Source of the DNA: Flavobacteriales bacterium
Lineage (GTDB): Bacteria; Bacteroidota; Bacteroidia; Flavobacteriales_G; Salibacteraceae
Length of the DNA: 64,000 nt
Direction: 5' to 3'
NCBI GenBank assembly: GCA_013204105.1
Contig: JABMOM010000032.1
Span: forward strand, 1 to 64,000
Positions 1 to 64,000 of this stretch are shown piece after piece (position 1 is the stretch's first letter; each line of letters opens with the position of its first letter). A program made the position numbers and the translations under genes. The notes below the pieces were generated by a model. It had not been told where the DNA came from, did no database searches, and was given only the letters and a program-made list of their open reading frames with translations.

Positions 1-62
1 AGCTGGTTCAGAGCACCTCGTTTACACCGAGGGGGTCGGGGGTTCGAACCCCTCAGCTCCCA
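1..62 (+). tRNA. tRNA-Val (anticodon UAC), 5' end cut by window edge
   Basis: The 3' part of a tRNA is visible from the D-loop onward. The anticodon stem CCTCG/CGAGG closes the loop TTTACAC, which places TAC at the anticodon and indicates valine (reads GUA/GUG). The T-arm contains the TTCGAAC loop on a GGGGG/CCCTC stem. The 3' acceptor strand AGCTCCC is followed by discriminator A at 62, and no CCA is encoded. The acceptor 5' strand lies before the window. A terminator follows 12 bases later. Confidence 0.93.
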
Positions 63-73
63 CTTGAAGATCT

Positions 74-105
74 AAAAGCCTTCCGCGCAGCGGAGGGCTT
101 TTTTT
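74..105 (+). terminator. Rho-independent terminator after tRNA-Val(UAC)
   Basis: An 11-bp stem (AAAGCCTTCCG pairing with CGGAGGGCTTT, one G-T pair) with a short CGCAG-type loop is followed directly by a run of T. It lies just after the tRNA and fits an intrinsic terminator. It resembles the hairpin after the second valine tRNA near 11760. Confidence 0.88.
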
Positions 106-260
106 ATGGGTCAAATCCAACGGGCCGCCCTTTCCATCTATTTAAGAGGGATAGAATGATCTTTGCAAGATTGCCAATTGCACGTTTGAAAAATGAGGCT
201 ATACACTTGAAATCCAACAGGTTTTAGCAGGGTATTCAATGAAAAAGCGTATTTTTTCCT

Positions 261-282
261 GACTAACCTAAAACCCAACTCC
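261..282 (+). promoter_or_regulatory. Repeated 5' leader segment GACTAACCTAA, 22 nt before ATG
   Basis: The sequence GACTAACCTAA followed by an A/C-rich stretch lies directly before the ATG at 283. The same 11 bases begin exactly 22 bases before the next gene's ATG at 763. The identical spacing suggests a leader or translation-initiation element rather than chance. No Shine-Dalgarno sequence is present. The function is inferred. Confidence 0.4.
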
Positions 283-693
283 ATGTCGACCTATAGTTGC
301 CCTCACTGTAATGTCGCGTTAAATGTCAATGGCTATCTGATTTTATCGGTCAAGAATTCGGCGGGAATGTGCGGTGTCGTTTTGATGAGCGATAAGCTTG
401 GAGACTACAGCGTACATTATCATCCTAGCCTCCATTTTGAAAAAGGTGAGAACATCGATTTTAGGTGTCCTGGATGTCGTGGTGAACTCAGCTACGCGGG
501 AGATCAAGAGCTCGTGCGCATCTTTCTCAAGGATGACAATGGCGATGAGAGCACGGTGATATTTTCGGCCATTTTTGGTGAGAATTCCACCTACCAAATA
601 TCCGAGCAAAGGCAGAAAACCTACGGGGAGATGATTGCGAAATTCAAGGATCCGGATTGGTATTTGAAGGTTAGGGAGGAAGATGAAGTCTAG
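283..693 (+). CDS. Small zinc-ribbon protein of unknown function
   Basis: A 136-residue soluble protein with no signal peptide or membrane segment. Two CxxC knuckles, CPHC at residues 6-9 and CPGC at 62-65, form a likely zinc-ribbon site. The C-terminal third is charged and probably helical, ending in an acidic tail. The ATG at 283 gives the first knuckle its usual place near the N-terminus. I do not recognise a named family and assign no function. It precedes a run of lipoprotein genes and shares a 5' leader motif with the next gene. Confidence 0.8.
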   Translation: MSTYSCPHCNVALNVNGYLILSVKNSAGMCGVVLMSDKLGDYSVHYHPSLHFEKGENIDFRCPGCRGELSYAGDQELVRIFLKDDNGDESTVIFSAIFGENSTYQISEQRQKTYGEMIAKFKDPDWYLKVREEDEV

Positions 694-728
694 GTCAGTG
701 CTCCTAAACATACCGCAGTACTCTTTCC

Positions 729-736
729 TATATTTG
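729..736 (+). promoter_or_regulatory. Bacteroidota-type -7 element (TATATTTG)
   Basis: TATATTTG is an exact match to the Bacteroidetes -7 consensus TAnnTTTG. It is 26 bases before the ATG at 763 and just before the GACTAACCTAA leader motif, so transcription would start close to that motif. No clear -33 TTTG is visible at the expected distance. Confidence 0.5.
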
Positions 737-740
737 CTTG

Positions 741-762
741 GACTAACCTAATCAACCCACCA
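741..762 (+). promoter_or_regulatory. Second copy of GACTAACCTAA leader, 22 nt before ATG
   Basis: The segment starts exactly 22 bases upstream of the ATG at 763, matching the copy at 261-282 before the ATG at 283. Both are followed by an A/C-rich run ending at the start codon. It may be the 5' end of the mRNA, since a -7 element ends 5 bases earlier. Confidence 0.4.
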
Positions 763-1677
763 ATGAGAACGAAACGTCGTTTCTATGTTCGTCTTTTGGG
801 TACGTTGTTAATGCTGGCTTTGATGGCTGGTTGCGGCTCTGAATCCGATGTCAATGTGGATGAACTCGTTCAAGAAAATCAGGACCTGAAGAAAAGGGTC
901 CGAATCCAAGACTCGATCGTTGCGCGGGTAGGTGTTGGGGCGAAGTTTGTGAACGCTTATCTCGATTCCCTTGAACATCTTGAAGCCTCTATTAAGCATG
1001 GTTTGGCTGAGCAGGCGAGCGATTCAGTTATTATAGCCCAGGTGAAAGCGGTCACATCCTTGGTCAACATCAATCGCAACATTGTAGATAATTTGCGGAA
1101 TTCACTAGGGAAAAATAACCTGGCAGCGCAGTTGTTGCTCGAGCAAGTCGTCAGTCTGGACAAAAGAGTCAAAGCCCAAGAGCTTAAAATTGCTGTGATG
1201 AACCGCGGCCTCAATGAGTTGGGCGCTGAACTCAATGACGTGTTGGGCGAATATGCGGAATTGCAAACAGAATATGATTTGCAATCGCAAGGATTGAGCA
1301 AATACAAAGACCAGGTCAAGGATCTTGAGAGTGAGTTGACCAGCAAAGAAGAGCAACTCGTGATTCGTGAACGAAAGCTCAATACGGCCTTCTATTTTTT
1401 TGGGAGTAAGAAGGAGCTCCAATCGATGGACATCATCAAAAAGGCCAACTTGGTGACGTTTGAATTGAATGAGGATATCAATCTCGACCAATTGAACAAG
1501 GTCGACGTGCGTGAATTCAATGGCTTGACCATTCCGACGAAGGCCATTAAGATTATATCAGATCACCCAAGCGCATCTTACAAGATCAGCGCAAGTGGGA
1601 AGTCAAGTTCGATCAAGATTACCAATGCAGGAAATTTTTGGTCGATCACCAAAACGTTGATCATTCAAACCGATTGA
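763..1677 (+). CDS. Coiled-coil lipoprotein of a Bacteroidota hypothetical family
   Basis: A 304-residue predicted lipoprotein: basic n-region (MRTKRRFYVR), hydrophobic segment and lipobox ALMAGC with the acylated Cys near residue 24. Residues ~30-210 are heptad-rich and likely form long coiled coils. The C-terminal ~90 residues (FFGSKKEL near 207, then ASYKISASGK and FWSITKTLII) resemble a common Bacteroidota family of periplasmic coiled-coil lipoproteins whose function is not known to me. The stop TGA overlaps the next gene's ATG by one base, so the two are probably translationally coupled. It is expected to be anchored in an envelope membrane facing the periplasm. Confidence 0.82.
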   Translation: MRTKRRFYVRLLGTLLMLALMAGCGSESDVNVDELVQENQDLKKRVRIQDSIVARVGVGAKFVNAYLDSLEHLEASIKHGLAEQASDSVIIAQVKAVTSLVNINRNIVDNLRNSLGKNNLAAQLLLEQVVSLDKRVKAQELKIAVMNRGLNELGAELNDVLGEYAELQTEYDLQSQGLSKYKDQVKDLESELTSKEEQLVIRERKLNTAFYFFGSKKELQSMDIIKKANLVTFELNEDINLDQLNKVDVREFNGLTIPTKAIKIISDHPSASYKISASGKSSSIKITNAGNFWSITKTLIIQTD

Positions 1678-2036
1678 TGAAGATGGGTCAAGTTAAAATA
1701 GGTGCCGTTTTGTGGCTTGCGTTTCTGCTTCCGTTCATTACATCTTGTTCTAGCGACACAGGTGGAAGTAGTGAACTATCTGAGGGGGAGATACTGTACG
1801 AGGTTTCCTATCCAGACCTCGATACTGACGGCGCCATCGTGATGATGTTGCCGAAAGAATTGAAATTCACCTTCAAAGACCACAAGATGAAGACCTCATT
1901 CAAGACAGCTGCAGGCATCTTGAAAATGGAAGTGATCTCGGACGCGGATACATACGAGATGATCAACACCATTGAGATATTTGGTGATCAGTACGGGGTG
2001 AAGATCGATTCATCGGCTGAATTCAGGTTAGGATAA
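1677..2036 (+). CDS. Lipoprotein, N-terminal half of a gene split by an in-frame TAA
   Basis: A 119-residue product with a signal sequence and lipobox FITSC (Cys near 20), then a beta-rich region with the motif MLPKELKFTFKDHKMKTSF. This recalls a Bacteroidota lipoprotein family, usually ~220-240 residues, carrying a 'LLPKxMTFKFKDNK' segment. The reading frame ends at TAA 2034-2036 but stays open in the same frame to 2396, and the downstream part supplies the missing half. The ATG at 1677 overlaps the previous stop and gives a good signal peptide. The gene is either truncated by a nonsense mutation, affected by a base error, or read through. Family assignment is from memory of its sequence pattern. 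Confidence 0.7.
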   Translation: MKMGQVKIGAVLWLAFLLPFITSCSSDTGGSSELSEGEILYEVSYPDLDTDGAIVMMLPKELKFTFKDHKMKTSFKTAAGILKMEVISDADTYEMINTIEIFGDQYGVKIDSSAEFRLG

Positions 2037-2072
2037 AGCCTTGGGAATTTCAAAGCTGAGAAGACCGAGGAG

Positions 2073-2396
2073 GTGGTAGAGATGGCAGGCAAAACGGTGA
2101 GAAAAGTGAACCTCTTCTTCGAAGGAGATACCGAGCCAAAGACCATTTACGTCTCCGATGAATTTGGGGTGGTTGACCCTAATTGGGCAACGGTCTACGG
2201 AGCCATCCAAGGAATGTTAATGGAATATGAGATTGAGCATTACGACATCCTGATGCACTTGAAGGCAGCGGATATTCGACTGAAGGCGATTGATGATGCG
2301 GAATTCACTGTGGATGAGGATTGCAAATTCTTGACCCAGCAAGAATTCGACGCCTTTGTCAAGGATAATCTAAAAATCCTACTCGAAGATCTCTGA
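2073..2396 (+). CDS. C-terminal half of the split lipoprotein, possibly untranslated
   Basis: A 107-residue frame with no signal peptide, exactly in phase with the upstream lipoprotein fragment. Codons 2037-2072 contain no further stop, so changing the single TAA at 2034 would join both halves into a ~239-residue protein. The content (KTIYVSDEFGVVDPNW, then GMLMEYEI and a final acidic helix) fits the C-terminal half of the same family. The first start-like codon is GTG 2073 with GAGGAG just upstream, so independent initiation is possible, but the product would lack an export signal. I treat this as part of a probable pseudogene. Confidence 0.6.
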   Translation: MVEMAGKTVRKVNLFFEGDTEPKTIYVSDEFGVVDPNWATVYGAIQGMLMEYEIEHYDILMHLKAADIRLKAIDDAEFTVDEDCKFLTQQEFDAFVKDNLKILLEDL

Positions 2397-2495
2397 CGAC
2401 TTACGTTTTAGCAAGGCATGTTATCGTCACGTCAGAAGAATGCGATTAAAAAGGCTATGCGTATCTTGGTTTTCGCTACAGAGACTTTCAGAACC

Positions 2496-2921
2496 ATGAG
2501 AAGAATATTTGTCATTGCCTTACTTACCATTCTATGCCTGGCTTGCTCTAAAGAGGAGCAACTTTCCAATCGACTTGTGGGAACTTGGTCGGTGGATCGA
2601 CTGGAAATCAGTGTTTCTGGATCCCTGCCCTTTACTGCGCCACTATCAAATGTGGGAACCATCACGTTCAAGAATGATGGAACCGGTAAGAACAACATTG
2701 ATTATTCCTACACCTTCTTAAGCGAGACCTACGCTGTCAATGATAATGAGGCATTCAAATGGGAGAATTCGGAAACGACCGTGACCATGGAGGGAAATGC
2801 TAATAGCGGCGAACAGACCATCATTTGGGAGGTGGCCGATAACGCTAAGAAGAAACAGGTTTGGACACGTGTCGACGACTTGGGTTTGAATTACGAAATG
2901 GAACTATCGAAACAGGATTGA
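2496..2921 (+). CDS. Lipocalin-like small lipoprotein
   Basis: A 141-residue lipoprotein. The start is placed at ATG 2496 because it gives a clean signal peptide (MRRIFVIALLTILCLAC, lipobox LCLAC); the frame is open upstream to 2418, but that extension would bury the signal. After Cys come SNRLVGTWSVDRLEIS and alternating beta-strand sequence with TITFKNDGTG, the pattern of Bacteroidota lipocalin-like domains. These are beta-barrel folds on envelope lipoproteins, mostly without known ligands. It ends 4 bases before the convergent gene on the other strand. Confidence 0.75.
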   Translation: MRRIFVIALLTILCLACSKEEQLSNRLVGTWSVDRLEISVSGSLPFTAPLSNVGTITFKNDGTGKNNIDYSYTFLSETYAVNDNEAFKWENSETTVTMEGNANSGEQTIIWEVADNAKKKQVWTRVDDLGLNYEMELSKQD

Positions 2922-2925
2922 CCCC

Positions 2926-3312
2926 TTAGTGCGGAAGGATGAAGTGTGGATCCCTGTTCTCATCAAAAATCACCGAACCAGCCAGCGAAATTTGAATGAT
3001 GTACCGATGCCTTCCAAAAGGATCCAGAGGTGTGAAATGATCTGCATAGTGGATGAGCGCCGCTTTGCCCTCCATAAGGCTTGAAAGCACTTCGTTCTGC
3101 ATTCCAAAGGAGGTTCCCTGATTTACACAGAATGCTATGTCACTTCCTTTGATGTGCAGCGAAATATCTCCTGCGCCTTCATTGGATCCTATGCTATCGA
3201 CAATCGCTTCGATTGAAGAGGCGTGTTCAATGGATGTGTCAATCGGTCTTAGGGTGAGGATGATCAGAAAGCCCATAACCAAGCCCATGAAAAGTAGCAG
3301 GTTCTTTTTCAT
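2926..3312 (-). CDS. Small membrane-anchored or secreted protein, unknown function
   Basis: A 128-residue protein with one N-terminal hydrophobic segment (MKKNLLLFMGLVMGFLIILTL) that could be a signal anchor or signal peptide, followed by a mixed soluble domain. One Cys lies in IAFCVNQGTSFGM, and the C-terminal half contains HYADHFTPLDPFGRHRY. I do not recognise the family. It is convergent with the preceding lipoprotein and divergent from the large BNR protein gene, with 114 bases between the two starts. Confidence 0.65.
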   Translation of the reverse strand: MKKNLLLFMGLVMGFLIILTLRPIDTSIEHASSIEAIVDSIGSNEGAGDISLHIKGSDIAFCVNQGTSFGMQNEVLSSLMEGKAALIHYADHFTPLDPFGRHRYIIQISLAGSVIFDENRDPHFILPH

Positions 3313-3426
3313 AGTATTACGTGGATTTCAAAAATAACGTTTATAGAACATGCGTAGTTATTTCTCGTGGTAAAGAATGCAGATTTTTAGACCTCTTGAC
3401 TACTTTGCGCTTCGAAACTATTTCCC

Positions 3427-6400
3427 ATGATTAAACTGACCTTCATCCTCACGTTTTCGATCTGCCTTGTTGGTCAAACGAGCTTCGCACAGAAGAATCA
3501 GTTGAAACCGGCATCAGAAATTCCAACGCATTTTCAATCTGATGCATACAAAGCGATGCACTGGCGATTTGTCGGAACCCACCGTGGAGGAAGGGCTAGT
3601 GGGGTCTGTGGTGTGCCTGGCCAACCGAATGTATTCTATCTCGCCGCTACTGGTGGTGGAATCTGGAAGACGACCGATGGAGGAAATAGCTGGCAAAATA
3701 CGTCCGACGGATTTTTTGGAGGATCGATGGGGGCAGTGCGGGTAAGTCCGTCGGATCCCAATATTGTATATGCCGGCTGTGGTGAGAAGACAGTTCGTGG
3801 AAACGTTTCTCCTGGATACGGTGGAGTCTATCGCTCTTATGACGCGGGAAAGACTTGGGAGCCCATCGGATTGGCGAAAATGACACAGATTGGAGAAATC
3901 CGTGTACACCCGAAGGATCCCAATACTGTCTTGGTCGCGGTGATCGGGGATCTCTTCAAGGATAGTCCTGAACGTGGCGTATTCAAAACCACCGATGGTG
4001 GAAAGACGTGGAAGAAAGTGCTTTACGCAAGCGCTCAAGCCGGAGCCGTAGATGTGACCTATGATCCTAACAACCCACGGATCCTATTTGCCGCTACATG
4101 GAATGTGCGACGAACGCCTTACAGCCTGAGCAGTGGTGGAGAGGGATCTGGTCTTTGGAAAAGTACGGATGGAGGAGATACGTGGGAGAACATTTCGGAG
4201 AACAAGGGATTGCCCAGCGGACCTTTGGGTATCATCGGTGTCTCGGTTTCAGGAGCAAATTCTGATCGTGTCTTCGCCATGGTTGAGGCAAAGAATGGAG
4301 GCTTATTCCGTTCGGATGACGCCGGAAAAACTTGGGCAAAAGTTTCGGAAGACCGCAATTTGCGTCAGCGAGCATGGTACTATTCCAAGGTCTTCGCCGA
4401 TCCGATCAATGAGGATCGGGTGTATGTCATGAACGTGCAATTCTGGCGATCGGATGACGGAGGAAAGAATTTCAAATCCTACCGCACCCCACACGGTGAT
4501 CACCACGACTTGTGGATCTCGCCAGACAACAACGAGAACCTGATCGTCGGAGATGACGGAGGGGCCCAAGTGAGTTATGACGCGGGAGAAAACTGGACTT
4601 CTTACCACAACCAGGCAACGGCACAGTACTACCGGATCAGCACTGACAACGCTTTTCCCTACCGCATTTATGTGGCCCAACAAGATAATTCTACCCTGCG
4701 CATTCCGCATCGAACCGCAGGAAGAAGCATTGATGAGGGCGATTGGGAATCGACGGCAGGAGGAGAAAGCGCACACCTTGCGCCTGACCCCGAGAACCCA
4801 GAGGTTGTCTATGGAGGCAGTTATGGAGGATATCTATCAAGGATTGACCACTCCAACGATGCATTTCGACTGGTAGATATCTGGCCCGATAACCCAATAG
4901 GACATGGCGTAGAAGATTTCAAGTATCGCTTCCAGTGGAACTTCCCTATTTTCTTTTCGCCGCATGATCCCAACAAGCTATACGCCGCTTCGAACCACCT
5001 ACACGTCACTACCAATGAAGGACAATCCTGGGAAGTGATCAGTCCTGATTTAACCCGTGATGAACCCGAGAAGCAAGTTTCGTCTGGGGGTCCGATTACC
5101 CAAGACAATACCGGTGTCGAGTACTACGCAACGATTTTCGCTGCATGTGAATCGCCGTATGAAAAGGACCTATTATGGACGGCATCAGACGATGGTCGGG
5201 TAAATCTTTCGAAAGATGGAGGCGAAACTTGGGCAGAAGTGACGCCACCCAGCGCACCAAAGCACCTCATGTGGAACAGCATCGATCCAGATCCGTTTAC
5301 GAAGGGCGGCGTTTATTTGGCGGGAACACTTTACAAAACCGGAGACTATCGACCTTATTTGTTTCGATCCAAGGACTATGGGAAGACCTGGACAAAGATC
5401 ACCAATGGCATTCCAGCCGATCACTTCACCCGAGTCGTGCGGGCAGATCCGGATCGTCAGGGACTCTTGTATGCTGGAACCGAATTCGGCGTGTTTATAT
5501 CCTTCAATGATGGTGCAAATTGGAGCAGTATGCAGCTTGACTTGCCCATCACGCCGGTCACGGATATGGTGATCAAAGACAAGAACCTGGCCATCGCAAC
5601 GCAGGGTAGAGGTGCTTATATCCTCGACGACCTATCGCTTTTTCATCAGCTCTCTTCCAACGCAACCGATGATGTCATTCGGCTATTCAGGCCTGTGGAT
5701 GCCTACCGAATGGGAGCCTTCAATGGAAAGCGCAAACCACCGCGATCGGCAGGTCAAAATCATCACAACGGCGTGCAATTCTTCTTCAACGTCAATCAGG
5801 CAGTTTCATCCAAAGACACGGTCATCTTCGAACTGCTTGAAAAGGATGGAAGCTTGATCCGAAAGTTCAGCTCAAAAGCCAAAGAAAAGAAGGACTCGCT
5901 TACAGCAGAGCAAGGGAGTAACAATTTTGTTTGGGACATGCGCTACCCTAATGCGGATGGATTTCCAGGCATGATTTTATGGGCAGGTGGACTCGCTGGC
6001 CCAAAGGCGCTGCCGGGCGAGTATAAAGCTAGGCTCAGTCTGAATGGAGAGCGTGTTGAGACCGACTTCACCATTTTGGCAGACCCTCGATCCACGTCTT
6101 CCATCGAAGACCTCAAGGCGCAATTTGACTTTGTTCAGCAATCGAACGAAAAGCTGAGCGAGACCCATGAGGCCATCAAAGATATTCGCGCCATTCGCGG
6201 GCAGCTGAAGGATCTGAGTGACAGGCTTGGCGATGATTCGGCACACGTTGAGATCAAGGACCAAATCAAGTCCATACAAGAATCCATGACGGCCATAGAA
6301 GAAGCCCTTTATCAGACGAAGAACGAGAGCGGTCAAGATCCTTTGAATTATCCGATTCGATTGAACAACAAATTGGCCGCAGTCAAGAGCGAAGCTTCCT

Positions 6401-6570
6401 ACGGAGATTACCGACCGACGGATCAGGCGATTGCTGTTGCCAACGAAATGACAGGGATGATTGATGCAGAGTTGGGCAAGTGGGAGGCTTTGAAAACTAC
6501 TGAGATCAAGGCACTCAACGAAATGGTCTTAAACGCCAAAATCGAATTGATCCAAGTTCCAAAGGATTAG
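3427..6570 (+). CDS. Secreted BNR/VPS10 (sortilin-like) beta-propeller protein
   Basis: A 1047-residue exported protein. A signal peptide (MIKLTFILTFSICLVG..SFAQ) precedes ~700 residues with many BNR/Asp-box repeats of the type SxDxGxTW: TTDGGNSW, SYDAGKTW, STDGGDTW, SDDAGKTW, SKDGGETW, SKDYGKTW. These form one or two beta-propellers of the glycosyl-hydrolase/VPS10 'sortilin' superfamily, common in Bacteroidota and often of unknown substrate. Residues ~760-900 hold a beta-sandwich-like part with NNFVWDMRYPNADGFPGM. The last ~150 residues are helical or coiled-coil. No type IX C-terminal sorting domain is present, so it is probably periplasmic or exported by another route. Confidence 0.88.
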   Translation: MIKLTFILTFSICLVGQTSFAQKNQLKPASEIPTHFQSDAYKAMHWRFVGTHRGGRASGVCGVPGQPNVFYLAATGGGIWKTTDGGNSWQNTSDGFFGGSMGAVRVSPSDPNIVYAGCGEKTVRGNVSPGYGGVYRSYDAGKTWEPIGLAKMTQIGEIRVHPKDPNTVLVAVIGDLFKDSPERGVFKTTDGGKTWKKVLYASAQAGAVDVTYDPNNPRILFAATWNVRRTPYSLSSGGEGSGLWKSTDGGDTWENISENKGLPSGPLGIIGVSVSGANSDRVFAMVEAKNGGLFRSDDAGKTWAKVSEDRNLRQRAWYYSKVFADPINEDRVYVMNVQFWRSDDGGKNFKSYRTPHGDHHDLWISPDNNENLIVGDDGGAQVSYDAGENWTSYHNQATAQYYRISTDNAFPYRIYVAQQDNSTLRIPHRTAGRSIDEGDWESTAGGESAHLAPDPENPEVVYGGSYGGYLSRIDHSNDAFRLVDIWPDNPIGHGVEDFKYRFQWNFPIFFSPHDPNKLYAASNHLHVTTNEGQSWEVISPDLTRDEPEKQVSSGGPITQDNTGVEYYATIFAACESPYEKDLLWTASDDGRVNLSKDGGETWAEVTPPSAPKHLMWNSIDPDPFTKGGVYLAGTLYKTGDYRPYLFRSKDYGKTWTKITNGIPADHFTRVVRADPDRQGLLYAGTEFGVFISFNDGANWSSMQLDLPITPVTDMVIKDKNLAIATQGRGAYILDDLSLFHQLSSNATDDVIRLFRPVDAYRMGAFNGKRKPPRSAGQNHHNGVQFFFNVNQAVSSKDTVIFELLEKDGSLIRKFSSKAKEKKDSLTAEQGSNNFVWDMRYPNADGFPGMILWAGGLAGPKALPGEYKARLSLNGERVETDFTILADPRSTSSIEDLKAQFDFVQQSNEKLSETHEAIKDIRAIRGQLKDLSDRLGDDSAHVEIKDQIKSIQESMTAIEEALYQTKNESGQDPLNYPIRLNNKLAAVKSEASYGDYRPTDQAIAVANEMTGMIDAELGKWEALKTTEIKALNEMVLNAKIELIQVPKD

Positions 6571-6571
6571 A

Positions 6572-6961
6572 TCACAGCGAAGCAATAACGCGCTTCAGTT
6601 TTTCTTGCACCTCTCCTGCAATTGGCTCAAGTGCTGGATTCTCGACCGCCTGCATCGAAGCGATTGGATCTACGATGGCAATCTCTACTTCACCTGTTTC
6701 GGTCTCACGTACCACCACGCTGCAGGGTAAGAAGACCCCGATCTTATTTTCTTCCGATACCGCCTTGTGCGCAAATTGGGGATTGCAAGCACCGAGGATC
6801 TGGTAACGTCCCATTTCTACGCCTAGCTTATTCTTCAGTGTTTGTTGCATGTCGATCTCGGTAAGAATACCGAAACCCTCAGCTTTCAGTGCTTCAGTTA
6901 CAGATGTGATGGCACTTTCAAATGAAACCTTGGAAAGCGTTGTGTTAAAGTAATAGGACAT
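6572..6961 (-). CDS. DUF302 domain protein
   Basis: A 129-residue cytoplasmic protein matching the DUF302 family along its length: the N-terminal 'SYYFNTTL' strand, the helix SVTEALKAEGFGILTEIDMQQTLKNKLG, then YQILGACNPQFAHKAV and the VFLPCSVVVRE strand. DUF302 proteins are small alpha/beta proteins without a settled function, sometimes linked to redox or sulfur metabolism. The conserved 'GACNP' and 'PC' cysteines are both present. It stops two bases from the convergent BNR gene's stop and appears to be a single-gene unit. Confidence 0.85.
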   Translation of the reverse strand: MSYYFNTTLSKVSFESAITSVTEALKAEGFGILTEIDMQQTLKNKLGVEMGRYQILGACNPQFAHKAVSEENKIGVFLPCSVVVRETETGEVEIAIVDPIASMQAVENPALEPIAGEVQEKLKRVIASL

Positions 6962-7044
6962 ATCTGATGTATTGATTTCATCAAAGGTGGCCCTAAAGGA
7001 TCGGGGATTATGTGACTTGGGTTACGTCTAGAGGCTGTTGTTGC

Positions 7045-7512
7045 TCAATATTCCATCGCCACATTGAGTTGCCTTCCCTCTGCCAAGGCCTTCTTGTCCA
7101 TGGATGTTCCGATGGCGATACCTATGACCATTCCAAGAGGTATTCCAACTCCAATCATACCCATGTTTTCAGCCGAAATCCCCCAAGAGACGCCGATGGG
7201 TACGCCGAAAACGGCCATTCCTAACCCGACCCACATGTTTCGATGGTAGTTTTTTGGAACGAGTTTCAGCTCTTTAACCAGCAGGTCAAGGATCTTCCTT
7301 TGCGATCGGCGCATAAGTCGTCGAAATTTGGCCTCAGAACCGCTCAAGCTATTGATCGTGAGTATATGTGTGTTGATCTTTTCGACCATGTCCTGCGGGA
7401 TATCTCGTCCACGCAATTCATCAAAAAGCCGCTGAAAAAAATCGAGCTTTATAGCGGTTTTGGATCCGATGTTTATGCCATGAGGCGCTGTGACTTGTCC
7501 AATGGAGTTCAT
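7045..7512 (-). CDS. Putative membrane protein with Gly-rich hydrophobic hairpin
   Basis: A 155-residue protein of unknown family. Residues ~1-95 are soluble and helical with a basic stretch (RRLMRRSQRK). Residues ~97-137 contain two glycine-rich hydrophobic segments (MWVGLGMAVFGVPIGV and MGMIGVGIPLGMVIGIAIG) that could form a glycine-zipper membrane hairpin. A short polar tail follows. No catalytic motif is seen. It lies 9 bases downstream of the TfoX-N gene on the same strand, so the two are likely cotranscribed. Confidence 0.6.
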   Translation of the reverse strand: MNSIGQVTAPHGINIGSKTAIKLDFFQRLFDELRGRDIPQDMVEKINTHILTINSLSGSEAKFRRLMRRSQRKILDLLVKELKLVPKNYHRNMWVGLGMAVFGVPIGVSWGISAENMGMIGVGIPLGMVIGIAIGTSMDKKALAEGRQLNVAMEY

Positions 7513-7521
7513 GCTAGTAGG

Positions 7522-7860
7522 TTAAATAGAACGATTGAATTCAAGTGCCTTTTCCACCCACCAGTCCAAGTCTTCTTCAGTGTCGAAACCGTCGGGGTCT
7601 ACGTAGAGGAATCCGCGCATAGTCCTTCCTGTAAAGTCCATGGCGCGACTGCCTTTATTGAAGATCAGTTGTTCGTGAGATGCCTTGCCCACGCGAACCA
7701 TGAGGCGGTCCATACCCGTCTTTTTGTCTATATCGATACCGACGCACATTTTTTCATTTACCATGAAAATGAGTCCGCCCATCATCTTTTTCATCTCCGT
7801 GAGGCCCTTGCTGCGCAAGCGTTGTTCGACACGGTCGGCTAGGAAACTGCTGTATGCCAT
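7522..7860 (-). CDS. TfoX N-terminal domain family protein
   Basis: A 112-residue single-domain protein matching the TfoX/Sxy N-terminal family: the helix FLADRVEQRLRSKG, the MKKMMGGLIFMVNEKMCVGID hairpin, LMVRVGK, and the end RGFLYVDPDGFDTEEDLDWWVEKALEF. It lacks the C-terminal TfoX domain linked to competence control in gammaproteobacteria, so a competence role should not be assumed. It is probably cotranscribed with the small membrane protein 9 bases downstream. Confidence 0.85.
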   Translation of the reverse strand: MAYSSFLADRVEQRLRSKGLTEMKKMMGGLIFMVNEKMCVGIDIDKKTGMDRLMVRVGKASHEQLIFNKGSRAMDFTGRTMRGFLYVDPDGFDTEEDLDWWVEKALEFNRSI

Positions 7861-7983
7861 TTGGTGTTATTAAGTGACTGCGAATGGAAAATCGTGCTGA
7901 ACATGCATGAGGGGTTCTTACATATGTTGGAAAACTAAGCCCATTTTTCAACCTAGCATGCTATCAAGGAAACGATGAGCTGA

Positions 7984-9294
7984 TTAAACGAGTTTCACTC
8001 GGATCTTCTTTTTCTTCAAACGGGCGTTGTCTGTTGCTTTGATGAGTTGTTCGACTCCGTCCTTATGGACACCAATAAATGCACAATCATTTTTGACTTC
8101 AATTACGCCGAGCTGTTCTTTGGACAACCCTCCTTGTTTGATAAAAAGGCCAGCGATGTCGCCTTTAGATATTTTCTCACGTCGGCCTCCTGAAATGAAT
8201 ACTGTTTCCCAAGTTGACGGAGAGGGGACAGGGGATTCTGTCAGCTTTTCATCCTCCATTTTATCCATATAGTCCGGTAGCTTCTCCCCAAGACCTTGAA
8301 TGACATAAGCAGTTCCACCACTGTGCATCCGAGCGGTGCGCCCATTGCGGTGCGTGAATTCATGCTCGCGCAGGGGAAAGTGATAATGCAGGATAAACGC
8401 GATTTCGGAGATGTCTAATCCACGGGCGGCGAGATCCGTGGCGACGATCAGTTGGTGGGTTCCATTTCGGAATTTGATCAATGCCCGTTCTCGGTCTTGT
8501 TGTTCCATACCTCCGTGAAAGCAGCCATGTGCTATGCCATGTTCATCCAGGAACGTACTGACGCGATCAATGCTGTCCTTAAAATTGCAGAAGACAATGC
8601 CCGGTTTGTTTCCGAGGTGGGCGAGGGCCTTTACCAGAGTGTCTAGCTTGTCTTTGGAGGGTGAATGGATTACCTTGAGCTGGAGCTTTGATGTCCCTTT
8701 CTGGAGGTAGTTGATTTTTGTCGGTAAAGTGAGACGTACGAAAGGTGGAACATCCAATTCTTGGGAGGCCGAAGTGAGTACCTTTTTCTTCAGGTTATGG
8801 AGCGAGCGCAGGATCTCCTTCATTTCTGATTCGAAGCCTACTTCAAGCGATTTATCAAATTCGTCCAGCACAAGGGTGTGAATGCCGTTGGTCTCAAAGG
8901 TGCTCCTCCTTAGGTGGTCTGCGATGCGTCCTGGGGTTCCGATCAGGATGGTGGGTGGATGTTTGAGCGCCTCGCGATCTTTCGAGAAAGACTGCCCACC
9001 GTAGAAGGCATTGATCTTAAAACCCGTTCCCATGTCGCGGATCACCTGCTCGATCTGAATGGCCAATTCTCTGGAGGGGATCAAGATGAGGAGTTGAACA
9101 CCCTCAGCTGTTCGGTCAAGTGATTGGAGCAGCGGAAGCACAAAGGCCAAAGTCTTTCCTGTTCCGGTTGGAGAGAGAAGGATCGTCTCGTCACCCGATT
9201 GGATGGCGGCGAATGCCTCTTTCTGCATTGCGTTGAGCGCTTCAATGCCCATTTTCTGCAGGATGGCTTGAGGAGTTGTGTTGGCTTCTGGCAT
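7984..9294 (-). CDS. DEAD-box RNA helicase, DbpA-like
   Basis: A 436-residue ATP-dependent RNA helicase. Motif I is SPTGTGKT (near 40), motif Ia PSRELA, Ib TPGR, motif II is DEFD rather than DEAD, motif III SAS, motif V ATDLAARGLD and motif VI HRNGRTAR (canonical HRIGRTGR). The last ~75 residues (EKISKGDIAGLFIKQGG..IGVIEV..FIGV) form a DbpA/CsdA-type RNA-binding domain, suggesting a role in rRNA or ribosome assembly. The DEFD motif and relaxed motif VI are seen in related Bacteroidota helicases. It is a stand-alone gene with about 110 bases on either side. Confidence 0.9.
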   Translation of the reverse strand: MPEANTTPQAILQKMGIEALNAMQKEAFAAIQSGDETILLSPTGTGKTLAFVLPLLQSLDRTAEGVQLLILIPSRELAIQIEQVIRDMGTGFKINAFYGGQSFSKDREALKHPPTILIGTPGRIADHLRRSTFETNGIHTLVLDEFDKSLEVGFESEMKEILRSLHNLKKKVLTSASQELDVPPFVRLTLPTKINYLQKGTSKLQLKVIHSPSKDKLDTLVKALAHLGNKPGIVFCNFKDSIDRVSTFLDEHGIAHGCFHGGMEQQDRERALIKFRNGTHQLIVATDLAARGLDISEIAFILHYHFPLREHEFTHRNGRTARMHSGGTAYVIQGLGEKLPDYMDKMEDEKLTESPVPSPSTWETVFISGGRREKISKGDIAGLFIKQGGLSKEQLGVIEVKNDCAFIGVHKDGVEQLIKATDNARLKKKKIRVKLV

Positions 9295-9402
9295 GAGTGT
9301 CTTTTACAAGTGGTCCGTCTTTTGGGTCGCATCCAATACTGAATCAACCCTTCAGGGAAGAATGCAAAGGAAGCCCTAAAAGTTGATCCTTGCGTTGAGC
9401 CC

Positions 9403-9996
9403 TTATCGATCGTGGAATCCTTTTCCACTCAAGATGTGGGGGATGTATTTTTCGATACGGGCTTCGCGCGTTTTGGATTGCTTGGGGGCGGAGAAATGCA
9501 AGATATACGCGCGTTGTCGTCCAGGTGTCAACCCTTCAAAAGCCGCTTTCAGCGAGGGAAGGGCATCCAACTTCAGCTGAAATTCATCGGGCATCGAAAA
9601 CTCCGAGGTCTTTTTAAGAGGGACTTTCAATCCAGCTTTTTCAACTTCAATGGCCTCATAGACATAGGCTCTGAGGGTCGCTTTTTGGTCGATTACATCT
9701 TTGATATTGGTAAAACGAATTTGTCGCGCTGATTGAACGTTTTCCGTTTGCTGGATTAGGATTCCATCGCTGTCCTTTAGCAGGGCTCCTTTGTGAAAGA
9801 GGAGAGCACAATACTTCTTGAATCCGTGCATCAGCACAACATTACTGTTTTGAAAAGTATAGCATGGAACGCCCCATTTCAACTCTTCGCTTAGGCCGCA
9901 GTCAAGCACCAAGGATCGCAGTTGCTCGAAGGCTTCTTTCCAAGGCGTTTCCTTGGCGAAAAAAAAATCGACAGAGGGGTTCTTCAATTGGGTCAT
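9403..9996 (-). CDS. YdeI family protein (DUF1801 plus OmdA-type tail)
   Basis: A 197-residue cytoplasmic protein with an N-terminal DUF1801/YdhG-like domain (EQLRSLVLDCGLSEELKWGVPCYTF, then FKKYCALLFHKGALL) and a C-terminal YdeI/OmdA module (MPDEFQLKLDALPSLKAAFEGLTPGRQRAYILHFSAPKQSKTREARI). These proteins are widespread; E. coli YdeI has been linked to stress and bacteriocin protection, but the biochemical function is not settled. Length is normal for the two-domain form. Confidence 0.88.
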   Translation of the reverse strand: MTQLKNPSVDFFFAKETPWKEAFEQLRSLVLDCGLSEELKWGVPCYTFQNSNVVLMHGFKKYCALLFHKGALLKDSDGILIQQTENVQSARQIRFTNIKDVIDQKATLRAYVYEAIEVEKAGLKVPLKKTSEFSMPDEFQLKLDALPSLKAAFEGLTPGRQRAYILHFSAPKQSKTREARIEKYIPHILSGKGFHDR

Positions 9997-10061
9997 GCCG
10001 CTAAAGGTTCACTACTCAGAGAATGGTAAATGTACTTCAGTTCAAGGCTGCTTTATTCCAT

Positions 10062-11030
10062 CTAGGGTGTTACCACGATCTTGCCTTTGGCTTTGTTGTC
10101 TTCCATGTATTGATGGGCCTCCACCATTGCGTCCAGCTTAAAGATGCGATCGATGTTCAGGTGTACGTTGCCTTTTTCTACCTCTTCAAGGAATTCCTGC
10201 AAGAGGTCCTGCGCTAAATCCATGGAACCTCCGGTGTATACGGTCAACCTACCTGTAGAAGGAATGTCATCCATAGGCGTGAACTCCTTCATCGTCCATT
10301 CGTTGCCGAGGATCCCCGTCATGCATACAACGCCTTTTTTGCCAATGCACTTCAACGAATCTTTGAGGGTGCGCGTTCCTATCAGTTCGAGGACTTTGTC
10401 GACTCCATTTGGAAAAAGCGCCCTGACTTGCTCTATTACACTGCCTTCATCGATGACAACATGGTCCGCTCCGTTGTGAAGAAGCGCCGACTTTTTGTCC
10501 GGGTTTCTCGTAGTAGAGATGACGGTCAGTCCTTTGACTTTTGCCAACTGACAGGCGAGCATCCCGATGGAGGAAGTTCCTCCGCGAATCAACAGACGTT
10601 CGCCCGCCTGCATCTCTAGTGCTTCGTTCAAGGAACCTGAAACAGTCTGGAACATTTCAGGTACCGCTCCCAAGGTGGTCCAAGGAAGGTCGCTTTCGAA
10701 CGGAATTACGATGGCAGAGGGAACCAAAGCAAATTCCGCATACCCCCCGTCAAACTCCCTTCCCATTCCACCCATGATGGCGGCTACTTTTTGACCTTTT
10801 TGCAGTGTGTTGGAGGGGTCTTCCTCTACCATTCCAACGCATTCAATGCCTTGGATTCGCGGAAACTGAACGCCGGGTGAATCTCCACGTCGTGTGAAGA
10901 GTTCGGAACGATTCAGACCAAAGGCCATCACTTTGATCAGCACCCATCCAGACTTCGCTGTCGGGGTGGGAACCTGCTTTATTTGAATGACGGTTGGGTC
11001 GCCAGGTTTTCCGGTAATCGCGGCTTTCAT
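10062..11030 (-). CDS. Zinc-binding-type alcohol dehydrogenase / quinone oxidoreductase
   Basis: A 322-residue medium-chain dehydrogenase/reductase of the quinone-oxidoreductase (zeta-crystallin) branch. The GroES-like N-terminal half has FGLNRSELFTRRGDSPGVQFPRIQGIECVG; the Rossmann half has RLLIRGGTSSIGMLACQLAKVKGLTVISTTR (NADPH-binding GxxSxG region). The structural zinc cysteines of classical ADHs are not seen, consistent with a zinc-free NADPH:quinone or enone reductase. The stop codon is 31 bases before the YdeI gene. An SRPBCC gene ends 6 bases upstream on the same strand, so they probably share a transcript. Confidence 0.87.
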   Translation of the reverse strand: MKAAITGKPGDPTVIQIKQVPTPTAKSGWVLIKVMAFGLNRSELFTRRGDSPGVQFPRIQGIECVGMVEEDPSNTLQKGQKVAAIMGGMGREFDGGYAEFALVPSAIVIPFESDLPWTTLGAVPEMFQTVSGSLNEALEMQAGERLLIRGGTSSIGMLACQLAKVKGLTVISTTRNPDKKSALLHNGADHVVIDEGSVIEQVRALFPNGVDKVLELIGTRTLKDSLKCIGKKGVVCMTGILGNEWTMKEFTPMDDIPSTGRLTVYTGGSMDLAQDLLQEFLEEVEKGNVHLNIDRIFKLDAMVEAHQYMEDNKAKGKIVVTP

Positions 11031-11036
11031 ATGGAT

Positions 11037-11423
11037 TTAGTGAGAAAAGTGTGCAAGCATAGGCTGGAAGTAGTGTTCTTCCCACCCTTGCTTGTAATCA
11101 GGCTGGCTGTCTGGAATGTTTGCATGCACGAGTGTTACGTGGCAATGATCACCGTGGTCTCGAAACGTGAGGGTAATTTGTGAGTCCTTGTCCCCATCAG
11201 CGAAATCAGTAGTACGCCAAGATTGAACTATTTTCTGACCAGGAATCAATTCCAAGTTTTGGCCAGAGATGTAGCCATCCCAAGCAATGAATTTCCCGCC
11301 AACTTCGTGGCTGCATTCCGCCGTTCCACCTGTCATTTTGGTGTGGGCGTCACTGTTGAGCCAAGCGTGGTAAAGAATAAAGGAGGGTACGTGAAAAACG
11401 ACTTCAAGTTCAATGGATTGCAT
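11037..11423 (-). CDS. SRPBCC/AHSA1-like START-domain protein
   Basis: A 128-residue protein with the helix-grip fold pattern of activator-of-Hsp90-ATPase-like (AHSA1/SRPBCC) proteins: FHVPSFILYHAWLNSDAHTKMTGG at the start, GGKFIAWDGYISGQNLELIPGQKIVQSWR in the middle, and a C-terminal helix GWEEHYFQPMLAHF. Such proteins bind small hydrophobic ligands or act as co-chaperone-like factors; no specific ligand can be inferred. It is 6 bases upstream of the quinone oxidoreductase gene. Confidence 0.85.
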   Translation of the reverse strand: MQSIELEVVFHVPSFILYHAWLNSDAHTKMTGGTAECSHEVGGKFIAWDGYISGQNLELIPGQKIVQSWRTTDFADGDKDSQITLTFRDHGDHCHVTLVHANIPDSQPDYKQGWEEHYFQPMLAHFSH

Positions 11424-11664
11424 AGGCTAAAAATTGATGAGACGTTGTGATGAGGGTTGATTTTCTGAAATACGAAGGGTACAGATTCAATAAGTTGGGG
11501 GTGCGTTTGAAGGCTAAATTTAGAACAATGCTTTTGTGAAGCCAAAAGATTTGGCGGCCTCCCGCAGAGGGAAGGTGATATTTGAGAGGATTTTCCAATC
11601 TTCGCACTCGAAAGAAAGGTAGGTGAAGGGCACCGCACTCTTTTATAAAACGTTCATTATTTCT

Positions 11665-11739
11665 GGGGCATTAGCTCAGTTGGTTCAGAGCGCTACCTTG
11701 ACAGGGTAGAGGTCACTGGTTCGAGCCCAGTATGCCTCA
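11665..11739 (+). tRNA. tRNA-Val (anticodon GAC)
   Basis: A complete 75-base cloverleaf. Acceptor GGGGCAT pairs with ATGCCTC (one G-T), the D-arm is GCTC..GAGC, the anticodon stem CTACC/GGTAG encloses loop TTGACAG giving anticodon GAC, and the T-arm is ACTGG/CCAGT with loop TTCGAGC. The discriminator is A and CCA is not encoded. It reads GUC/GUU. Together with the UAC tRNA at the window start it covers all valine codons. Confidence 0.96.
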
Positions 11740-11743
11740 CGTA

Positions 11744-11775
11744 CAAAAAGGCCTCCGCGAAGCGGGGGCCTTTTT
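11744..11775 (+). terminator. Bidirectional rho-independent terminator after tRNA-Val(GAC)
   Basis: A GC-rich hairpin (AAAGGCCTCCGC..GCGGGGGCCTTT with mismatched loop GAA) is followed by T5 on the + strand and preceded by A5, giving a T-run on the other strand too. It can serve both the tRNA and the convergent yceI-like gene that ends at 11821. It resembles the terminator at 74-105. Confidence 0.85.
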
Positions 11776-11776
11776 A

Positions 11777-11815
11777 GTAGGCGCTAGGCAGTGGCCAGTA
11801 GCCAGCTTCCAGCCT
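11777..11815. repeat. Degenerate CTAG/CCAGTAGCCAG intergenic repeat
   Basis: The stretch reads as an imperfect repeat of a ~7-base unit (GCTAGGCAGTGGCCAGTAGCCAGCTTCCAG). A similar CTAGCTCCTAGTCCCTAG stretch lies at 14299-14328. Both are between convergent genes close to stop codons. The function is unknown. Confidence 0.35.
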
Positions 11816-11820
11816 TGCCT

Positions 11821-12408
11821 TTACTTTTTTGCGTCGAGCTCCATGCTGATCTCGATCTCTACTTCATCGCTTACTACAGCTGTTGCTGCCCAGCTTCCGG
11901 TTCCTAGGCCAAAATCGGTGCGGTTGATGGACGTGTCGATCTTGATGCCTAGGATTTCGTATCCTTCTTTCCATGGGTTGTCCATGCGACCTTTGATTGT
12001 CAATGGCAGGGCGACTTCCTTGGTGACATCTCGTAGAGTGAGCTTGCCGTGAACGATGTACTCTTTGTCTGACTTCTTTTCAAAGCGGGTAGAAACGAAT
12101 TTCATTTCGGGCCACTTCTCTGCGTTGAAAAAATCTTCGGATTGCAGGTGGCCATCCCTCTCTGGCTCATCGGTGTCAACGCTGCGAACGTCGATCGTGA
12201 AAACGGCCTTGCTTCCTTTGAGGTCGTTGGGGTCAAAGTTGATTTCACCTTCAAACTTCTTGAACTTGCCGGGAACGGAGGAGAAGAAGTGATCGATCGA
12301 AAATTGAACGGATGCATGGGACTTGTCGATGTTCCATTGTTTTGCGGTTTGCGCCGACGCGCTTGCCATGATTCCCAAAAGAAAGATGGCGGTGAGTAGC
12401 TGTTTCAT
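11821..12408 (-). CDS. YceI family periplasmic lipid-binding protein
   Basis: A 195-residue exported protein. A signal peptide (MKQLLTAIFLLGIMASASAQ) precedes a complete YceI lipocalin-like barrel: WNIDKSHASVQFSIDHFF, KFKKFEGEINFDPNDLKGS, VRSVDTDEPERDGHLQSEDFFNAEKWPEM, YIVHGKLTLRDVTKEVALPL, and a C-terminal DEVEIEISMEL strand. YceI proteins bind polyisoprenoids or similar lipids in the periplasm. Length is typical. A bidirectional terminator lies downstream. Confidence 0.93.
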   Translation of the reverse strand: MKQLLTAIFLLGIMASASAQTAKQWNIDKSHASVQFSIDHFFSSVPGKFKKFEGEINFDPNDLKGSKAVFTIDVRSVDTDEPERDGHLQSEDFFNAEKWPEMKFVSTRFEKKSDKEYIVHGKLTLRDVTKEVALPLTIKGRMDNPWKEGYEILGIKIDTSINRTDFGLGTGSWAATAVVSDEVEIEISMELDAKK

Positions 12409-12561
12409 TTGCCTTGTGTTTTTTATGCTGTCGATTGGAAGAGAAGAACCTTACAGCCGTGAAGAGACATGTCAGGATGGAAATCAGATCGACAGGCGGA
12501 TTATTCTCCCGTCTAAAAATGGATCATAAGGATTATTTTTGGGATTCAATTACGATACACT

Positions 12562-13296
12562 ATGCTACGAAGTACCATCTTGATACTGATCATTTTACTC
12601 ACATTTCAACCCATCCAAGCACAAACTCAGCTCGGATGGATGCCGCTTCCGGCAGAATCCTCTGTCACCAACGGAGCTACCAATGGAATGTGGTTTACTT
12701 CCCCTGCAGACATTACCATCAAGGCGTTAAAGGTGCCGGATGACTCAATGAATCCTTGGAATCCTCAGAGTATTGCAGTGCTTAAGTTCACCGGAAGCGG
12801 TGCGTCAGGTAGTCCAGCCACCAATTACACGGTTCTATTTCTGGTTCAAGACACCTCTGCTGGGGACTCCATTCCGTGTGACATTCCGATCAGCGATGGA
12901 GACCACATCGGCATACTTGGCTCTCGATGGGATGCTAGCAGCAACGTTGGGCAATGCTCTAATGCTGGTTCAGGAGGATACTCAACAACGATCAACGGCT
13001 ACTCAACGCCTCTCTACAAACTACAGGCGAATTCTCCGTTGAACAACCAAGCTCCAAGCAACGTCTCATGCCCAGCACTTCAGCTGCTATTACACGCGTT
13101 GAGGTTTACTTTGAAGGATGCGAATTACCCTATCCGGATGGGGTCGATGTTTCGAACCTTCTATGCTACGGAGATACTAACGGGGCTGTTTCTGCCTCGG
13201 TTTCCGGTGGACTCGGACCGTACGTTATGGAATGGTCGAACGGAGATTCCAACGTTACTAGCATCACAAATCTCGGGGCCGGAAATTATACGGTGA
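12562..13296 (+). CDS. N-terminal fragment of a frameshifted type IX-secreted SprB-repeat protein
   Basis: The frame starts with a signal peptide (MLRSTILILIILLTFQPIQAQ) and a ~165-residue beta-rich domain (WFTSPADITIKALKVPDD..QSIAVLKFTG..GDHIGILGSRWDASS). Coding sense ends near 13065; the rest to 13296 is out-of-frame reading. The true continuation is the overlapping frame beginning at 13068 (PSTSAAITRVEVYFEGCELPYP). A one-base loss around 13063-13070 explains the break. No slippery heptamer is visible, so programmed frameshifting is unlikely. Alone, this fragment would be exported by Sec but lacks the sorting domain. Confidence 0.72.
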   Translation: MLRSTILILIILLTFQPIQAQTQLGWMPLPAESSVTNGATNGMWFTSPADITIKALKVPDDSMNPWNPQSIAVLKFTGSGASGSPATNYTVLFLVQDTSAGDSIPCDIPISDGDHIGILGSRWDASSNVGQCSNAGSGGYSTTINGYSTPLYKLQANSPLNNQAPSNVSCPALQLLLHALRFTLKDANYPIRMGSMFRTFYATEILTGLFLPRFPVDSDRTLWNGRTEIPTLLASQISGPEIIR

Positions 13297-14273
13297 CGAT
13301 CACCGATTCCACTGGCTGTAAGTATGATACTACCGTATCCATCACCCAACCCGACAGCTTGTATTCCACAAGTTCATTTTTGGAACCATTGTGCTTTGGC
13401 GATGCCAACGGAAGCGTTACGGCTTCTGCATTTGGAGGCATACCCCCATTCAGTTTCTCGTGGAGCAATGGTGGGACATCAGCGGCGATTTCGAACGTGC
13501 TCGCCGGGCAATATACACTGACGCTGACCGACTCCAATGGATGCGAATCCATTGCTTCATACGACCTCGATCAACCAAGCCTGCTCACCGTGGTCACTGA
13601 TACGGTGGTTAACAATGCATGCCCTGAAAGTGAGCTGGGTCAGATATGGACCAATATCCAGGGAGGGGTTGGTCCTTTTACCTCTGTTTGGGATGACCCC
13701 GCGACTACATCGGGGACCGTCGTATTTAATTTAGCTTCTGGCACCTACAACCTATCCGTTACGGACTTTAATGAGTGCACTGCGTCTTATACAGAATCGA
13801 TTGTTGCCCTGCATCAAAATCCAACGTTCGATCTTGGACCCAGTCAAGAGCTTCCTCAAGCGGGAGTGCTTACGATCAATGGTCCTGTAGGGATGACCGA
13901 CTACTTTTGGTCTACGGGAAGTACGAATGACTTTATTTTTGTGGTTACTCCAGGACTCTATTGGCTGCATGTGACTGATTCCAACACTTGCACCGCTTCT
14001 GACAGCATCGAAGTCGTGCCGTTCACGCCTGCGGGAATCAATGCAACCACCGAGCGGCAATTCGAGGTATTTCCATCTCCTTCTTCTGGTCAGGTACAAC
14101 TCCAAAGCGTCGAGGGAAAAGGTGACTTGGTCATACACGACCTCTTCGGAAGTGTCGTATTCAAACAGCAGATTGTTGCGCCAAAGACCATGTTAGACCT
14201 AAGCGCCCTGATTTCTGGTCGTTACACCCTTCATCTCAATGGTGAGGTAGCGCCCATATTAATCATCCATTAA
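13068..14273 (+). CDS. C-terminal fragment of the frameshifted protein: SprB repeats and type IX sorting domain
   Basis: A 401-residue frame without its own signal peptide. It holds repeated ~70-residue SprB-type units: LLCYGDTNGAVSASVSGG..YTVTITDSTGC, LCFGDANGSVTASAFGG..YTLTLTDSNGC, and a third degenerate unit ending YNLSVTDFNEC. The last ~85 residues form a type A type IX sorting domain (FEVFPSPSSGQVQL..LFGSVVFKQQ..LISGRYTLHL). Joined to the fragment upstream it would encode a ~570-residue cell-surface protein related in repeat type to the gliding adhesin SprB. As sequenced, it cannot be exported, so the locus is a probable pseudogene unless the frameshift is a sequence error. Confidence 0.72.
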   Translation: MPSTSAAITRVEVYFEGCELPYPDGVDVSNLLCYGDTNGAVSASVSGGLGPYVMEWSNGDSNVTSITNLGAGNYTVTITDSTGCKYDTTVSITQPDSLYSTSSFLEPLCFGDANGSVTASAFGGIPPFSFSWSNGGTSAAISNVLAGQYTLTLTDSNGCESIASYDLDQPSLLTVVTDTVVNNACPESELGQIWTNIQGGVGPFTSVWDDPATTSGTVVFNLASGTYNLSVTDFNECTASYTESIVALHQNPTFDLGPSQELPQAGVLTINGPVGMTDYFWSTGSTNDFIFVVTPGLYWLHVTDSNTCTASDSIEVVPFTPAGINATTERQFEVFPSPSSGQVQLQSVEGKGDLVIHDLFGSVVFKQQIVAPKTMLDLSALISGRYTLHLNGEVAPILIIH

Positions 14274-14298
14274 TAGGCAAAAGGTTTCCTATAAAAAA

Positions 14299-14328
14299 CC
14301 TAGCTCCTAGTCCCTAGCTCATAGCCCC
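14299..14328. repeat. Degenerate CTAG-rich repeat between convergent genes
   Basis: About four imperfect copies of a 7-base CTAGYYC/CTAGCTC unit lie between the two stop codons. The pattern resembles the CTAGG/CCAGTAGCC stretch at 11777-11815. No terminator stem with a T-run is evident here. Confidence 0.35.
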
Positions 14329-14331
14329 TCT

Positions 14332-15951
14332 CTAAACATACATCGCCTCGCGCTGCTCCTGAATCTTGGCGCTTTCGATGTAGTCGTCATAACTCATCAT
14401 CTTGTCAATGCAACCCGTTGGGGTCAATTCTACGATGCGCGTTGCGGTGGTGTCGGTGAAGGTGTGGTCATGTGAGGTGAATATGACCGTACCAGGGAAG
14501 TTGATCAAGGCGTTGTTGAAGGCCGTGATCGACTCGAGATCGAGGTGGTTGGTGGGCTCATCGAGGATCAAGAGGTTGGCTCCTTTGATCATGATACGGG
14601 AAAGCATGCACCGCACCTTTTCTCCTCCAGAAAGCACGTTTGACTTCTTCTTAATATCATCACCGCTGAAGAGCATTTTGCCAAGAAATCCGCGTACATC
14701 TACATCGTCCATTCCTGCTGGTGAATATTGACGCAGCCAATCCAGTAGTTCGAGCTTGTTGTCAAAGTATTGCTCGTTGTTTACCGGGAGGTAACCCCAA
14801 GTGATGGTCTGTCCGTACTTAAATGTTCCGGAAGTGGCCTGTAGCTCTCCAGCCAAAATGCGAAACAATGCAGTCATGGACTGGCTGTTGCGCCCGATCA
14901 CGGCAACTTTATCTCCTTTGTTGACGGTGAGCTCAAGGTCCTTGAAGAAGGTTTCTCCGTCTTCGCTGACGTAGCTCAAACCATCGATGTTGAGGATGTC
15001 GTTTCCAGCTTCACGCTCCTGTTGGAAGATGATGCCTGGGTACTTACGGCTAGAAGGCTGAATGTCATCTATGTTGATGCGTTCGAGCAATTTCTTCCGA
15101 CTGGTCGCTTGACGGGCCTTGGATTTGTTGGCGCTGAATCGCTGGACGAATTCTGTTAATTCAGCTCGCTTGGCTTCGATTTTCTTGTTCTGCTGGGCTT
15201 GCTGGCGGAGCGCTAGTTGACTGGACTCATACCAGAAGGTGTAGCTACCGGTAAAGAGTTTGATCTTTCCGTAATCCAAGTCGGCGATATGGGTACACAC
15301 CGTATCGAGGAAGTGACGGTCGTGGGAAACGACGATCACGGTATTCTTAAAATCGAGGAGGAAGTCTTCTAACCAGGTCACCGTTTCGATGTCCAGGTCG
15401 TTGGTTGGTTCGTCGAGGATGAGGATGTCAGGATTGCCGAAAATGGCTTGTGCGAGCAACACACGTACCTTTTCGTTGCCATTCATGTCCTTCATCAATT
15501 TCGAGTGGTCGGATTCTTTGATGTGCAGTCCGCTCAGCATGGCTGCGGCATCTGATTCAGCATTCCAACCGTCCATTTCTGCAAACTCCTCTTCGAGTTC
15601 AGAAGCTCGGATGCCGTCGGCATCCGAAAAGTCCGTTTTGGCGTAGATCTCATCTTTCTCTTGCATGACTTCGAAGAGGCGTTGATGACCTCTGAGTACC
15701 GTTTCTAATACAGGTACTTCATCGAATTGGAAGTGGTTCTGATTGAGCGCAGCCATGCGCTTGCCGGGTTCGATGGCAATGTGCCCGGTATTCGGTTCGA
15801 TCTCTCCTGAAAGGATCTTGAGGAAGGTTGATTTGCCGGCTCCGTTGGCGCCAATCACACCGTAGCAATTCCCTTCGGTGAAGTTAGCGTTTACCTCATC
15901 AAAGAGTTTCTGTTTTCCGAAAGCGAGGGATACATTATTGGCTGCGATCAT
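14332..15951 (-). CDS. ABC-F ATPase, YbiT/YkpA-like
   Basis: A 539-residue soluble twin-ATPase of the ABC-F family, which acts on ribosomes rather than in transport. NBD1 has Walker A GANGAGKST (near 35), the divergent signature MNGNEKVRVLLAQ and Walker B LILDEPTNDLD. The linker (residues ~240-310, QQAQQNKKIEAKRAEL..) is the P-site tRNA-interaction motif. NBD2 has a degenerate Walker A, GRNSQSMTALF, lacking the catalytic Lys, but a normal LSGGEKVR signature and Walker B LLILDEPTNHLD. Loss of the second P-loop Lys is common in the YbiT-like subgroup, to my knowledge. It is a single-gene unit. Confidence 0.9.
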   Translation of the reverse strand: MIAANNVSLAFGKQKLFDEVNANFTEGNCYGVIGANGAGKSTFLKILSGEIEPNTGHIAIEPGKRMAALNQNHFQFDEVPVLETVLRGHQRLFEVMQEKDEIYAKTDFSDADGIRASELEEEFAEMDGWNAESDAAAMLSGLHIKESDHSKLMKDMNGNEKVRVLLAQAIFGNPDILILDEPTNDLDIETVTWLEDFLLDFKNTVIVVSHDRHFLDTVCTHIADLDYGKIKLFTGSYTFWYESSQLALRQQAQQNKKIEAKRAELTEFVQRFSANKSKARQATSRKKLLERINIDDIQPSSRKYPGIIFQQEREAGNDILNIDGLSYVSEDGETFFKDLELTVNKGDKVAVIGRNSQSMTALFRILAGELQATSGTFKYGQTITWGYLPVNNEQYFDNKLELLDWLRQYSPAGMDDVDVRGFLGKMLFSGDDIKKKSNVLSGGEKVRCMLSRIMIKGANLLILDEPTNHLDLESITAFNNALINFPGTVIFTSHDHTFTDTTATRIVELTPTGCIDKMMSYDDYIESAKIQEQREAMYV

Positions 15952-16123
15952 GGTTGTTCCTGATTTTGGGGCTGCAAAGGTACTGAGTATGAAGAGAAAA
16001 CCTTAATGAACTTTAGGTAAATACGTCTGTGCAAGAAGCGAAATAAATTGAGGGTATCTACACCTATGTCTCAACCTTTTACTAACGTTGTGCGTCTACT
16101 ACCAAACCAAAAACCAAAAACCA

Positions 16124-17092
16124 ATGAAACACAATTACTTATTGCTCTCTTCTTTCATCCTTGTCATAGGAGGAATCATCTTAACATCGAATGCAAATGG
16201 GCCTGCTTCAAACGGAAACAGAGCTACAAATGCCCCTGGAGATGGTGCCACAAAGTGTACCTCATGTCATACGGGTGGATCCTTTGGGGATGTGAGCATC
16301 GATCTCACGGTAAACGACGGTAACGGTGCGGAGGTAAGCGAATACGCCCCAGACGAAGTCTATTCGGTCAGTGTTAATGTATCGAGTTCAATGGGGACGC
16401 CTTCCGGTCATGGTTTCCAGGCTATCGCGCTTGAGGATGCCGGCGATACGCCACTCAATGGCTTCAGCAATGCTGGTAGCGGCGTGCAATTCTCAGTTTC
16501 CAGTTCAAGGCAGTATGCCGAGCATTCTGGACCAAGTGCTTCAGGTGCTTTTGCGTTCGATTGGACGGCCCCCTCTGCTGGTACGGGAAGCGTTACCTTT
16601 TATATGGGAGCGAACGCAGTGAATGTAAATGGTAGCAATGGAGGAGATAACGCTGTACTCTTTGAAGTCAGTTTCGCTGAAATGGCGGACACCAATGATA
16701 CCAACTCTAACCAGCCACCTGCAGGAATCTTTGCGATTTCAGCTCAAGAGGCGGCGATCCAAGTATTTCCCAACCCGGTTCAGGGCATTGTTCAGTTGAA
16801 GGGTTTAGCCAGCAACCAAATCGTGGAAGTATATTCCATTAAAGGAGAATGGATACTTAGCGAAAAGGTCATGGCAAATACAATGGATCTATCGAGTCTA
16901 CAATCCGGTGTCTACATCCTTCGATCGGAAGGAAAGAAATACAAATACGCTGCCTTCAAACGGAAACTTCTAGAGATCTATGAGCACCCCATGGATCAAC
17001 AAAAGGAGGCACTATACAATACGATTCTGGATTGGATGGGAACCGACCACGAGCAGATCGATGACATCTGCATCGTCGCGGTCAGGATTTGA
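16124..17092 (+). CDS. Chimeric ORF: choice-of-anchor V / type IX cargo fused to a PP2C (SpoIIE) tail
   Basis: A 322-residue frame. ATG 16124 gives a signal peptide; a start at 16088 would prepend 12 charged residues. Residues ~20-190 match the choice-of-anchor V pattern, with CTSCHTGGS (CxxCH) near 44 and GFQAIAL / SGAFAFDWTAPSAGTGSVTFYMGANAVN. Residues ~215-270 are a type IX sorting domain (IQVFPNPVQGIVQLKG..LQSGVYILRSEGK). The last ~53 residues (FKRKLLEIYEHPMDQQKEAL, then DWMGTDHEQIDDICIVAVRI) instead resemble the C-terminal end of SpoIIE-family PP2C phosphatases, where 'W.GD.EQ.DD..V.G..I' closes the fold. The switch lies around 16928-16948 (EGKKYKY), a motif plausible in both parents. 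PorU cleavage before the sorting domain would remove the tail. Confidence 0.75.
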   Translation: MKHNYLLLSSFILVIGGIILTSNANGPASNGNRATNAPGDGATKCTSCHTGGSFGDVSIDLTVNDGNGAEVSEYAPDEVYSVSVNVSSSMGTPSGHGFQAIALEDAGDTPLNGFSNAGSGVQFSVSSSRQYAEHSGPSASGAFAFDWTAPSAGTGSVTFYMGANAVNVNGSNGGDNAVLFEVSFAEMADTNDTNSNQPPAGIFAISAQEAAIQVFPNPVQGIVQLKGLASNQIVEVYSIKGEWILSEKVMANTMDLSSLQSGVYILRSEGKKYKYAAFKRKLLEIYEHPMDQQKEALYNTILDWMGTDHEQIDDICIVAVRI

Positions 17093-18010
17093 TCAGCGGC
17101 AGTATGCCTTGATGATTTCATAGGCTTCAAACTTCCCTAATTCTCCGGCTTTGCTCAGTGCCGGACACGCATCTTCCTTTTGACCGAGCTTGTAGTGGGA
17201 TATTCCTTTGTAGTAGAAAGCTTCGGCGTCTGATGCGTCGCGCTCGATCACGTGATCCATGTCTTCGATGCAATTTGCATAACGCTTTAGATTGTAGGCC
17301 GATATTGCGCGGTTATAGTAAGCATCCGTAAAGTTGGGTTTTAACTCAATGGCTGCAGTAAAATCATCGATCGAACCGAGGTAATCCCCTAGCATTGCCT
17401 TGAGTTTACCTCTCTCCTTGTGCGCCAATATATGCTTATCATACATTGTAATGCATTGATTCAAATCCGCCATCGCGTGTTCATAGTCGCGCATAGAGAG
17501 ATAGGTTTTACCCCGGAGGTATAGCGCATCAACATCCATAGGATTTAATTGCACAACCTTGCTCAAATCGTCCTTAGCACCGCGATAATTTTCTTGCTGG
17601 AGGTAAACCAAGGCTCGGTTATAGAAGGCATCCGAGTAATTGGGTTGGATTTGAATGGCCGCATTGAAATCAGTCAAGGCTTGCGTGTGCAATCCCCGTA
17701 AGGCGCTGATCTTTCCTCGTTCCTTATAGGCCTCAAAATAACGCGGACCAATGGCAATAGCCTTTGAGAGATCGATGTGCGCTTCAGAATAGGATTCCAG
17801 GCGTGCGCGGGCCATACCCCGATAGAAAAAGGCCATGCTGTCTTTGTCTGACTTTTCAATCAGTTGATCCAAATAGACGATACAGCCTTGATAATCTTGC
17901 AGCTCAAATGCGGCGATGCCATCAACGAGTAATTGCTTCTTGGATTGCGCAAATGAAGGTGCAGTGAGAAGGATTAGGAGAAAGCTTATTATGGATCGCC
18001 ATCTGCTCAT
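17093..18010 (-). CDS. Secreted TPR-repeat protein
   Basis: A 305-residue exported protein: signal peptide (MSRWRSIISFLLILLTAPSFAQ) followed by about seven tetratricopeptide repeats (for example AFFYRGMARARLESYSEAHI, AFYNRALVYLQQENYRGAKD, ALYLRGKTYLSMRDYEHAMA, AYYNRAISAYNLKRYANCIE). It is expected to be a periplasmic protein-interaction scaffold. Its ATG overlaps the stop of the anti-sigma gene (ATGA), so it belongs to the sigma/anti-sigma operon. Its stop codon directly abuts the stop of the convergent chimeric ORF with no spacer. Confidence 0.87.
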   Translation of the reverse strand: MSRWRSIISFLLILLTAPSFAQSKKQLLVDGIAAFELQDYQGCIVYLDQLIEKSDKDSMAFFYRGMARARLESYSEAHIDLSKAIAIGPRYFEAYKERGKISALRGLHTQALTDFNAAIQIQPNYSDAFYNRALVYLQQENYRGAKDDLSKVVQLNPMDVDALYLRGKTYLSMRDYEHAMADLNQCITMYDKHILAHKERGKLKAMLGDYLGSIDDFTAAIELKPNFTDAYYNRAISAYNLKRYANCIEDMDHVIERDASDAEAFYYKGISHYKLGQKEDACPALSKAGELGKFEAYEIIKAYCR

Positions 18011-19017
18011 TGGTCAAAACTCACGGTGATCACGGCCCGTTCTTTTCGATCGGCAGCATTCCACTTGGGGCCTTCTTCTACCAACCGAATGGCCTCTGCA
18101 TCGCATGCGGTGCAAAGCGAGTTTGCAACGTTGATGTCTTTTGGACTTCCATTGCGGTCAAACTCAAAGCTCAACACTACACTTCCGCGTGGCATTCCTG
18201 GCGAGCGCTGCAAGTTGTTTTTCAGGTACTTGTTGTACGCATCCATCCCACCCTCGGGTAGCGGAGGAGGCGGTGTTTCTGAGGCTTTTGATTTTTTCAT
18301 TGGCGCATTGGCGCTGTAATCTATTGACTCTGCTTGAACGGCTAAGGATCGCTCAACCCTCTGCGCTGTTTTCTCCATGACAACGAAATCTGATGCTTCA
18401 TTCGCAGCAATATCAGCCACGCTATCAGTTTGGACGCCATTACCAGCGCTCGTAAATGCAATTGATTCCGGCTGTGAAGAATCCGAGGTCTTTAGGTCCT
18501 CTTCCATATCGGCTTCTGCTTCAATGCGTTGATAAGCCACCGCATCGGGCGGAGAAGGAAGCGTTGATTCCTCTTGGATAGGGTTTGTGATAAGTGCCTC
18601 GTCTTTGACGAATGAATCGGCCACTACATATGCTGGCTCTCCTTCCATTGCTTTAAATGAAGGTTGGGCGGAACGTGGAGCGTAGTTGTTTTCCTCAATC
18701 GTTGCCGTATCGATCTCCTCATTTTGGCCACCTAGGATCGCAAATACAGCGGTTCCAGCAACGATGATTAGGCCTATGGCAGCTGCTTGCCAAGTAAAGA
18801 TGAGCCCCCTTCTATTTGATCGCTCATCCAGTCGGTCATCCAACTCGTCCAAGGCCTGTTGGATCTCTGAAGTTAGCATGTCCTCGTATCCTTCCATGGC
18901 CTCATACAGAAAAGCGTCGCGCTCCATTTCACGCTCAAAGCGGTAGGCTTCATCGACGCTCTTGCGGCGCATGAAGTAGCTTTTAATGCGTTTTAATATG
19001 TCGCTTTCGTGCTTCAT
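18007..19017 (-). CDS. Anti-sigma factor with periplasmic TonB-like C-terminal domain
   Basis: A 336-residue single-pass membrane protein. Residues 1-70 are a charged cytoplasmic helical part (DILKRIKSYFMRRKSVDEAYRFEREMERDAF..), the kind seen in Bacteroidota anti-sigma proteins. One TM helix lies near 72-95 (FTWQAAAIGLIIVAGTAVFAIL). A long Pro/Glu/Ser-rich periplasmic linker leads to a C-terminal TonB_C-like domain (YNKYLKNNLQRSPGMPRGSVVLSFEFDRNGSPKDINV..ALRLVEEGPKW-like core). It overlaps the sigma-factor stop (ATGA) and the TPR start (ATGA). It probably holds the cognate sigma factor at the membrane and senses an envelope signal through its periplasmic domain; this is inference from layout. 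Confidence 0.8.
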   Translation of the reverse strand: MKHESDILKRIKSYFMRRKSVDEAYRFEREMERDAFLYEAMEGYEDMLTSEIQQALDELDDRLDERSNRRGLIFTWQAAAIGLIIVAGTAVFAILGGQNEEIDTATIEENNYAPRSAQPSFKAMEGEPAYVVADSFVKDEALITNPIQEESTLPSPPDAVAYQRIEAEADMEEDLKTSDSSQPESIAFTSAGNGVQTDSVADIAANEASDFVVMEKTAQRVERSLAVQAESIDYSANAPMKKSKASETPPPPLPEGGMDAYNKYLKNNLQRSPGMPRGSVVLSFEFDRNGSPKDINVANSLCTACDAEAIRLVEEGPKWNAADRKERAVITVSFDQ

Positions 19018-19589
19018 TGTCCTTCCTCTATGCAGACCTTTAAATTGCGTTTGCCGTTTTGGATGTGGCTTTTCACAGCGTTCAATGTGACCTTTAATTC
19101 ACGACTTATTTCCGAGTAGCTCTTCTTTTTCAAGTAGAACAAGTGCACACAATCCTTCTGCAGTTCTTTTAATTTTTTCAGGCATTTTTTAAGGAGTTCT
19201 TCTTGCATTTCCTGATCATCTGTATCAATAGGATGCATTTCCAATGCGTTTTCCATATCGGCATCCGAAATATCTATGTCGAGCATCTTTTCCCCTCGTT
19301 GCTTCATCAAACAATGATTCTTGGAAACCACATACATAAAGGCCTTGAAGTTTTTTACATCTCTTTCGGATTGATACTGCATCAGTTTCTCGAAGATCTC
19401 CATCGTGCTGTCTTGGGCCGCGTGCTTTTCTCGTTGGAACTTCATACACACACCAAAGACCAATGCCATGTACTTCCGAAAAAGCAGGGCCATGATCTCC
19501 TTGTCCTTATTATCGGTGTACGCGCGAAAGAGGTCTTCATCACTGCGTTGAGGCGCGTTAGCGATGTCTATGATGGTGGTCTCTACCAA
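19014..19589 (-). CDS. RNA polymerase sigma-70 family (ECF) sigma factor
   Basis: A 191-residue ECF-type sigma factor. Region 2 (LFRKYMALVFGVCMKFQREKHAAQDSTMEIFEKLMQY..FKAFMYVVSKNHCLMK) binds core RNA polymerase and the -10; region 4 (KELQKDCVHLFYLKKKSYSEISRELKVTLNAVKSHIQNGKRNLK) is the helix-turn-helix for the -35. An in-frame stop at 19596-19598 blocks extension upstream, and the first usable start is TTG at 19589, with GTG next; either gives the usual length. The ATGA overlap with the anti-sigma gene indicates coupled expression, the classic arrangement for a cognate pair. Confidence 0.9.
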   Translation of the reverse strand: MVETTIIDIANAPQRSDEDLFRAYTDNKDKEIMALLFRKYMALVFGVCMKFQREKHAAQDSTMEIFEKLMQYQSERDVKNFKAFMYVVSKNHCLMKQRGEKMLDIDISDADMENALEMHPIDTDDQEMQEELLKKCLKKLKELQKDCVHLFYLKKKSYSEISRELKVTLNAVKSHIQNGKRNLKVCIEEGQ

Positions 19590-19661
19590 ATTTCTTTAGG
19601 TCGGTTTATGGAATCTTGAATGTGCTTGCATCCTATTGGTGAACATCAAAATTTATGGACT

Positions 19662-21557
19662 ATGAAAAAGCTAAGCATCTTCATCGCCTTCATCGCTCTG
19701 ATCATGAGCGCTCAGGCCCAGCAAAAGAACACAATCCTCAAAGGACAAGTAACCGATCCTCAGGGAAAAGCACTTGCTTCTGCGGTTATCTTGAATTCTA
19801 AAGATACAACGGAAACAGCCTTCACAGATACGAATGGACTCTTCACGCTGTTTTCTTCCTCGCCTTTCCAAGCAATCATTGTTCACAAGAAAGGATTTGA
19901 ACGCCGAAAATTGCGAGTGGGCAGCCAGACCTTTATGAGCGTGGTCATCGCCCCCAGGGTTGAGCAATTAGATGAGTTAGAAGTAATTGCACAAGAAGAG
20001 GATGTGCAATACAGCATGGATATGAGCTCCCCTGCTGCTCCTAGAATGGCACACCACAAAGCCCTCGCTACCTCCAATGGAATGGTTGGGAATTGGCATC
20101 ACGTTCCTGCTGAGTCCAGAAACACGGAGTCGTACAGCGCGATCAATGAGAATATATTTCACCGAGTCCAGGACGAGCCGCTCAGCACGTTCAGTGCTGA
20201 TGTGGACCGTGCGTCATACTCGAATGCGCGTCGCTTCATCAATCTGGGGCAATTGCCTCCGATCGATGCAGTCCGAGTGGAAGAGATGATCAACTACTTT
20301 GACTACGACTATGAGGCTCCGAAAGGGGATGATCCGGTCAAGGTATTCACAGAAGTGGCGGAAGCTCCTTGGAATAAAGACCATTATATCATGCACATTG
20401 GCATCAAGGCCAAGGAGCTGGATAAAGGCAAGTTGCCTCCGAGCAACCTCGTATTTCTAATTGATGTTTCAGGGTCCATGGGTTCTCCCAACAAACTGCC
20501 CTTGCTGAAGTCCGCCATGAAAATGTTGGTCAACGAATTACGGGATAACGACCGCGTAGCAATCGTGGTCTATGCTGGGGCAGCGGGCCTTGTGCTGGAA
20601 TCAACTCCTGGATTTGAAAAAGGAAAAATCAATCAAGCCATCGATCAATTGGAATCGGGAGGTTCTACGGCGGGCGGTGCGGGCATTAAGCTAGCGTATA
20701 AAGTTGCCGCTGACCATTTGCTCAAGGAAGGCAATAACCGCGTCATCATTGCCACCGATGGTGACTTCAATGTGGGGGCGTCTTCTGACGGAGAGATGCA
20801 ACGCTTGATCGAAGAGAAGAGAGAGGAAGGAGTCTTCCTTACCGTGCTCGGTTTTGGCATGGGTAACTACAAGGATTCCAAGATGGAGACGCTTGCAGAT
20901 AAAGGCAATGGCAACTATGCTTACATCGATAACTTGACGGAGGCCAAGAAGACCTTGGTGAGCGAGTTTGGTGGCACACTCTTCACGATTGCTAAGGATG
21001 TGAAACTGCAAGTAGAGTTTAACCCTGCTGTTGTTGCGGAATACCGACTCATCGGATACGAGAATAGAAAACTCAACAACGAGGATTTCAATGACGACAC
21101 CAAAGACGCCGGTGAGATGGGCGTGGGACACGTGGTGACCGCATTGTATGAAGTGATTCCGGTTGGAAAAGGCATTGGTGCTAAAGTGGATCCTTTGAAG
21201 TACCAGGGAAGTGCGGTAGAGGACGTGGCGATCGCGGGCACGTATTCAAATGAAATGGCTACGGTGAAGGTGCGGTATAAGGAACCCAATGGTGAGCAGA
21301 GCAAGCTGCTTTCAAGAGTGGTGAGCAACGATGTGAGTAAGCTGAATATGGCTTCTAATAACTTGAAGTGGTCTTCCAGTGTAGCCGGCTTTGGAATGCT
21401 TCTCCGAAAGAGCGAGCAAAAAGGTGACGCTACGTACGAGAACATCATTGAATTGGCGGAGTCTGCCTTGGGCAAAGACAAGGAGGGTTACCGAAGGGAG
21501 TGCCTTCAGTTGATGCGATCCGCCGAGATTCTTGAGAAGAATACCGCTTCTCGCTAA
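19662..21557 (+). CDS. Secreted VWA (YfbK-type) protein with CarboxypepD_reg-like domain
   Basis: A 631-residue exported protein; ATG 19662 gives the signal peptide (MKKLSIFIAFIALIMSAQAQ). Residues ~22-110 form a CarboxypepD_reg-like beta-sandwich (LKGQVTDPQGKALASAVILNSKDT..). A VWA_N/YfbK segment follows (FSADVDRASYSNARRFINLGQLPP..VRVEEMINYFDYDY). The VWA domain carries the MIDAS motif DVSGSMG near residue 270 with later Thr/Asp sites (ATDGDFNVG). The C-terminal ~200 residues match the DUF3520-type tail. It is divergent from the sigma/anti-sigma/TPR operon with 72 bases between starts and is a plausible regulon member. Confidence 0.88.
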   Translation: MKKLSIFIAFIALIMSAQAQQKNTILKGQVTDPQGKALASAVILNSKDTTETAFTDTNGLFTLFSSSPFQAIIVHKKGFERRKLRVGSQTFMSVVIAPRVEQLDELEVIAQEEDVQYSMDMSSPAAPRMAHHKALATSNGMVGNWHHVPAESRNTESYSAINENIFHRVQDEPLSTFSADVDRASYSNARRFINLGQLPPIDAVRVEEMINYFDYDYEAPKGDDPVKVFTEVAEAPWNKDHYIMHIGIKAKELDKGKLPPSNLVFLIDVSGSMGSPNKLPLLKSAMKMLVNELRDNDRVAIVVYAGAAGLVLESTPGFEKGKINQAIDQLESGGSTAGGAGIKLAYKVAADHLLKEGNNRVIIATDGDFNVGASSDGEMQRLIEEKREEGVFLTVLGFGMGNYKDSKMETLADKGNGNYAYIDNLTEAKKTLVSEFGGTLFTIAKDVKLQVEFNPAVVAEYRLIGYENRKLNNEDFNDDTKDAGEMGVGHVVTALYEVIPVGKGIGAKVDPLKYQGSAVEDVAIAGTYSNEMATVKVRYKEPNGEQSKLLSRVVSNDVSKLNMASNNLKWSSSVAGFGMLLRKSEQKGDATYENIIELAESALGKDKEGYRRECLQLMRSAEILEKNTASR

Positions 21558-21579
21558 AAAGGCGAGGTGGGTTAATCAT

Positions 21580-21607
21580 GCCGCAGGCTTCGGTCTGCGG
21601 CTTTTTT
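21580..21607 (+). terminator. Rho-independent terminator after the VWA gene
   Basis: A perfect 7-bp GC-rich stem (GCCGCAG/CTGCGGC) with an 8-base loop containing TTCG is followed by six T. It lies 23 bases after the VWA stop and touches the end of the convergent folC gene. Confidence 0.88.
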
Positions 21608-22838
21608 ATTGGATGGCCGCGAGCAAGTCAGCAACTACAAAGGTGCTGCCACCAACGAAGATGGTATCCCCTGGGTCTGTGCTTTTTAGAGCTGCGCTAT
21701 AGGCGTCTCGAACTTGGTGGAAGAGATCGTGTTTGATGCCCATTTCGGTGGCCATTTCAGAGAGGTCTGTGATGGAAAGAGCACGGGGAATGCTAGGCGC
21801 AGTGAGCAGGTATTCAGCGTCTTTAGGAAACAGAGAGAGCAATTCCTTCGCATCCTTGTCCGTCACGAATCCAAGTATCAAATGGAGCCTTCCTTTGCGT
21901 TCCTTGGAGAGCTGTTGCACGACGTGCTTGATGCCTTCTGTGTTGTGTCCTACATCGCAAATTACCCGCGGTTCTTCTTGAATCGTTTCCCACCTGCCCC
22001 GCAGTCCTGTATTTGTCATTACGTTCTTGAAACCAGCTTCGATCTGATTTTCGGTGATGTTCCACCCCAGCCGTTTCAATTCTGCAATAGCAATGAGAAC
22101 CGTTTGAAAATTCTCGGTCTGATACGTGCCTGTTAGTGCGGATTCAGGTACGTCCAAGGGGAATTGCTGGTCTGCAAAAGCGATGGCTGAATCAAGCTGG
22201 AGCGCAATGCCTCTGAAGACGCCTTCGGTTTCACGCTGTGACCGTCCAATGACCACGGGCTTTCCGCGCTTGATGATGCCCGCCTTCTCCTTGGCAATCT
22301 TGTCCAATGTGTCGCCCAAAAATTGCGTGTGATCCATTCCGATGTTGGTGATCACAGATAGTTCGGGTTGCACAACATTGGTAGAGTCGAGCCGACCGCC
22401 CATCCCAACCTCGATCACCGCTACATCTACCTCATAGGACCTGAAATGATCGAATGCCAAGCCAACTGTCCACTCGAAAAAGGAGAGGCCCATCTCTTCG
22501 CATGAATCCTTGTACTGTGCTACGAACTTGATGACATCCGCTTCAGGAATCATTTGTCCGTTGATGCGGATGCGTTCTCTGAAATCAACGAGGTGTGGAG
22601 AGGTGTACAACCCAGTTTTAAAACCTGCTTCTTGCAGAACGGAGCAAAGTAAATGGGAGACAGAACCTTTGCCATTCGTACCGGCCACATGAACGCACTT
22701 CAGCCCCCGTTGCGGATGATCGAGCAATTTCATGAGCTTGTTTGTCCCGTCAAGATCCGCTTTATAGGCGGCCTGTCCGATGCGTTGGTACATGGGAAGC
22801 TGTTGGAAAAGGTAGCTGAGCGTCTCTGTGTAAGACAT
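21606..22838 (-). CDS. folC: Folylpolyglutamate synthase / dihydrofolate synthase
   Basis: A 410-residue Mur-ligase-family enzyme that adds glutamate to dihydropteroate or folates. The ATP-binding P-loop is GTNGKGSVSH (near 53-62), followed by TSPHLVDFRERIRING, the Mg-binding VGMGGRLDSTNV, TNIGMDHTQFLGDTLDKIAKEKAGI and the late ICDVGHNTEGI motif. The set is complete for a functional FolC. It lies 3 bases downstream of the tonB-like gene and is last in the exbB-exbD-tonB-folC operon. Confidence 0.95.
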   Translation of the reverse strand: MSYTETLSYLFQQLPMYQRIGQAAYKADLDGTNKLMKLLDHPQRGLKCVHVAGTNGKGSVSHLLCSVLQEAGFKTGLYTSPHLVDFRERIRINGQMIPEADVIKFVAQYKDSCEEMGLSFFEWTVGLAFDHFRSYEVDVAVIEVGMGGRLDSTNVVQPELSVITNIGMDHTQFLGDTLDKIAKEKAGIIKRGKPVVIGRSQRETEGVFRGIALQLDSAIAFADQQFPLDVPESALTGTYQTENFQTVLIAIAELKRLGWNITENQIEAGFKNVMTNTGLRGRWETIQEEPRVICDVGHNTEGIKHVVQQLSKERKGRLHLILGFVTDKDAKELLSLFPKDAEYLLTAPSIPRALSITDLSEMATEMGIKHDLFHQVRDAYSAALKSTDPGDTIFVGGSTFVVADLLAAIQ

Positions 22839-22841
22839 CGA

Positions 22842-23621
22842 CTATTGGAGGATGATGGGGTAAGAGATCCTTCCCCGCTGCTCCTCAGGAGCCGAAGGAT
22901 TGGGTGTAAACTTTACCCTTCGGGCTTCGGCTTCCGCTGCCTTTAACAAAGAGGCATTGGTGATGGTGGTCTTCCTACCCACCGATGCGCGCAATACATT
23001 TCCCTCTCGATCTACCACGATGTCGATAACGATGAGTCCTGATTCTTGGTAGTTGCCTGGTATGGCCCGCAAGTTCTTTGCTGAACGTCCTCCCAAATCG
23101 AAGGAGATTCCTCCTCCTGCTGCATCCCCATGCAATGAATTACCATCAGGAGATCCATCGGGCTTGCCGTGATCTCCCGCTTGGCCCGAATCACCTTGGC
23201 CCTTACTGTCGTTGTCATCCTTGGTTTGGAAAGGATTGCTTTGAAGCACCTTTTTAAGCTTTTCGTCTAGCTCTGGTTTTTTCTCTACTGGCTTTTGAGG
23301 TTTGGTTTCCTCAGGAGCAGAAAGATCAGATACCTCGTCTTGAGTAGCTAAGTCTTCGGGCGATTCTACAGGAGTAGCTTCAGCCGGCTGGGGCTTTGAA
23401 ATGGGATCAGATATCTCTGGTTCGGTACTGCTTAGTGGTTGCTCGTCGCCCTGGCCAAAATCCGTGTTTCCAAGGTCCAACTGAACGGGAAGGCCCTCTT
23501 CCTCAGGAATGGGCACTGGCATCGTCAGGCCTGTGAACAGGAATACGATCAACAAGATCAGATGGAACACAAGGGTTCCAATGAGTCCTCGGCGTTTGTT
23601 CTTTTCCTGTTCCGTTTTCAT
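22842..23621 (-). CDS. TonB-like energy transducer
   Basis: A 259-residue inner-membrane protein. An N-terminal TM helix (GTLVFHLILLIVFLFTGLTM) is followed by a Pro/Glu/Lys-rich periplasmic linker (about residues 60-150) and a C-terminal TonB domain (RNLRAIPGN-like start, YQESGLIVIDIVVDREGNVLRASVG, AEARRVKFTPNP). With ExbB and ExbD it would transmit the proton motive force to outer-membrane TonB-dependent transporters or act as a TolA-like protein. It starts one base after the exbD stop. Confidence 0.9.
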   Translation of the reverse strand: MKTEQEKNKRRGLIGTLVFHLILLIVFLFTGLTMPVPIPEEEGLPVQLDLGNTDFGQGDEQPLSSTEPEISDPISKPQPAEATPVESPEDLATQDEVSDLSAPEETKPQKPVEKKPELDEKLKKVLQSNPFQTKDDNDSKGQGDSGQAGDHGKPDGSPDGNSLHGDAAGGGISFDLGGRSAKNLRAIPGNYQESGLIVIDIVVDREGNVLRASVGRKTTITNASLLKAAEAEARRVKFTPNPSAPEEQRGRISYPIILQ

Positions 23622-23622
23622 A

Positions 23623-24012
23623 TCAAGGCTTCGTTGCTATAACGACGCTAAAGCCATATTCTTTCGCAATGCTCAAGAAACCTACAGTTTCTCCGGTGGG
23701 TACTTGCTTATCTACACGCAAAACGATGCTAGGCTTGTCCACCTCGCTCTTGCGTTTCACAAGCATTCCTTCTACCTGCTCCTTGCTCACGTCCTGTCCA
23801 TCGATGCTGTACGAAAGGTCAGGGCGAATGGTAACCGAAATCTTCGGATGTTCCTTTGTTCGAGCCTTGCCCGTAGGTAGATCGACTTTAGCGCCATAAG
23901 GCGAGACTAAGGTAGAAAGTATGATGAAGAAAATGAGCAGCAAGAACACGATGTCGGTCATACTCGACATATTGAAACTCACGCTCACCTTATTTCTAGA
24001 TCGGATGCTCAT
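23623..24012 (-). CDS. exbD: ExbD/TolR biopolymer transport protein
   Basis: A 129-residue ExbD family protein: short basic N-terminus, one TM helix near 15-40 (MSSMTDIVFLLLIFFIILSTL) with the essential Asp in MTD, and a periplasmic domain (VTIRPDLSYSIDGQDVSKEQVEGML..LRVDKQVPTGETVGFL). The Asp is the expected proton-coupling residue. The start codon overlaps the ExbB stop by one base (TAATG). Confidence 0.93.
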   Translation of the reverse strand: MSIRSRNKVSVSFNMSSMTDIVFLLLIFFIILSTLVSPYGAKVDLPTGKARTKEHPKISVTIRPDLSYSIDGQDVSKEQVEGMLVKRKSEVDKPSIVLRVDKQVPTGETVGFLSIAKEYGFSVVIATKP

Positions 24013-24719
24013 TATTCGGCGGGTTCTTGGAGGAGGTCCATGAATTCGATCGTGGTAGCCTCCATCTTGTAGACCACCTTTTCAACCTTAGCAACCAGAA
24101 CGTTGTAGGCGATGTACGCTATGATTCCAATGACGAGCCCTGCAACTGTCGTGACCATGGCTTGCATGATACCACCTGAAAGTTGCTCGATCTCAATGCC
24201 GCTGTCGCTGATGCGCATTTCGTGGAAAACGACAATCATTCCGATCACCGTACCAAGAAATCCGATCATGGGGGCTGCCCCTGCAATGGTAGCGAGCGTG
24301 GAAAGGCTCTCTTCGAGTTTGTATACTTCGAGTTTACCGACATTCTCGATGGCGGTGCTGATATCACTCAGGGGTTTACCGATGCGTTTTACCCCCTTTT
24401 GAATCATGCGAGCGAAAGTGGTGTCTGTCTGCTTACAGAGATGATTGGCAGCGTCGATCTTTCCATCGTGGATGAAATCTTTGATCTGATCCATGAATTT
24501 CGGATCTTCTTTAGTCGCCTTCTGGATCGCGAGGAAGCGCTCGATAAATATGTAGATGGCCACAACCGACAGGATGGCGAGTGGTATCATTATGTACCAG
24601 CCGCCGCTGGCGAGCAGTTCGATGACGGAGAGCGTCTCTTCGTGCGGCACGACCTCTTCAATGCCTTCAGCGGAAGTGTTGAGATCTGGGGTGATCTGTA
24701 GAAGCAGATTCAATAACAT
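24012..24719 (-). CDS. exbB: ExbB/TolQ (MotA/TolQ/ExbB) proton channel protein
   Basis: A 235-residue MotA/TolQ/ExbB protein. Three TM helices are visible: GGWYIMIPLAILSVVAIYIFIERFLA near 40-65, then IAGAAPMIGFLGTVIGMIVVF and VTTVAGLVIGIIAYIAYNVLV in the C-terminal half. The conserved GFLGTVxGM motif is present. It is the first gene of the exbB-exbD-tonB-folC operon, with 89 bases upstream before the nhaD stop. Confidence 0.94.
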   Translation of the reverse strand: MLLNLLLQITPDLNTSAEGIEEVVPHEETLSVIELLASGGWYIMIPLAILSVVAIYIFIERFLAIQKATKEDPKFMDQIKDFIHDGKIDAANHLCKQTDTTFARMIQKGVKRIGKPLSDISTAIENVGKLEVYKLEESLSTLATIAGAAPMIGFLGTVIGMIVVFHEMRISDSGIEIEQLSGGIMQAMVTTVAGLVIGIIAYIAYNVLVAKVEKVVYKMEATTIEFMDLLQEPAE

Positions 24720-24808
24720 ATCAAGGGATTATTTGGATTACTAAGGTATTAGCCATCCGTCCCTCAACGCTTTCAATAAAGGGTAATTGTGAAGAGCGTA
24801 CTGTTAAT

Positions 24809-26203
24809 TCAATGCAGGAACATATCCATCAAGATGAATACCGCGGCACCAGAGATGTATCCGGCCAGAGCGAGCAAGGATATTCGCTTGATGTACCAGA
24901 TAAAATCAATGTTCAAGATTCCCATCACAGCAACACCAGCAGCAGATCCGATGATCAAGCAACTTCCTCCTGTTCCAGCACAATAAGCAAGGAATTCCCA
25001 GAAGCTGTGGTCAACTGGATAGGCCGTGCCTGAAATAGCTTCGGCACCGGCAGGGAGTAAATCATACATACCCATTGCTCCTGCAACCAGTGGAACATTA
25101 TCCACGATCGAACTGAGGAGGCCAATGATTACGTTGATCGCATACATGTTGCCTACAGAATCTTCAAGGAATTTAGCCATCACGCGCAAGTGCCCTGCTG
25201 ATTGAAGGGATCCCACTGCGGCTAAAATTCCTAGGAAAAAGAGCACGCTAGGTGTGTCTACCTTTTGCAATACACCTATGACCGTGAGTTGTGATTTATC
25301 CGTCTTGTTCTTTGAGCGGTGCATGATTTCGGTTACTGTCCAAAGGACGCCAAGACCAAAGAGCACACCCATATACGGGGGAAGATGCGTGACAGTTTTA
25401 AAAATGGGGACGAATAGTAAACTTCCCACTCCAAGGAATAGCACTAACTTCTGTTCACTTGGAGTAGTTCGATCTTCCAGGTGAGCACGGTCTACCATCC
25501 CCAGTTTGCGTTCTACTTCTCCTTTCAGCGTGAAGGTGAGGATTAGCAAAGGCGCGAGCAGAGCCACCATGGAAGGGATGAGCAATTTAATGACAATATT
25601 GGCAGCAGTGACTTGACCACCAATCCAGAGCATGATAGTCGTTACGTCGCCAATGGGAGACCACGCACCACCAGCATTGGCGGCGATGATGACCATACCT
25701 GCAAACAGCCAAAGGTCTTCTTTGCTTTTGATCAATTTCTTCAAGAGCGCTGACATGACAATGGCTGTGGTAAGGTTGTCAAGTGCGGCGGAAAGGAAGA
25801 AGGTAAGAACGGAGAGGACCCAAACAAGCTTCACCTTGTTGGCAGTGTTGATGCGGTCTGTGATGAGCGCAAATCCTTCATGGGCATCGATCAATTCTAC
25901 AATCGTCATCGCTCCCAACAGGAAGAAGAGGATCTCAGCAATTTCGGAAAGATGGTGTCCCAATTCATGGGTGACGTAATGCAAGGCATCTGTCTGTGCT
26001 CCGTCGTTCAACAAAGCGTACTCTCTCATGTACTCCGCGAGAAGCGGACTGCCGTCCATGATGGTCTCGGCACTTAAGGCGAAGATCGTCCAAGTGATAG
26101 AACCAATTAGGAGGGCGGTAGCGGCCTTGTCTATCTTGATAGGGTGCTCGAGAGCAATGGCGAGATATCCAATAACGAAAACGACAACCATCAATAGATA
26201 CAT
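24809..26203 (-). CDS. nhaD: NhaD-type Na+/H+ antiporter
   Basis: A 464-residue polytopic membrane protein of the NhaD family (ion transporter superfamily), with about 12 hydrophobic segments. Recognisable parts include EHPIKIDKAATALL, ELGHHLSEIAEILFFLLGAMTIVELID, FLSAALDNLTTAIVMSALL, IIAANAGGAWSPIGDVTTIMLWI and the late SSIVDNVPLVAGAMGMYDL. The Asp/Asn/Thr residues in the DNLT and GDVTT motifs are those implicated in cation binding. It would extrude sodium in exchange for protons. It lies 12 bases after the mscS-like gene and is probably cotranscribed with it. Confidence 0.93.
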   Translation of the reverse strand: MYLLMVVVFVIGYLAIALEHPIKIDKAATALLIGSITWTIFALSAETIMDGSPLLAEYMREYALLNDGAQTDALHYVTHELGHHLSEIAEILFFLLGAMTIVELIDAHEGFALITDRINTANKVKLVWVLSVLTFFLSAALDNLTTAIVMSALLKKLIKSKEDLWLFAGMVIIAANAGGAWSPIGDVTTIMLWIGGQVTAANIVIKLLIPSMVALLAPLLILTFTLKGEVERKLGMVDRAHLEDRTTPSEQKLVLFLGVGSLLFVPIFKTVTHLPPYMGVLFGLGVLWTVTEIMHRSKNKTDKSQLTVIGVLQKVDTPSVLFFLGILAAVGSLQSAGHLRVMAKFLEDSVGNMYAINVIIGLLSSIVDNVPLVAGAMGMYDLLPAGAEAISGTAYPVDHSFWEFLAYCAGTGGSCLIIGSAAGVAVMGILNIDFIWYIKRISLLALAGYISGAAVFILMDMFLH

Positions 26204-26215
26204 AGTCTTACTGTT

Positions 26216-27316
26216 TTATTCTTTTGCTAGGTGAACGGTCTGCGTAGGGAACGCGAAGTCAGCGCCTTGCTCTTCAACAATGCGCATGATTTCAAAATTG
26301 ACTTCTTCTTTGATCTTCAAAAAGACCCCCCAATCCATTGTGTCGATGTAATAGAGAATCATGATATCCAATGAACTTGCGCCAAACTGTACAAAATGGA
26401 TTTCTCCATCTTGATTCGTATGGGGATGCTCATCGATGTATCGCTGAATGTCAACGACGATTTTTTTGAGTTGCTCCTCGCTCGTGCCATAAAGCACGCC
26501 AATGTTGAAGCTTACCCTTCGGTAAGTCCGCATGGATAAATTGTCCAGAATATTGTCGATCATTTGGCGGTTCGGAAGTGTGAGGTAGCTTTTCTCCAAG
26601 GTTCGAATTCTTGTGCTTCTGAAACCGATTTTTTCGACCGTCCCTGTTACTCCACTGACCGTGACCAAATCACCTATCACAAAGGGCTTGTCGAAGAAAA
26701 TGACGAAAGAAGCAAGCAGGTTTTCCAGGCTCTCTTTTGCAGCCAGTGCCAACGCCAATCCGCCAATGCCAAGTCCGGCAATTAGGGCGCCTACGTCAAC
26801 CTTGAAAACGGAGCCCATGAAAATGAAGATGCCGAGTACGATTACCAGGATCTTGATGATCTCCATCAAAAAGGGGATGACCTGATCGTCGCTTTTACTT
26901 TCCGTCAGTTCGGCGCGGGCCATTAAGATGATGCCTAAAAACTTGGTAATGCGCAATGCAGCCCAAGTGATAACGATGATTAAGAAGGCAACATAAGATC
27001 GATGCAAGAACATCCGAATGCCGAATTCGTCCTTTGACGCCATGTTCCATTCCTCCGGATAATCAAGAAGGCTCGTTGCAACAAAGAGAAAAATAAGCAT
27101 GATCAGCCACTTCAGTGGTTTCTCAAGCAATTCATAAAGCTCGTGTTTGTCAACGCCTTCTGTCTTTCCGACAATGAGTCGGAAAATCACGTTGCTTATT
27201 CGATGCGCAATAAAGCGGAGTAATATAATTCCGAAGAGCAATGACCCTAAGACCCACAAGTAGTCTTGAACGGTATTGCCAAAATATATGTCGTCTAAGT
27301 ATTCCATTTTGATCAT
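26216..27316 (-). CDS. MscS-family small-conductance mechanosensitive channel
   Basis: A 366-residue membrane protein. Four hydrophobic helices precede the pore-lining MscS TM3 (VGALIAGLGIGGLALALAAKESLENLLASFVIFF) and the cytoplasmic beta-domain (DKPFVIGDLVTVSGVTGTVEKIGFRSTRIRTLEKSYLTLPNRQM). Such channels release solutes on hypo-osmotic shock. Its ATG overlaps the gdh stop by one base, and nhaD starts 12 bases after its end, suggesting a gdh-mscS-nhaD operon. Confidence 0.93.
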   Translation of the reverse strand: MIKMEYLDDIYFGNTVQDYLWVLGSLLFGIILLRFIAHRISNVIFRLIVGKTEGVDKHELYELLEKPLKWLIMLIFLFVATSLLDYPEEWNMASKDEFGIRMFLHRSYVAFLIIVITWAALRITKFLGIILMARAELTESKSDDQVIPFLMEIIKILVIVLGIFIFMGSVFKVDVGALIAGLGIGGLALALAAKESLENLLASFVIFFDKPFVIGDLVTVSGVTGTVEKIGFRSTRIRTLEKSYLTLPNRQMIDNILDNLSMRTYRRVSFNIGVLYGTSEEQLKKIVVDIQRYIDEHPHTNQDGEIHFVQFGASSLDIMILYYIDTMDWGVFLKIKEEVNFEIMRIVEEQGADFAFPTQTVHLAKE

Positions 27317-28545
27317 CAGAGGAGTTGCTGCAATGCAATCTCAAAAGCTGTTTTGGCGATCTTTTTATCAGCGGCATGCTTGTCGTGCACTTTTTGCAAG
27401 GCCTCGCCGATCGTTTCCGAAGTATCCTTGAAGATGCTCTCGTCGGTCTGAACGTAATCGTCGCTCATGCAATAAGCAAATACCCGTGCCATGCCGCAAT
27501 TGGCAATAAAGTCAGGGATGAGGCTGATCTTGTTATCTACATGGTCGCCTATTGGGCCGAAAAAGATCTCTGGGTCGGCAAACGGAACGTTCGCTCCTGA
27601 TGAGATCACTTCCAAACCACTTTCAATCAATTGATCACTTTGCCCTTTTGTGATAAGGCGCGATGCTGCGCAGGGGAGGAAAATGTCCGCTCCTATGCTC
27701 CAGATGCGTTCATTCAAATCTTTGAATGGAATCATCTTCTTTGACACCAAAGAATTGCCTTCTTTCTCAAGGAATAGATTGCGAATCTCTTCAAACGTGA
27801 ACCCATCTTCATTGATGAGGCCACCGTTGCGATCGATGATACCTACGATTTTCGCTCCTGCTTGCGCCATGTAAAAGGCCGCGGCAGAACCTACGTTGCC
27901 CCATCCTTGAATAATGACGCGCTTGCCTTGAACGTCCGACTTCTTCCAGATGCGATAAAAATGCAAGACCGCCTCGGATACGCCGTAACCCGTGATCATG
28001 TCTGCAACCACATACTGACGAACGATGTCAGGAGAATAGAGAGGGCTGTTGAGGACCTTAGAAACACCTTGTCTGAGGTGCGTTACCTTGCTCAAGTGCT
28101 GACCAGGGCCTGGAATGAAGTGCCCGTTTACAATTCCTTCTTGTGGATGCCATAATCCGTAACTCTCGGTGATGGGGATGACCTCATGGATTTCATCAAT
28201 ATTGAGATCGCCACCAGTACCGTAATAGTTCTTGAGGAGCGGGTATACCGCCTTGTACCATCTGCGGAGAACACCGTCTTTGCGTGGATCGCTCGGGTCG
28301 AAATTGATGCCCGACTTTGCCCCACCAATAGGAGGACCGGCCACCGTGAATTTCACTTCCATCGTCTTCGCAAGTGACTCCACTTCACGCTTATCAAGTC
28401 CTATACGCATGCGAGTACCACCACCCGCGGCACCCCCTCTGAGGCTGTTGATTACAACCCAACCCTTAGCCTCGGTTTCTGGATCACTCCATTCGAAAAC
28501 GATCTCGGGCGTCTTGTTCTCAAATCTCTCGAGCAGTTCTTTCAT
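27316..28545 (-). CDS. Glu/Leu/Phe/Val dehydrogenase (probable glutamate dehydrogenase)
   Basis: A 409-residue NAD(P)-dependent amino-acid dehydrogenase. The N-terminal catalytic half has GWVVINSLRGGAAGGGTRMR, KFTVAGPPIGGAKSGI (with the catalytic Lys) and YGTGGDLNIDEI. The C-terminal Rossmann half has VIIQGWGNVGSAAAFYMAQAGAKIVGIID and ADIFLPCAASRLI. It interconverts an amino acid (most likely glutamate) and its 2-oxo acid with ammonia. The exact substrate cannot be fixed by eye. A -7 promoter element lies 35 bases upstream. The stop codon overlaps the mscS start. Confidence 0.88.
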   Translation of the reverse strand: MKELLERFENKTPEIVFEWSDPETEAKGWVVINSLRGGAAGGGTRMRIGLDKREVESLAKTMEVKFTVAGPPIGGAKSGINFDPSDPRKDGVLRRWYKAVYPLLKNYYGTGGDLNIDEIHEVIPITESYGLWHPQEGIVNGHFIPGPGQHLSKVTHLRQGVSKVLNSPLYSPDIVRQYVVADMITGYGVSEAVLHFYRIWKKSDVQGKRVIIQGWGNVGSAAAFYMAQAGAKIVGIIDRNGGLINEDGFTFEEIRNLFLEKEGNSLVSKKMIPFKDLNERIWSIGADIFLPCAASRLITKGQSDQLIESGLEVISSGANVPFADPEIFFGPIGDHVDNKISLIPDFIANCGMARVFAYCMSDDYVQTDESIFKDTSETIGEALQKVHDKHAADKKIAKTAFEIALQQLL

Positions 28546-28579
28546 AACGAGGTATTTTATACCCTTTAAAATGGCGCTG

Positions 28580-28587
28580 CAAATGTA
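28580..28587 (-). promoter_or_regulatory. Bacteroidota -7 element (TACATTTG) for gdh
   Basis: On the minus strand the sequence reads TACATTTG, an exact TAnnTTTG match, 35 bases before the gdh start codon. A convincing -33 element is not seen. Confidence 0.45.
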
Positions 28588-28633
28588 TAAAAAGCGCGCT
28601 CGTTGACGCTATGTCAGCAGGTTTCTGAACGAA

Positions 28634-29692
28634 TTAAGGCAAATACAAGGCACCTGCGCATGAGTCGAGCTTGCTTCCGGTGCTGGAGCCGTAAATATTC
28701 GTTTTCCCTAAAAGCCTCTTCAATCCAAGGAAGGCGAAACAAATGGCCTCTTTCATATCGATCAATTCTGCGCTTGGAACAACTACTTCGCACCCGGACT
28801 CCAATCGTATCAGATCCACAAGAAACGCATTGTGAGCACCTCCACCAGTAACGAGCACATTCTTAGCATCACGTAAGTGTTTTGAAATTTGTTGGGCGAT
28901 GTGATGGCTTACCGTACAGAGGCGATCTGGAAGAGGTAGAAATCCAAATTCACTAATTGTGGGCACCACTGCGGACAGTACCCATTCCGCGCCTAGTGAA
29001 GCGGGTTTGCCTTGGTAGTAGGGCAATGCGTTTAGCGCATTTAAAAATGTGGAGTCAACAGAACCACTCCGAGCAAGGTCGCCATTTTCATCATAAGCGA
29101 GTCCTCGTTCATTTGCAAGGTGGTTCAGAAGTAAATTGCACGGGCCAATGTCGAATCCCCTGATTACCCCGTCCAGGATGGATACGTTGGCAAATCCCCC
29201 GAGATTGAGCGTACGGGCGTAACCAGAGAATAAATGCACGTCACAGCTCGGCACCAAAGGAGCGCCTTGCCCCCCTTTGCTTACATCTTGCTGCCGAAAG
29301 TTTGAGACAGTTTGAAGCCCCGTTAAAGCCGCAATAACAGCACCGCTTCCGATTTGAGTTGAGAATCCAGCATCAGGCTGGTGAAAAACAGTCACACCAT
29401 GTGATCCGATGAATGAAGCCGTGGAGCTAGTCTTTTGAACATAAGCTTTGACAATTTCGGCTGAAAATGTACCAAAGGCCACGTCGAGCTTCGCCAACTC
29501 CAATGCTGAGGCTTCTTTCGCGTCGCTCAAACGTGATTTAAGCGCTAGTGGTAAAGGATACGTCTGTCCGAAGTGGAGGTTGTAGCTCCAGCCAGACGCA
29601 CGATGAAAGGTAAAACTGACGTCCGCTAGATCAAGTCCATCCTGCGATGTACCGCACATCAAACCAATTCCTCTTTGTACTGTTGATTTCAC
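28634..29692 (-). CDS. anmK: Anhydro-N-acetylmuramic acid kinase
   Basis: A 352-residue enzyme that phosphorylates and opens 1,6-anhydro-MurNAc during cell-wall recycling. The family start GLMCGTSQDGLDLADV gives the ATP-binding and catalytic Asp region; GSHGVTVFH, NFRQQDVSKGGQGAPLVPSCD, TLNLGGFANVSIL, GFDIGPCNLLLN and the late NVLVTGGGAHNAFL motif are all present. The frame can start at TTG 29722 or GTG 29692; I use GTG 29692, which leaves the usual ~8 residues before the first motif and clears the divergent promoter at 29702. Confidence 0.92.
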   Translation of the reverse strand: MKSTVQRGIGLMCGTSQDGLDLADVSFTFHRASGWSYNLHFGQTYPLPLALKSRLSDAKEASALELAKLDVAFGTFSAEIVKAYVQKTSSTASFIGSHGVTVFHQPDAGFSTQIGSGAVIAALTGLQTVSNFRQQDVSKGGQGAPLVPSCDVHLFSGYARTLNLGGFANVSILDGVIRGFDIGPCNLLLNHLANERGLAYDENGDLARSGSVDSTFLNALNALPYYQGKPASLGAEWVLSAVVPTISEFGFLPLPDRLCTVSHHIAQQISKHLRDAKNVLVTGGGAHNAFLVDLIRLESGCEVVVPSAELIDMKEAICFAFLGLKRLLGKTNIYGSSTGSKLDSCAGALYLP

Positions 29693-29701
29693 TGCAAAAG
29701 T

Positions 29702-29709
29702 TACTTTTG
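29702..29709 (+). promoter_or_regulatory. Bacteroidota -7 element (TACTTTTG) for the acyl-CoA dehydrogenase gene
   Basis: TACTTTTG matches TAnnTTTG exactly, 41 bases before the ATG at 29750. A TTTG at 29674-29677 (24-base spacing) or TTG at 29683-29685 (16-base spacing) could be the -33 element; neither spacing is ideal. Confidence 0.45.
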
Positions 29710-29749
29710 TCCGCCAGCACAAAGTATAACAGGAAAACGCAATAATTAG

Positions 29750-30892
29750 ATGATTTTCGAATTAACAGAGGAGCAAAAGGCCGTCAGAGATGCTGCCCGC
29801 GATTTTGCGCAGAACGTTTTGAAGCCAGGTGTCATCGAGCGAGATGAGACGCAAACCTTCCCGAGGGAAGAGGTAAAGCAACTCGGTGAATTGGGTTTCA
29901 TGGGAATGATGGTCTCTCCAGAGTATGGCGGAGGCGGGATGGATACGGTGTCTTACGTGCTTGCTATGGAAGAGATATCCAAGATTGATGCGAGTGCATC
30001 CGTGTGTATGTCTGTAAATAACAGCCTCGTGTGCTGGGGATTGGAGAAATTTGGTAACGAGGAACAAAAGCGTAAATACCTGGTCCCACTTGCAAGTGGT
30101 GAGAAAATCGGAGCTTTTTGCCTAAGTGAGCCTGAAGCTGGATCCGATGCTACCAGTCAGCGGACGACCGCGGTTGATATGGGAGATCACTACCTGCTCA
30201 ATGGAACCAAAAATTGGATTACCAACGGAGGAAATGCTGCGATCTATTTGGTCATTGCCCAGACACATGTGGAAAAAGGACACAAAGGAATCAACTGCCT
30301 GATCGTGGAGCGCGATATGGCAGGTTTTATAGTTGGCGCAAAGGAGAATAAGCTCGGAATTCGCGGAAGTGATACCCATACGTTGATGTTCAATGACGTG
30401 AAAGTCCCCAAGGAGAATCGCATCGGCGAAGATGGATTCGGATTTAAATTCGCCATGAAGACGCTTGAAGGTGGACGGATCGGTATTGCGGCCCAAGCCT
30501 TGGGTATTGCATCGGGTTCAATGGAGTTGGCGACTGCTTACTCGAAAGAAAGAAAAGCGTTTGGAAAGCCGATCAGCCAGCACCAGGCAATCGCTTTCAA
30601 GTTGGCCGATATGGCTACCGAAGTGGAAGCGGCCCGGCTACTTTGTCTAAAGTCGGCTTGGTTGAAAGATCAAGGCCTTCCATTTGGAAAGTTCAGTGCG
30701 ATGGCGAAATTGTACGCATCGGAAGCGGCCATGAAGGCGTCGGTAGAGGCGGTCCAAGTACACGGCGGCTATGGTTTCGTGAAGGAGTACCACGTTGAGC
30801 GACTCATGCGTGACGCGAAGATCACTCAGATCTATGAGGGTACCAGCGAAGTACAGCGCATTGTGATCAGTCGCGCCGTTCTGGACGAATGA
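29750..30892 (+). CDS. Acyl-CoA dehydrogenase
   Basis: A 380-residue FAD-dependent enzyme introducing the 2,3 double bond in acyl-CoA during fatty-acid or branched-chain amino-acid breakdown. Family signatures are GAFCLSEPEAGSDA (residues ~121-135), the middle beta-domain GIRGSDTHTLMFNDVKVP, the C-terminal QVHGGYGFVKEYHVERLMRDAKI and YEGTSEVQRIVISR, which contains the catalytic Glu position of the short-chain group. It is convergent with murF. Confidence 0.93.
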   Translation: MIFELTEEQKAVRDAARDFAQNVLKPGVIERDETQTFPREEVKQLGELGFMGMMVSPEYGGGGMDTVSYVLAMEEISKIDASASVCMSVNNSLVCWGLEKFGNEEQKRKYLVPLASGEKIGAFCLSEPEAGSDATSQRTTAVDMGDHYLLNGTKNWITNGGNAAIYLVIAQTHVEKGHKGINCLIVERDMAGFIVGAKENKLGIRGSDTHTLMFNDVKVPKENRIGEDGFGFKFAMKTLEGGRIGIAAQALGIASGSMELATAYSKERKAFGKPISQHQAIAFKLADMATEVEAARLLCLKSAWLKDQGLPFGKFSAMAKLYASEAAMKASVEAVQVHGGYGFVKEYHVERLMRDAKITQIYEGTSEVQRIVISRAVLDE

Positions 30893-30918
30893 TGACGCCT
30901 AGCTATCAGTGTTGAATG

Positions 30919-32217
30919 TCATAGAAGCTCGAGCAATTGCTCGAGCTTCATGCGTCTTGACCCTTTGAGAAGTATATATGCGTCAGTGAGGGGCTTTGCC
31001 TTCAAGTAAACTCCCAATTCCTCGGTAGTCTGAAAATGTCCGAAACCGGCCGTATCTACCTGGCCGAAAAGGGCTCCCACCAAAAATCCTTCAATTCCTG
31101 CTGCGCGTAATTGGTCTACCGTTTCTTGATGCTTTTTCAATCCAACTGACCCTAGTTCTAACATGTCTCCGAGCAATGCTACTTTTCTTTCTGAAGATTC
31201 AAGGTTGAGGTTTTCAATGGCCGCCTGCATACTGCTTGGATTGGCGTTGTAACAGTCAATGAGCAGCGTGTTTCCACGATCGCTATGTTCTACCTGGGAT
31301 CGGTTGTTGTCAGGACGGTAGTCCTCGATTCCGCGTCGGATGTCTACATCCGGAACTCCATAATACCTGGCGACAGCAATGGCTGCCATTACATTGGAAA
31401 AGTTATAGCTTCCTGTGAGTTGCGTTTTAATCGTTCTCTTAAACGGATCGATGTCCCGCCACCAATGCACGATGAGGCGATTGTCTTCCAACTCAAATTC
31501 CCCTTGAAAGTGACAATCGTTCGAATGACCATAAGTAACGCTGGCTGCGCCCTGTGCTGCCCGTACGACCTTGGTGTCATCTGCATTCACGAAAAGTTTA
31601 CCATCCTGTTTGATTAGGTGATCAAAGAGCTCTTTTTTCCCAATGTATACCCCTTCTTCTCCCTCAAACCCTTCAAGATGTGCCAATCCGATGTTGGTGA
31701 TGAAGCCGGCATCTGGGTGAGCAATGGTGCATAGGAATTGAATTTCTTTCTGATGATTGGCGCCCATCTCAATGATCGCGATTTCATGATCGGTTCCAAT
31801 CTCCAGGATCGAAAGCGGGACTCCAATATGGTTGTTGAGGTTTCCTCTGGTGGCATAGGTGGAATACGTACGCGATAAGGCAGCGTTCAACAATTCTTTG
31901 GTGGTCGTCTTCCCATTGCTTCCTGTCAGCCCTATAATGGGTATCCTGAGCTTATGTCGATGCTCTTGAGCGATAGCTTGCAGGGCCATCAATCCATTTT
32001 CTACCTGGATTACCCTTGGGTCATCTTCGAATTCAGGTCGAATCTCATCCGCCAATGCGTAGCTGGCGCCTTTGTTGAGACTAGAAAGAACAAAGTCGTT
32101 TCCATTGAAACTGGGGCCCTTCAAAGCGATGAAAAGGCAGCCTTCCTCGACCTTACGTGAGTCTGTACAGATCTTACGGGTTTCGGAAAACAATCGGTAA
32201 AGTGTCGAATATTGCAC
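30919..32217 (-). CDS. murF: UDP-N-acetylmuramoyl-tripeptide--D-alanyl-D-alanine ligase
   Basis: A 432-residue Mur ligase adding D-Ala-D-Ala to UDP-MurNAc-tripeptide in peptidoglycan synthesis. It has the N-terminal domain (TDSRKVEEGCLFIALKGPSFNGNDF), the P-loop GLTGSNGKTTTKEL, GNLNNHIGVPLSIL, EMGANHQKEI, TNIGLAHLEGF and the late IDCYNANPSSM. Length is normal. The last ten codons coincide with a 26-base perfect palindrome. It is downstream of gldJ, separated by a terminator. Confidence 0.95.
   Translation of the reverse strand: MQYSTLYRLFSETRKICTDSRKVEEGCLFIALKGPSFNGNDFVLSSLNKGASYALADEIRPEFEDDPRVIQVENGLMALQAIAQEHRHKLRIPIIGLTGSNGKTTTKELLNAALSRTYSTYATRGNLNNHIGVPLSILEIGTDHEIAIIEMGANHQKEIQFLCTIAHPDAGFITNIGLAHLEGFEGEEGVYIGKKELFDHLIKQDGKLFVNADDTKVVRAAQGAASVTYGHSNDCHFQGEFELEDNRLIVHWWRDIDPFKRTIKTQLTGSYNFSNVMAAIAVARYYGVPDVDIRRGIEDYRPDNNRSQVEHSDRGNTLLIDCYNANPSSMQAAIENLNLESSERKVALLGDMLELGSVGLKKHQETVDQLRAAGIEGFLVGALFGQVDTAGFGHFQTTEELGVYLKAKPLTDAYILLKGSRRMKLEQLLELL
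30924..30949. repeat. 26-bp perfect palindrome within the 3' end of murF
   Basis: GAAGCTCGAGCA / TGCTCGAGCTTC around a central ATT/AAT reads identically on both strands over 26 bases. It overlaps the last codons of murF between two convergent genes. No T-run follows on either strand, so it is not a standard intrinsic terminator, but its transcript could form a stable 3' hairpin on either strand. Confidence 0.6.
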
Positions 32218-32223
32218 GTTCCT

Positions 32224-32253
32224 AAATTAAAAAAGGCCTCAGATGAGGCCTTT
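32224..32253 (-). terminator. Rho-independent terminator after gldJ
   Basis: A 9-bp stem (AAAGGCCTC/GAGGCCTTT) with a 4-base loop is followed on the minus strand by a run of seven T. It lies 36 bases after the gldJ stop and just before murF, so murF probably has its own promoter or depends on readthrough. Confidence 0.85.
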
Positions 32254-32288
32254 CATAATGCTGTGAAGATGTTAACAACCGGATCTTA

Positions 32289-34064
32289 CTATCGAGAACC
32301 GCCGAGTCCAACCGGACTTCCTACGCGATCCATCGCGCATCGGAACCCAAGTGTTGAGAGCGATTGACGCTCATCAAGGAAACGTCGTGTTCCAGGAACC
32401 ATCCAATAAGCACGGTCGTTCCAAGAAGCTCCTTTGTATACCCTCGCTTGATCATTGATCAAGGATGAAAAATCAGAAGCTGACTCGCCTTGACCAGGAT
32501 AGGCATACATGAATCCCGTCTCGCCTCTTTCCTCACTCTCAAAGCTTGACCAGTTTGGAGAATCCAAGTGAGACTTCGGATCACCATCCATGAAGTTGAT
32601 GTTGTCTGAACGCTTGTAATTTCTTCGGTCGATATTTTCTTCCACCTTCGCTTCTCGGTATCGAAGCGCACCGGGCCGCTCAGAGATGTACGAGCTATAA
32701 TCTTTCAAAAGGGTCGGTGCAATTTTCACCATCTCATCAGAACCCTTGATGGATTCAATGGATTCCTCTACAATGATGATGTTCGCCTCGTATTTCTGAT
32801 CCTCGTTGAGCAACTGGTTGGCTCGCTCTGCCTGCTCCACAAGCGTTGACATCAACTCGCCTTCTTGGTCATTGAATTCATTTCCTGCCGTTTGCTGGAA
32901 TTCTTGGAGGTAGCTAATAAGGCCTGGAATATCGTATATCGGAATGTCGTATTTGTCTAGGAGGAGACCTTCGTTGTCACGCTCCTTGGTTTGAAATACG
33001 TTTCCACGGAATGGTCGGAAGTCATCCATATCCTCAAAGGACAACGGACGATATACGTCCATGACCCATTCGCTCACATTTGCAGCCATGTTGTAAAGAC
33101 CGTAATCGTTTGGCCAGTATGAAAAGACAGGGGCAGTTATATCCGCATTGTCATTAAGCTTGCCTGCAACACCCATGTTGTCACCACGGCCTCGCTTGAA
33201 GTTCGCCAACATCATACCTATGTACGCTTCATCCGGATTACGAACCGCATGTCCGTTCCATGGATACAAACGACGCTCCACAACGCGTTCGCCTACACTG
33301 TTACCTATAAGTCCAAGTGCTGCAAATTCCCACTCAGCTTCTGTTGGAAGACGATATTTAGGAAGAAGGATTCCATCTTCCATACGCACGTTTCGGTATC
33401 CAGAACTGGTTGAGTTCAGGTTTGGCAATCCTTCGATGCGTTTTCCTGAGTTGTATTGATTCGAGAGGTAGGCGTCAGTGTTGAAGTTGTCTTCACCGAT
33501 CTGATCTGGGTAGTGGTTCATGATACCCTCACGGATGAGGATGTACTCATTCACACGGTCCGTTCTCCAGCTGCAGAAGTCGCTTGCTTGAAGCCAGTTT
33601 ACACCTACTACAGGATAATCACGAAAACCTGGGTGACGCAGGTAATAATCTACGTAAGGTTCGTTGTAGGCGAGTTTGGATCTCCAAACCAAGGTATCAG
33701 GAAGCGCCTTTTTGTAAAGTTCAGGATAATCAACGCCGTAAACGCGCTTGATCCAGTACAAGTACTCCAACCAGTGAAAGTTGCTGATCTCGGTCTGGTC
33801 CATGTAGAAAGAAGACACCGTGGCACGGCGTGGAATGTTGTTCCAGTCGTACATGAAGTCCTGTTCAACGCGTCCCATGGTGAATGTACCACCCTCAATG
33901 AGCACGAGGTTGGGTCCTGTTTCTTGTTCTTCGAATGGATATTTCTGAAATCCACCGTTGTCAGGGTCGTTGTAGTTCCATCCTGTGATGGAAGACTTCT
34001 CGTACCCGCACGAAGCGAGAATAAGGGACACAACTAATAGAGCAAAAATGCTTTTTGCCTTCAT
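32289..34064 (-). CDS. gldJ: Gliding motility lipoprotein GldJ (SUMF1/FGE-like)
   Basis: A 591-residue lipoprotein: signal peptide with lipobox LILASC, then a formylglycine-generating-enzyme/SUMF1-like fold (LVLIEGGTFTMGRVEQDF, SFYMDQTEISNFHWLEYLYW, YRLPTEAEWEFAALG, GASWNDRAYWMVPGTRRFLDE, LGFRCAMDRVG). GldJ is required for gliding and stabilises the type IX secretion motor and its other Gld proteins in Flavobacterium. The position next to porU and porV matches the Flavobacterium neighbourhood. The 250-residue region between the FGE halves is helical and typical of GldJ. A terminator follows. Confidence 0.93.
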   Translation of the reverse strand: MKAKSIFALLVVSLILASCGYEKSSITGWNYNDPDNGGFQKYPFEEQETGPNLVLIEGGTFTMGRVEQDFMYDWNNIPRRATVSSFYMDQTEISNFHWLEYLYWIKRVYGVDYPELYKKALPDTLVWRSKLAYNEPYVDYYLRHPGFRDYPVVGVNWLQASDFCSWRTDRVNEYILIREGIMNHYPDQIGEDNFNTDAYLSNQYNSGKRIEGLPNLNSTSSGYRNVRMEDGILLPKYRLPTEAEWEFAALGLIGNSVGERVVERRLYPWNGHAVRNPDEAYIGMMLANFKRGRGDNMGVAGKLNDNADITAPVFSYWPNDYGLYNMAANVSEWVMDVYRPLSFEDMDDFRPFRGNVFQTKERDNEGLLLDKYDIPIYDIPGLISYLQEFQQTAGNEFNDQEGELMSTLVEQAERANQLLNEDQKYEANIIIVEESIESIKGSDEMVKIAPTLLKDYSSYISERPGALRYREAKVEENIDRRNYKRSDNINFMDGDPKSHLDSPNWSSFESEERGETGFMYAYPGQGESASDFSSLINDQARVYKGASWNDRAYWMVPGTRRFLDERQSLSTLGFRCAMDRVGSPVGLGGSR

Positions 34065-34138
34065 AGCACTAGAGTTTATAGCGATGTGCGCTGATTTTAA
34101 AGGAAAACGAAGATAACTGAGTTTTTATTACCGCGCAA

Positions 34139-35098
34139 TTAAAACTGCGGACACTTCATCTGTCGGAACTTCCTACGAGGCTCTCTACAAGGGAAGAGCA
34201 TCGTCACGCTGATCTCGTGAGAACCAAGGGTTTGCGTTCCGAGTCCGGAGACGGTAACGTCGTAACTATATCCAAAACGGAACTGATCCGTGTACAATCC
34301 AACGAGGAAGATCAGTGCATCGTTCCATCTGTACCACACACCTCCTGTGATAGGCCCTTTATTCAAATAGAGGCCTAAATTCAAGTGGTTGAACTCACCT
34401 TGACGCTGGTAGATAATGTTCGGAGAAATACCACCGTCTTCTGGATTGTCATTATCCAAAGGGATCAACGCTCCAGCGTGTGCAGTATACTTCCGAGGAA
34501 GCTTGCTTTCAGTCGACTTGAAGAAGGATTCGTCTGGTTGTGTCAAGTGATGGGTGGCAAATCCTAGGTAGAATTTGTCCGTGAAGAGCAATGCGCCAGC
34601 AGAGAAATCAAGTTTGTTGACTGGTGCTTCTATGGGAACTTCTCCTGTGGGATAGATGAAACCATACCTAGCATCAATCATATCGTTAAACGTAAGCTGA
34701 CTCCAATCTATAGACTTATTATAGAAGGTAGTCTGGAAGCCAGCTTTCAGACTCAAGTTTCGGTCGATGGCCAATTGGTAGGCATACATCCCACTTACTG
34801 AATTCGTTTGAATGATTCCAGTTCCAGCGCGGTCGTGGTAGGCTTGAATGCCAACACCGCCACTGAGAGCATTTACATACTGGTCATAACCAGCTGAGTA
34901 CGTAACGTAAGTTGAGGGAATACCTGGCCACTGGTTGCGGTAATTCAAGGAAATTCTTGGGCAGCGAGCGGATCCAGCAAGCGCCGGATTCAAGTAAAGT
35001 TGGTTGGCATAGAATTGACTGAATGGGGCGTCCTGCGCCTTTAGGTCCATGCACATAATGCCGACCAATACCAATATCAGTATTCCAAATTTCCTCAT
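34139..35098 (-). CDS. PorP/SprF family type IX outer-membrane protein
   Basis: A 319-residue outer-membrane beta-barrel protein. ATG 35098 is chosen because it yields the signal peptide MRKFGILILVLVGIMCMDLKAQ. The mature start QDAPFSQFYANQLYLNPALAGS and CPRISLNYRNQWPGIPSTYVTYSAGYDQY are diagnostic of PorP/SprF. Such proteins help deliver or anchor type IX cargo, often partnered with a specific large adhesin; here the partner is not adjacent and the gene sits between gldJ and porU. The C-terminus ends with a basic tail after the final barrel strand (HEISVTMLFPC). Confidence 0.9.
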   Translation of the reverse strand: MRKFGILILVLVGIMCMDLKAQDAPFSQFYANQLYLNPALAGSARCPRISLNYRNQWPGIPSTYVTYSAGYDQYVNALSGGVGIQAYHDRAGTGIIQTNSVSGMYAYQLAIDRNLSLKAGFQTTFYNKSIDWSQLTFNDMIDARYGFIYPTGEVPIEAPVNKLDFSAGALLFTDKFYLGFATHHLTQPDESFFKSTESKLPRKYTAHAGALIPLDNDNPEDGGISPNIIYQRQGEFNHLNLGLYLNKGPITGGVWYRWNDALIFLVGLYTDQFRFGYSYDVTVSGLGTQTLGSHEISVTMLFPCREPRRKFRQMKCPQF

Positions 35099-35229
35099 TT
35101 GTGTATTCCTTGCAAACTCCGCAATTATACGAATATATTTACCCGGCAAACCTTTCACTCCAAACAATCGTTATCCTTACTAGCAATAACTTTTTTTCGA
35201 GCACGTTTGCTGTGACTGAAAAAGAATGA

Positions 35230-35237
35230 CAAATATA
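35230..35237 (-). promoter_or_regulatory. Bacteroidota -7 element (TATATTTG) for porP/sprF
   Basis: On the minus strand TATATTTG matches the -7 consensus exactly. It sits ~130 bases upstream of the porP/sprF start, in the short divergent region shared with porU. Confidence 0.4.
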
Positions 35238-35268
35238 ACCACAAAAAACATTGATTGGTCGAATAAAG

Positions 35269-38200
35269 ATGACGTTTAGTATTCGCGCTGGAGCCTTGTT
35301 CGCGCTTTTCACTTTGATGAGCTTATTTGGGTCCGCTCAGCAGGTCAGGAAAGGCACGAATGGAGATGTGCGAGAACGCGGCGGTGACCAAGCACTTAGC
35401 AGCGAAAAAAAGCCTGTTCGAGAACATCGAATCGAAGGCTATCGTATTCGTGCTTATCAGACCTTGGATCAACGAGAGATCACCTCTATTGAATGCGATG
35501 AGTGCGGATTGAAGAGCGATGGGGTTTCACCCTATTGGTCCACGCGCAAGAGGGTGTCATCTCAAACTACAGAACTGAATGTGCTTGTTCGAAATGCCAT
35601 CGTCGTCGAAGTCACTCCCGATGAAGATAAAATCCTGAGGTCGATGAATCTTAGCGAAGGGTTTGATGTGAGCACCTCAATTGGCACAGCTGCCGGAAGG
35701 CGAATTGGCGTGGTTGAGGTAAACCCGATCAGAAATCGTGGAGGGCGAATCGAACGTCTGGTAGCATTTGATCTTGAGTGGAATGAAATCGCCAATCCCA
35801 GCAGAGGTGGTGAACGTGCTGATCATATATGGGAGGCGACCAGTGTACTCGCTTCTGGTGATTGGGTCAAAGTAGCCACATCGTCAGATGGAGTCTATCA
35901 GCTGACCTATAAAGACCTTCAAGGCTATTGGTCAAATCTTTCGCCCTTTCCATCTTCCTTGTTGAGGTTGTACGGCACGGCAGCCGGAATGCTCAAAATG
36001 AAGAACTCCGCTGAACGTCCGGATGACCTCGAACCCATTTCCATCAGGGTGGAAGATGGAGGAGATGGCACTTTTGGGGCTGGAGATTATTTTCTCTTTG
36101 CAGGCGCCGACCAGGTAGTCTGGGAGCTGAAGAATGATCGTTTCCGCCACGAGCTCAATCCCTTTGCTGACTCCGTTTACTATTTTATAAATTTAGAGGG
36201 AGTAGGACAGTCGAGTAGGATAACTACCATCACAGAATCGGCTGCCGCGATTGTGCAGACCTCGTCCTATGACTTCGTAGATTTCCATGAAGAGGACATC
36301 TCAAACTTGATCAAATCGGGAAGGGTCTGGTATGGAGAGCAATTGGGTACCATTACCGAACTCGACTTTGGGTTTTCGGTTCCACAGATCGATAAGAGCG
36401 TCGCGGTGCATGTGAGGGCTGAATATGCTGCTCGTTCGATTGGCGTTTCGGGAGTGGAGCTTAGGTTATCTCTGCCCAATCAAGGGGGAGCAGCGGATAC
36501 TGCATCCGTCGCCCCAGTCGCGGATTTTTATGGCGCGTTGTACGCTGATGATGGAGTGCTTGACCTCGCTGTTCAACCCAGGGATGGTGACCTTTTGACC
36601 AAAATTTCGCTGAATAAGGGTTCCAATTTGCTGGCGACGGCTTGGATCGACTACATCGAAATCAACGCGAGAAGAAATTTAACCTTCCTAGATCCTTTTA
36701 TGTTCTTCCGAGACAAGGAAAGCATCGGAGCTGGAAATGTGACCTCTTTTACCATCCAAGCTAAAGCTCCAATTACCATCTGGGATGTAACCGACCCGCA
36801 CGATGTGCGCGAAATGGTCTTGTCTGGGAATGTACAAACAGGATTCCGGTTCAAACGAGAGACCTCCGTCCTCAGGGAGTTTGTGTGCTTTGATGGAGAA
36901 AGCTTCCTCAAGCCTCGGTTCTCGAAGCGCGTTCCAAACCAAGACTTGCACGCAGCAGAAAATGTGGATTACTTGGTCGTCGCCCATCCTTCTTTTGTGG
37001 GTCAGGCGGAGCAACTGGCAAACTACCACGAGACGGTCGATGGATTCAACACTTTGGTGATCACACCGGATCAAGCCTACAATGAATTTTCAGGAGGAGC
37101 ACAGGACATCACAGCCATCAAGGAGTTTATTCGCATGCTCTATTTTGAAGGCTTAGAGAGTGGAGGCAGACCGATAAGATATGTGCTCCTTTATGGTGAT
37201 GCGTCTTACGATTATAAGAACAGGATCTCCGGAAATTCAAACCTAGTTCCTACACATCAGATGTATACCAGTCTTTCACCGACGGGTTCCATTGCTAGCG
37301 ATGATTTTTTCGGCCTCCTAGATGACGATGAAGGGGAAGCGGCAGCAGACTATCTAGACATCGGTGTTGGGCGGCTTCCAGTTCGATCGAAGAAAGAAGC
37401 AGACGATGTGGTGAAAAAGATTCTTGCCTATTCCAATAGCTCGGCCTCTTTTGGAGAGTGGCGAAATGTAGTAGCCTTTGTGGCCGATGATGCTGAACCA
37501 GGTCTAGTATTCATGCGTGATTTTGAGAACAATGGAAAGATTGGTTTGAGGATCGATACAAGCACCTTTGAGATCATTACCCGAAAACTGTATCTAGATT
37601 CTTATAAGCAACAGTCAGGATCTGGAGGAGAGCGCTATCCTGAAGGGGCGGATGCGATAAGCGATCAAGTCAACAAGGGTGCGCTTATGATGTATTACAT
37701 CGGCCATGGAGGAGAATTGGGCTGGGCGCATGAACGCATTCTTGAAGTGCCTACCATCAACAAATGGGAAAATCTTCCTCGTATGCCGTTGTTCATTACC
37801 GCTACGTGTGAATTCTCTCGCTTTGATGACCCTCGTCGAACTTCTGGCGGTGAGTATGCGCTCCTCAATCCGAATGGAGGAGGTGTCGCTCTTCTATCTA
37901 CAACACGAGCCGTGTATGCTGGACCAAATCTTACCCTGACCAAGAAATTTACAGAGCAAGCCTTTAACGCTGATAACGTCCTCATTCCAAGGTTGGGCGA
38001 TCTGGTGTTGCAGACAAAGATTCAAACATTGGATGTGGGTGAATTTTCGCAATTCAATAGCCGCAGTTTTGCCTTGCTCGGGGATCCTGCACTTAGACTA
38101 GCGCAGCCCGTCTTTGATGCGATCATCACTGAGATTCCGGATACCATCAGGGCCTTGGAAAAAGTTCGAATCAGTGGCTACGTGGCAGACTCTAACGGTG

Positions 38201-39165
38201 TCAAGGTTGAGGGCTTTAATGGCATTGTTTACCCCAGTGTATTTGACAAGGAATCTGAGCTTCAGACCCTTTCCAACGATGGTTTAGGGCCATTTGATTA
38301 TAAAGAGTGGAAGAATGTGATCTTTAGAGGCAAGGCCAGCGTAAAGAATGGGGAGTTTTCCTTCGAGTTTGTCGCGCCAAAAGACATCAATCGCAAATTC
38401 GGTATTGGAAGGGTGAATATCTATGCGGAAGGAGGAAGCATCGACGCACACGGAGATTTTAGGGATTTCATCATTGGTGGATTGTCCAAGAATCCGATTC
38501 AAGATGAAGAGGGCCCTCTGGTCGACCTATTTATGAACGATGCCAAATTTGTTTTCGGTGGACTTACCGATGAACACCCTGATTTGTACGCAGAAGTGAG
38601 CGATGAAAATGGAATCAATATGGTGGGCAGCGGCATTGGACACGACATCACTGCCGTCCTTGACAACGTCACCTCCAATACCATTATTCTAAATGATTAT
38701 TACGAAGCGAAGATTGATTCGTATACCGAAGGAGCCATTCGCTTTCCGTTTTCTGATCTGGAGGAGGGGCGTCACTCTTTGAAATTGCAAGTATGGGATG
38801 TCAACAACAATCCGGGTGAAGCCTATACCGAGTTTGTCGTTGCGAGCTCGGAGGAATTGGCGTTAGAACACGTGCTGAATTATCCGAATCCATTTACGAC
38901 CAAGACACAGTTTTTCTTCGAACACAATAAACCAGGACAGCAGTTAGATGTTTCTATCGATGTCTTTACCGTCGCCGGAAAGCTAGTGAAGTCATTGGGA
39001 GGTGATTATTTCTCCGATGGATTCCGTGTCGGACCCATTGATTGGAATGGTCGAGATGAGTTTGATGATCAGCTTGCGAAAGGGGTTTATTTATACAAAG
39101 TGGCCGTAAAAACACCCACAGGGGAATCCGTTGAAAAATTTGAACGTCTTGTTTTACTGAGATAG
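35269..39165 (+). CDS. porU: Type IX secretion sortase PorU (C25 gingipain-like)
   Basis: A 1298-residue surface protease that removes C-terminal sorting domains from type IX cargo and attaches the protein to the cell surface. ATG 35269 gives a signal peptide (MTFSIRAGALFALFTLMSLFGSAQ); a TTG at 35251 is the alternative. The C25 catalytic dyad is visible: His in YYIGHGGE (residue ~813) and Cys in ITATCEFSR (~847). A C-terminal Ig-like region and sorting-domain-like end (YPNPFTTKTQFFFEH..KGVYLYKVAVKT) are present, as in known PorU. It is followed by porV. Confidence 0.94.
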   Translation: MTFSIRAGALFALFTLMSLFGSAQQVRKGTNGDVRERGGDQALSSEKKPVREHRIEGYRIRAYQTLDQREITSIECDECGLKSDGVSPYWSTRKRVSSQTTELNVLVRNAIVVEVTPDEDKILRSMNLSEGFDVSTSIGTAAGRRIGVVEVNPIRNRGGRIERLVAFDLEWNEIANPSRGGERADHIWEATSVLASGDWVKVATSSDGVYQLTYKDLQGYWSNLSPFPSSLLRLYGTAAGMLKMKNSAERPDDLEPISIRVEDGGDGTFGAGDYFLFAGADQVVWELKNDRFRHELNPFADSVYYFINLEGVGQSSRITTITESAAAIVQTSSYDFVDFHEEDISNLIKSGRVWYGEQLGTITELDFGFSVPQIDKSVAVHVRAEYAARSIGVSGVELRLSLPNQGGAADTASVAPVADFYGALYADDGVLDLAVQPRDGDLLTKISLNKGSNLLATAWIDYIEINARRNLTFLDPFMFFRDKESIGAGNVTSFTIQAKAPITIWDVTDPHDVREMVLSGNVQTGFRFKRETSVLREFVCFDGESFLKPRFSKRVPNQDLHAAENVDYLVVAHPSFVGQAEQLANYHETVDGFNTLVITPDQAYNEFSGGAQDITAIKEFIRMLYFEGLESGGRPIRYVLLYGDASYDYKNRISGNSNLVPTHQMYTSLSPTGSIASDDFFGLLDDDEGEAAADYLDIGVGRLPVRSKKEADDVVKKILAYSNSSASFGEWRNVVAFVADDAEPGLVFMRDFENNGKIGLRIDTSTFEIITRKLYLDSYKQQSGSGGERYPEGADAISDQVNKGALMMYYIGHGGELGWAHERILEVPTINKWENLPRMPLFITATCEFSRFDDPRRTSGGEYALLNPNGGGVALLSTTRAVYAGPNLTLTKKFTEQAFNADNVLIPRLGDLVLQTKIQTLDVGEFSQFNSRSFALLGDPALRLAQPVFDAIITEIPDTIRALEKVRISGYVADSNGVKVEGFNGIVYPSVFDKESELQTLSNDGLGPFDYKEWKNVIFRGKASVKNGEFSFEFVAPKDINRKFGIGRVNIYAEGGSIDAHGDFRDFIIGGLSKNPIQDEEGPLVDLFMNDAKFVFGGLTDEHPDLYAEVSDENGINMVGSGIGHDITAVLDNVTSNTIILNDYYEAKIDSYTEGAIRFPFSDLEEGRHSLKLQVWDVNNNPGEAYTEFVVASSEELALEHVLNYPNPFTTKTQFFFEHNKPGQQLDVSIDVFTVAGKLVKSLGGDYFSDGFRVGPIDWNGRDEFDDQLAKGVYLYKVAVKTPTGESVEKFERLVLLR

Positions 39166-39181
39166 TACCTTACCTAATGGC

Positions 39182-39189
39182 TATATTTG
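39182..39189 (+). promoter_or_regulatory. Bacteroidota -7 element (TATATTTG) for porV
   Basis: TATATTTG matches TAnnTTTG and lies 56 bases before the porV ATG, so porV-ispF may have a promoter separate from porU. No good -33 element is seen at the usual distance. Confidence 0.45.
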
Positions 39190-39244
39190 CCGTCTTATTT
39201 TTGAAGGCCTATCGCTTCAAATCTACCTGTAAGAAAGGAATCAT

Positions 39245-40546
39245 ATGAGAATTAGAGTTCTGGCAGCATTATTCGGGATGCTTGGTGTCTATACCAACGC
39301 CATGGGTCAGCTGAACCTTAGTCAGGTAGATGGTGGCACATTGCAATTGAACACCATCACTACGGCAGTGCCTTTTTTGATCATCAACCCTGAAACGCGC
39401 GGAGGTGGTATGGGCGATGTGGGTGTTGCAACAAGTGCGGATGCAGCTAGCATGCACTGGAACGTGGCTAAATACGCATTCATCAAGAACAAATCAGGGG
39501 CTTCCATTTCCTATACGCCTTGGCTCCGAGCCCTGGTACCGGACATATCTATGTCATACCTGACTGGATATTACCGGATCGATCGCATGAGCACTGCTGC
39601 CGTATCGATGCGCTATTTATCATTGGGAAGCATTCAATTCACGGATCAATTTGGCAACAGCACCATTCAATTTACACCCAACGAATTTTCTCTTTCTGCC
39701 GGGTACTCACGGATTCTCGCCGATCGACTTTCTGGTGGACTCAGCGCTAAGTTTCTCAGTTCGAACCTCACTGGCGGACAAACCGTAGGAGGTGCGAGCT
39801 CTCGACCTGGGCGTTCCGTTGCCGTGGATCTAGGCGTTTATTACGAGAACAAAGACATTGAAATGTTTCAAAAGGACGCAACGGTAGCCTGGGGTGTGGC
39901 CATCAGTAACCTGGGAGCTAAAATTTCATACACGGATGCGACAAGAAGGGATTTCCTTCCGATGAATTTGCGATTGGGTCCAAGGGTGACCTGGGATCTA
40001 GATGAGTCCAATAAATTGAGCTTTTCGGTTGATCTGAACAAGTATCTCGTTCCCTCTCCTCCCCGTTATGCGCGTCTACCGGATGACGAAGGCGGTGGTT
40101 TCCTTATGGATGAAAATGGCCGGGTGGTTTCCTCGGGAATGGATCCAGACCGACCCGTTCCTTCTGCTGTATTCACTTCTTTTTATGATGCTCCTGGGTA
40201 TGGCGCATACAATGACCAAGGGGTATGGGTGCCTTACGGAGGTGGCGTCTTCAGGGAGGAGCTCAATGAGTTCTCGGCTGGACTCGGACTTGAGTATTGG
40301 TACGCAGAACAGTTTGCCTTTAGAATGGGTTATTTCACGGAGCACTATTCAAAAGGGAATAGAAGATTTGTGACGCTTGGTGCTGGACTCCGCTTGAATG
40401 TTTTTGGATTGGATTTCAGTTACTTGATTTCAACCTATAATGTGCGCACCAACCAAGGTGCTCAATCTCCACTCGCAAATACTTTGCGATTCACTTTGTC
40501 CTTTGACTTTGCAGAGGCGGTGAATAAGGACGAACCCCAAGAATGA
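39245..40546 (+). CDS. porV: Type IX secretion outer-membrane protein PorV (LptO)
   Basis: A 433-residue FadL-like barrel protein that carries cargo from the translocon to PorU. A signal peptide (MRIRVLAALFGMLGVYTNAMG) precedes the family start VPFLIINPETRGGGMGDVGVATSADAASMHWNVAKYAF. Other blocks are ISYTPWLRALVPDISMSYLTGYYRID and the late FAFRMGYFTEHYSKGNRRFVTLGAGLRLNVFGLDFSYL. The order gldJ/porU/porV matches Flavobacterium. The TGA overlaps the ATG of ispF. Confidence 0.94.
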   Translation: MRIRVLAALFGMLGVYTNAMGQLNLSQVDGGTLQLNTITTAVPFLIINPETRGGGMGDVGVATSADAASMHWNVAKYAFIKNKSGASISYTPWLRALVPDISMSYLTGYYRIDRMSTAAVSMRYLSLGSIQFTDQFGNSTIQFTPNEFSLSAGYSRILADRLSGGLSAKFLSSNLTGGQTVGGASSRPGRSVAVDLGVYYENKDIEMFQKDATVAWGVAISNLGAKISYTDATRRDFLPMNLRLGPRVTWDLDESNKLSFSVDLNKYLVPSPPRYARLPDDEGGGFLMDENGRVVSSGMDPDRPVPSAVFTSFYDAPGYGAYNDQGVWVPYGGGVFREELNEFSAGLGLEYWYAEQFAFRMGYFTEHYSKGNRRFVTLGAGLRLNVFGLDFSYLISTYNVRTNQGAQSPLANTLRFTLSFDFAEAVNKDEPQE

Positions 40547-41025
40547 GAATAAAGGTCGGATTTGGTTACGACGTGCACCAGCTCAAAGCGGGCAGGGCCT
40601 GTAGGTTGGGTGGTGTGGATATGGAGTCAGAACTCGGTCCGGATGGGCATTCTGATGCAGATGTGGTTTTGCATGCTATCTGTGACGCCATTCTCGGCGC
40701 AGCAGGCCTCCGAGACATAGGTTACCATTTTCCCAATACTAGTGTTGATTTTAAAGATGCAGACAGCCGAAACTTGCTAACTGAAGTCATGAAGTTGATT
40801 ACTGCGAAAGGATACACAGTCGGCAATATCGACGCTACGCTTGTCTCGGAAGTTCCCAAAATCGCTCCTTACATTGGCGAAATGCAGTCGACAATTGCAG
40901 GACTGTGTACTATCCAAACCGACGACGTTGGGGTAAAAGCAACCACCTCAGAAAAGTTAGGTTTTGTTGGATCAAAACAAGGCATCGAAGCCTACGCAGT
41001 CGTCCTGCTGGAGAAAGAAGCTTAA
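40543..41025 (+). CDS. ispF: 2-C-methyl-D-erythritol 2,4-cyclodiphosphate synthase
   Basis: A 160-residue MEP-pathway enzyme making the cyclic diphosphate in isoprenoid precursor synthesis. The zinc site GYDVHQL and the GHSDADVVLHAICDAILGAAGLRDIGYHFP signature are complete, with the late VGVKATTSEKLGFVG motif. The ATG overlaps porV's stop by four bases (ATGA), indicating coupling to the type IX genes upstream. A cytidine deaminase gene follows 5 bases later. Confidence 0.96.
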   Translation: MRIKVGFGYDVHQLKAGRACRLGGVDMESELGPDGHSDADVVLHAICDAILGAAGLRDIGYHFPNTSVDFKDADSRNLLTEVMKLITAKGYTVGNIDATLVSEVPKIAPYIGEMQSTIAGLCTIQTDDVGVKATTSEKLGFVGSKQGIEAYAVVLLEKEA

Positions 41026-41030
41026 ACGGC

Positions 41031-41516
41031 ATGAAACGACAGATAACCCTTTCATTTGAAGAGGTGGATTCAATAGATGCCTTGTCTGTTGAACAAAAGA
41101 CCTTGGTAGAAGCTTCGATGAAAGCATGCCATCAAGCTTACGCGCCCTATTCCAATTTTCGCGTTGGTGCTGCTGTGCAACTGGAAAACGGGTCTGTAGT
41201 CACCGGAAGTAATAAGGAGAACGCCTCTTTTCCCGCAGGAACATGTGCTGAAAGAAACGTCATCAACTATGTAGGAGATCACCATCCTGGTGAACGTGTG
41301 CTTCGTATGGCCTTGAGCGCAGATCCAAAAGCATTGGAGATGACAGGCGTATTAACGCCTTGCGGCATTTGCAGACAGGTAATATGTGAGCTGGAAAAGG
41401 TGCAAGGTTCATCCATAGAACTTCTCTTGCATTCTCCCTCCGGAAAGGTGTTGATCGTTCCCTCAGGAAAGGACCTGCTGCCCTTCCATTTCTACCTCCC
41501 TCAGCTCAAGAAGTAA
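41031..41516 (+). CDS. cdd: Cytidine deaminase
   Basis: A 161-residue zinc enzyme converting cytidine/deoxycytidine to uridine forms. Key motifs are YAPYSNFRVGAAV, ENASFPAGTCAERNVI (zinc ligand Cys plus catalytic Glu) and TPCGICRQVICEL (two zinc-binding Cys). ATG 41031 starts the family-length protein 5 bases after ispF; the frame is open further upstream but that part overlaps ispF. It is probably in the porV-ispF-cdd operon. Confidence 0.95.
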   Translation: MKRQITLSFEEVDSIDALSVEQKTLVEASMKACHQAYAPYSNFRVGAAVQLENGSVVTGSNKENASFPAGTCAERNVINYVGDHHPGERVLRMALSADPKALEMTGVLTPCGICRQVICELEKVQGSSIELLLHSPSGKVLIVPSGKDLLPFHFYLPQLKK

Positions 41517-41555
41517 GCAATTCGGCTTCAATGCTGTTTCATTGTGTTCAAGTTA

Positions 41556-41563
41556 TATTTTTG
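41556..41563 (+). promoter_or_regulatory. Bacteroidota -7 element (TATTTTTG) for pdhA
   Basis: TATTTTTG matches TAnnTTTG and lies 15-20 bases before the pdhA starts at 41578/41584, implying a very short leader. The -33 region is not convincing. Confidence 0.42.
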
Positions 41564-41583
41564 CCCTCCTTGAAAGAATGACA

Positions 41584-42597
41584 ATGGCGAAGAAAAAAGC
41601 ATCGGAAAAACTGGAGTTCAGCAAAGCACAATACCTCAAGTGGTATAAGGACATGCTGATGATGAGAAGGTTCGAAGAGACCTGTGGAAACCTGTACCTC
41701 CAGCAAAAATTTGGAGGATTTTGTCACCTGTATATCGGCCAAGAGGCAGTTGCTGCTGGATTTGCCTCAGCGATGATAAAAGGGGATAAGATCATAACGG
41801 CTTACCGTGACCATGCGCATCCTATTGCGTTGGGAATGGATCCAAAATATGTGATGGCTGAGCTCTACGGTAAAAGCACTGGCTGCTCGAAAGGCAAAGG
41901 GGGCTCTATGCATATGTTTGATAAGGAACTGAACATGATGGGCGGACACGGTATCGTGGGTGCTCAGATTCCAATGGGCGCAGGTATCGCATTTGCAGAA
42001 AAGTACAATGAGTCCGGCAACGTGTGTCTGACCTTCATGGGAGACGGCGCCGTGCGTCAAGGTGCATTGCACGAGACCTTTAACATGGCCATGATTTGGA
42101 AGCTTCCGGTTGTTTTCATTGTTGAGAATAACGGGTATGCAATGGGTACTTCTGTAGAGCGTACTACCAATGTGACGGATCTTTCGAAACTTGGACTGAG
42201 CTATGATTTGCCAAGTGAGTCGGTTGATGGAATGAGCGTGGAGGCTGTGCATAACGCGATTAAAAAGGCTGCGGATCATGCAAGAGAAGGCAATGGCCCT
42301 TACTTGCTTGATATCAATACCTATCGATACAAAGGTCACTCGATGAGTGATCCTCAGAAGTACCGTACGAAAGATGAAGTAAACGCATACAAAGAGAGAG
42401 ATCCTTTGGCGCAAGTGCTTAGCAAGATCATGGAACAAGGTTGGCTGAACGAGGCTGATGTGAAGAAGATCGAAGGCGAAGTCAAAGCCAAGGTGGAGGC
42501 GTCGGTGACCTTTGCAGAAGAGTCGCCGTTTCCAGACGAAGATCAACTCTACACCGATATATACGACCAAGCGGACTATCCATACATCATGGATTAA
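41584..42597 (+). CDS. pdhA: Pyruvate dehydrogenase E1 component, alpha subunit
   Basis: A 337-residue thiamine-diphosphate enzyme subunit. Signatures are RRFEETCGNLYLQQKFGGFCHLYIGQEA, YRDHAHPIALGMDPKYVMAELYGK, KGKGGSMHMFDKELNMMGGHGIVGAQIPMGAGIAFA, the ThDP-Mg motif GDGAVRQGALHETFNMA, and the phosphorylation-loop region YRYKGHSMSDPQKYR. ATG 41584 or ATG 41578 (two residues longer) can serve. The E2 gene follows 14 bases after the stop; no E1-beta gene is in the window. Confidence 0.95.
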   Translation: MAKKKASEKLEFSKAQYLKWYKDMLMMRRFEETCGNLYLQQKFGGFCHLYIGQEAVAAGFASAMIKGDKIITAYRDHAHPIALGMDPKYVMAELYGKSTGCSKGKGGSMHMFDKELNMMGGHGIVGAQIPMGAGIAFAEKYNESGNVCLTFMGDGAVRQGALHETFNMAMIWKLPVVFIVENNGYAMGTSVERTTNVTDLSKLGLSYDLPSESVDGMSVEAVHNAIKKAADHAREGNGPYLLDINTYRYKGHSMSDPQKYRTKDEVNAYKERDPLAQVLSKIMEQGWLNEADVKKIEGEVKAKVEASVTFAEESPFPDEDQLYTDIYDQADYPYIMD

Positions 42598-42611
42598 TAA
42601 GATTTTGAAAA

Positions 42612-43871
42612 ATGGCTGAAGTAATCAGAATGCCCAAGCTGAGTGATACCATGGAAGAGGGTGTCATCGCTTCATGGCAAAAGAAGGTAGGAGACCAAGT
42701 GAATGGTGGGGATGTCCTCGCGGAAATCGAGTCGGATAAGGCGACGATGGAGTTTGAGTCTTTCCATGCAGGAACATTACTACACATTGAAGTAGACGCC
42801 GGAAAATCCACCATTGTGGATGGCGTGATTGCCATCATCGGTGAGAAAGGTGAAGACATTCAGGCGCTGCTCAAAGAAGCCAAGAGTGCTAGTCCTAGCA
42901 AAGAAGCAAAGAAAGAAGAGCCAAAGACAGATGCTTCAAAGGCTGCGCCTGTGAAAGCGGCTAGTGCACCGGAGAAAAAAGCCCAGGCAAGGCCTGTCGA
43001 GAAAGCTCCTACAAAGAGCAATGCTGCTGATGACCGCATGAAGATCTCTCCGCTTGCTCGAAGGCTTGCCGAAGAGAGTGGTGTAAGCTTGCGTGGCATC
43101 CGTGGTTCAGGAGAGAACGGACGCATTGTAAAACGAGACGTAGAGAATGCTGGAAAGCATTCCATTCCACAAATAGAGCGTAGTCGAGATGTAGAGGTTT
43201 CTCAAATGCGAAAGACCATCGCGCGTCGCTTGAGCGAAAGCAAATTTTCAGCACCGCATTTCTATCTGACGATTGATCTAGATATGGATCGTGCAATGGA
43301 AGCTAGGGTTGCCATCAACGAAGCCATTGCTCCCGAGAAAATATCCTTCAATGATTTAGTCATCAAGGCGGTGGCAGTTGCTTTGAAAGATCATCCAGAT
43401 GTCAATGCTGGATGGCACGGAGACTTCATTCGATACAATGAGCACGTGCATATTGGAGTGGCTGTGGCCGTGGATGAGGGATTGTTGGTTCCCGTTGTAC
43501 GCCACGCAGATGGAAAGCCGCTGACTCAAATCTCTGAGGAAGTGCGCGACTTTGCAAAGCGAGCTAAGACCAAGAAGCTTCAGCCGGAGGATTGGGAGGG
43601 AAATACGTTCACCATTTCCAATTTGGGAATGTTCGGTATCGAAGAGTTTACCGCCATCATCAACCCGCCAGATAGCTGCATCATGGCGATTGGATCCATT
43701 CGACAAGAGCCGGTAGTGAAGAAAGGGGAGATCGTCGTGGGTAACCGCATGAAGGTTACCATGAGTTGCGATCACAGAGTAGTGGATGGAGTCTTAGGTG
43801 CTCAGTTTCTTCAGACCTTTAAGAAGTACATGGAGAATCCAATCGTACTCCTAGGAATGAGTTCTATTTGA
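42612..43871 (+). CDS. pdhC: Pyruvate dehydrogenase E2 (dihydrolipoyllysine acetyltransferase)
   Basis: A 419-residue E2 core subunit with one lipoyl domain (lipoylated Lys in EIESDKATMEFES near residue 42), an Ala/Lys/Pro-rich linker (about 90-135), an E3/E1-binding domain (ISPLARRLAEESGVSLRGIRGSGENGRIVKRDV) and the acetyltransferase domain ending with the catalytic SCDHRVVDG motif. It is shorter than the three-lipoyl-domain E2 of E. coli. The 3' end overlaps the convergent M23 peptidase gene by 8 bases. Confidence 0.95.
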   Translation: MAEVIRMPKLSDTMEEGVIASWQKKVGDQVNGGDVLAEIESDKATMEFESFHAGTLLHIEVDAGKSTIVDGVIAIIGEKGEDIQALLKEAKSASPSKEAKKEEPKTDASKAAPVKAASAPEKKAQARPVEKAPTKSNAADDRMKISPLARRLAEESGVSLRGIRGSGENGRIVKRDVENAGKHSIPQIERSRDVEVSQMRKTIARRLSESKFSAPHFYLTIDLDMDRAMEARVAINEAIAPEKISFNDLVIKAVAVALKDHPDVNAGWHGDFIRYNEHVHIGVAVAVDEGLLVPVVRHADGKPLTQISEEVRDFAKRAKTKKLQPEDWEGNTFTISNLGMFGIEEFTAIINPPDSCIMAIGSIRQEPVVKKGEIVVGNRMKVTMSCDHRVVDGVLGAQFLQTFKKYMENPIVLLGMSSI

Positions 43872-45153
43872 TAGGGGCAGCTTCTGCGACGTCCATCTTC
43901 ATTGCTGTTTTCCCTACTTCTTCTAGACGCTGTTGCCAGCGCTCTAGGTGATGCTTGAATGCTTCCTTGTAAGCATCCTTGATCGGCTCGCTAGGTGGAA
44001 TCTTTTCTTGCCGATGATCTACTTGTTTCCCGTATTTCCAAAATCGGAAACAAACATGAGGACCCGTTGCCAATCCTGTGCTTCCCACATATCCGATGGT
44101 CTGCCCCTGTTTTACCCTTGCACCTGCCTTCACGCCGCTTCCGATCTTGCTCATGTGCAAGTATTGTGTGGTGTAGGTGCTGTTGTGTTTGATCTTGACA
44201 TAGTTCCCATTGAATTTTGAATACTGGGCTTCAGACACTACGCCATCTCCTACCGCCATGATTGGTGTACCAGTGGGGGCAGCGTAATCGGTCCCCAAAT
44301 GGGCTTTCCAACGCTTTTGAACAGGGTGGAATCGTCTCATGGTGTATCCTGAGGTCATCCGGCTAAATTTCAAAGGGGCCTGCAAAAAGGCCTTGCGAAG
44401 GCTGTTTCCATACTCGTCAAAGTAATCGACCTTATTCCCCTGTTGAAATAGAAATGCATAGTAGGGCTCCTCCATGTGGTCAAAAATCGCCGCCTGTATC
44501 TCGTCAACCCCCACCGCTTTTCCGTTGACCATCTTAACGGTGTAGATAGCCCTGAAGCGGTCTCCTTTTTGAATACGGTAGAAATCTATCGACCACGCAT
44601 ATATATCTGACATTTCCATAGCCAAGGCCGGGCTTAGGTCCTGATCGATCAAGGTCTGATACAGTGAACTGGAAATCGTGCCGGAGGCCTCTCGTTCTTC
44701 CAAAATAATAGGTCTTGAACCCATATAGATGTCTATGGTATCCCGCAAGTCAAATACCACGTAGTCAATGGCGGAGGATTCGTAAATGAAGAACTCTGCG
44801 TGCAACTCACTGTCAGTAGAACAGATGAGTGTATAGTTTTTACCCGCGTTCAGTTTGCGGATATCGTAAACCTTTTTGGATTTTTCGGCCAAGCGCGTGA
44901 TTCGCGTATAGTCCACGCCATAGGGTAGAAGGATGTCCGCGAGAAACTGATTTTGGCGAATTTTTCCTTTTTCCACGTGGAATCCATCGAGGTCAATTCC
45001 AAATTCTTCATTGCATTCCTCGGCGATCAATGAGTCCGCTGTTTCTATCGTCTCCATCTCGGCGTTGTATTGCCGTTTCGAGCGCATCGTGCTGATTGCA
45101 ATGACACCTACTATCGCCAAAGGCACAATGAAATACCAGCTTTCTTTTTTCAC
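43864..45153 (-). CDS. Membrane-anchored M23 metallopeptidase
   Basis: A 429-residue envelope protein with one N-terminal TM segment (WYFIVPLAIVGVIAIS), a long periplasmic LysM/OapA-like middle region (NQFLADILLPYGVDYTRITRLAE) and a C-terminal M23 (LytM) endopeptidase domain. The zinc ligands fit HLGTDYAAPTGTP (HxxxD) and the ATGPHVCFRFWKYG motif (HxCF, usually HxHF), with TQYLHMS between them. The second-His position in that motif reads Cys, so activity should be judged with care. Start is GTG 45153 directly after the TAG of the upstream gene. Confidence 0.87.
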   Translation of the reverse strand: MKKESWYFIVPLAIVGVIAISTMRSKRQYNAEMETIETADSLIAEECNEEFGIDLDGFHVEKGKIRQNQFLADILLPYGVDYTRITRLAEKSKKVYDIRKLNAGKNYTLICSTDSELHAEFFIYESSAIDYVVFDLRDTIDIYMGSRPIILEEREASGTISSSLYQTLIDQDLSPALAMEMSDIYAWSIDFYRIQKGDRFRAIYTVKMVNGKAVGVDEIQAAIFDHMEEPYYAFLFQQGNKVDYFDEYGNSLRKAFLQAPLKFSRMTSGYTMRRFHPVQKRWKAHLGTDYAAPTGTPIMAVGDGVVSEAQYSKFNGNYVKIKHNSTYTTQYLHMSKIGSGVKAGARVKQGQTIGYVGSTGLATGPHVCFRFWKYGKQVDHRQEKIPPSEPIKDAYKEAFKHHLERWQQRLEEVGKTAMKMDVAEAAPIK

Positions 45154-46176
45154 CTATCCCTTCACTTTAATGTGGTCTACCAATACTTCTTCAACCCATC
45201 CCCGCCCCCAGTTCTTCAATTCTTCTTCTGACCATAGACTTGGGTAAAACACACGCAGTTGCAAGCGAGGAGGAAGGTACTTCTGCCAGTTCGTACCACC
45301 AGTAGCGGGAGCGTCGCCTTCCTTCGAGGCAAGGTAGCGCACGGCACTTTTGTAATGCTGCAACGGCCAGTTGACGTTCACATTCACATCCAACTGCCGC
45401 AGTTGACGCACGAGCTCAGGATCTTTCTGATCCTCCACGGATAATCCAAGGTATTTCTGCCAAATGTTCTTTGGAGCATAGTCCCTCGCCATTTGAATGA
45501 GTCTGGCGCTGTACTTCTCCTCAAATTGGTTTAGCGTGAGGGTTTTTTTCCCACTTGCGGCTTCCGTAGCACCTTGTTTCCAGTAAATGCTTTCAAACAT
45601 TTCTTCAATGCTTCTATTGTCCTTTTCACCTTCAGTTTGGCGCAAGTCCTTCTGTATCAAGCGCGCCATATCGGTCGATGCAATTTCAATCATCCGGTAT
45701 TGGGCACTCTGAAATCCGCTTGCAGGTAAGAGGGCCATTCTGAACTTAAGGAATTGGTCTTTTTCCATACCCTGCACCATGATTTCAAAGCTCTTCGTCA
45801 GGGCTTCGAAGTAGCTGTTGATTCTCCTGAGTCGCTCTGTGAAGAATGCAGGCTGTAAGTGGACATTCCAACCTTGGTTATGACCATTCTCGCCAATCAC
45901 TCTCCCGTTTCGACAGATCTGATCGAATTCATTCAGACTCAGCTTGAAGTAGAGCTCCGTGATCTGATGGTACATAATGAAGATCTCTTCATCGGGAAAG
46001 TCTGTCTTGGGATGCTGGAGCGTGAGAAGCGTGTCTAGATGTACGTAATCCCAATAGGTTAGATAGTTTGAAAGTAAAAGTCCATCGAGGTAGGCATTGA
46101 TATCCTGCCCCATGGACGCATACTTTTCTTGCAGTTTTTGGATCTTGTCCTGTATGCTATCGCTCACGTTTTGCAA
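45154..46176 (-). CDS. Tryptophan 2,3-dioxygenase-like haem enzyme
   Basis: A 340-residue protein of the tryptophan 2,3-dioxygenase family, which opens the indole ring to N-formylkynurenine. The start LTYWDYVHLDTLLTLQHPKTDFPDEEIFIMYHQITELYFK has the catalytic His in 'YHQITELYF'; the substrate-binding Arg region FRMALLPASGFQSAQYRMIEI and the late haem-ligand region WPLQHYKSAVRYL plus ATGGTNWQKYLPPR are kept. It is somewhat longer than the ~280-residue proteobacterial enzymes. It abuts the M23 peptidase gene with no spacer. Confidence 0.87.
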   Translation of the reverse strand: MQNVSDSIQDKIQKLQEKYASMGQDINAYLDGLLLSNYLTYWDYVHLDTLLTLQHPKTDFPDEEIFIMYHQITELYFKLSLNEFDQICRNGRVIGENGHNQGWNVHLQPAFFTERLRRINSYFEALTKSFEIMVQGMEKDQFLKFRMALLPASGFQSAQYRMIEIASTDMARLIQKDLRQTEGEKDNRSIEEMFESIYWKQGATEAASGKKTLTLNQFEEKYSARLIQMARDYAPKNIWQKYLGLSVEDQKDPELVRQLRQLDVNVNVNWPLQHYKSAVRYLASKEGDAPATGGTNWQKYLPPRLQLRVFYPSLWSEEELKNWGRGWVEEVLVDHIKVKG

Positions 46177-46261
46177 CTAATTGATGATCCGAATGTAGCA
46201 TCAATTGCCTTGCTTATAAGTTAGGCTGCACCACAGTTTCTAACAGTGCACGGTGAAGGTC

Positions 46262-47080
46262 TCAGTGCATCGCAACCGGGTTGGCCAGTCCTTTGAATGA
46301 GCGCAATTCCATTTTGATAGAACCTACCAAGATACTGGCCTTTGCCAATACAGGAATCCTGTTTTTATCATCGGTCACCCAAACCATCATGTCTTCGTCT
46401 TGCTTGAAAATACGCCCTTCCTGAACCACCGGCACAAACACCATGCAATCGAAGGTGCCATGATCAATGGTGATGGCCTCCTTTCTAAGAAATTTGATTT
46501 TAAGTGGCCAAATCTCATTATCCATGAAGCTTTGGATCTCGAACGTTTGACCTGGCATTACGCCATCCAAATCCAAGGTGCGCGCTCGGTAAAAGGAGGA
46601 GATCATGTCTTGCACTCCCAATGGCACTTCGAATTCTTTTCCTTTATCGGTCTTCACCTTTTGATTGTATTGATCGAAGGTGTAATACTGCTGCATTTCA
46701 AAACCACCTTCATGGATATCGCGAACGAAAGCCCAAGGGAATACGCCTTCTTCATCTAAGTAGGTTTCATAGCGGTCACGCACTTTGAAGAACCAGTTGA
46801 AGGTGCCCTTTGAATTTCCGGTTCCCACAACGTGCATTACATCGCGTTCGCCGATCTTTTTCACTTCGTCTTTGATTTCGATGATGGCTTCGCCGGCGTC
46901 TAACCAGCCGTAGCTCACATCATACTCTAGGCGTTCGCCACGTTGAAAAGCGCTGTGGTGAACGATGGGCAGTTGAACAGATTCATTGGAGGTTGAAATT
47001 TCCTCGAATGAAGGTTCAATCATAGGAGTCAGACCTTGTGTTGCTATCAGAGCTCCAGTAAGTAGGATGCTGTTCTTCAT
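46262..47080 (-). CDS. DUF3108 exported protein
   Basis: A 272-residue protein; ATG 47080 gives a signal peptide (MKNSILLTGALIATQGLTPM..). The DUF3108 pattern is complete: FQRGERLEYDVSYGWLDAGEAIIEI, VMHVVGTGNSKGTFNWFFKVRDRYETYLDEEGVFPWAFVRDIHEGGF, QDMISSFYRARTLD, and CMVFVPVVQEGRIFKQDEDMMVWVTDDKNRIPVLAKASILVGSI. DUF3108 proteins are periplasmic beta-barrel-like proteins with no settled function. It is between bioY and the dioxygenase gene on the same strand. Confidence 0.87.
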   Translation of the reverse strand: MKNSILLTGALIATQGLTPMIEPSFEEISTSNESVQLPIVHHSAFQRGERLEYDVSYGWLDAGEAIIEIKDEVKKIGERDVMHVVGTGNSKGTFNWFFKVRDRYETYLDEEGVFPWAFVRDIHEGGFEMQQYYTFDQYNQKVKTDKGKEFEVPLGVQDMISSFYRARTLDLDGVMPGQTFEIQSFMDNEIWPLKIKFLRKEAITIDHGTFDCMVFVPVVQEGRIFKQDEDMMVWVTDDKNRIPVLAKASILVGSIKMELRSFKGLANPVAMH

Positions 47081-47139
47081 GATCCTTGGTTTTCGATGCA
47101 AAGACAAAGCGCATGCCAAGTCTGATCAGGGATAGAAGT

Positions 47140-47670
47140 TTACTTGATTTTGAGCGCTCTGAAGTAGGCTTCGGCCAACGCCGTTCCGATGCATCCTTTC
47201 ACCACTAATCCGGGAATGAATGGAGCGATGTGCGTTGACCAGGCAATGGTGCTGGTGTCGAGCAGAGCAATCCAAGACAGGCCGAGAACCGTGAGTAAGA
47301 CATGCTGAAAAAAGAAGACTGCGAATACATAGACGAACCTCGGTGTCTTAATCCAAGCCTTCCAAAAATGGGACGCTGCCCCCAGCGCAACGAAGCCTAT
47401 CAAGTAACCTCCGCTGTTTCCGAGGAATGGTTCAACTCCACTCGCACCGCCGGCTAAAACGGGAATTCCAGCAAGGGCAAATGAGAGATAAAGAAGGATG
47501 CCAAGGCTTGCACTGGTCGTTCGAAAGATCAGAGGAAGCAAAATGGCGAACATGCTTTGCAATGTGATGGGCAATGCAATGCCTATTATTTCGATCTGGA
47601 ACTGTCCGCTGGCCGACATGAGCAATGCCGTTACCAATAACTCTATCGCAAATCGGCCGTAATTTTTCAT
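47140..47670 (-). CDS. bioY: Biotin transporter BioY
   Basis: A 176-residue integral membrane protein with about six TM helices and the BioY signature (ISFQIEI-like start, LPITLQSMFAILLPLIF, GILLYLSFALAGIPVLAGGASGVEPFLGNSGGYLIGF). It is the substrate-binding S component for biotin uptake, working alone or with an ECF energy module that is not in this window. It starts 3 bases after leuS on the same strand. Confidence 0.93.
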   Translation of the reverse strand: MKNYGRFAIELLVTALLMSASGQFQIEIIGIALPITLQSMFAILLPLIFRTTSASLGILLYLSFALAGIPVLAGGASGVEPFLGNSGGYLIGFVALGAASHFWKAWIKTPRFVYVFAVFFFQHVLLTVLGLSWIALLDTSTIAWSTHIAPFIPGLVVKGCIGTALAEAYFRALKIK

Positions 47671-47673
47671 GCG

Positions 47674-50274
47674 TTATACCACTACGTTGACAATCCTGCC
47701 GGGCACTACGATGACCTTCTTAGGGGGTTTTCCTTCCAGCCATTTCTCAGACATTGCATGGGAAAGCACTTCTTTTTCGACTTGTTCTTTGCCCATGTCT
47801 GCAGGCAGCTCAAGTTGAAAACGGGTCTTGCCGTTAAAAGAGATTGGGTAGTTGACGTTGTCGTCCTTCAGGTGCTCTGCATCTGCAACGGGCCAATCCA
47901 CTTCTGAGATGGAGGTATCGTGTCCGAGGCGTGACCAAAGCTCCTCCGCGATGTGAGGTGCGTGGCAGCTCAGTAATACGGTTAAAGGTTCCAAAATTGA
48001 ACGCTTGTTGCACTTCAATTCGGTCAGCTCGTTGACCGCTACCATGAGCGCGCTTACGGGCGTATTGAAAGAGAAGCGTTCGAGGTCTTCGCTTATCTTT
48101 TGGATGCTCTTATGCAAGGTTTTCAATTCCGCCTTATTCGGCGCGTCTTCAGAAATCGAGACCTGATCCCCTTCGTGAAACAAGCGCCATAATTTTCGCA
48201 GGAACTTGGAAACCCCTTCGATGCCTTTGGTATTCCAAGGTTTGTGCATTTCTATGGGCCCAAGAAACATTTCATGGAGTCGAAGCGCGTCGGCGCCGTG
48301 CTCTGCAACGACATCGTCTGGATTCACGACGTTCCCGTGTCGCTTGCTCATCTTCTGTCCATCTTCAGCCTGAATCATCCCTTGATTGATCAGTTTTTTG
48401 GCAGGCTCATCAAACGGAAGAAAGCCGCGATCGAACAAGAATTTTGTCCAAAAGCGGAAATACAACAAGTGACCAGTAGCGTGTTCTGCACCTCCCATGT
48501 AGAGGTCTACTTGCTTCCAATAGTCTACTGCAGCCTTGCTGACAAATTGCTCTGCACGTTCTTCTGGATTTCCTTCCATCATGTAGCGGAGGTAATACCA
48601 ACTCGATCCTGCCCAACCAGGCATGGTGCTCAGTTCAATCGGATAGCCCTTGCCGTTCTCTACTACCTTCCCATTTTCTCGGTCCCAATTCCAATGCGTG
48701 GCCCTACCCAGTGGTGGGTCGCCGTCTTCTGTCGGTTTGAATTCATCTACCTCTGGGAGTACGATTGGAAGTTTGTCCTCGTCCATCGTAAACGGGATGT
48801 CGTCTTTGAAGTAGATAGGGAAAGGCTCGCCCCAATAGCGCTGGCGACTGAAAACGGCGTCGCGTAGTTTGTAATTGATCTTTTTGGTTCCGATTCCGAG
48901 CTCTTCTACACGTGCAAGTATTTGCGCGATGGCTTCCTTTACCGTAAGGCCGTTGAGGAAGTCTGAATTGATCATGGTGCCGTCTTTTCGCTCATCTGCA
49001 CCTTCCACTACGTCTTGACCTTCAATGACCGGGGTAATCGGTAGGTCAAAGTGGGTAGCGAAATCCCAATCACGCTGATCCCCAGCTGGAACAGCCATCA
49101 CTGCACCGGTTCCATATCCTGCCAACACGTAATCTGCGATCCAAATGGGAACTTCCGTTTTGGTGATCGGATTAATGGCGCAAGCACCCGTGAAGGCACC
49201 CGTAACTTTCTTGGTTTCTGACATCCGTTCACGCTCAGACCTCGCTTTAGCATAAGCCAAGTAGTTCTTGATTTCTTCAGCTTGAGCTTCAGTTGTGATT
49301 TGACGGACCAGTTCGTGTTCTGGCGCTAACACCATGAAGGTTGCGCCGAAGATGGTGTCAGGTCTGGTCGTGAACACTTCCACTGAGGCATTTTTACCCT
49401 TCACATCAAATGCAATCTGGGCGCCCTCGCTTCTACCAATCCAGTTGCGTTGTATTTCCTTGAGAGAATCGGTCCAATCTACCGTGTTCAACCCATCGAG
49501 AAGGCGTTGAGCGTAAGCGGTGATGCGCAAGGACCACTGCTTCATTTTTCGTTGCTCTACCGGATGTCCGCCTCGTTCGCTAAGGCCGTTCACTACTTCA
49601 TCATTGGCCAGCACCGTACCTAGTGCTGGGCACCAATTCACAACGGTCTCAGCTCGATAAGCAATGCGAAACTTCAACAGCATTTCCCGTTGCTCAAGAA
49701 GTGAGAAGTTATTCCAATCATCTGCCGTAAAAGCTTCATAGGAATCGGCAGTCGCCTGGAGGCCCTGGGTTCCGTTCTTCTCAAAGTAGGCGATGAGTGT
49801 TTCAATAGATTCCGCCTTATTGGAAGAATTGTTGTACCAAGAGTGAAACAATTGAACAAAGATCCATTGTGTCCATTTGTAGAATGCAGGATTGGAGGTG
49901 TTCACCTGACGTGTCCAATCGAAGGAGAATCCTATCAAATCAAGTTGCTCCCTGTAGCGCTTGATGTTTGTGTTCGTCGTCGTGGAAGGGTGCTGTCCGG
50001 TCTGGATAGCGTACTGTTCGGCAGGAAGACCGAAGGCGTCATAGCCCATAGGATGCAACACGTTGAACCCTTGGTGGCGTTTGTAGCGAGCGTATATGTC
50101 GCTGGCGATGTACCCAAGTGGATGGCCTACGTGCAGCCCAGATCCCGAAGGATAAGGAAACATGTCGAGCACGTAATACTTAGGTTTGGCTGACTTGTTG
50201 TGTGCCTTGAACGTTAGTTGCTCCTGCCAGTGTTTTCTCCACTTCGGTTCTATACTCGCGAAATCGTACTCCAT
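47674..50274 (-). CDS. leuS: Leucyl-tRNA synthetase
   Basis: An 866-residue class I synthetase charging tRNA-Leu. ATG 50274 gives the family N-terminus [19 protein letters not shown]; the frame is open further upstream but that part is not conserved. The HIGH-type motif is [14 protein letters not shown] (near 40), the editing domain contains [22 protein letters not shown], and the KMSKS motif is [13 protein letters not shown]. Length is normal. It is the first gene of a leftward run followed by bioY. Confidence 0.96.
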
Positions 50275-50448
50275 GTGCGCCGTCAAAATTGACCGCGAAT
50301 TTAGTGTTACTGTAACTTTCACGTCACAAAATGCGTAGACTATCTCGTTATAAATGACGCCTTTCGCTGAATAAAATTCAAAAACCCCATTGAATATCCA
50401 CGTACACGAATATCTGATGTTCGTTATTCTGAGTGACAAAGGAAATAG

Positions 50449-50456
50449 TAGATTTG
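50449..50456 (+). promoter_or_regulatory. Bacteroidota -7 element (TAGATTTG) for the TSP3 protein gene
   Basis: TAGATTTG is an exact TAnnTTTG match 89 bases before the start codon. It sits in the 271-base gap between the divergent leuS and TSP3 genes. No other clear element is seen in that gap. Confidence 0.42.
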
Positions 50457-50545
50457 CGCTCCGGAAATTTTACGGCTTAGACGCCAACCTTTTGGGTTGA
50501 TTAAACGTACTAGCGGTTAGGTTTCAAGACTAAAGACTGATTGAC

Positions 50546-53500
50546 TTGAGGAGAAGTTATGCCCATATGGTTGTGTTATTGATTGCGCTGTTCGTTTCGT
50601 ACGATCTCAGCGCTCAAATCAATATTTCAGGTACCATCAATCAAAACACGGCCGTTAGTTCGGTAAGTCAGCCAAATTGCTCGGATTGCAGTCCAACATG
50701 TAAGGATACCATTGCGGTAGATGATGCTTCTTCCTTTCAAGTGGGAGACAGAGCGCTCATCATTCAGATGAAAGGTGCTTCTATCAGTGTGGCAAACACC
50801 TCTTCGGGTGGCCAGATTTCGGATATAGCGAATGCCGGTAATTACGAATTTTTCATTGTAGACTCGGTAGACAATACCGGCGATTTGATCTTTCCTGTAT
50901 ATGGATTGGTGAAGCAATACGATGCCGCAGGACAAGTGCAGGTTATTCGCATTCCAAACTATGGCAATGCCACCGTTACCGTTACCGGAACGCTGACCGC
51001 TCCAACTTGGCAAGAGTCTACTGGCGTAGGAGGGGTGGTTGCACTCATCGCGAAAAAACTTGTGTTGAATGCGGATATTGATGTGATCGGGAAAGGTTTC
51101 AAAGGAAATACGATGACAACCAACGGAACGCCGGACAACTGTTCGGTAAGCCCTACCTCTGCTTATACATTAGCTGCAAGTGCTTCTCAGAGTTATACCA
51201 AGGGCGAAGGCATCGTTGCGGACGATACTTCGTATAACCGTGGACGGGCACCAAGAGCGAACGGAGGTGGATCTGGAATCTCTGGGGACTCTGGAGGTGG
51301 CGGTGGTTCGAGCTACGGTGAAGGCGGACAAGGTGGATACCGATGGTGCGATGAATTGGGTTCTCAAGATGGAGGTCCTGACATCCCTGCGGGCGGATTG
51401 GGAGGTGTTTCGCTTTCCTCTTACTTCACACAAGATAAATTGTTTTTAGGTGGTGCTGGGGGCTCGGGCTATGTGACCACGAGTAATCCCTCTGACGCAA
51501 CCGATGGCGGGGGTATTGTAATACTCTTCGTCGATACACTCGTAGGGAATGGAAATGCTATCCTTGCGAACGGCACCACTCCGGTGGCTGTAAACCCAGT
51601 TGGCGCTCCAGATGGCGGCGGCGGCGGCGGCGGCGGTGGAACAGTCCTCTTAAATGTATTGGCGCTTCCTGACTCCCTAATCGTTACGGCAAACGGTGGA
51701 GATGGCCAAGATTTAAATACCAACAACTATCACGGTCCAGGCGGCGGTGGTGGCGGTGGTGTGTTGTTGTACTCTCTTCCTTCCTTGCCTGCTGCGGTTA
51801 CGTTTGGTGCGGATGGGGGTGCTCCAGGAGAGCACTCAGACGGCTATGATAATGGTGCGGATTCTGGTGCCGTTGGAGGAACCTTCGGGCTATATGTACC
51901 AATCGAGAATGTGAATTATCGGGCGAACATTGACAATGATCCGATCGCGCCTGTTTGTGATATTGACGACGACGGAGATGGCCTGACGGACATTCAGGAG
52001 ATTTACACGTATGACCATGACGGAGACGACACCTTGGATTGGGCGGATTCGGACTTCTGTTTAGATGTCTTTGACGGCGTCTCAGGATGGAGTTGCGCAG
52101 TGAGTGGATTGCCTAATCCTACGGCCGACATGGACGATGATGGATATGCCAATTTCATCGATAGTGATTTCCCTTATTGCGGATCCTTTACGCTAGGAAT
52201 CGACGCGATTTGTTCCAATTTCGATCCGGATGGCGACGGTATTCCGAGCCACTTAGACCTCGATTCTGACAATGACGGCATTCCAGATATCATTGAGGCT
52301 GGGGGTGCCGATACCAACGGAGATGGGCAAGCCGACGTAACCCTGGATACTGACGGCGATGGACTCTACGATATATTCGACAATGATGATACGGACGGTC
52401 CTCAAGGGTCAAGTCCATGTTCTGTGCAGCCAGGCTGCCTCGACCTCAACTCATACTCCATTCTTCCGGCCTACGATTCTGACAACGATACCATTCCAGA
52501 TTATTTAGATTCTGATTCGGATAATGATGGAATTCCGGATGTTGTTGAAGCGGGCGGTACAGATGTAAATGGGGATGGACGACTTGATAATTTTGGTGAT
52601 TCAGATGGCGATGGACTTTCTGACCTGATCGATGCACTTATTTGTGAGGACAGCGTCGATATTGTAACGAGCAGTAACCTTGCTTATGGGTCCTACCTCA
52701 GTGGTTCTTCTACAGGAATCACAAATGGTAATAATACCACAGGAGCTCCCGATGGCACATTTGGTCAAGTATATGATGCAACAGACCGGCTTGTTTTAGA
52801 CCTTGGAAGTGTATATCCGATTGGATCTACCTACATACTAAGATGGAGGCGTAAAGCGACTTATGGTTCTGGACCGACCGCTGACATGGTTGTGCAAGAG
52901 TCGTCAGATAACTCGACATACACCACGAATTCGGTTACTCCACAAGACAATACGCAGGTATTCAAAAGTACTGTGATGACTGCTCAGGTGGCGACGAGAT
53001 ACCTGCGGTTGTATCCGTTGACAGGAAGCAACGACGACATTGACTTTGACGCTGTCACGGCAGGGGATTCGACGATTAGCTATAACGTGTATGAAGTTTG
53101 TATTTCCAACACTCCAATTTTCACTACAGGTAGTGATACAGACGGTGATGCACTGCCGAACAGCTTGACCTATGGCGATTCCGATGGCGATGGCGTTTTT
53201 GATTTCATAGACCTCGATTCGGATAACGATGGCGTTCCGGATGTTGTGGAAGCGGGCGGAACGGATAACGATGGAGATGGAAGAGCCGACAATTACGCAG
53301 ATGTCGATAACGATGGATTCAACGATGCTGTGGATGGTGATCCGACGAATGTGTTGGTTTTGGCGGACGACAGTGATGGAGCTAATTCTGCCAATGCCTT
53401 GCAGATTACGGGTTCAGATACCGATAGTGATGGAAAACCTAACTCGGTCGTGTCGGATGATTTTGATGGAGATGGCATACCAAATCAACTCGACCTAGAC

Positions 53501-56263
53501 AGTGACGGTGATGGTATTTCTGATGTACTCGAAAGTGGAGGTTCAGATGCCAATTCTGACGGTCAGGTGAATGGAACAGGAACGGACACCGATGGAGATG
53601 GCTTTGCGGATGGGGTAGATGGAGATGTCGGAAATGATGGTACTGCAGAGAATACTGCCTCCGCCTTGGTGGTTACAGGAAGCGACGGCAATGGAGATGG
53701 CGCTCCCGATACCTATCCAAACGCAAATACGGATTCGGACAGCTTGTACAATGCCCTCGACATAGATGCAGATAATGATGGCATTACAGACAATATTGAA
53801 GGTCAAACAACAAGCGGATTCTCGGCACCTTCTGGCGTGGATACCGATGGCGATGGACTAGACAATGCATATGATGGGGACAACGGCGGAACGTATGTCG
53901 TCCCAACGGATACCGATTCGGATGGAGACGCGGATTATGTAGACCTTGATTCTGACGATGACACCTATCCCGATGAGGTCGAAGGGCATGACATGAATGG
54001 AGATGGCCTTCCAGATGCTACTAGCCCTGCAAATACAGGTCTTTCTGGAGGAACGACTGATGTGGATAATGATGGCTTGCTCGACGGATGGGACAACAAC
54101 ACGTCGAGTGCGGATGCTACGAATGGCTCCTTGACTCCTTCAAGCCATCCGGATGTACATAATCCTGGAGGAGATAGAGATTGGAGGGATAACAAGGACA
54201 CCGATTCTGATGGCGTTTCTGATCACTTGGATATCGATGATGACAATGATGGAGTGCCGGATGTAGACGAGGCGCTTGGATATGATCCAGATGGCAATGA
54301 AGACGGGGATGAATTCCCGAATTGGTTGGACGTCTCTGATGCTGGCAACGGAGGTGACGGTAGTTCAACAGATTACACGGATGCCAATGGCGATGGAATT
54401 GCAGATGTCTATGATTTCGATCGAGACGGTATTCCAAATCACCTAGATAAGGATTCGGACAACGACGGCATCGTAGATATTTTGGAAGCTGGAGGAACGG
54501 ATGCGAACCAAGACGGCGAAGTGGATTACCCCACGGCCGGCGATGCGAGCACCATGGTCGACGCCGATAATGATGGTCTTGCTGATGCACTCGATGACGT
54601 TGATAGCGGCAGCGGAGGCGGAGAAGTAACCTCAGGAACACCCCTTCCTCAGACCGACACGGATGGTACTGGCAACATGGATATGTTGGATATCGATGCA
54701 GATGGCATTATCGACAACATCGAACTTCAAGTGACTACCGGCACACCCGCACAGGCAACCGCTGCAGACACGGATGGGGATGGTATTTCGAACGTTTTTG
54801 ACCCGGATAATGGCGGCACATATTTGACGCCAGTAGATACAGATGGTGACGGCACACCAGACTATATGGACACAGATTCAGACGACGACGGTGAATCTGA
54901 CCTGATCGAAGGATGGGATACGGACGGCGATGGTGTAGCGAATACCTCACCAGCGAATAGCGACAGCGATGGAGATGGACTGGATGACAATTTTGATAAT
55001 GTCGCGACCATTAATGAAACGACAAACCCATCCAATAATGCACAAGACGCATTGGACTTTCCCAATACGGACGACGGCACCTCAGAGCGAGATTGGAGAG
55101 AGGCTCCATGCGCGGGTGGAAGTGTTGTCATGGCTCCTTTAAATGGAACGTCCGCCGTGAGTAATTTCTGTCAGATGGATGCGGATTGGACGTATTACTA
55201 CAATCCTGCGGATCCAACGGAATTGCTTTTTGCCATCGAACACAATCCTGCTGGGGGAAATTCCAACGCTTTTGCTGTCACCGTTTCTTTGACGGTCTCA
55301 TCAGATCCGCAAACGGAAGCAGGAGTTTACAGTGCTGAAGACATTCCGAATCAGGATGCGACGTTTGTAATGGGTAGGTATTACAACATTTCTGTGACCA
55401 GTGGGTCGTTGAATGGCAACGTCAACATCCGCTTCTATTACGATCAGGTAGATGCTGACACCTTGCTTGCGGTAGCTCAGCGATGGAACGCTACGAATGC
55501 GGGAGGGACGAGTTTTGTCTCTGGTCTCAGGTGGTTTGCCATGAACAGCGGAACCTTTGATCCGGGTAGCGCTGATCTTACAGATGAGGGTATCGCCAAT
55601 TCCACAGAGTGGTTTCCTACGGCCACGGGCACTGAAGACGGATTTAATTTCGCCCAATTCAGCACAACCTCCTTTACCGGAGGAGGACTTGCTTACTCGG
55701 TTGGAACCAATTCGGTCATCCTTCCGGTTGAATTGCTCAATTTCAACGCTCGCGCACTTTCGCAAGATGTAGTTAGTGTTACTTGGGCAACGGCATCAGA
55801 GGTCAATAATGATCATTTCATGGTGGAGCGATCATCAGACTTGAATCATTGGGATGATATCAAAAAGCTTTCTGGAGCTGGAAATTCTTCCATCACGTTG
55901 TACTACGAACATTTGGATCAGGATCCACTCATTGGGCGGTCCTTCTATAGACTGCGACAGGTGGATTACAATGGAACGACCTCGCACAGCGAAGCACGGG
56001 AAGTGATGATCAACGACGAAGTGCGTGGGGATGAAGATCTTTTCATGGTGTATCCGAATCCATCTTTTGGGTCTGTCTTTGTTCGCGTCAACAGCGATGA
56101 TTTCCAGATGCTCAGTGTGAGAAATGCAATTGGACAAGAGGTGCGCTCTCTTCAGACCAGTGGTAATGAAATTGTAGAAGTATCAGGATTGGCTCCAGGC
56201 GTTTACTTTCTCACCGCAACTGGCAAGGACCCGATCAGCTTGAAGTTCGTTATCCTGAACTGA
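50546..56263 (+). CDS. Giant secreted TSP3-repeat protein with type IX sorting domain
   Basis: A 1905-residue surface protein. A TTG start at 50546 gives a signal peptide with a basic n-region (MRRSYAHMVVLLIALFVSYD); ATG 50567 would lack that charge. Residues ~25-460 form a beta-rich domain with Gly-rich loops, including a GGC-repeat-coded glycine run. Residues ~470-1520 carry dozens of acidic DxDxDGxxD thrombospondin type 3 calcium-binding repeats (DSDNDGIPD and variants), interrupted near 705-850 by a ~140-residue beta-sandwich insert. Then come a ~150-residue domain (NPAGGNSNAFAVTVSLTV), a fibronectin-like module (LPVELLNFNARA) and a type IX sorting domain (FMVYPNPSFGSVFVRV..GVYFLTATG). 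It is likely a Ca2+-rigidified surface adhesin or filament. Confidence 0.87.
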   Translation: MRRSYAHMVVLLIALFVSYDLSAQINISGTINQNTAVSSVSQPNCSDCSPTCKDTIAVDDASSFQVGDRALIIQMKGASISVANTSSGGQISDIANAGNYEFFIVDSVDNTGDLIFPVYGLVKQYDAAGQVQVIRIPNYGNATVTVTGTLTAPTWQESTGVGGVVALIAKKLVLNADIDVIGKGFKGNTMTTNGTPDNCSVSPTSAYTLAASASQSYTKGEGIVADDTSYNRGRAPRANGGGSGISGDSGGGGGSSYGEGGQGGYRWCDELGSQDGGPDIPAGGLGGVSLSSYFTQDKLFLGGAGGSGYVTTSNPSDATDGGGIVILFVDTLVGNGNAILANGTTPVAVNPVGAPDGGGGGGGGGTVLLNVLALPDSLIVTANGGDGQDLNTNNYHGPGGGGGGGVLLYSLPSLPAAVTFGADGGAPGEHSDGYDNGADSGAVGGTFGLYVPIENVNYRANIDNDPIAPVCDIDDDGDGLTDIQEIYTYDHDGDDTLDWADSDFCLDVFDGVSGWSCAVSGLPNPTADMDDDGYANFIDSDFPYCGSFTLGIDAICSNFDPDGDGIPSHLDLDSDNDGIPDIIEAGGADTNGDGQADVTLDTDGDGLYDIFDNDDTDGPQGSSPCSVQPGCLDLNSYSILPAYDSDNDTIPDYLDSDSDNDGIPDVVEAGGTDVNGDGRLDNFGDSDGDGLSDLIDALICEDSVDIVTSSNLAYGSYLSGSSTGITNGNNTTGAPDGTFGQVYDATDRLVLDLGSVYPIGSTYILRWRRKATYGSGPTADMVVQESSDNSTYTTNSVTPQDNTQVFKSTVMTAQVATRYLRLYPLTGSNDDIDFDAVTAGDSTISYNVYEVCISNTPIFTTGSDTDGDALPNSLTYGDSDGDGVFDFIDLDSDNDGVPDVVEAGGTDNDGDGRADNYADVDNDGFNDAVDGDPTNVLVLADDSDGANSANALQITGSDTDSDGKPNSVVSDDFDGDGIPNQLDLDSDGDGISDVLESGGSDANSDGQVNGTGTDTDGDGFADGVDGDVGNDGTAENTASALVVTGSDGNGDGAPDTYPNANTDSDSLYNALDIDADNDGITDNIEGQTTSGFSAPSGVDTDGDGLDNAYDGDNGGTYVVPTDTDSDGDADYVDLDSDDDTYPDEVEGHDMNGDGLPDATSPANTGLSGGTTDVDNDGLLDGWDNNTSSADATNGSLTPSSHPDVHNPGGDRDWRDNKDTDSDGVSDHLDIDDDNDGVPDVDEALGYDPDGNEDGDEFPNWLDVSDAGNGGDGSSTDYTDANGDGIADVYDFDRDGIPNHLDKDSDNDGIVDILEAGGTDANQDGEVDYPTAGDASTMVDADNDGLADALDDVDSGSGGGEVTSGTPLPQTDTDGTGNMDMLDIDADGIIDNIELQVTTGTPAQATAADTDGDGISNVFDPDNGGTYLTPVDTDGDGTPDYMDTDSDDDGESDLIEGWDTDGDGVANTSPANSDSDGDGLDDNFDNVATINETTNPSNNAQDALDFPNTDDGTSERDWREAPCAGGSVVMAPLNGTSAVSNFCQMDADWTYYYNPADPTELLFAIEHNPAGGNSNAFAVTVSLTVSSDPQTEAGVYSAEDIPNQDATFVMGRYYNISVTSGSLNGNVNIRFYYDQVDADTLLAVAQRWNATNAGGTSFVSGLRWFAMNSGTFDPGSADLTDEGIANSTEWFPTATGTEDGFNFAQFSTTSFTGGGLAYSVGTNSVILPVELLNFNARALSQDVVSVTWATASEVNNDHFMVERSSDLNHWDDIKKLSGAGNSSITLYYEHLDQDPLIGRSFYRLRQVDYNGTTSHSEAREVMINDEVRGDEDLFMVYPNPSFGSVFVRVNSDDFQMLSVRNAIGQEVRSLQTSGNEIVEVSGLAPGVYFLTATGKDPISLKFVILN
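51614..51637 (+). repeat. (GGC)7 trinucleotide tract coding for glycine
   Basis: Seven perfect GGC units followed by GGT encode a run of glycines inside the TSP3 protein. Slippage would change length in whole codons without frame loss. A second, imperfect GGC/GGT tract lies near 51740-51762. Confidence 0.9.
51960..55090 (+). repeat. Tandem TSP3 repeat region within the giant surface protein
   Basis: The gene is made of recurring segments that code for DSDNDGIPD, DTDGDG and related units, often with very similar DNA (GATTCNGAYAAYGAYGGN, for example near 52262, 52513 and 53216). The repeats give the protein its acidic, Ca2+-binding character and create many sites for recombination within the gene. 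Confidence 0.85.
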
Positions 56264-56292
56264 TTAAGCTCACAGCTTACTACTTTAGCACC

Positions 56293-56592
56293 ATGATCAT
56301 TTACAACGTGACCGTAAAGGTCGAAAACGATGCCCACGACGAATGGTTGGAGTGGATGAAGCAAAAACACATTCCGGATGTAATGGCTACAGGCCATTTT
56401 ATTGATCATCAAGTCGCGAAGGTGCTGGTGGATGATGAAGATGGGGTCACCTATGCCATCCAATATAAGTGCGAGAGCATGACGAGCCTTGAGACCTATT
56501 ATGCTACCCATGCACCTGAACTTCAGCGTGAACATGCGGAGCGATATAAAGATCAATTTGTTGCGTTCAGAACCCTTTTGGAGATCATTTGA
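56293..56592 (+). CDS. DUF4286 family protein
   Basis: A 99-residue protein of the DUF4286 family, common in Bacteroidota: IIYNVTVKVENDAHDEWLEWMKQKHIPDVMATGHFIDHQVAKVL, then YAIQYKCESMTSLETYYATHAPELQREHAERYKDQFVAFRTLLE. It is a small ferredoxin-like-fold protein with no known function. Its stop overlaps the rsmA start (TGATG), so the two are translationally coupled. Confidence 0.88.
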   Translation: MIIYNVTVKVENDAHDEWLEWMKQKHIPDVMATGHFIDHQVAKVLVDDEDGVTYAIQYKCESMTSLETYYATHAPELQREHAERYKDQFVAFRTLLEII

Positions 56593-57359
56593 TGGCGGGG
56601 CCAGTACGTGCGAAAAAGCACCTCGGGCAGCATTTTCTCAGAGATGAGGAAGTCGCAAAAGCGATTGTCGATGCGCTTCCCCCACTTAAGGAGGAGCAGC
56701 TCATTGAGATAGGGCCTGGTGATGGGGTACTCTCCAAATATTTACTCGAGCGCTATCCAAAGGTGAAACTCTTCGACGTCGATCTTGAGTCCATTGCCCA
56801 TTTGAAGGAGCATTTCCCAATGCACCGTGACCAAGTGATTGCACAAGACTTTCTCCAATATGACATTGAAGGACCCCATGCTATCATCGGCAATTTCCCG
56901 TACAATATTTCCTCGCAAATCGTCTTCAAGATGCTGGAGCGTAGGACCGAAGTCACTTGTTTGGTAGGGATGTTTCAAAAGGAAGTGGCCCAGCGTATTG
57001 CTTCGAAGGAAGGGAGTAGGGTTTATGGGATATTGAGTGTGCTCACCCAAGCATTCTATGATGTAGAATACCTATTTACGGTGGATGCACGCAGCTTTGA
57101 GCCAGCTCCAAAGGTGGAGAGTGGAGTGCTTCGAATGATCCGAAAAGATCAGATTGACCTAGCGTGCGATGAAAAGCAGTTCTTTTCCATCGTAAAACGA
57201 GGCTTTAATCAGCGGCGGAAAATGATCCGTAAATCGCTCAAAGATCTGATCCCAGATCCAGTACCTCCAAGCATCGAGAAGTATCTTACCATGCGACCGG
57301 AACAGCTTCACTATTCTGACTTTGTTACCTTGACGCTGGCCTTGGCCCCGAGCAAATAA
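56592..57359 (+). CDS. rsmA: 16S rRNA (adenine(1518)-N(6)/adenine(1519)-N(6))-dimethyltransferase
   Basis: A 255-residue SAM-dependent methyltransferase (KsgA) that dimethylates two adenines in helix 45 of 16S rRNA late in 30S assembly. The N-terminus RAKKHLGQHFLRDEEVAKAIV, SAM motif LIEIGPGDGVLSKYLL, catalytic IIGNFPYNISSQIVFK and the C-terminal helical part (VKRGFNQRRKMIRKSLKDL) are all present. ATG 56592 overlaps the DUF4286 stop. Confidence 0.96.
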   Translation: MAGPVRAKKHLGQHFLRDEEVAKAIVDALPPLKEEQLIEIGPGDGVLSKYLLERYPKVKLFDVDLESIAHLKEHFPMHRDQVIAQDFLQYDIEGPHAIIGNFPYNISSQIVFKMLERRTEVTCLVGMFQKEVAQRIASKEGSRVYGILSVLTQAFYDVEYLFTVDARSFEPAPKVESGVLRMIRKDQIDLACDEKQFFSIVKRGFNQRRKMIRKSLKDLIPDPVPPSIEKYLTMRPEQLHYSDFVTLTLALAPSK

Positions 57360-57370
57360 TCTTACTTTTG
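57342..57370 (+). promoter_or_regulatory. Probable Bacteroidota promoter for mgtE
   Basis: A TTG at 57342 (-33) is 18 bases from TACTTTTG at 57363-57370, an exact -7 match. The mgtE ATG is 18 bases further, so the leader would be very short. The element overlaps the end of rsmA. Confidence 0.5.
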
Positions 57371-57387
57371 ATCGCCATCACAGGATC

Positions 57388-58740
57388 ATGCAGTTCGAGC
57401 TGACCAGAAAATATATTGAGGACCTCAAAGAGGCAATTGTACGGAATGACGAGATCGCACTGATCGAGCTCCTTCAGGACTTGCACCCGGCCGACTTGGG
57501 CGAAATACTCGGAGAGTTGGATGTCGTGGAGTCCACAGTCGTGTATAAGGTGTTGGATGCGGATCGAGCCTCGGATGTGCTCACTTTCATGGAGGAAGAC
57601 CGCAGGGATAAATTCCTTGCCTCGCTCTCCTCAAGAGAGATCGCCGAGCAGCTGATCGACAACCTCGACAGTGATGATGCGGCGGACATGCTTAACCTCT
57701 TTTCGCAAGAGCAGAAAGAGGAGATCATTTCCATGATCGAAGACCGTCAGCAGGCACAAGACATTGTGGACTTGCTGCATTATGAGGAAGGTACCGCGGG
57801 CTCCCTCATGGCGAAGGAGTTGATCAAGGTCAACATCAATTGGACGGTTTCCAACTCTGTCAGGGAAATGCGCAAGCAGGCGGAGTCAATCGAGCATGTC
57901 TACACCGTCTACGTCGTAGATGATGAAGGGTGTCTCGTCGGAAGGCTTCCGATAAAGCGTTTGTTGCTCACACCTCTTAAAACACGCATCGCTGATATCT
58001 ACGATTCGAAGATTCGATCAGTAGGTGTGGATGAGGACCAGGAGGATATTGCCAGCATGATGGAGAAGTATGACCTGGTTGCACTTCCCGTTGTAGATGA
58101 ATTGGGAAGGCTTCAGGGTAGAATCACGATTGACGACGTTGTCGATATAATCAAGGAAGAAGCCGAACGGGATTACGCCTTGGCTTCTGGTATTTCTGGC
58201 GATGTTGACTCTTCTGATACGGTATATCGATTGACACGTGCGCGCTTGCCATGGCTGCTTATTGGCCTAATTGGTGGAGTGCTGGGTGCTCGCGTAATTG
58301 AGCTTTACGAGGGGGACCTTCAACTATACCCTGAGATGGCATTTTTTATTCCACTCATTGCGGCGATGGGAGGTAACGCAGGGGTGCAGTCCTCCGCGAT
58401 CATCGTTCAAGGCCTGGCGAATAAATCCATGGGAATGTCTGGAATATTGCCAAAACTGGGAAAGGAGTTCATGGTCGGCTTGCTGAACGGAATCGTATGC
58501 GCCGCACTTATCCTTTTGTACAACATAGCCTTTGGTGATTCTCTAGATTTGAGCTACACGGTGAGTGCGGCTTTGCTGAGTGTCATCGTCATCGCCACCC
58601 TTTTCGGGACCTTCGTTCCGCTGCTTTTGGATAAATACGATATAGACCCTGCCTTGGCTACCGGGCCCTTCATTACCACTGTCAATGACGTGTTGGGGCT
58701 GTTCATTTATTTCATGATTGGCCACCTCCTTTATATTTAA
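57388..58740 (+). CDS. mgtE: Magnesium transporter MgtE
   Basis: A 450-residue Mg2+ channel with the standard order: an N-terminal helical domain (LQDLHPADLGEILGELD), two CBS domains (VYTVYVVDDEGCLVGRLPIKRLLL, and YDLVALPVVDELGRLQGRITIDDVVDII) and a five-helix membrane part (LPWLLIGLIGGVLGARVIELYE, AFFIPLIAAMGGNAGVQSSAIIVQGLA). The pore motif GGNAGxQ is present. The N and CBS domains gate the channel by intracellular Mg2+. Confidence 0.96.
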   Translation: MQFELTRKYIEDLKEAIVRNDEIALIELLQDLHPADLGEILGELDVVESTVVYKVLDADRASDVLTFMEEDRRDKFLASLSSREIAEQLIDNLDSDDAADMLNLFSQEQKEEIISMIEDRQQAQDIVDLLHYEEGTAGSLMAKELIKVNINWTVSNSVREMRKQAESIEHVYTVYVVDDEGCLVGRLPIKRLLLTPLKTRIADIYDSKIRSVGVDEDQEDIASMMEKYDLVALPVVDELGRLQGRITIDDVVDIIKEEAERDYALASGISGDVDSSDTVYRLTRARLPWLLIGLIGGVLGARVIELYEGDLQLYPEMAFFIPLIAAMGGNAGVQSSAIIVQGLANKSMGMSGILPKLGKEFMVGLLNGIVCAALILLYNIAFGDSLDLSYTVSAALLSVIVIATLFGTFVPLLLDKYDIDPALATGPFITTVNDVLGLFIYFMIGHLLYI

Positions 58741-58744
58741 CGGT

Positions 58745-59218
58745 ATGAGGTTCTTGGTTGCTTTCGTCTTTTCGTTCCTAGTAGTTCCAGGGTTTGCCCA
58801 AGGCCGGAAGTTGCCTCCCATTAGTTTTCAAGAACACTCCACAGGATTTGCCGATGCCAACCGCAGTTATTCCAATACGGGTAGTTATACCCAAGCAGAT
58901 ACCTTAAGCGATGAGGTGATCCTCAATTCCTTGGCGAAGATCATGGAACTCAATCCAGCGCTGGTGGTTCAGCTTACCGGCCATACTGCGCTGAATGAAG
59001 ACCCAGCGTTGGGAATGCAACGAGCGGAAACGGTGAAGCAAGCCCTGGTCGATCGCGGGGTAGACGCTATGCGTATGCAGAGCGAAAACAGTGCTCACAA
59101 TGATCCCATCCTATCTGAAAGTGTCATCCTGAGTCTACCGTCCAAAGTGGAACGAGACGTCGCGAATCAAAAGAACCGCCGTGTTGAAGTGAGCGTCGTG
59201 AAGACCGTTGTAGAATGA
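58745..59218 (+). CDS. Exported OmpA-like domain protein
   Basis: A 157-residue protein; ATG 58745 gives a signal peptide (MRFLVAFVFSFLVVPGFAQ). The C-terminal ~90 residues are an OmpA-like domain (ILNSLAKIMELNPALVVQLTGHT, RAETVKQALVDRGVDAMRM, NRRVEVSVVK), a peptidoglycan-binding fold. No beta-barrel precedes it, so it is a small periplasmic version. It overlaps the dehydrogenase gene downstream (ATGA) and starts 4 bases after mgtE. Confidence 0.82.
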   Translation: MRFLVAFVFSFLVVPGFAQGRKLPPISFQEHSTGFADANRSYSNTGSYTQADTLSDEVILNSLAKIMELNPALVVQLTGHTALNEDPALGMQRAETVKQALVDRGVDAMRMQSENSAHNDPILSESVILSLPSKVERDVANQKNRRVEVSVVKTVVE

Positions 59219-60165
59219 AGGTGCTCGTAATCGACACGATCCATGAGGCCTTGGTGTCTATGCTCCGCGCGGGAGGGATGTCTTGCGATGTATTGAATAC
59301 GGAAGATCGAGGGCGAGATCAAGTGCTTCGCAGATTGAGTGCATATGAAGGACTGGTATTGAGAAGCGGTGTAGCGATTGATCGTGCGATGATCGACGCG
59401 AACCCTCAGTTAAAATTCATCGGTCGTGTAGGTGCTGGATTGGAGCATATCGATGTGGAGTATGCCGAAAAGAAAGGCATCCATGTCTTGAGTTCTCCCG
59501 AGGGCAACCGACAAGCCGTTGCCGAGCATACGATTGGGTCGCTTTTAACCTTGCTTAATCACATCCATACGGCTGACCGTGAAGTGCGGCGAGGACAGTG
59601 GCTGCGAAAAGAGAACGAAGGCGAGGAGCTTGCTGGTAAGACAGTAGCGATCATAGGCTTCGGAAATACAGGTTCAGCCTTTGCAGGTGTGCTAAAAGGA
59701 TTTCAGGTGGATGTTATCGCCTATGACAAGTACAAAGAGGAATGGGGTGATGATGGAGTAGAAGCTGTTTCCATGGAAGCCGTTTTCGAACGGGCGGAAG
59801 TCGTGAGCCTTCACCTTCCGTATAATGAGGAAACGCACCATTTGGTCAACGCCGAATGGATCGGTCGATTCAAACACCCGATTCACCTGGTCAACACGTC
59901 AAGAGGAAGTATCGTGCATACGCACGATCTTTTAGAGGCATTGAACCAAGAAGCCGTGAAGGGCGCTTGTCTGGATGTATTGGAATATGAGACGGAGACC
60001 TTGAAGATGCCTCCGATCAAGTCCTTACCAGAGGAAGCCAGGGTGCTTATGGCACATCCGAAAGTGTTGCTCACCCCACATATTGCCGGATTGTCGGTTC
60101 AATCTTACGAGAAGTTATCGAGGGTGTTGGCCCAAAAAATCATCGACTTTTTCATGCGCGCATAA
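59215..60165 (+). CDS. D-2-hydroxyacid dehydrogenase (phosphoglycerate dehydrogenase-like)
   Basis: A 316-residue NAD-dependent dehydrogenase. The catalytic domain has LVLRSGVAIDRAMIDANPQLKFIGRVGAGLEHIDVEYAEKKGI; the Rossmann domain has VAIIGFGNTGSAFAGVLKGF; the catalytic Arg lies in NTSRGSIV, the Glu in the following helix region and the His in LLTPHIAGLS. It is short and lacks ACT domains, as in many Bacteroidota enzymes annotated SerA or related; the precise substrate (3-phosphoglycerate or another 2-hydroxyacid) cannot be settled from sequence. It overlaps the OmpA gene upstream (ATGA) and the convergent aspartate kinase by 14 bases. Confidence 0.88.
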   Translation: MKVLVIDTIHEALVSMLRAGGMSCDVLNTEDRGRDQVLRRLSAYEGLVLRSGVAIDRAMIDANPQLKFIGRVGAGLEHIDVEYAEKKGIHVLSSPEGNRQAVAEHTIGSLLTLLNHIHTADREVRRGQWLRKENEGEELAGKTVAIIGFGNTGSAFAGVLKGFQVDVIAYDKYKEEWGDDGVEAVSMEAVFERAEVVSLHLPYNEETHHLVNAEWIGRFKHPIHLVNTSRGSIVHTHDLLEALNQEAVKGACLDVLEYETETLKMPPIKSLPEEARVLMAHPKVLLTPHIAGLSVQSYEKLSRVLAQKIIDFFMRA

Positions 60166-61426
60166 GCAGTCGCATGGTGTGACGCGTCTTTTGCTGTAGC
60201 ATCACCTCCTTGCCTTGGACCAATTCCTCGACGATCTTTTCGTTGTAGTGGCGGATGGTCAGTAATTCAAGTCCATCGTTGTAGAGTACTTGGTAATCTT
60301 TCTGGAGTTCCTCAATCAAGGCTTCAATTTGAGACCGCTGATCGGACACGCTCACTGATAAACTGATCGCGGAGTTCTGCATCGTCTGGATTTTGAGCTT
60401 GTGCCGTGCAAAGCAGGCAAATATTTCGCTCATGTGTTCTTCGACTATGAAGGAAAAATCGCGGCTTGAGATCGAAAGCAGCACCTGGTTGGTTTTGAAG
60501 ATGTAGCTGGGAATTTTACTGTCTTCGGAAGTGTTGTCATTGATGATTGTGCCTGGCTCTGTTGGTTCAAGAAAGCTTTTGACGTGGAGCGGAATGTTCT
60601 TGTTCTCGAGCGGTTTGATTGTCTTTGGATGAATTACAGAGGCCCCATAATAACTCAATTCAATGGCTTCGCGGTAGGAAATGTTTGGCAGCAAGGAGGT
60701 ATTGGTGAAAAGTTTGGGGTCCGCATTGAGCATGCCTGGCACGTCTTTCCAAATGGTTACAGACTTTGCATCCAAAGCATAAGCGAAGATGGCAGCGGAA
60801 AAATCAGATCCTTCTCTTCCGAGGGTAGTCATCCTTTGGTGTTCTCCCCCGCCAATGAAGCCTTGCGTCACGATGGAATGTGGTGCGTTTCCTTGCCAGT
60901 ATTCCTGAATTTTTTCTGTTGTATGCTTCCAATCCACACGCGCGTCGCGGTAGGTGTTGTCGGTTTGAATCAGCTTACGTGCATCTGCCCAGATTACATC
61001 GATTCCCGCGTTTGAGAGAAAGCTGGATATGATCTTGGTGGAAAGTATTTCTCCTAGCGCTACGATCTGGTCGTAGATGAAGTTGACGTCTGAGCCTTCA
61101 TCTTGTTCAAGAAAGGTGAAAGCGTAGTGCTTGACTTTTTCCAAGGATTGCCCCGCATCGTTCGTATCGCTTTGGAGAAGGTCAATTAGCACCTTCTTGT
61201 GGAAATCGAAGACCTCATTCAATGGCGTTTTCCAATCACCATTTGAAACGAAAGCGTTCACCACCGATTCGAGCTTATTTGTCGTCTTGTTCATGGCGGA
61301 AACCACAACGACCTTTCTGGTGTCGCCATTATTGTGAAGGATGGTAGCCAGGTTGCGCACAGCCTCAGCATCTTGTACCGATGCTCCTCCGAACTTGAAA
61401 ACGATCATATCATCCATGCCCATCAT
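60152..61426 (-). CDS. lysC: Aspartate kinase
   Basis: A 424-residue enzyme phosphorylating aspartate, the first step to Lys/Thr/Met. It has the N-terminal nucleotide-binding motif FKFGGASVQDAEAV, SAMNKTTNKLES, the mid-region TTLGREGSDFSAAIFAYAL and C-terminal ACT-type regulatory domain (MQNSAISLSVSVSDQRSQIEALIEELQ). The start ATG 61426 overlaps the GNAT stop (ATGA). The gene is convergent with and overlaps the dehydrogenase gene by 14 bases. Confidence 0.93.
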   Translation of the reverse strand: MMGMDDMIVFKFGGASVQDAEAVRNLATILHNNGDTRKVVVVSAMNKTTNKLESVVNAFVSNGDWKTPLNEVFDFHKKVLIDLLQSDTNDAGQSLEKVKHYAFTFLEQDEGSDVNFIYDQIVALGEILSTKIISSFLSNAGIDVIWADARKLIQTDNTYRDARVDWKHTTEKIQEYWQGNAPHSIVTQGFIGGGEHQRMTTLGREGSDFSAAIFAYALDAKSVTIWKDVPGMLNADPKLFTNTSLLPNISYREAIELSYYGASVIHPKTIKPLENKNIPLHVKSFLEPTEPGTIINDNTSEDSKIPSYIFKTNQVLLSISSRDFSFIVEEHMSEIFACFARHKLKIQTMQNSAISLSVSVSDQRSQIEALIEELQKDYQVLYNDGLELLTIRHYNEKIVEELVQGKEVMLQQKTRHTMRLLMRA

Positions 61427-61884
61427 TCAAAATATAAGCGTCCATTCAACCACTCATCAGACAAGTCTGCGTTGTATCTCTTATAGAATTCAATGGCTGG
61501 TTCGTTCCAATCCAATACCTGCCATCCCATACGCTTTACTTTTTCTGACTTCGCATTTTCTACTACTGCATCAAACAGAGCCTTCCCATAACCTTGGCCT
61601 CTGTGAGCCTCTTGGACGATGAAATCTTCCAAGTAAAGGTACTTTCCTTTCCAAGTGGAATACGCGAAGTAATACAAGGCGATGCCAATTACTTCTTCGT
61701 TTAGCTCGGCAACTAATAAGTGAAAGAAGGGCCTTTCACCGAAGCCATCGCTCATCAATTGCTCTTCCGTTACGATCACTTCGTCCGGTGCTCGTTCGTA
61801 GTCTGCAAGGTCCTTGATCAAGGCTAGCAGCACGGGGACGTCTTCTGGAGAGCCTTTTCTAATTTGCAGTGTTTGCTTTGTCAT
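61423..61884 (-). CDS. GNAT family N-acetyltransferase (SSAT-like)
   Basis: A 153-residue acetyl-CoA-dependent acetyltransferase. The GNAT fold is complete: IRKGSPEDVPVLLALIKDLADYE at the start, VIGIALYYFAYSTWKGKYLYLEDFIV in the middle, the acetyl-CoA pyrophosphate loop EAHRGQGYGKALFDAV, and QVLDWNEPAIEFYKRYNA. The pattern is closest to diamine/thialysine N-acetyltransferases (SSAT family). It is translationally coupled to aspartate kinase, a link also seen in other Bacteroidota. Confidence 0.9.
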   Translation of the reverse strand: MTKQTLQIRKGSPEDVPVLLALIKDLADYERAPDEVIVTEEQLMSDGFGERPFFHLLVAELNEEVIGIALYYFAYSTWKGKYLYLEDFIVQEAHRGQGYGKALFDAVVENAKSEKVKRMGWQVLDWNEPAIEFYKRYNADLSDEWLNGRLYFE

Positions 61885-62012
61885 GGTTACGCAATATTCA
61901 GAAAACTGCAGAGATTATGAAAACGGCGTCACCGATTGAATGCAACATTCATAGAATTACACCTGAATGTAGCACCTCCTATTGCAGGGGGTGTGGTAAA
62001 AGGAAAAGTGCA

Positions 62013-62936
62013 TCAAGGCCATTGAATGCTCCATATTCCCCTCAATTCACCAGCCCCATATCCAGTTGCACGGTCAGCGGGATAGAGCTGATTCAGCGTG
62101 TGAGCGACTTCAGGTTGAATGTCTCCTTGATTTCCGTGGCATCGGAGGCACATGGCATTAGTCAGGATGGGAGCATAGAAATTAAAGGAGCCATCCGCGT
62201 TTGAGTCAAGTAGGGGTTCTATGACTTTTCCAGCGCTGAGCGCTCGCTTCCAACGTCCAATGATCTCTGCTTCCGTCGGATTGGCTTTGTTCTTGGCATT
62301 TCTAGCCTGATCCGTAACGCGTTTAATGGCAGCGTTATGTTTCAGGGACATGCTATCAGTGAAGTGCATAGCCTGGAGATTGCAGAATTCAAGGGCCGCC
62401 AATGTTCCGTCGCCATGGAGCTTGCCCATTAGCTGCTTTCCCAGCACGGCTTTTGTGCTTGAAGCAAAGTACTGACCCTTCTCGTATGCGGTCATCGACT
62501 CTAACGGAACAGGTCCATCCTGCAAGCGATCACTAGGATGCTTGAATGCCTGCTTTGCGATGTAGTCCGCAATCTGAACAAGGTCATCCTCAGGATACGC
62601 CATTGGAAGCATGAGATTGAATTTCCTCACCGCATTTGACATGAGTGCTTTTTCTTGAGCTGGATGCAAGACGAAGTCAACAATGGCTTTTGTAAATGAT
62701 GCTGAATCTGGGTGCGCATTCTGGTAGCGTTGTTTGATGGCTAACATTGGGGGAGCGAGCCGTGCGCCTTCCATGGCTACATCGTTATGGCATGAATTGC
62801 AGTAAGCATTGAAAAGTACTTCGCCTGGATGAATGGCAAGTGAATCTTTCTGAACTGCCGTGCTGTTCAGTTCGATTTTTGAAGGTGTACACGACAGAAG
62901 GGTCATGATCATCACAGGTAGCCAGAGTAAGCGCAT
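62013..62936 (-). CDS. Di-haem cytochrome c-type lipoprotein with DUF3365-like domain
   Basis: A 307-residue predicted lipoprotein (lipobox TLLSC near residue 16). A cytochrome c domain has CNSCH (haem c attachment) with a likely Met ligand in LPMAYPEDDL. The C-terminal half has a second CxxCH, CLRCHG, in NFYAPILTNAMCLRCHG and the end ATGYGAGELRGIWSIQWP, the pattern of DUF3365/Tll0287-like haem-sensor domains. It would be an envelope electron carrier or haem-based sensor. It is divergent from the CoA-transferase gene, with about 100 bases between starts. Confidence 0.85.
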   Translation of the reverse strand: MRLLWLPVMIMTLLSCTPSKIELNSTAVQKDSLAIHPGEVLFNAYCNSCHNDVAMEGARLAPPMLAIKQRYQNAHPDSASFTKAIVDFVLHPAQEKALMSNAVRKFNLMLPMAYPEDDLVQIADYIAKQAFKHPSDRLQDGPVPLESMTAYEKGQYFASSTKAVLGKQLMGKLHGDGTLAALEFCNLQAMHFTDSMSLKHNAAIKRVTDQARNAKNKANPTEAEIIGRWKRALSAGKVIEPLLDSNADGSFNFYAPILTNAMCLRCHGNQGDIQPEVAHTLNQLYPADRATGYGAGELRGIWSIQWP

Positions 62937-63034
62937 AGTTGTTCGTTTTTCCGTCTTTCACAAAGAAAAAACTAACCCTTATCATAGGAAGTGCCTTTTA
63001 TCACCAACACCTTTGCGCCATAAAATGAGTAACA

Positions 63035-64000
63035 ATGAAATGGGTTAGTGCAGAAGAAGCGATGCTGAGTTTAAAGACCGGCGACAACGTATACATACAC
63101 AGCGTTGCGGCTGCTCCGGCCGCCTTGATAAGCGCAATGACAGAGCGTGGAAAGCAACTAGAGGGTATCAACGTGTATCACCTGCATACCGAAGGAGCGG
63201 CTCCCTACGCGGCCCCCGAATTGGCAGATAAATTTCACATCCATGCTTTGTTTGTGGGCGCCAATGTTAGGGCTGCGGTGCAAGAAGGTCGTGCTTCTTA
63301 CATTCCTGTGTTTTTAAGTGAGATGCCGATTTTGTTTCGTGAGAAGCACATTACGCTGAATGTTGCGCTAATTAGCGTTTCTCCCCCAGACCGTCATGGG
63401 TATTGCACCCTAGGCCCATCTGTAGACGCAACCCCCGCAGCTATCGAAATGGCCGATATCGTAATTGCGCAGATCAACAACAAAATGCCGCGCGTACAAG
63501 GCGATGGATTTGTCCACATCGATCAGATTGATTTTGGCGTTGCGCATGATGAACCCCTGCATGAAGTAGTGCCTGGACCGATCAGTGAAGTAGAAAGAGC
63601 GATTGGGCAACACGTGACCGGATTGATTGAAAATGGCTCTACCCTTCAGATGGGCATTGGAAATATTCCAAATGCCGTGCTGGCAAGTTTGACTGGCCAT
63701 AAGCACTTAGGAGTGCATACGGAAATGTTTTCTGATGGCTTACTTCCACTGCTAGAGAATGGGGTGGTAGACAATAGTTTGAAGCGCAGTCATCCTGGCA
63801 AGACAGTGGCGACTTTTGTAATGGGTACCCAGAAATTGTACGACTACGTGGACAACAACCCCGGGGTAGTGCTGCTGGATTGTCAATACGTCAACAATAC
63901 TGCGATCATTCGAAAGAATCCCAAGGTGGTGGCGATCAACAGCGCCATCGAAGTTGATCTTACCGGACAAGTCTGTGCAGACTCCATTGGAAATAACATC
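63035..64000 (+). CDS. Acetyl-CoA hydrolase / CoA-transferase, 3' end cut by window
   Basis: The frame opens at ATG 63035 and runs to the window edge (322 codons seen, full proteins ~430). It starts MKWVSAEEAMLSLKTGDNVYIHSVAA and carries INVYHLHTEGAAPYAAPELADKFHIHALFVGANVR, VALISVSPPDRHGYCTLGPSVDAT, VPGPISEVERAIGQHVTGLIENGSTLQMGIGNIPNAVLASL and the catalytic Glu region GVHTEMFSDGLLPLL. This is the family of acetyl-CoA hydrolases and 4-hydroxybutyrate/succinyl-CoA transferases; the exact substrate needs the missing end. The ATG at 63025 reads into a stop after seven codons and was rejected as the start. Confidence 0.92.
   Translation, partial: MKWVSAEEAMLSLKTGDNVYIHSVAAAPAALISAMTERGKQLEGINVYHLHTEGAAPYAAPELADKFHIHALFVGANVRAAVQEGRASYIPVFLSEMPILFREKHITLNVALISVSPPDRHGYCTLGPSVDATPAAIEMADIVIAQINNKMPRVQGDGFVHIDQIDFGVAHDEPLHEVVPGPISEVERAIGQHVTGLIENGSTLQMGIGNIPNAVLASLTGHKHLGVHTEMFSDGLLPLLENGVVDNSLKRSHPGKTVATFVMGTQKLYDYVDNNPGVVLLDCQYVNNTAIIRKNPKVVAINSAIEVDLTGQVCADSIGNNI

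Follow-up and report, generated by a model that had tools for sequence, protein, structure and literature searches.

The window, as we call the whole 64,000-nucleotide stretch of DNA that was analyzed, contains at positions 16124–17092 an open reading frame coding for 322 amino acids, whose coordinates, frame, and stop codon were all checked. To the left lies a gene for an ABC-F ATPase on the reverse strand (14332–15951), which is the syntenic border of the locus in our gene map. To the right a gene for a TPR protein (17093–18010, reverse strand) converges on the open reading frame with the two stop codons abutting, and its ATG overlaps the stop codon of a gene for a TonB_C-domain membrane protein (ATGA). 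According to the gene map and profile searches this TonB gene (18007–19017, reverse strand) forms the right border of a deletion-prone locus and shares an operon with the gene of a sigma-70-type factor (19014–19589, reverse strand). A cargo-like gene adjoining the locus at 12562–14273 is read in two overlapping frames owing to a difference of one base near 13066. Its counterpart in the sister species G009 codes for a single protein of 570 amino acids, and the split is either a sequence error or a young pseudogene.

An earlier note on this DNA had described the open reading frame as a T9SS cargo protein carrying the end of a SpoIIE/PP2C phosphatase. Separate profile searches with the head and the tail matched choice_anch_V and Por_Secre_tail on the one side and SpoIIE on the other, and confirmed that the reading frame is a genuine chimera of these two parents. 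As delimited by the profile matches and the comparison with G009, the head (residues 1–271; 16124–16936, forward strand) is composed of a signal peptide, the motif CTSCH, a choice-of-anchor V domain, and a T9SS type A sorting domain from which the last strand is missing. The NCBIfam profile choice_anch_V (NF041895) matches residues 25–178 with E = 5.6e-22. Residues 214–274 are matched by Por_Secre_tail (PF18962, E = 6.5e-10, 39.6 bits with a cut-off of 27) and by TIGR04183 (E = 6.7e-8, 32.4 bits with a cut-off of 23), that is, above the cut-off of both profiles as is required of a T9SS type A sorting domain. The orthologue in G009 is 82% identical to the chimera over residues 1–275 and terminates in SEGKVGRFIKL directly before its stop codon. 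A normal cargo end is also present in G005, G001, G007, G003, G011, and further relatives. A search of the literature on the function of choice-of-anchor V yielded nothing useful.

The tail (16931–17092, forward strand) comprises the last 53 residues together with the phosphatase's own stop codon and was identified by tblastn, by an end motif, and by a tail HMM; the reading frame of the phosphatase is preserved and the tail includes the motif EQIDD. The Pfam SpoIIE profile gives a weak score (E = 0.033), because just 38 of its 192 positions (154–191) remain. We built a tail HMM from 24 SpoIIE C-termini of the genus, and across the six-frame translation of the window its sole significant match is the tail of the chimera (E = 3e-20; next best 0.95). 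With a motif of the last 10 residues the tail scored 22.6 bits; across 43,376 stop-terminated segments, with recognizable SpoIIE ends set aside, no unrelated end scored higher than 11.2 bits. SpoIIE genes of the same genome are up to 48% identical to the tail (tblastn, E = 3e-14). We rejected a recent copy of one of these phosphatases as the source of the tail, since this is the best identity found and the similarity on the DNA level is limited to short words.

No further phosphatase was found within the window and all 14 SpoIIE genes of the genome are located on other contigs, which agrees with the earlier statement that nothing else of a phosphatase is nearby. Had the cargo proteins of relatives carried the same tail, this would have counted against a fusion; none of them does so in 60 genomes. 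At the tail we found no terminator-like site which could explain its retention, and the literature on Bacteroidota SpoIIE sensors gave nothing useful. As side observations, six SpoIIE phosphatase genes stand in tandem on one strand elsewhere in the window genome (G000:C17:42858-54689; L002, L005–L008, L011), members of the genus have between 2 and 14 SpoIIE genes, and two short open frames with SpoIIE-like ends (L165 in G002:C97 and L166 in G038:C62) are probable phosphatase remnants.

The junction can be placed precisely. The DNA of the G009 orthologue resembles that of the window up to and including GAAGGAAAG (to position 16936) with no match beyond, and the similarity to phosphatase tails begins at GKK (from position 16931). 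The crossover thus falls inside the 6 bp GGAAAG (16931–16936, forward strand) common to the cargo end and to the GK of the phosphatase tails. As G009 retains the old cargo end, the fusion must be younger than the split between the window genome (G000) and G009. It had been suggested that a deletion through short homology at EGKKYKY produced the joint. The common 6 bp support the short homology; a simple fall-out of DNA between two neighbors does not hold, and the event belongs to the many deletions that affected an island of genes.

This island became apparent from a gene map of the locus in 13 genomes. In G005, G006, and G015, the last belonging to another genus, the locus is intact, and the cargo gene and the TonB–sigma operon are separated by an efflux-type island. 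Reading rightward, the cargo gene is followed by genes for a TetR protein, a LolA-like protein, two FtsX proteins, an ABC ATPase, and a barrel-like protein of 392 amino acids, and these face the TonB and sigma genes on the opposite strand. Most members of the genus have lost the island or retain it in an eroded form, with differing end points. In G004 the FtsX genes and most of the ATPase gene are gone. In G007, G011, G012, and G002 the 3′ side of the cargo gene is joined to the barrel-like gene at approximately residue 314, 206, 207, and 255, respectively. In G008 and G003 the entire island is missing, and G003 has gained a small gene pair. These two genes at the site of the lost island (L072:5693-6277) code for 120 and 72 amino acids and by eye resemble a DUF5615/DUF433 toxin–antitoxin pair. 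Neither the LolA-like nor the barrel-like gene occurs elsewhere in the genomes of G000 and G009. Their loss from these two genomes, together with the intact island in G005, G006, and G015, shows that the intervening DNA was removed and not inserted, and on the tree the pattern of island loss requires several separate deletions.

The TPR gene with its ATG overlapping the TonB stop codon was found by a family-wide search and a contig scan only in G000, in G001, and, as a remnant of 149 residues, in G009. The nearest full-length relative of the TPR protein of the window is that of G001 (49%). In G009 the TPR remnant, which is the product of this genome's own deletion, stands next to a normal cargo end. 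By eye, a more distant TPR protein in G044 (34%) has neither a phosphatase nor the TonB gene as neighbor. An intact phosphatase gene beside the TPR gene, which we had looked for in relatives as the earlier note proposed, was found in none of them by the family-wide search and contig scan.

A second chimera is present in G001 (L065:4935-5324). Here approximately the first 125 residues of the LolA-like protein (LolA_like, E = 7.2e-16) continue in frame into the final ~10 residues of a SpoIIE phosphatase. The join is located at GATGAC, the phosphatase end DDICFVGIKV scores 25.5 bits with the end motif, and the stop codon of the chimera abuts that of the TPR gene just as in G000, where zero bases separate the SpoIIE end and the TPR stop codon. 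This fusion is a second and independent chimera. It follows that the island and the phosphatase end were formerly arranged as we propose for the ancestral locus, and that G000 and G001 lost the intervening stretch by separate deletions. G005, the sister of G000 and G009 in the tree, has the intact island without TPR gene or phosphatase end. Its state implies two gains, an exchange between species, or a replacement in G005, all of which are possible.

We strongly favor the explanation that the open reading frame is a deletion-born fusion, most likely a drifting by-product of island loss. In the G000 lineage, once it had separated from that of G009, a single deletion or several would have removed the last cargo codons with the stop codon, the island (unless it was already gone), and the front of a phosphatase gene or of its remnant. 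The ends would have met in the common GGAAAG such that the cargo gene now reads in frame into the phosphatase tail. That an assembler instead joined two unrelated places of the genome appears extremely improbable. The window genome was indeed assembled in 46 contigs and the one-base frameshift near 13066 may be a sequence error; however, a join via a repeat can be rejected, as the DNA at the junction occurs only once in the genome and has no repeat which could have misled the assembler, and in the separately assembled genomes the two halves of the arrangement recur, namely the direct contact of phosphatase end and TPR stop codon in G001 and the cargo gene beside the TPR gene in G009. Of the phosphatase donor the 3′ end, directly next to the TPR stop codon, is all that is seen at this site, namely in G000 and G001, and we infer its former intact state. 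In a variant of the favored explanation, to which we give somewhat less than an even chance, there was never a whole phosphatase gene at this site: a fragment of a convergent phosphatase gene would have come in together with the TPR gene from the donor site of the latter, and the cargo gene would have been fused to this fragment by a subsequent deletion. In most relatives without the TPR gene the stop codons of the barrel-like and TonB genes are only a few bases apart, which marks the TPR gene with the phosphatase end as an insertion, and an intact pair of phosphatase and TPR genes was not found. Taken alone, however, this variant leaves the differing remnant lengths of 53 and ~10 residues unexplained, and deletions on the left side are still needed in both species.

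Under the favored explanation the tail would have neither phosphatase activity nor a known added function. It does not hold the whole catalytic domain of a SpoIIE/PP2C phosphatase and, as judged from this coverage and from general knowledge of the PPM fold, it cannot act as one. We consider a function of the fusion unlikely, and the proposal that selection maintains the tail as a substitute for the terminal strand of the sorting domain (CTD) or as the source of a new property of the cargo seems very unlikely to us. Fusions in frame exist in G000 and, with another partner, in G001, and an edge strand from KKYKY is in principle possible. Two in-frame joins to a phosphatase tail have a probability of about 1/9 by chance, which could hint at selection. 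On the other hand, the fusion is shared by no relative, and AlphaFold, with the G009 model as control, does not form this strand. In G009 the sorting domain is complete with its last strand at 271–277 (the GRFIKL region), and in the chimera this strand is replaced by coil and two helices. Both models used the same alignment rows; since the phosphatase rows among them may favor the helices, this comparison and the pLDDT values (79–89 in the CTD blocks 211–278 of G009, 51–79 in residues 211–280 of the chimera) are supporting evidence only. Replacing the end of the CTD is also inactivating in Porphyromonas gingivalis, where PorU no longer functioned once the six residues at the end of its CTD had been exchanged, and where RgpB shortened by its two final residues remains in the periplasm (PMC11285876).

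The same results bear on the earlier expectation that the cargo could still be displayed, with PorU trimming the tail along with the CTD. The genome encodes the T9SS translocon (SprA, 2469 bits), and a C-terminal extension of the CTD is tolerated in PorU, PorZ, and PPAD (PMC11285876). The chimera, however, lacks the intact C-terminal CTD strand (motif C-t.) of a T9SS type A cargo, a strand known to be essential: the strand containing GRFIKL in G009 is replaced and not merely extended. As the end of the CTD is both replaced and extended, export is more likely lost than kept; by this reasoning and by the models T9SS export is probably impaired, and continued display with trimming by PorU is doubtful and in our view unlikely. 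Still more improbable, as a whole, is the broader proposal that the region between the cargo and TonB genes is a place where deletion repeatedly makes in-frame chimeras ending in the phosphatase 3′ end (at least two, with different partners) and that in the window species the tail is kept as the working C-terminus of a secreted protein.

To sum up, the locus very probably represents a well-resolved natural deletion which fused two unrelated genes in an uncultured marine lineage of the Flavobacteriales, at a site where related species repeatedly lose genes. The relatives show the intact locus, several alternative deletion end points, and a second chimera with the same downstream parent. The fusion also allows a natural test of the ability of a T9SS sorting domain to function with its last strand replaced. 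Taken by itself, it most likely arose as a side product of the loss of genes and leaves general views as they are.

Compared with known systems, residues 1–271 resemble NF041895 proteins with a T9SS type A sorting domain, from which the open reading frame differs by having lost the last CTD strand and the stop codon and by having gained a foreign extension of 51 residues. The last 53 residues resemble the Bacteroidota SpoIIE/PP2C (PPM) phosphatases (PF07228), including the Reg_prop–Y_Y_Y–SpoIIE protein L073:158-3334, but are without some 80% of the catalytic domain. Deletion-born fusions have been described across bacteria, for example acrR–glcD in the Mycobacterium tuberculosis complex and narX, and two fusions of this complex have lost catalytic motifs and are not apparently immediately functional (Kaul, Rossine, Brinda, Baym 2026; PMC12803068). 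The open reading frame fits this description apart from its second parent, which was not found in an intact form: as in these cases the start of one open reading frame is joined to the end of another, the interval is deleted, relatives show the split state, and catalytic motifs are lost. Unlike them, our fusion is deduced across the species of an uncultured genus and not within one deeply sampled species, its second parent is known by the tail alone, and its partners are a T9SS cargo protein and a SpoIIE phosphatase. The first parent, the cargo gene, exists as a complete gene of its own in relatives, and the tree places this state ahead of the fusion.
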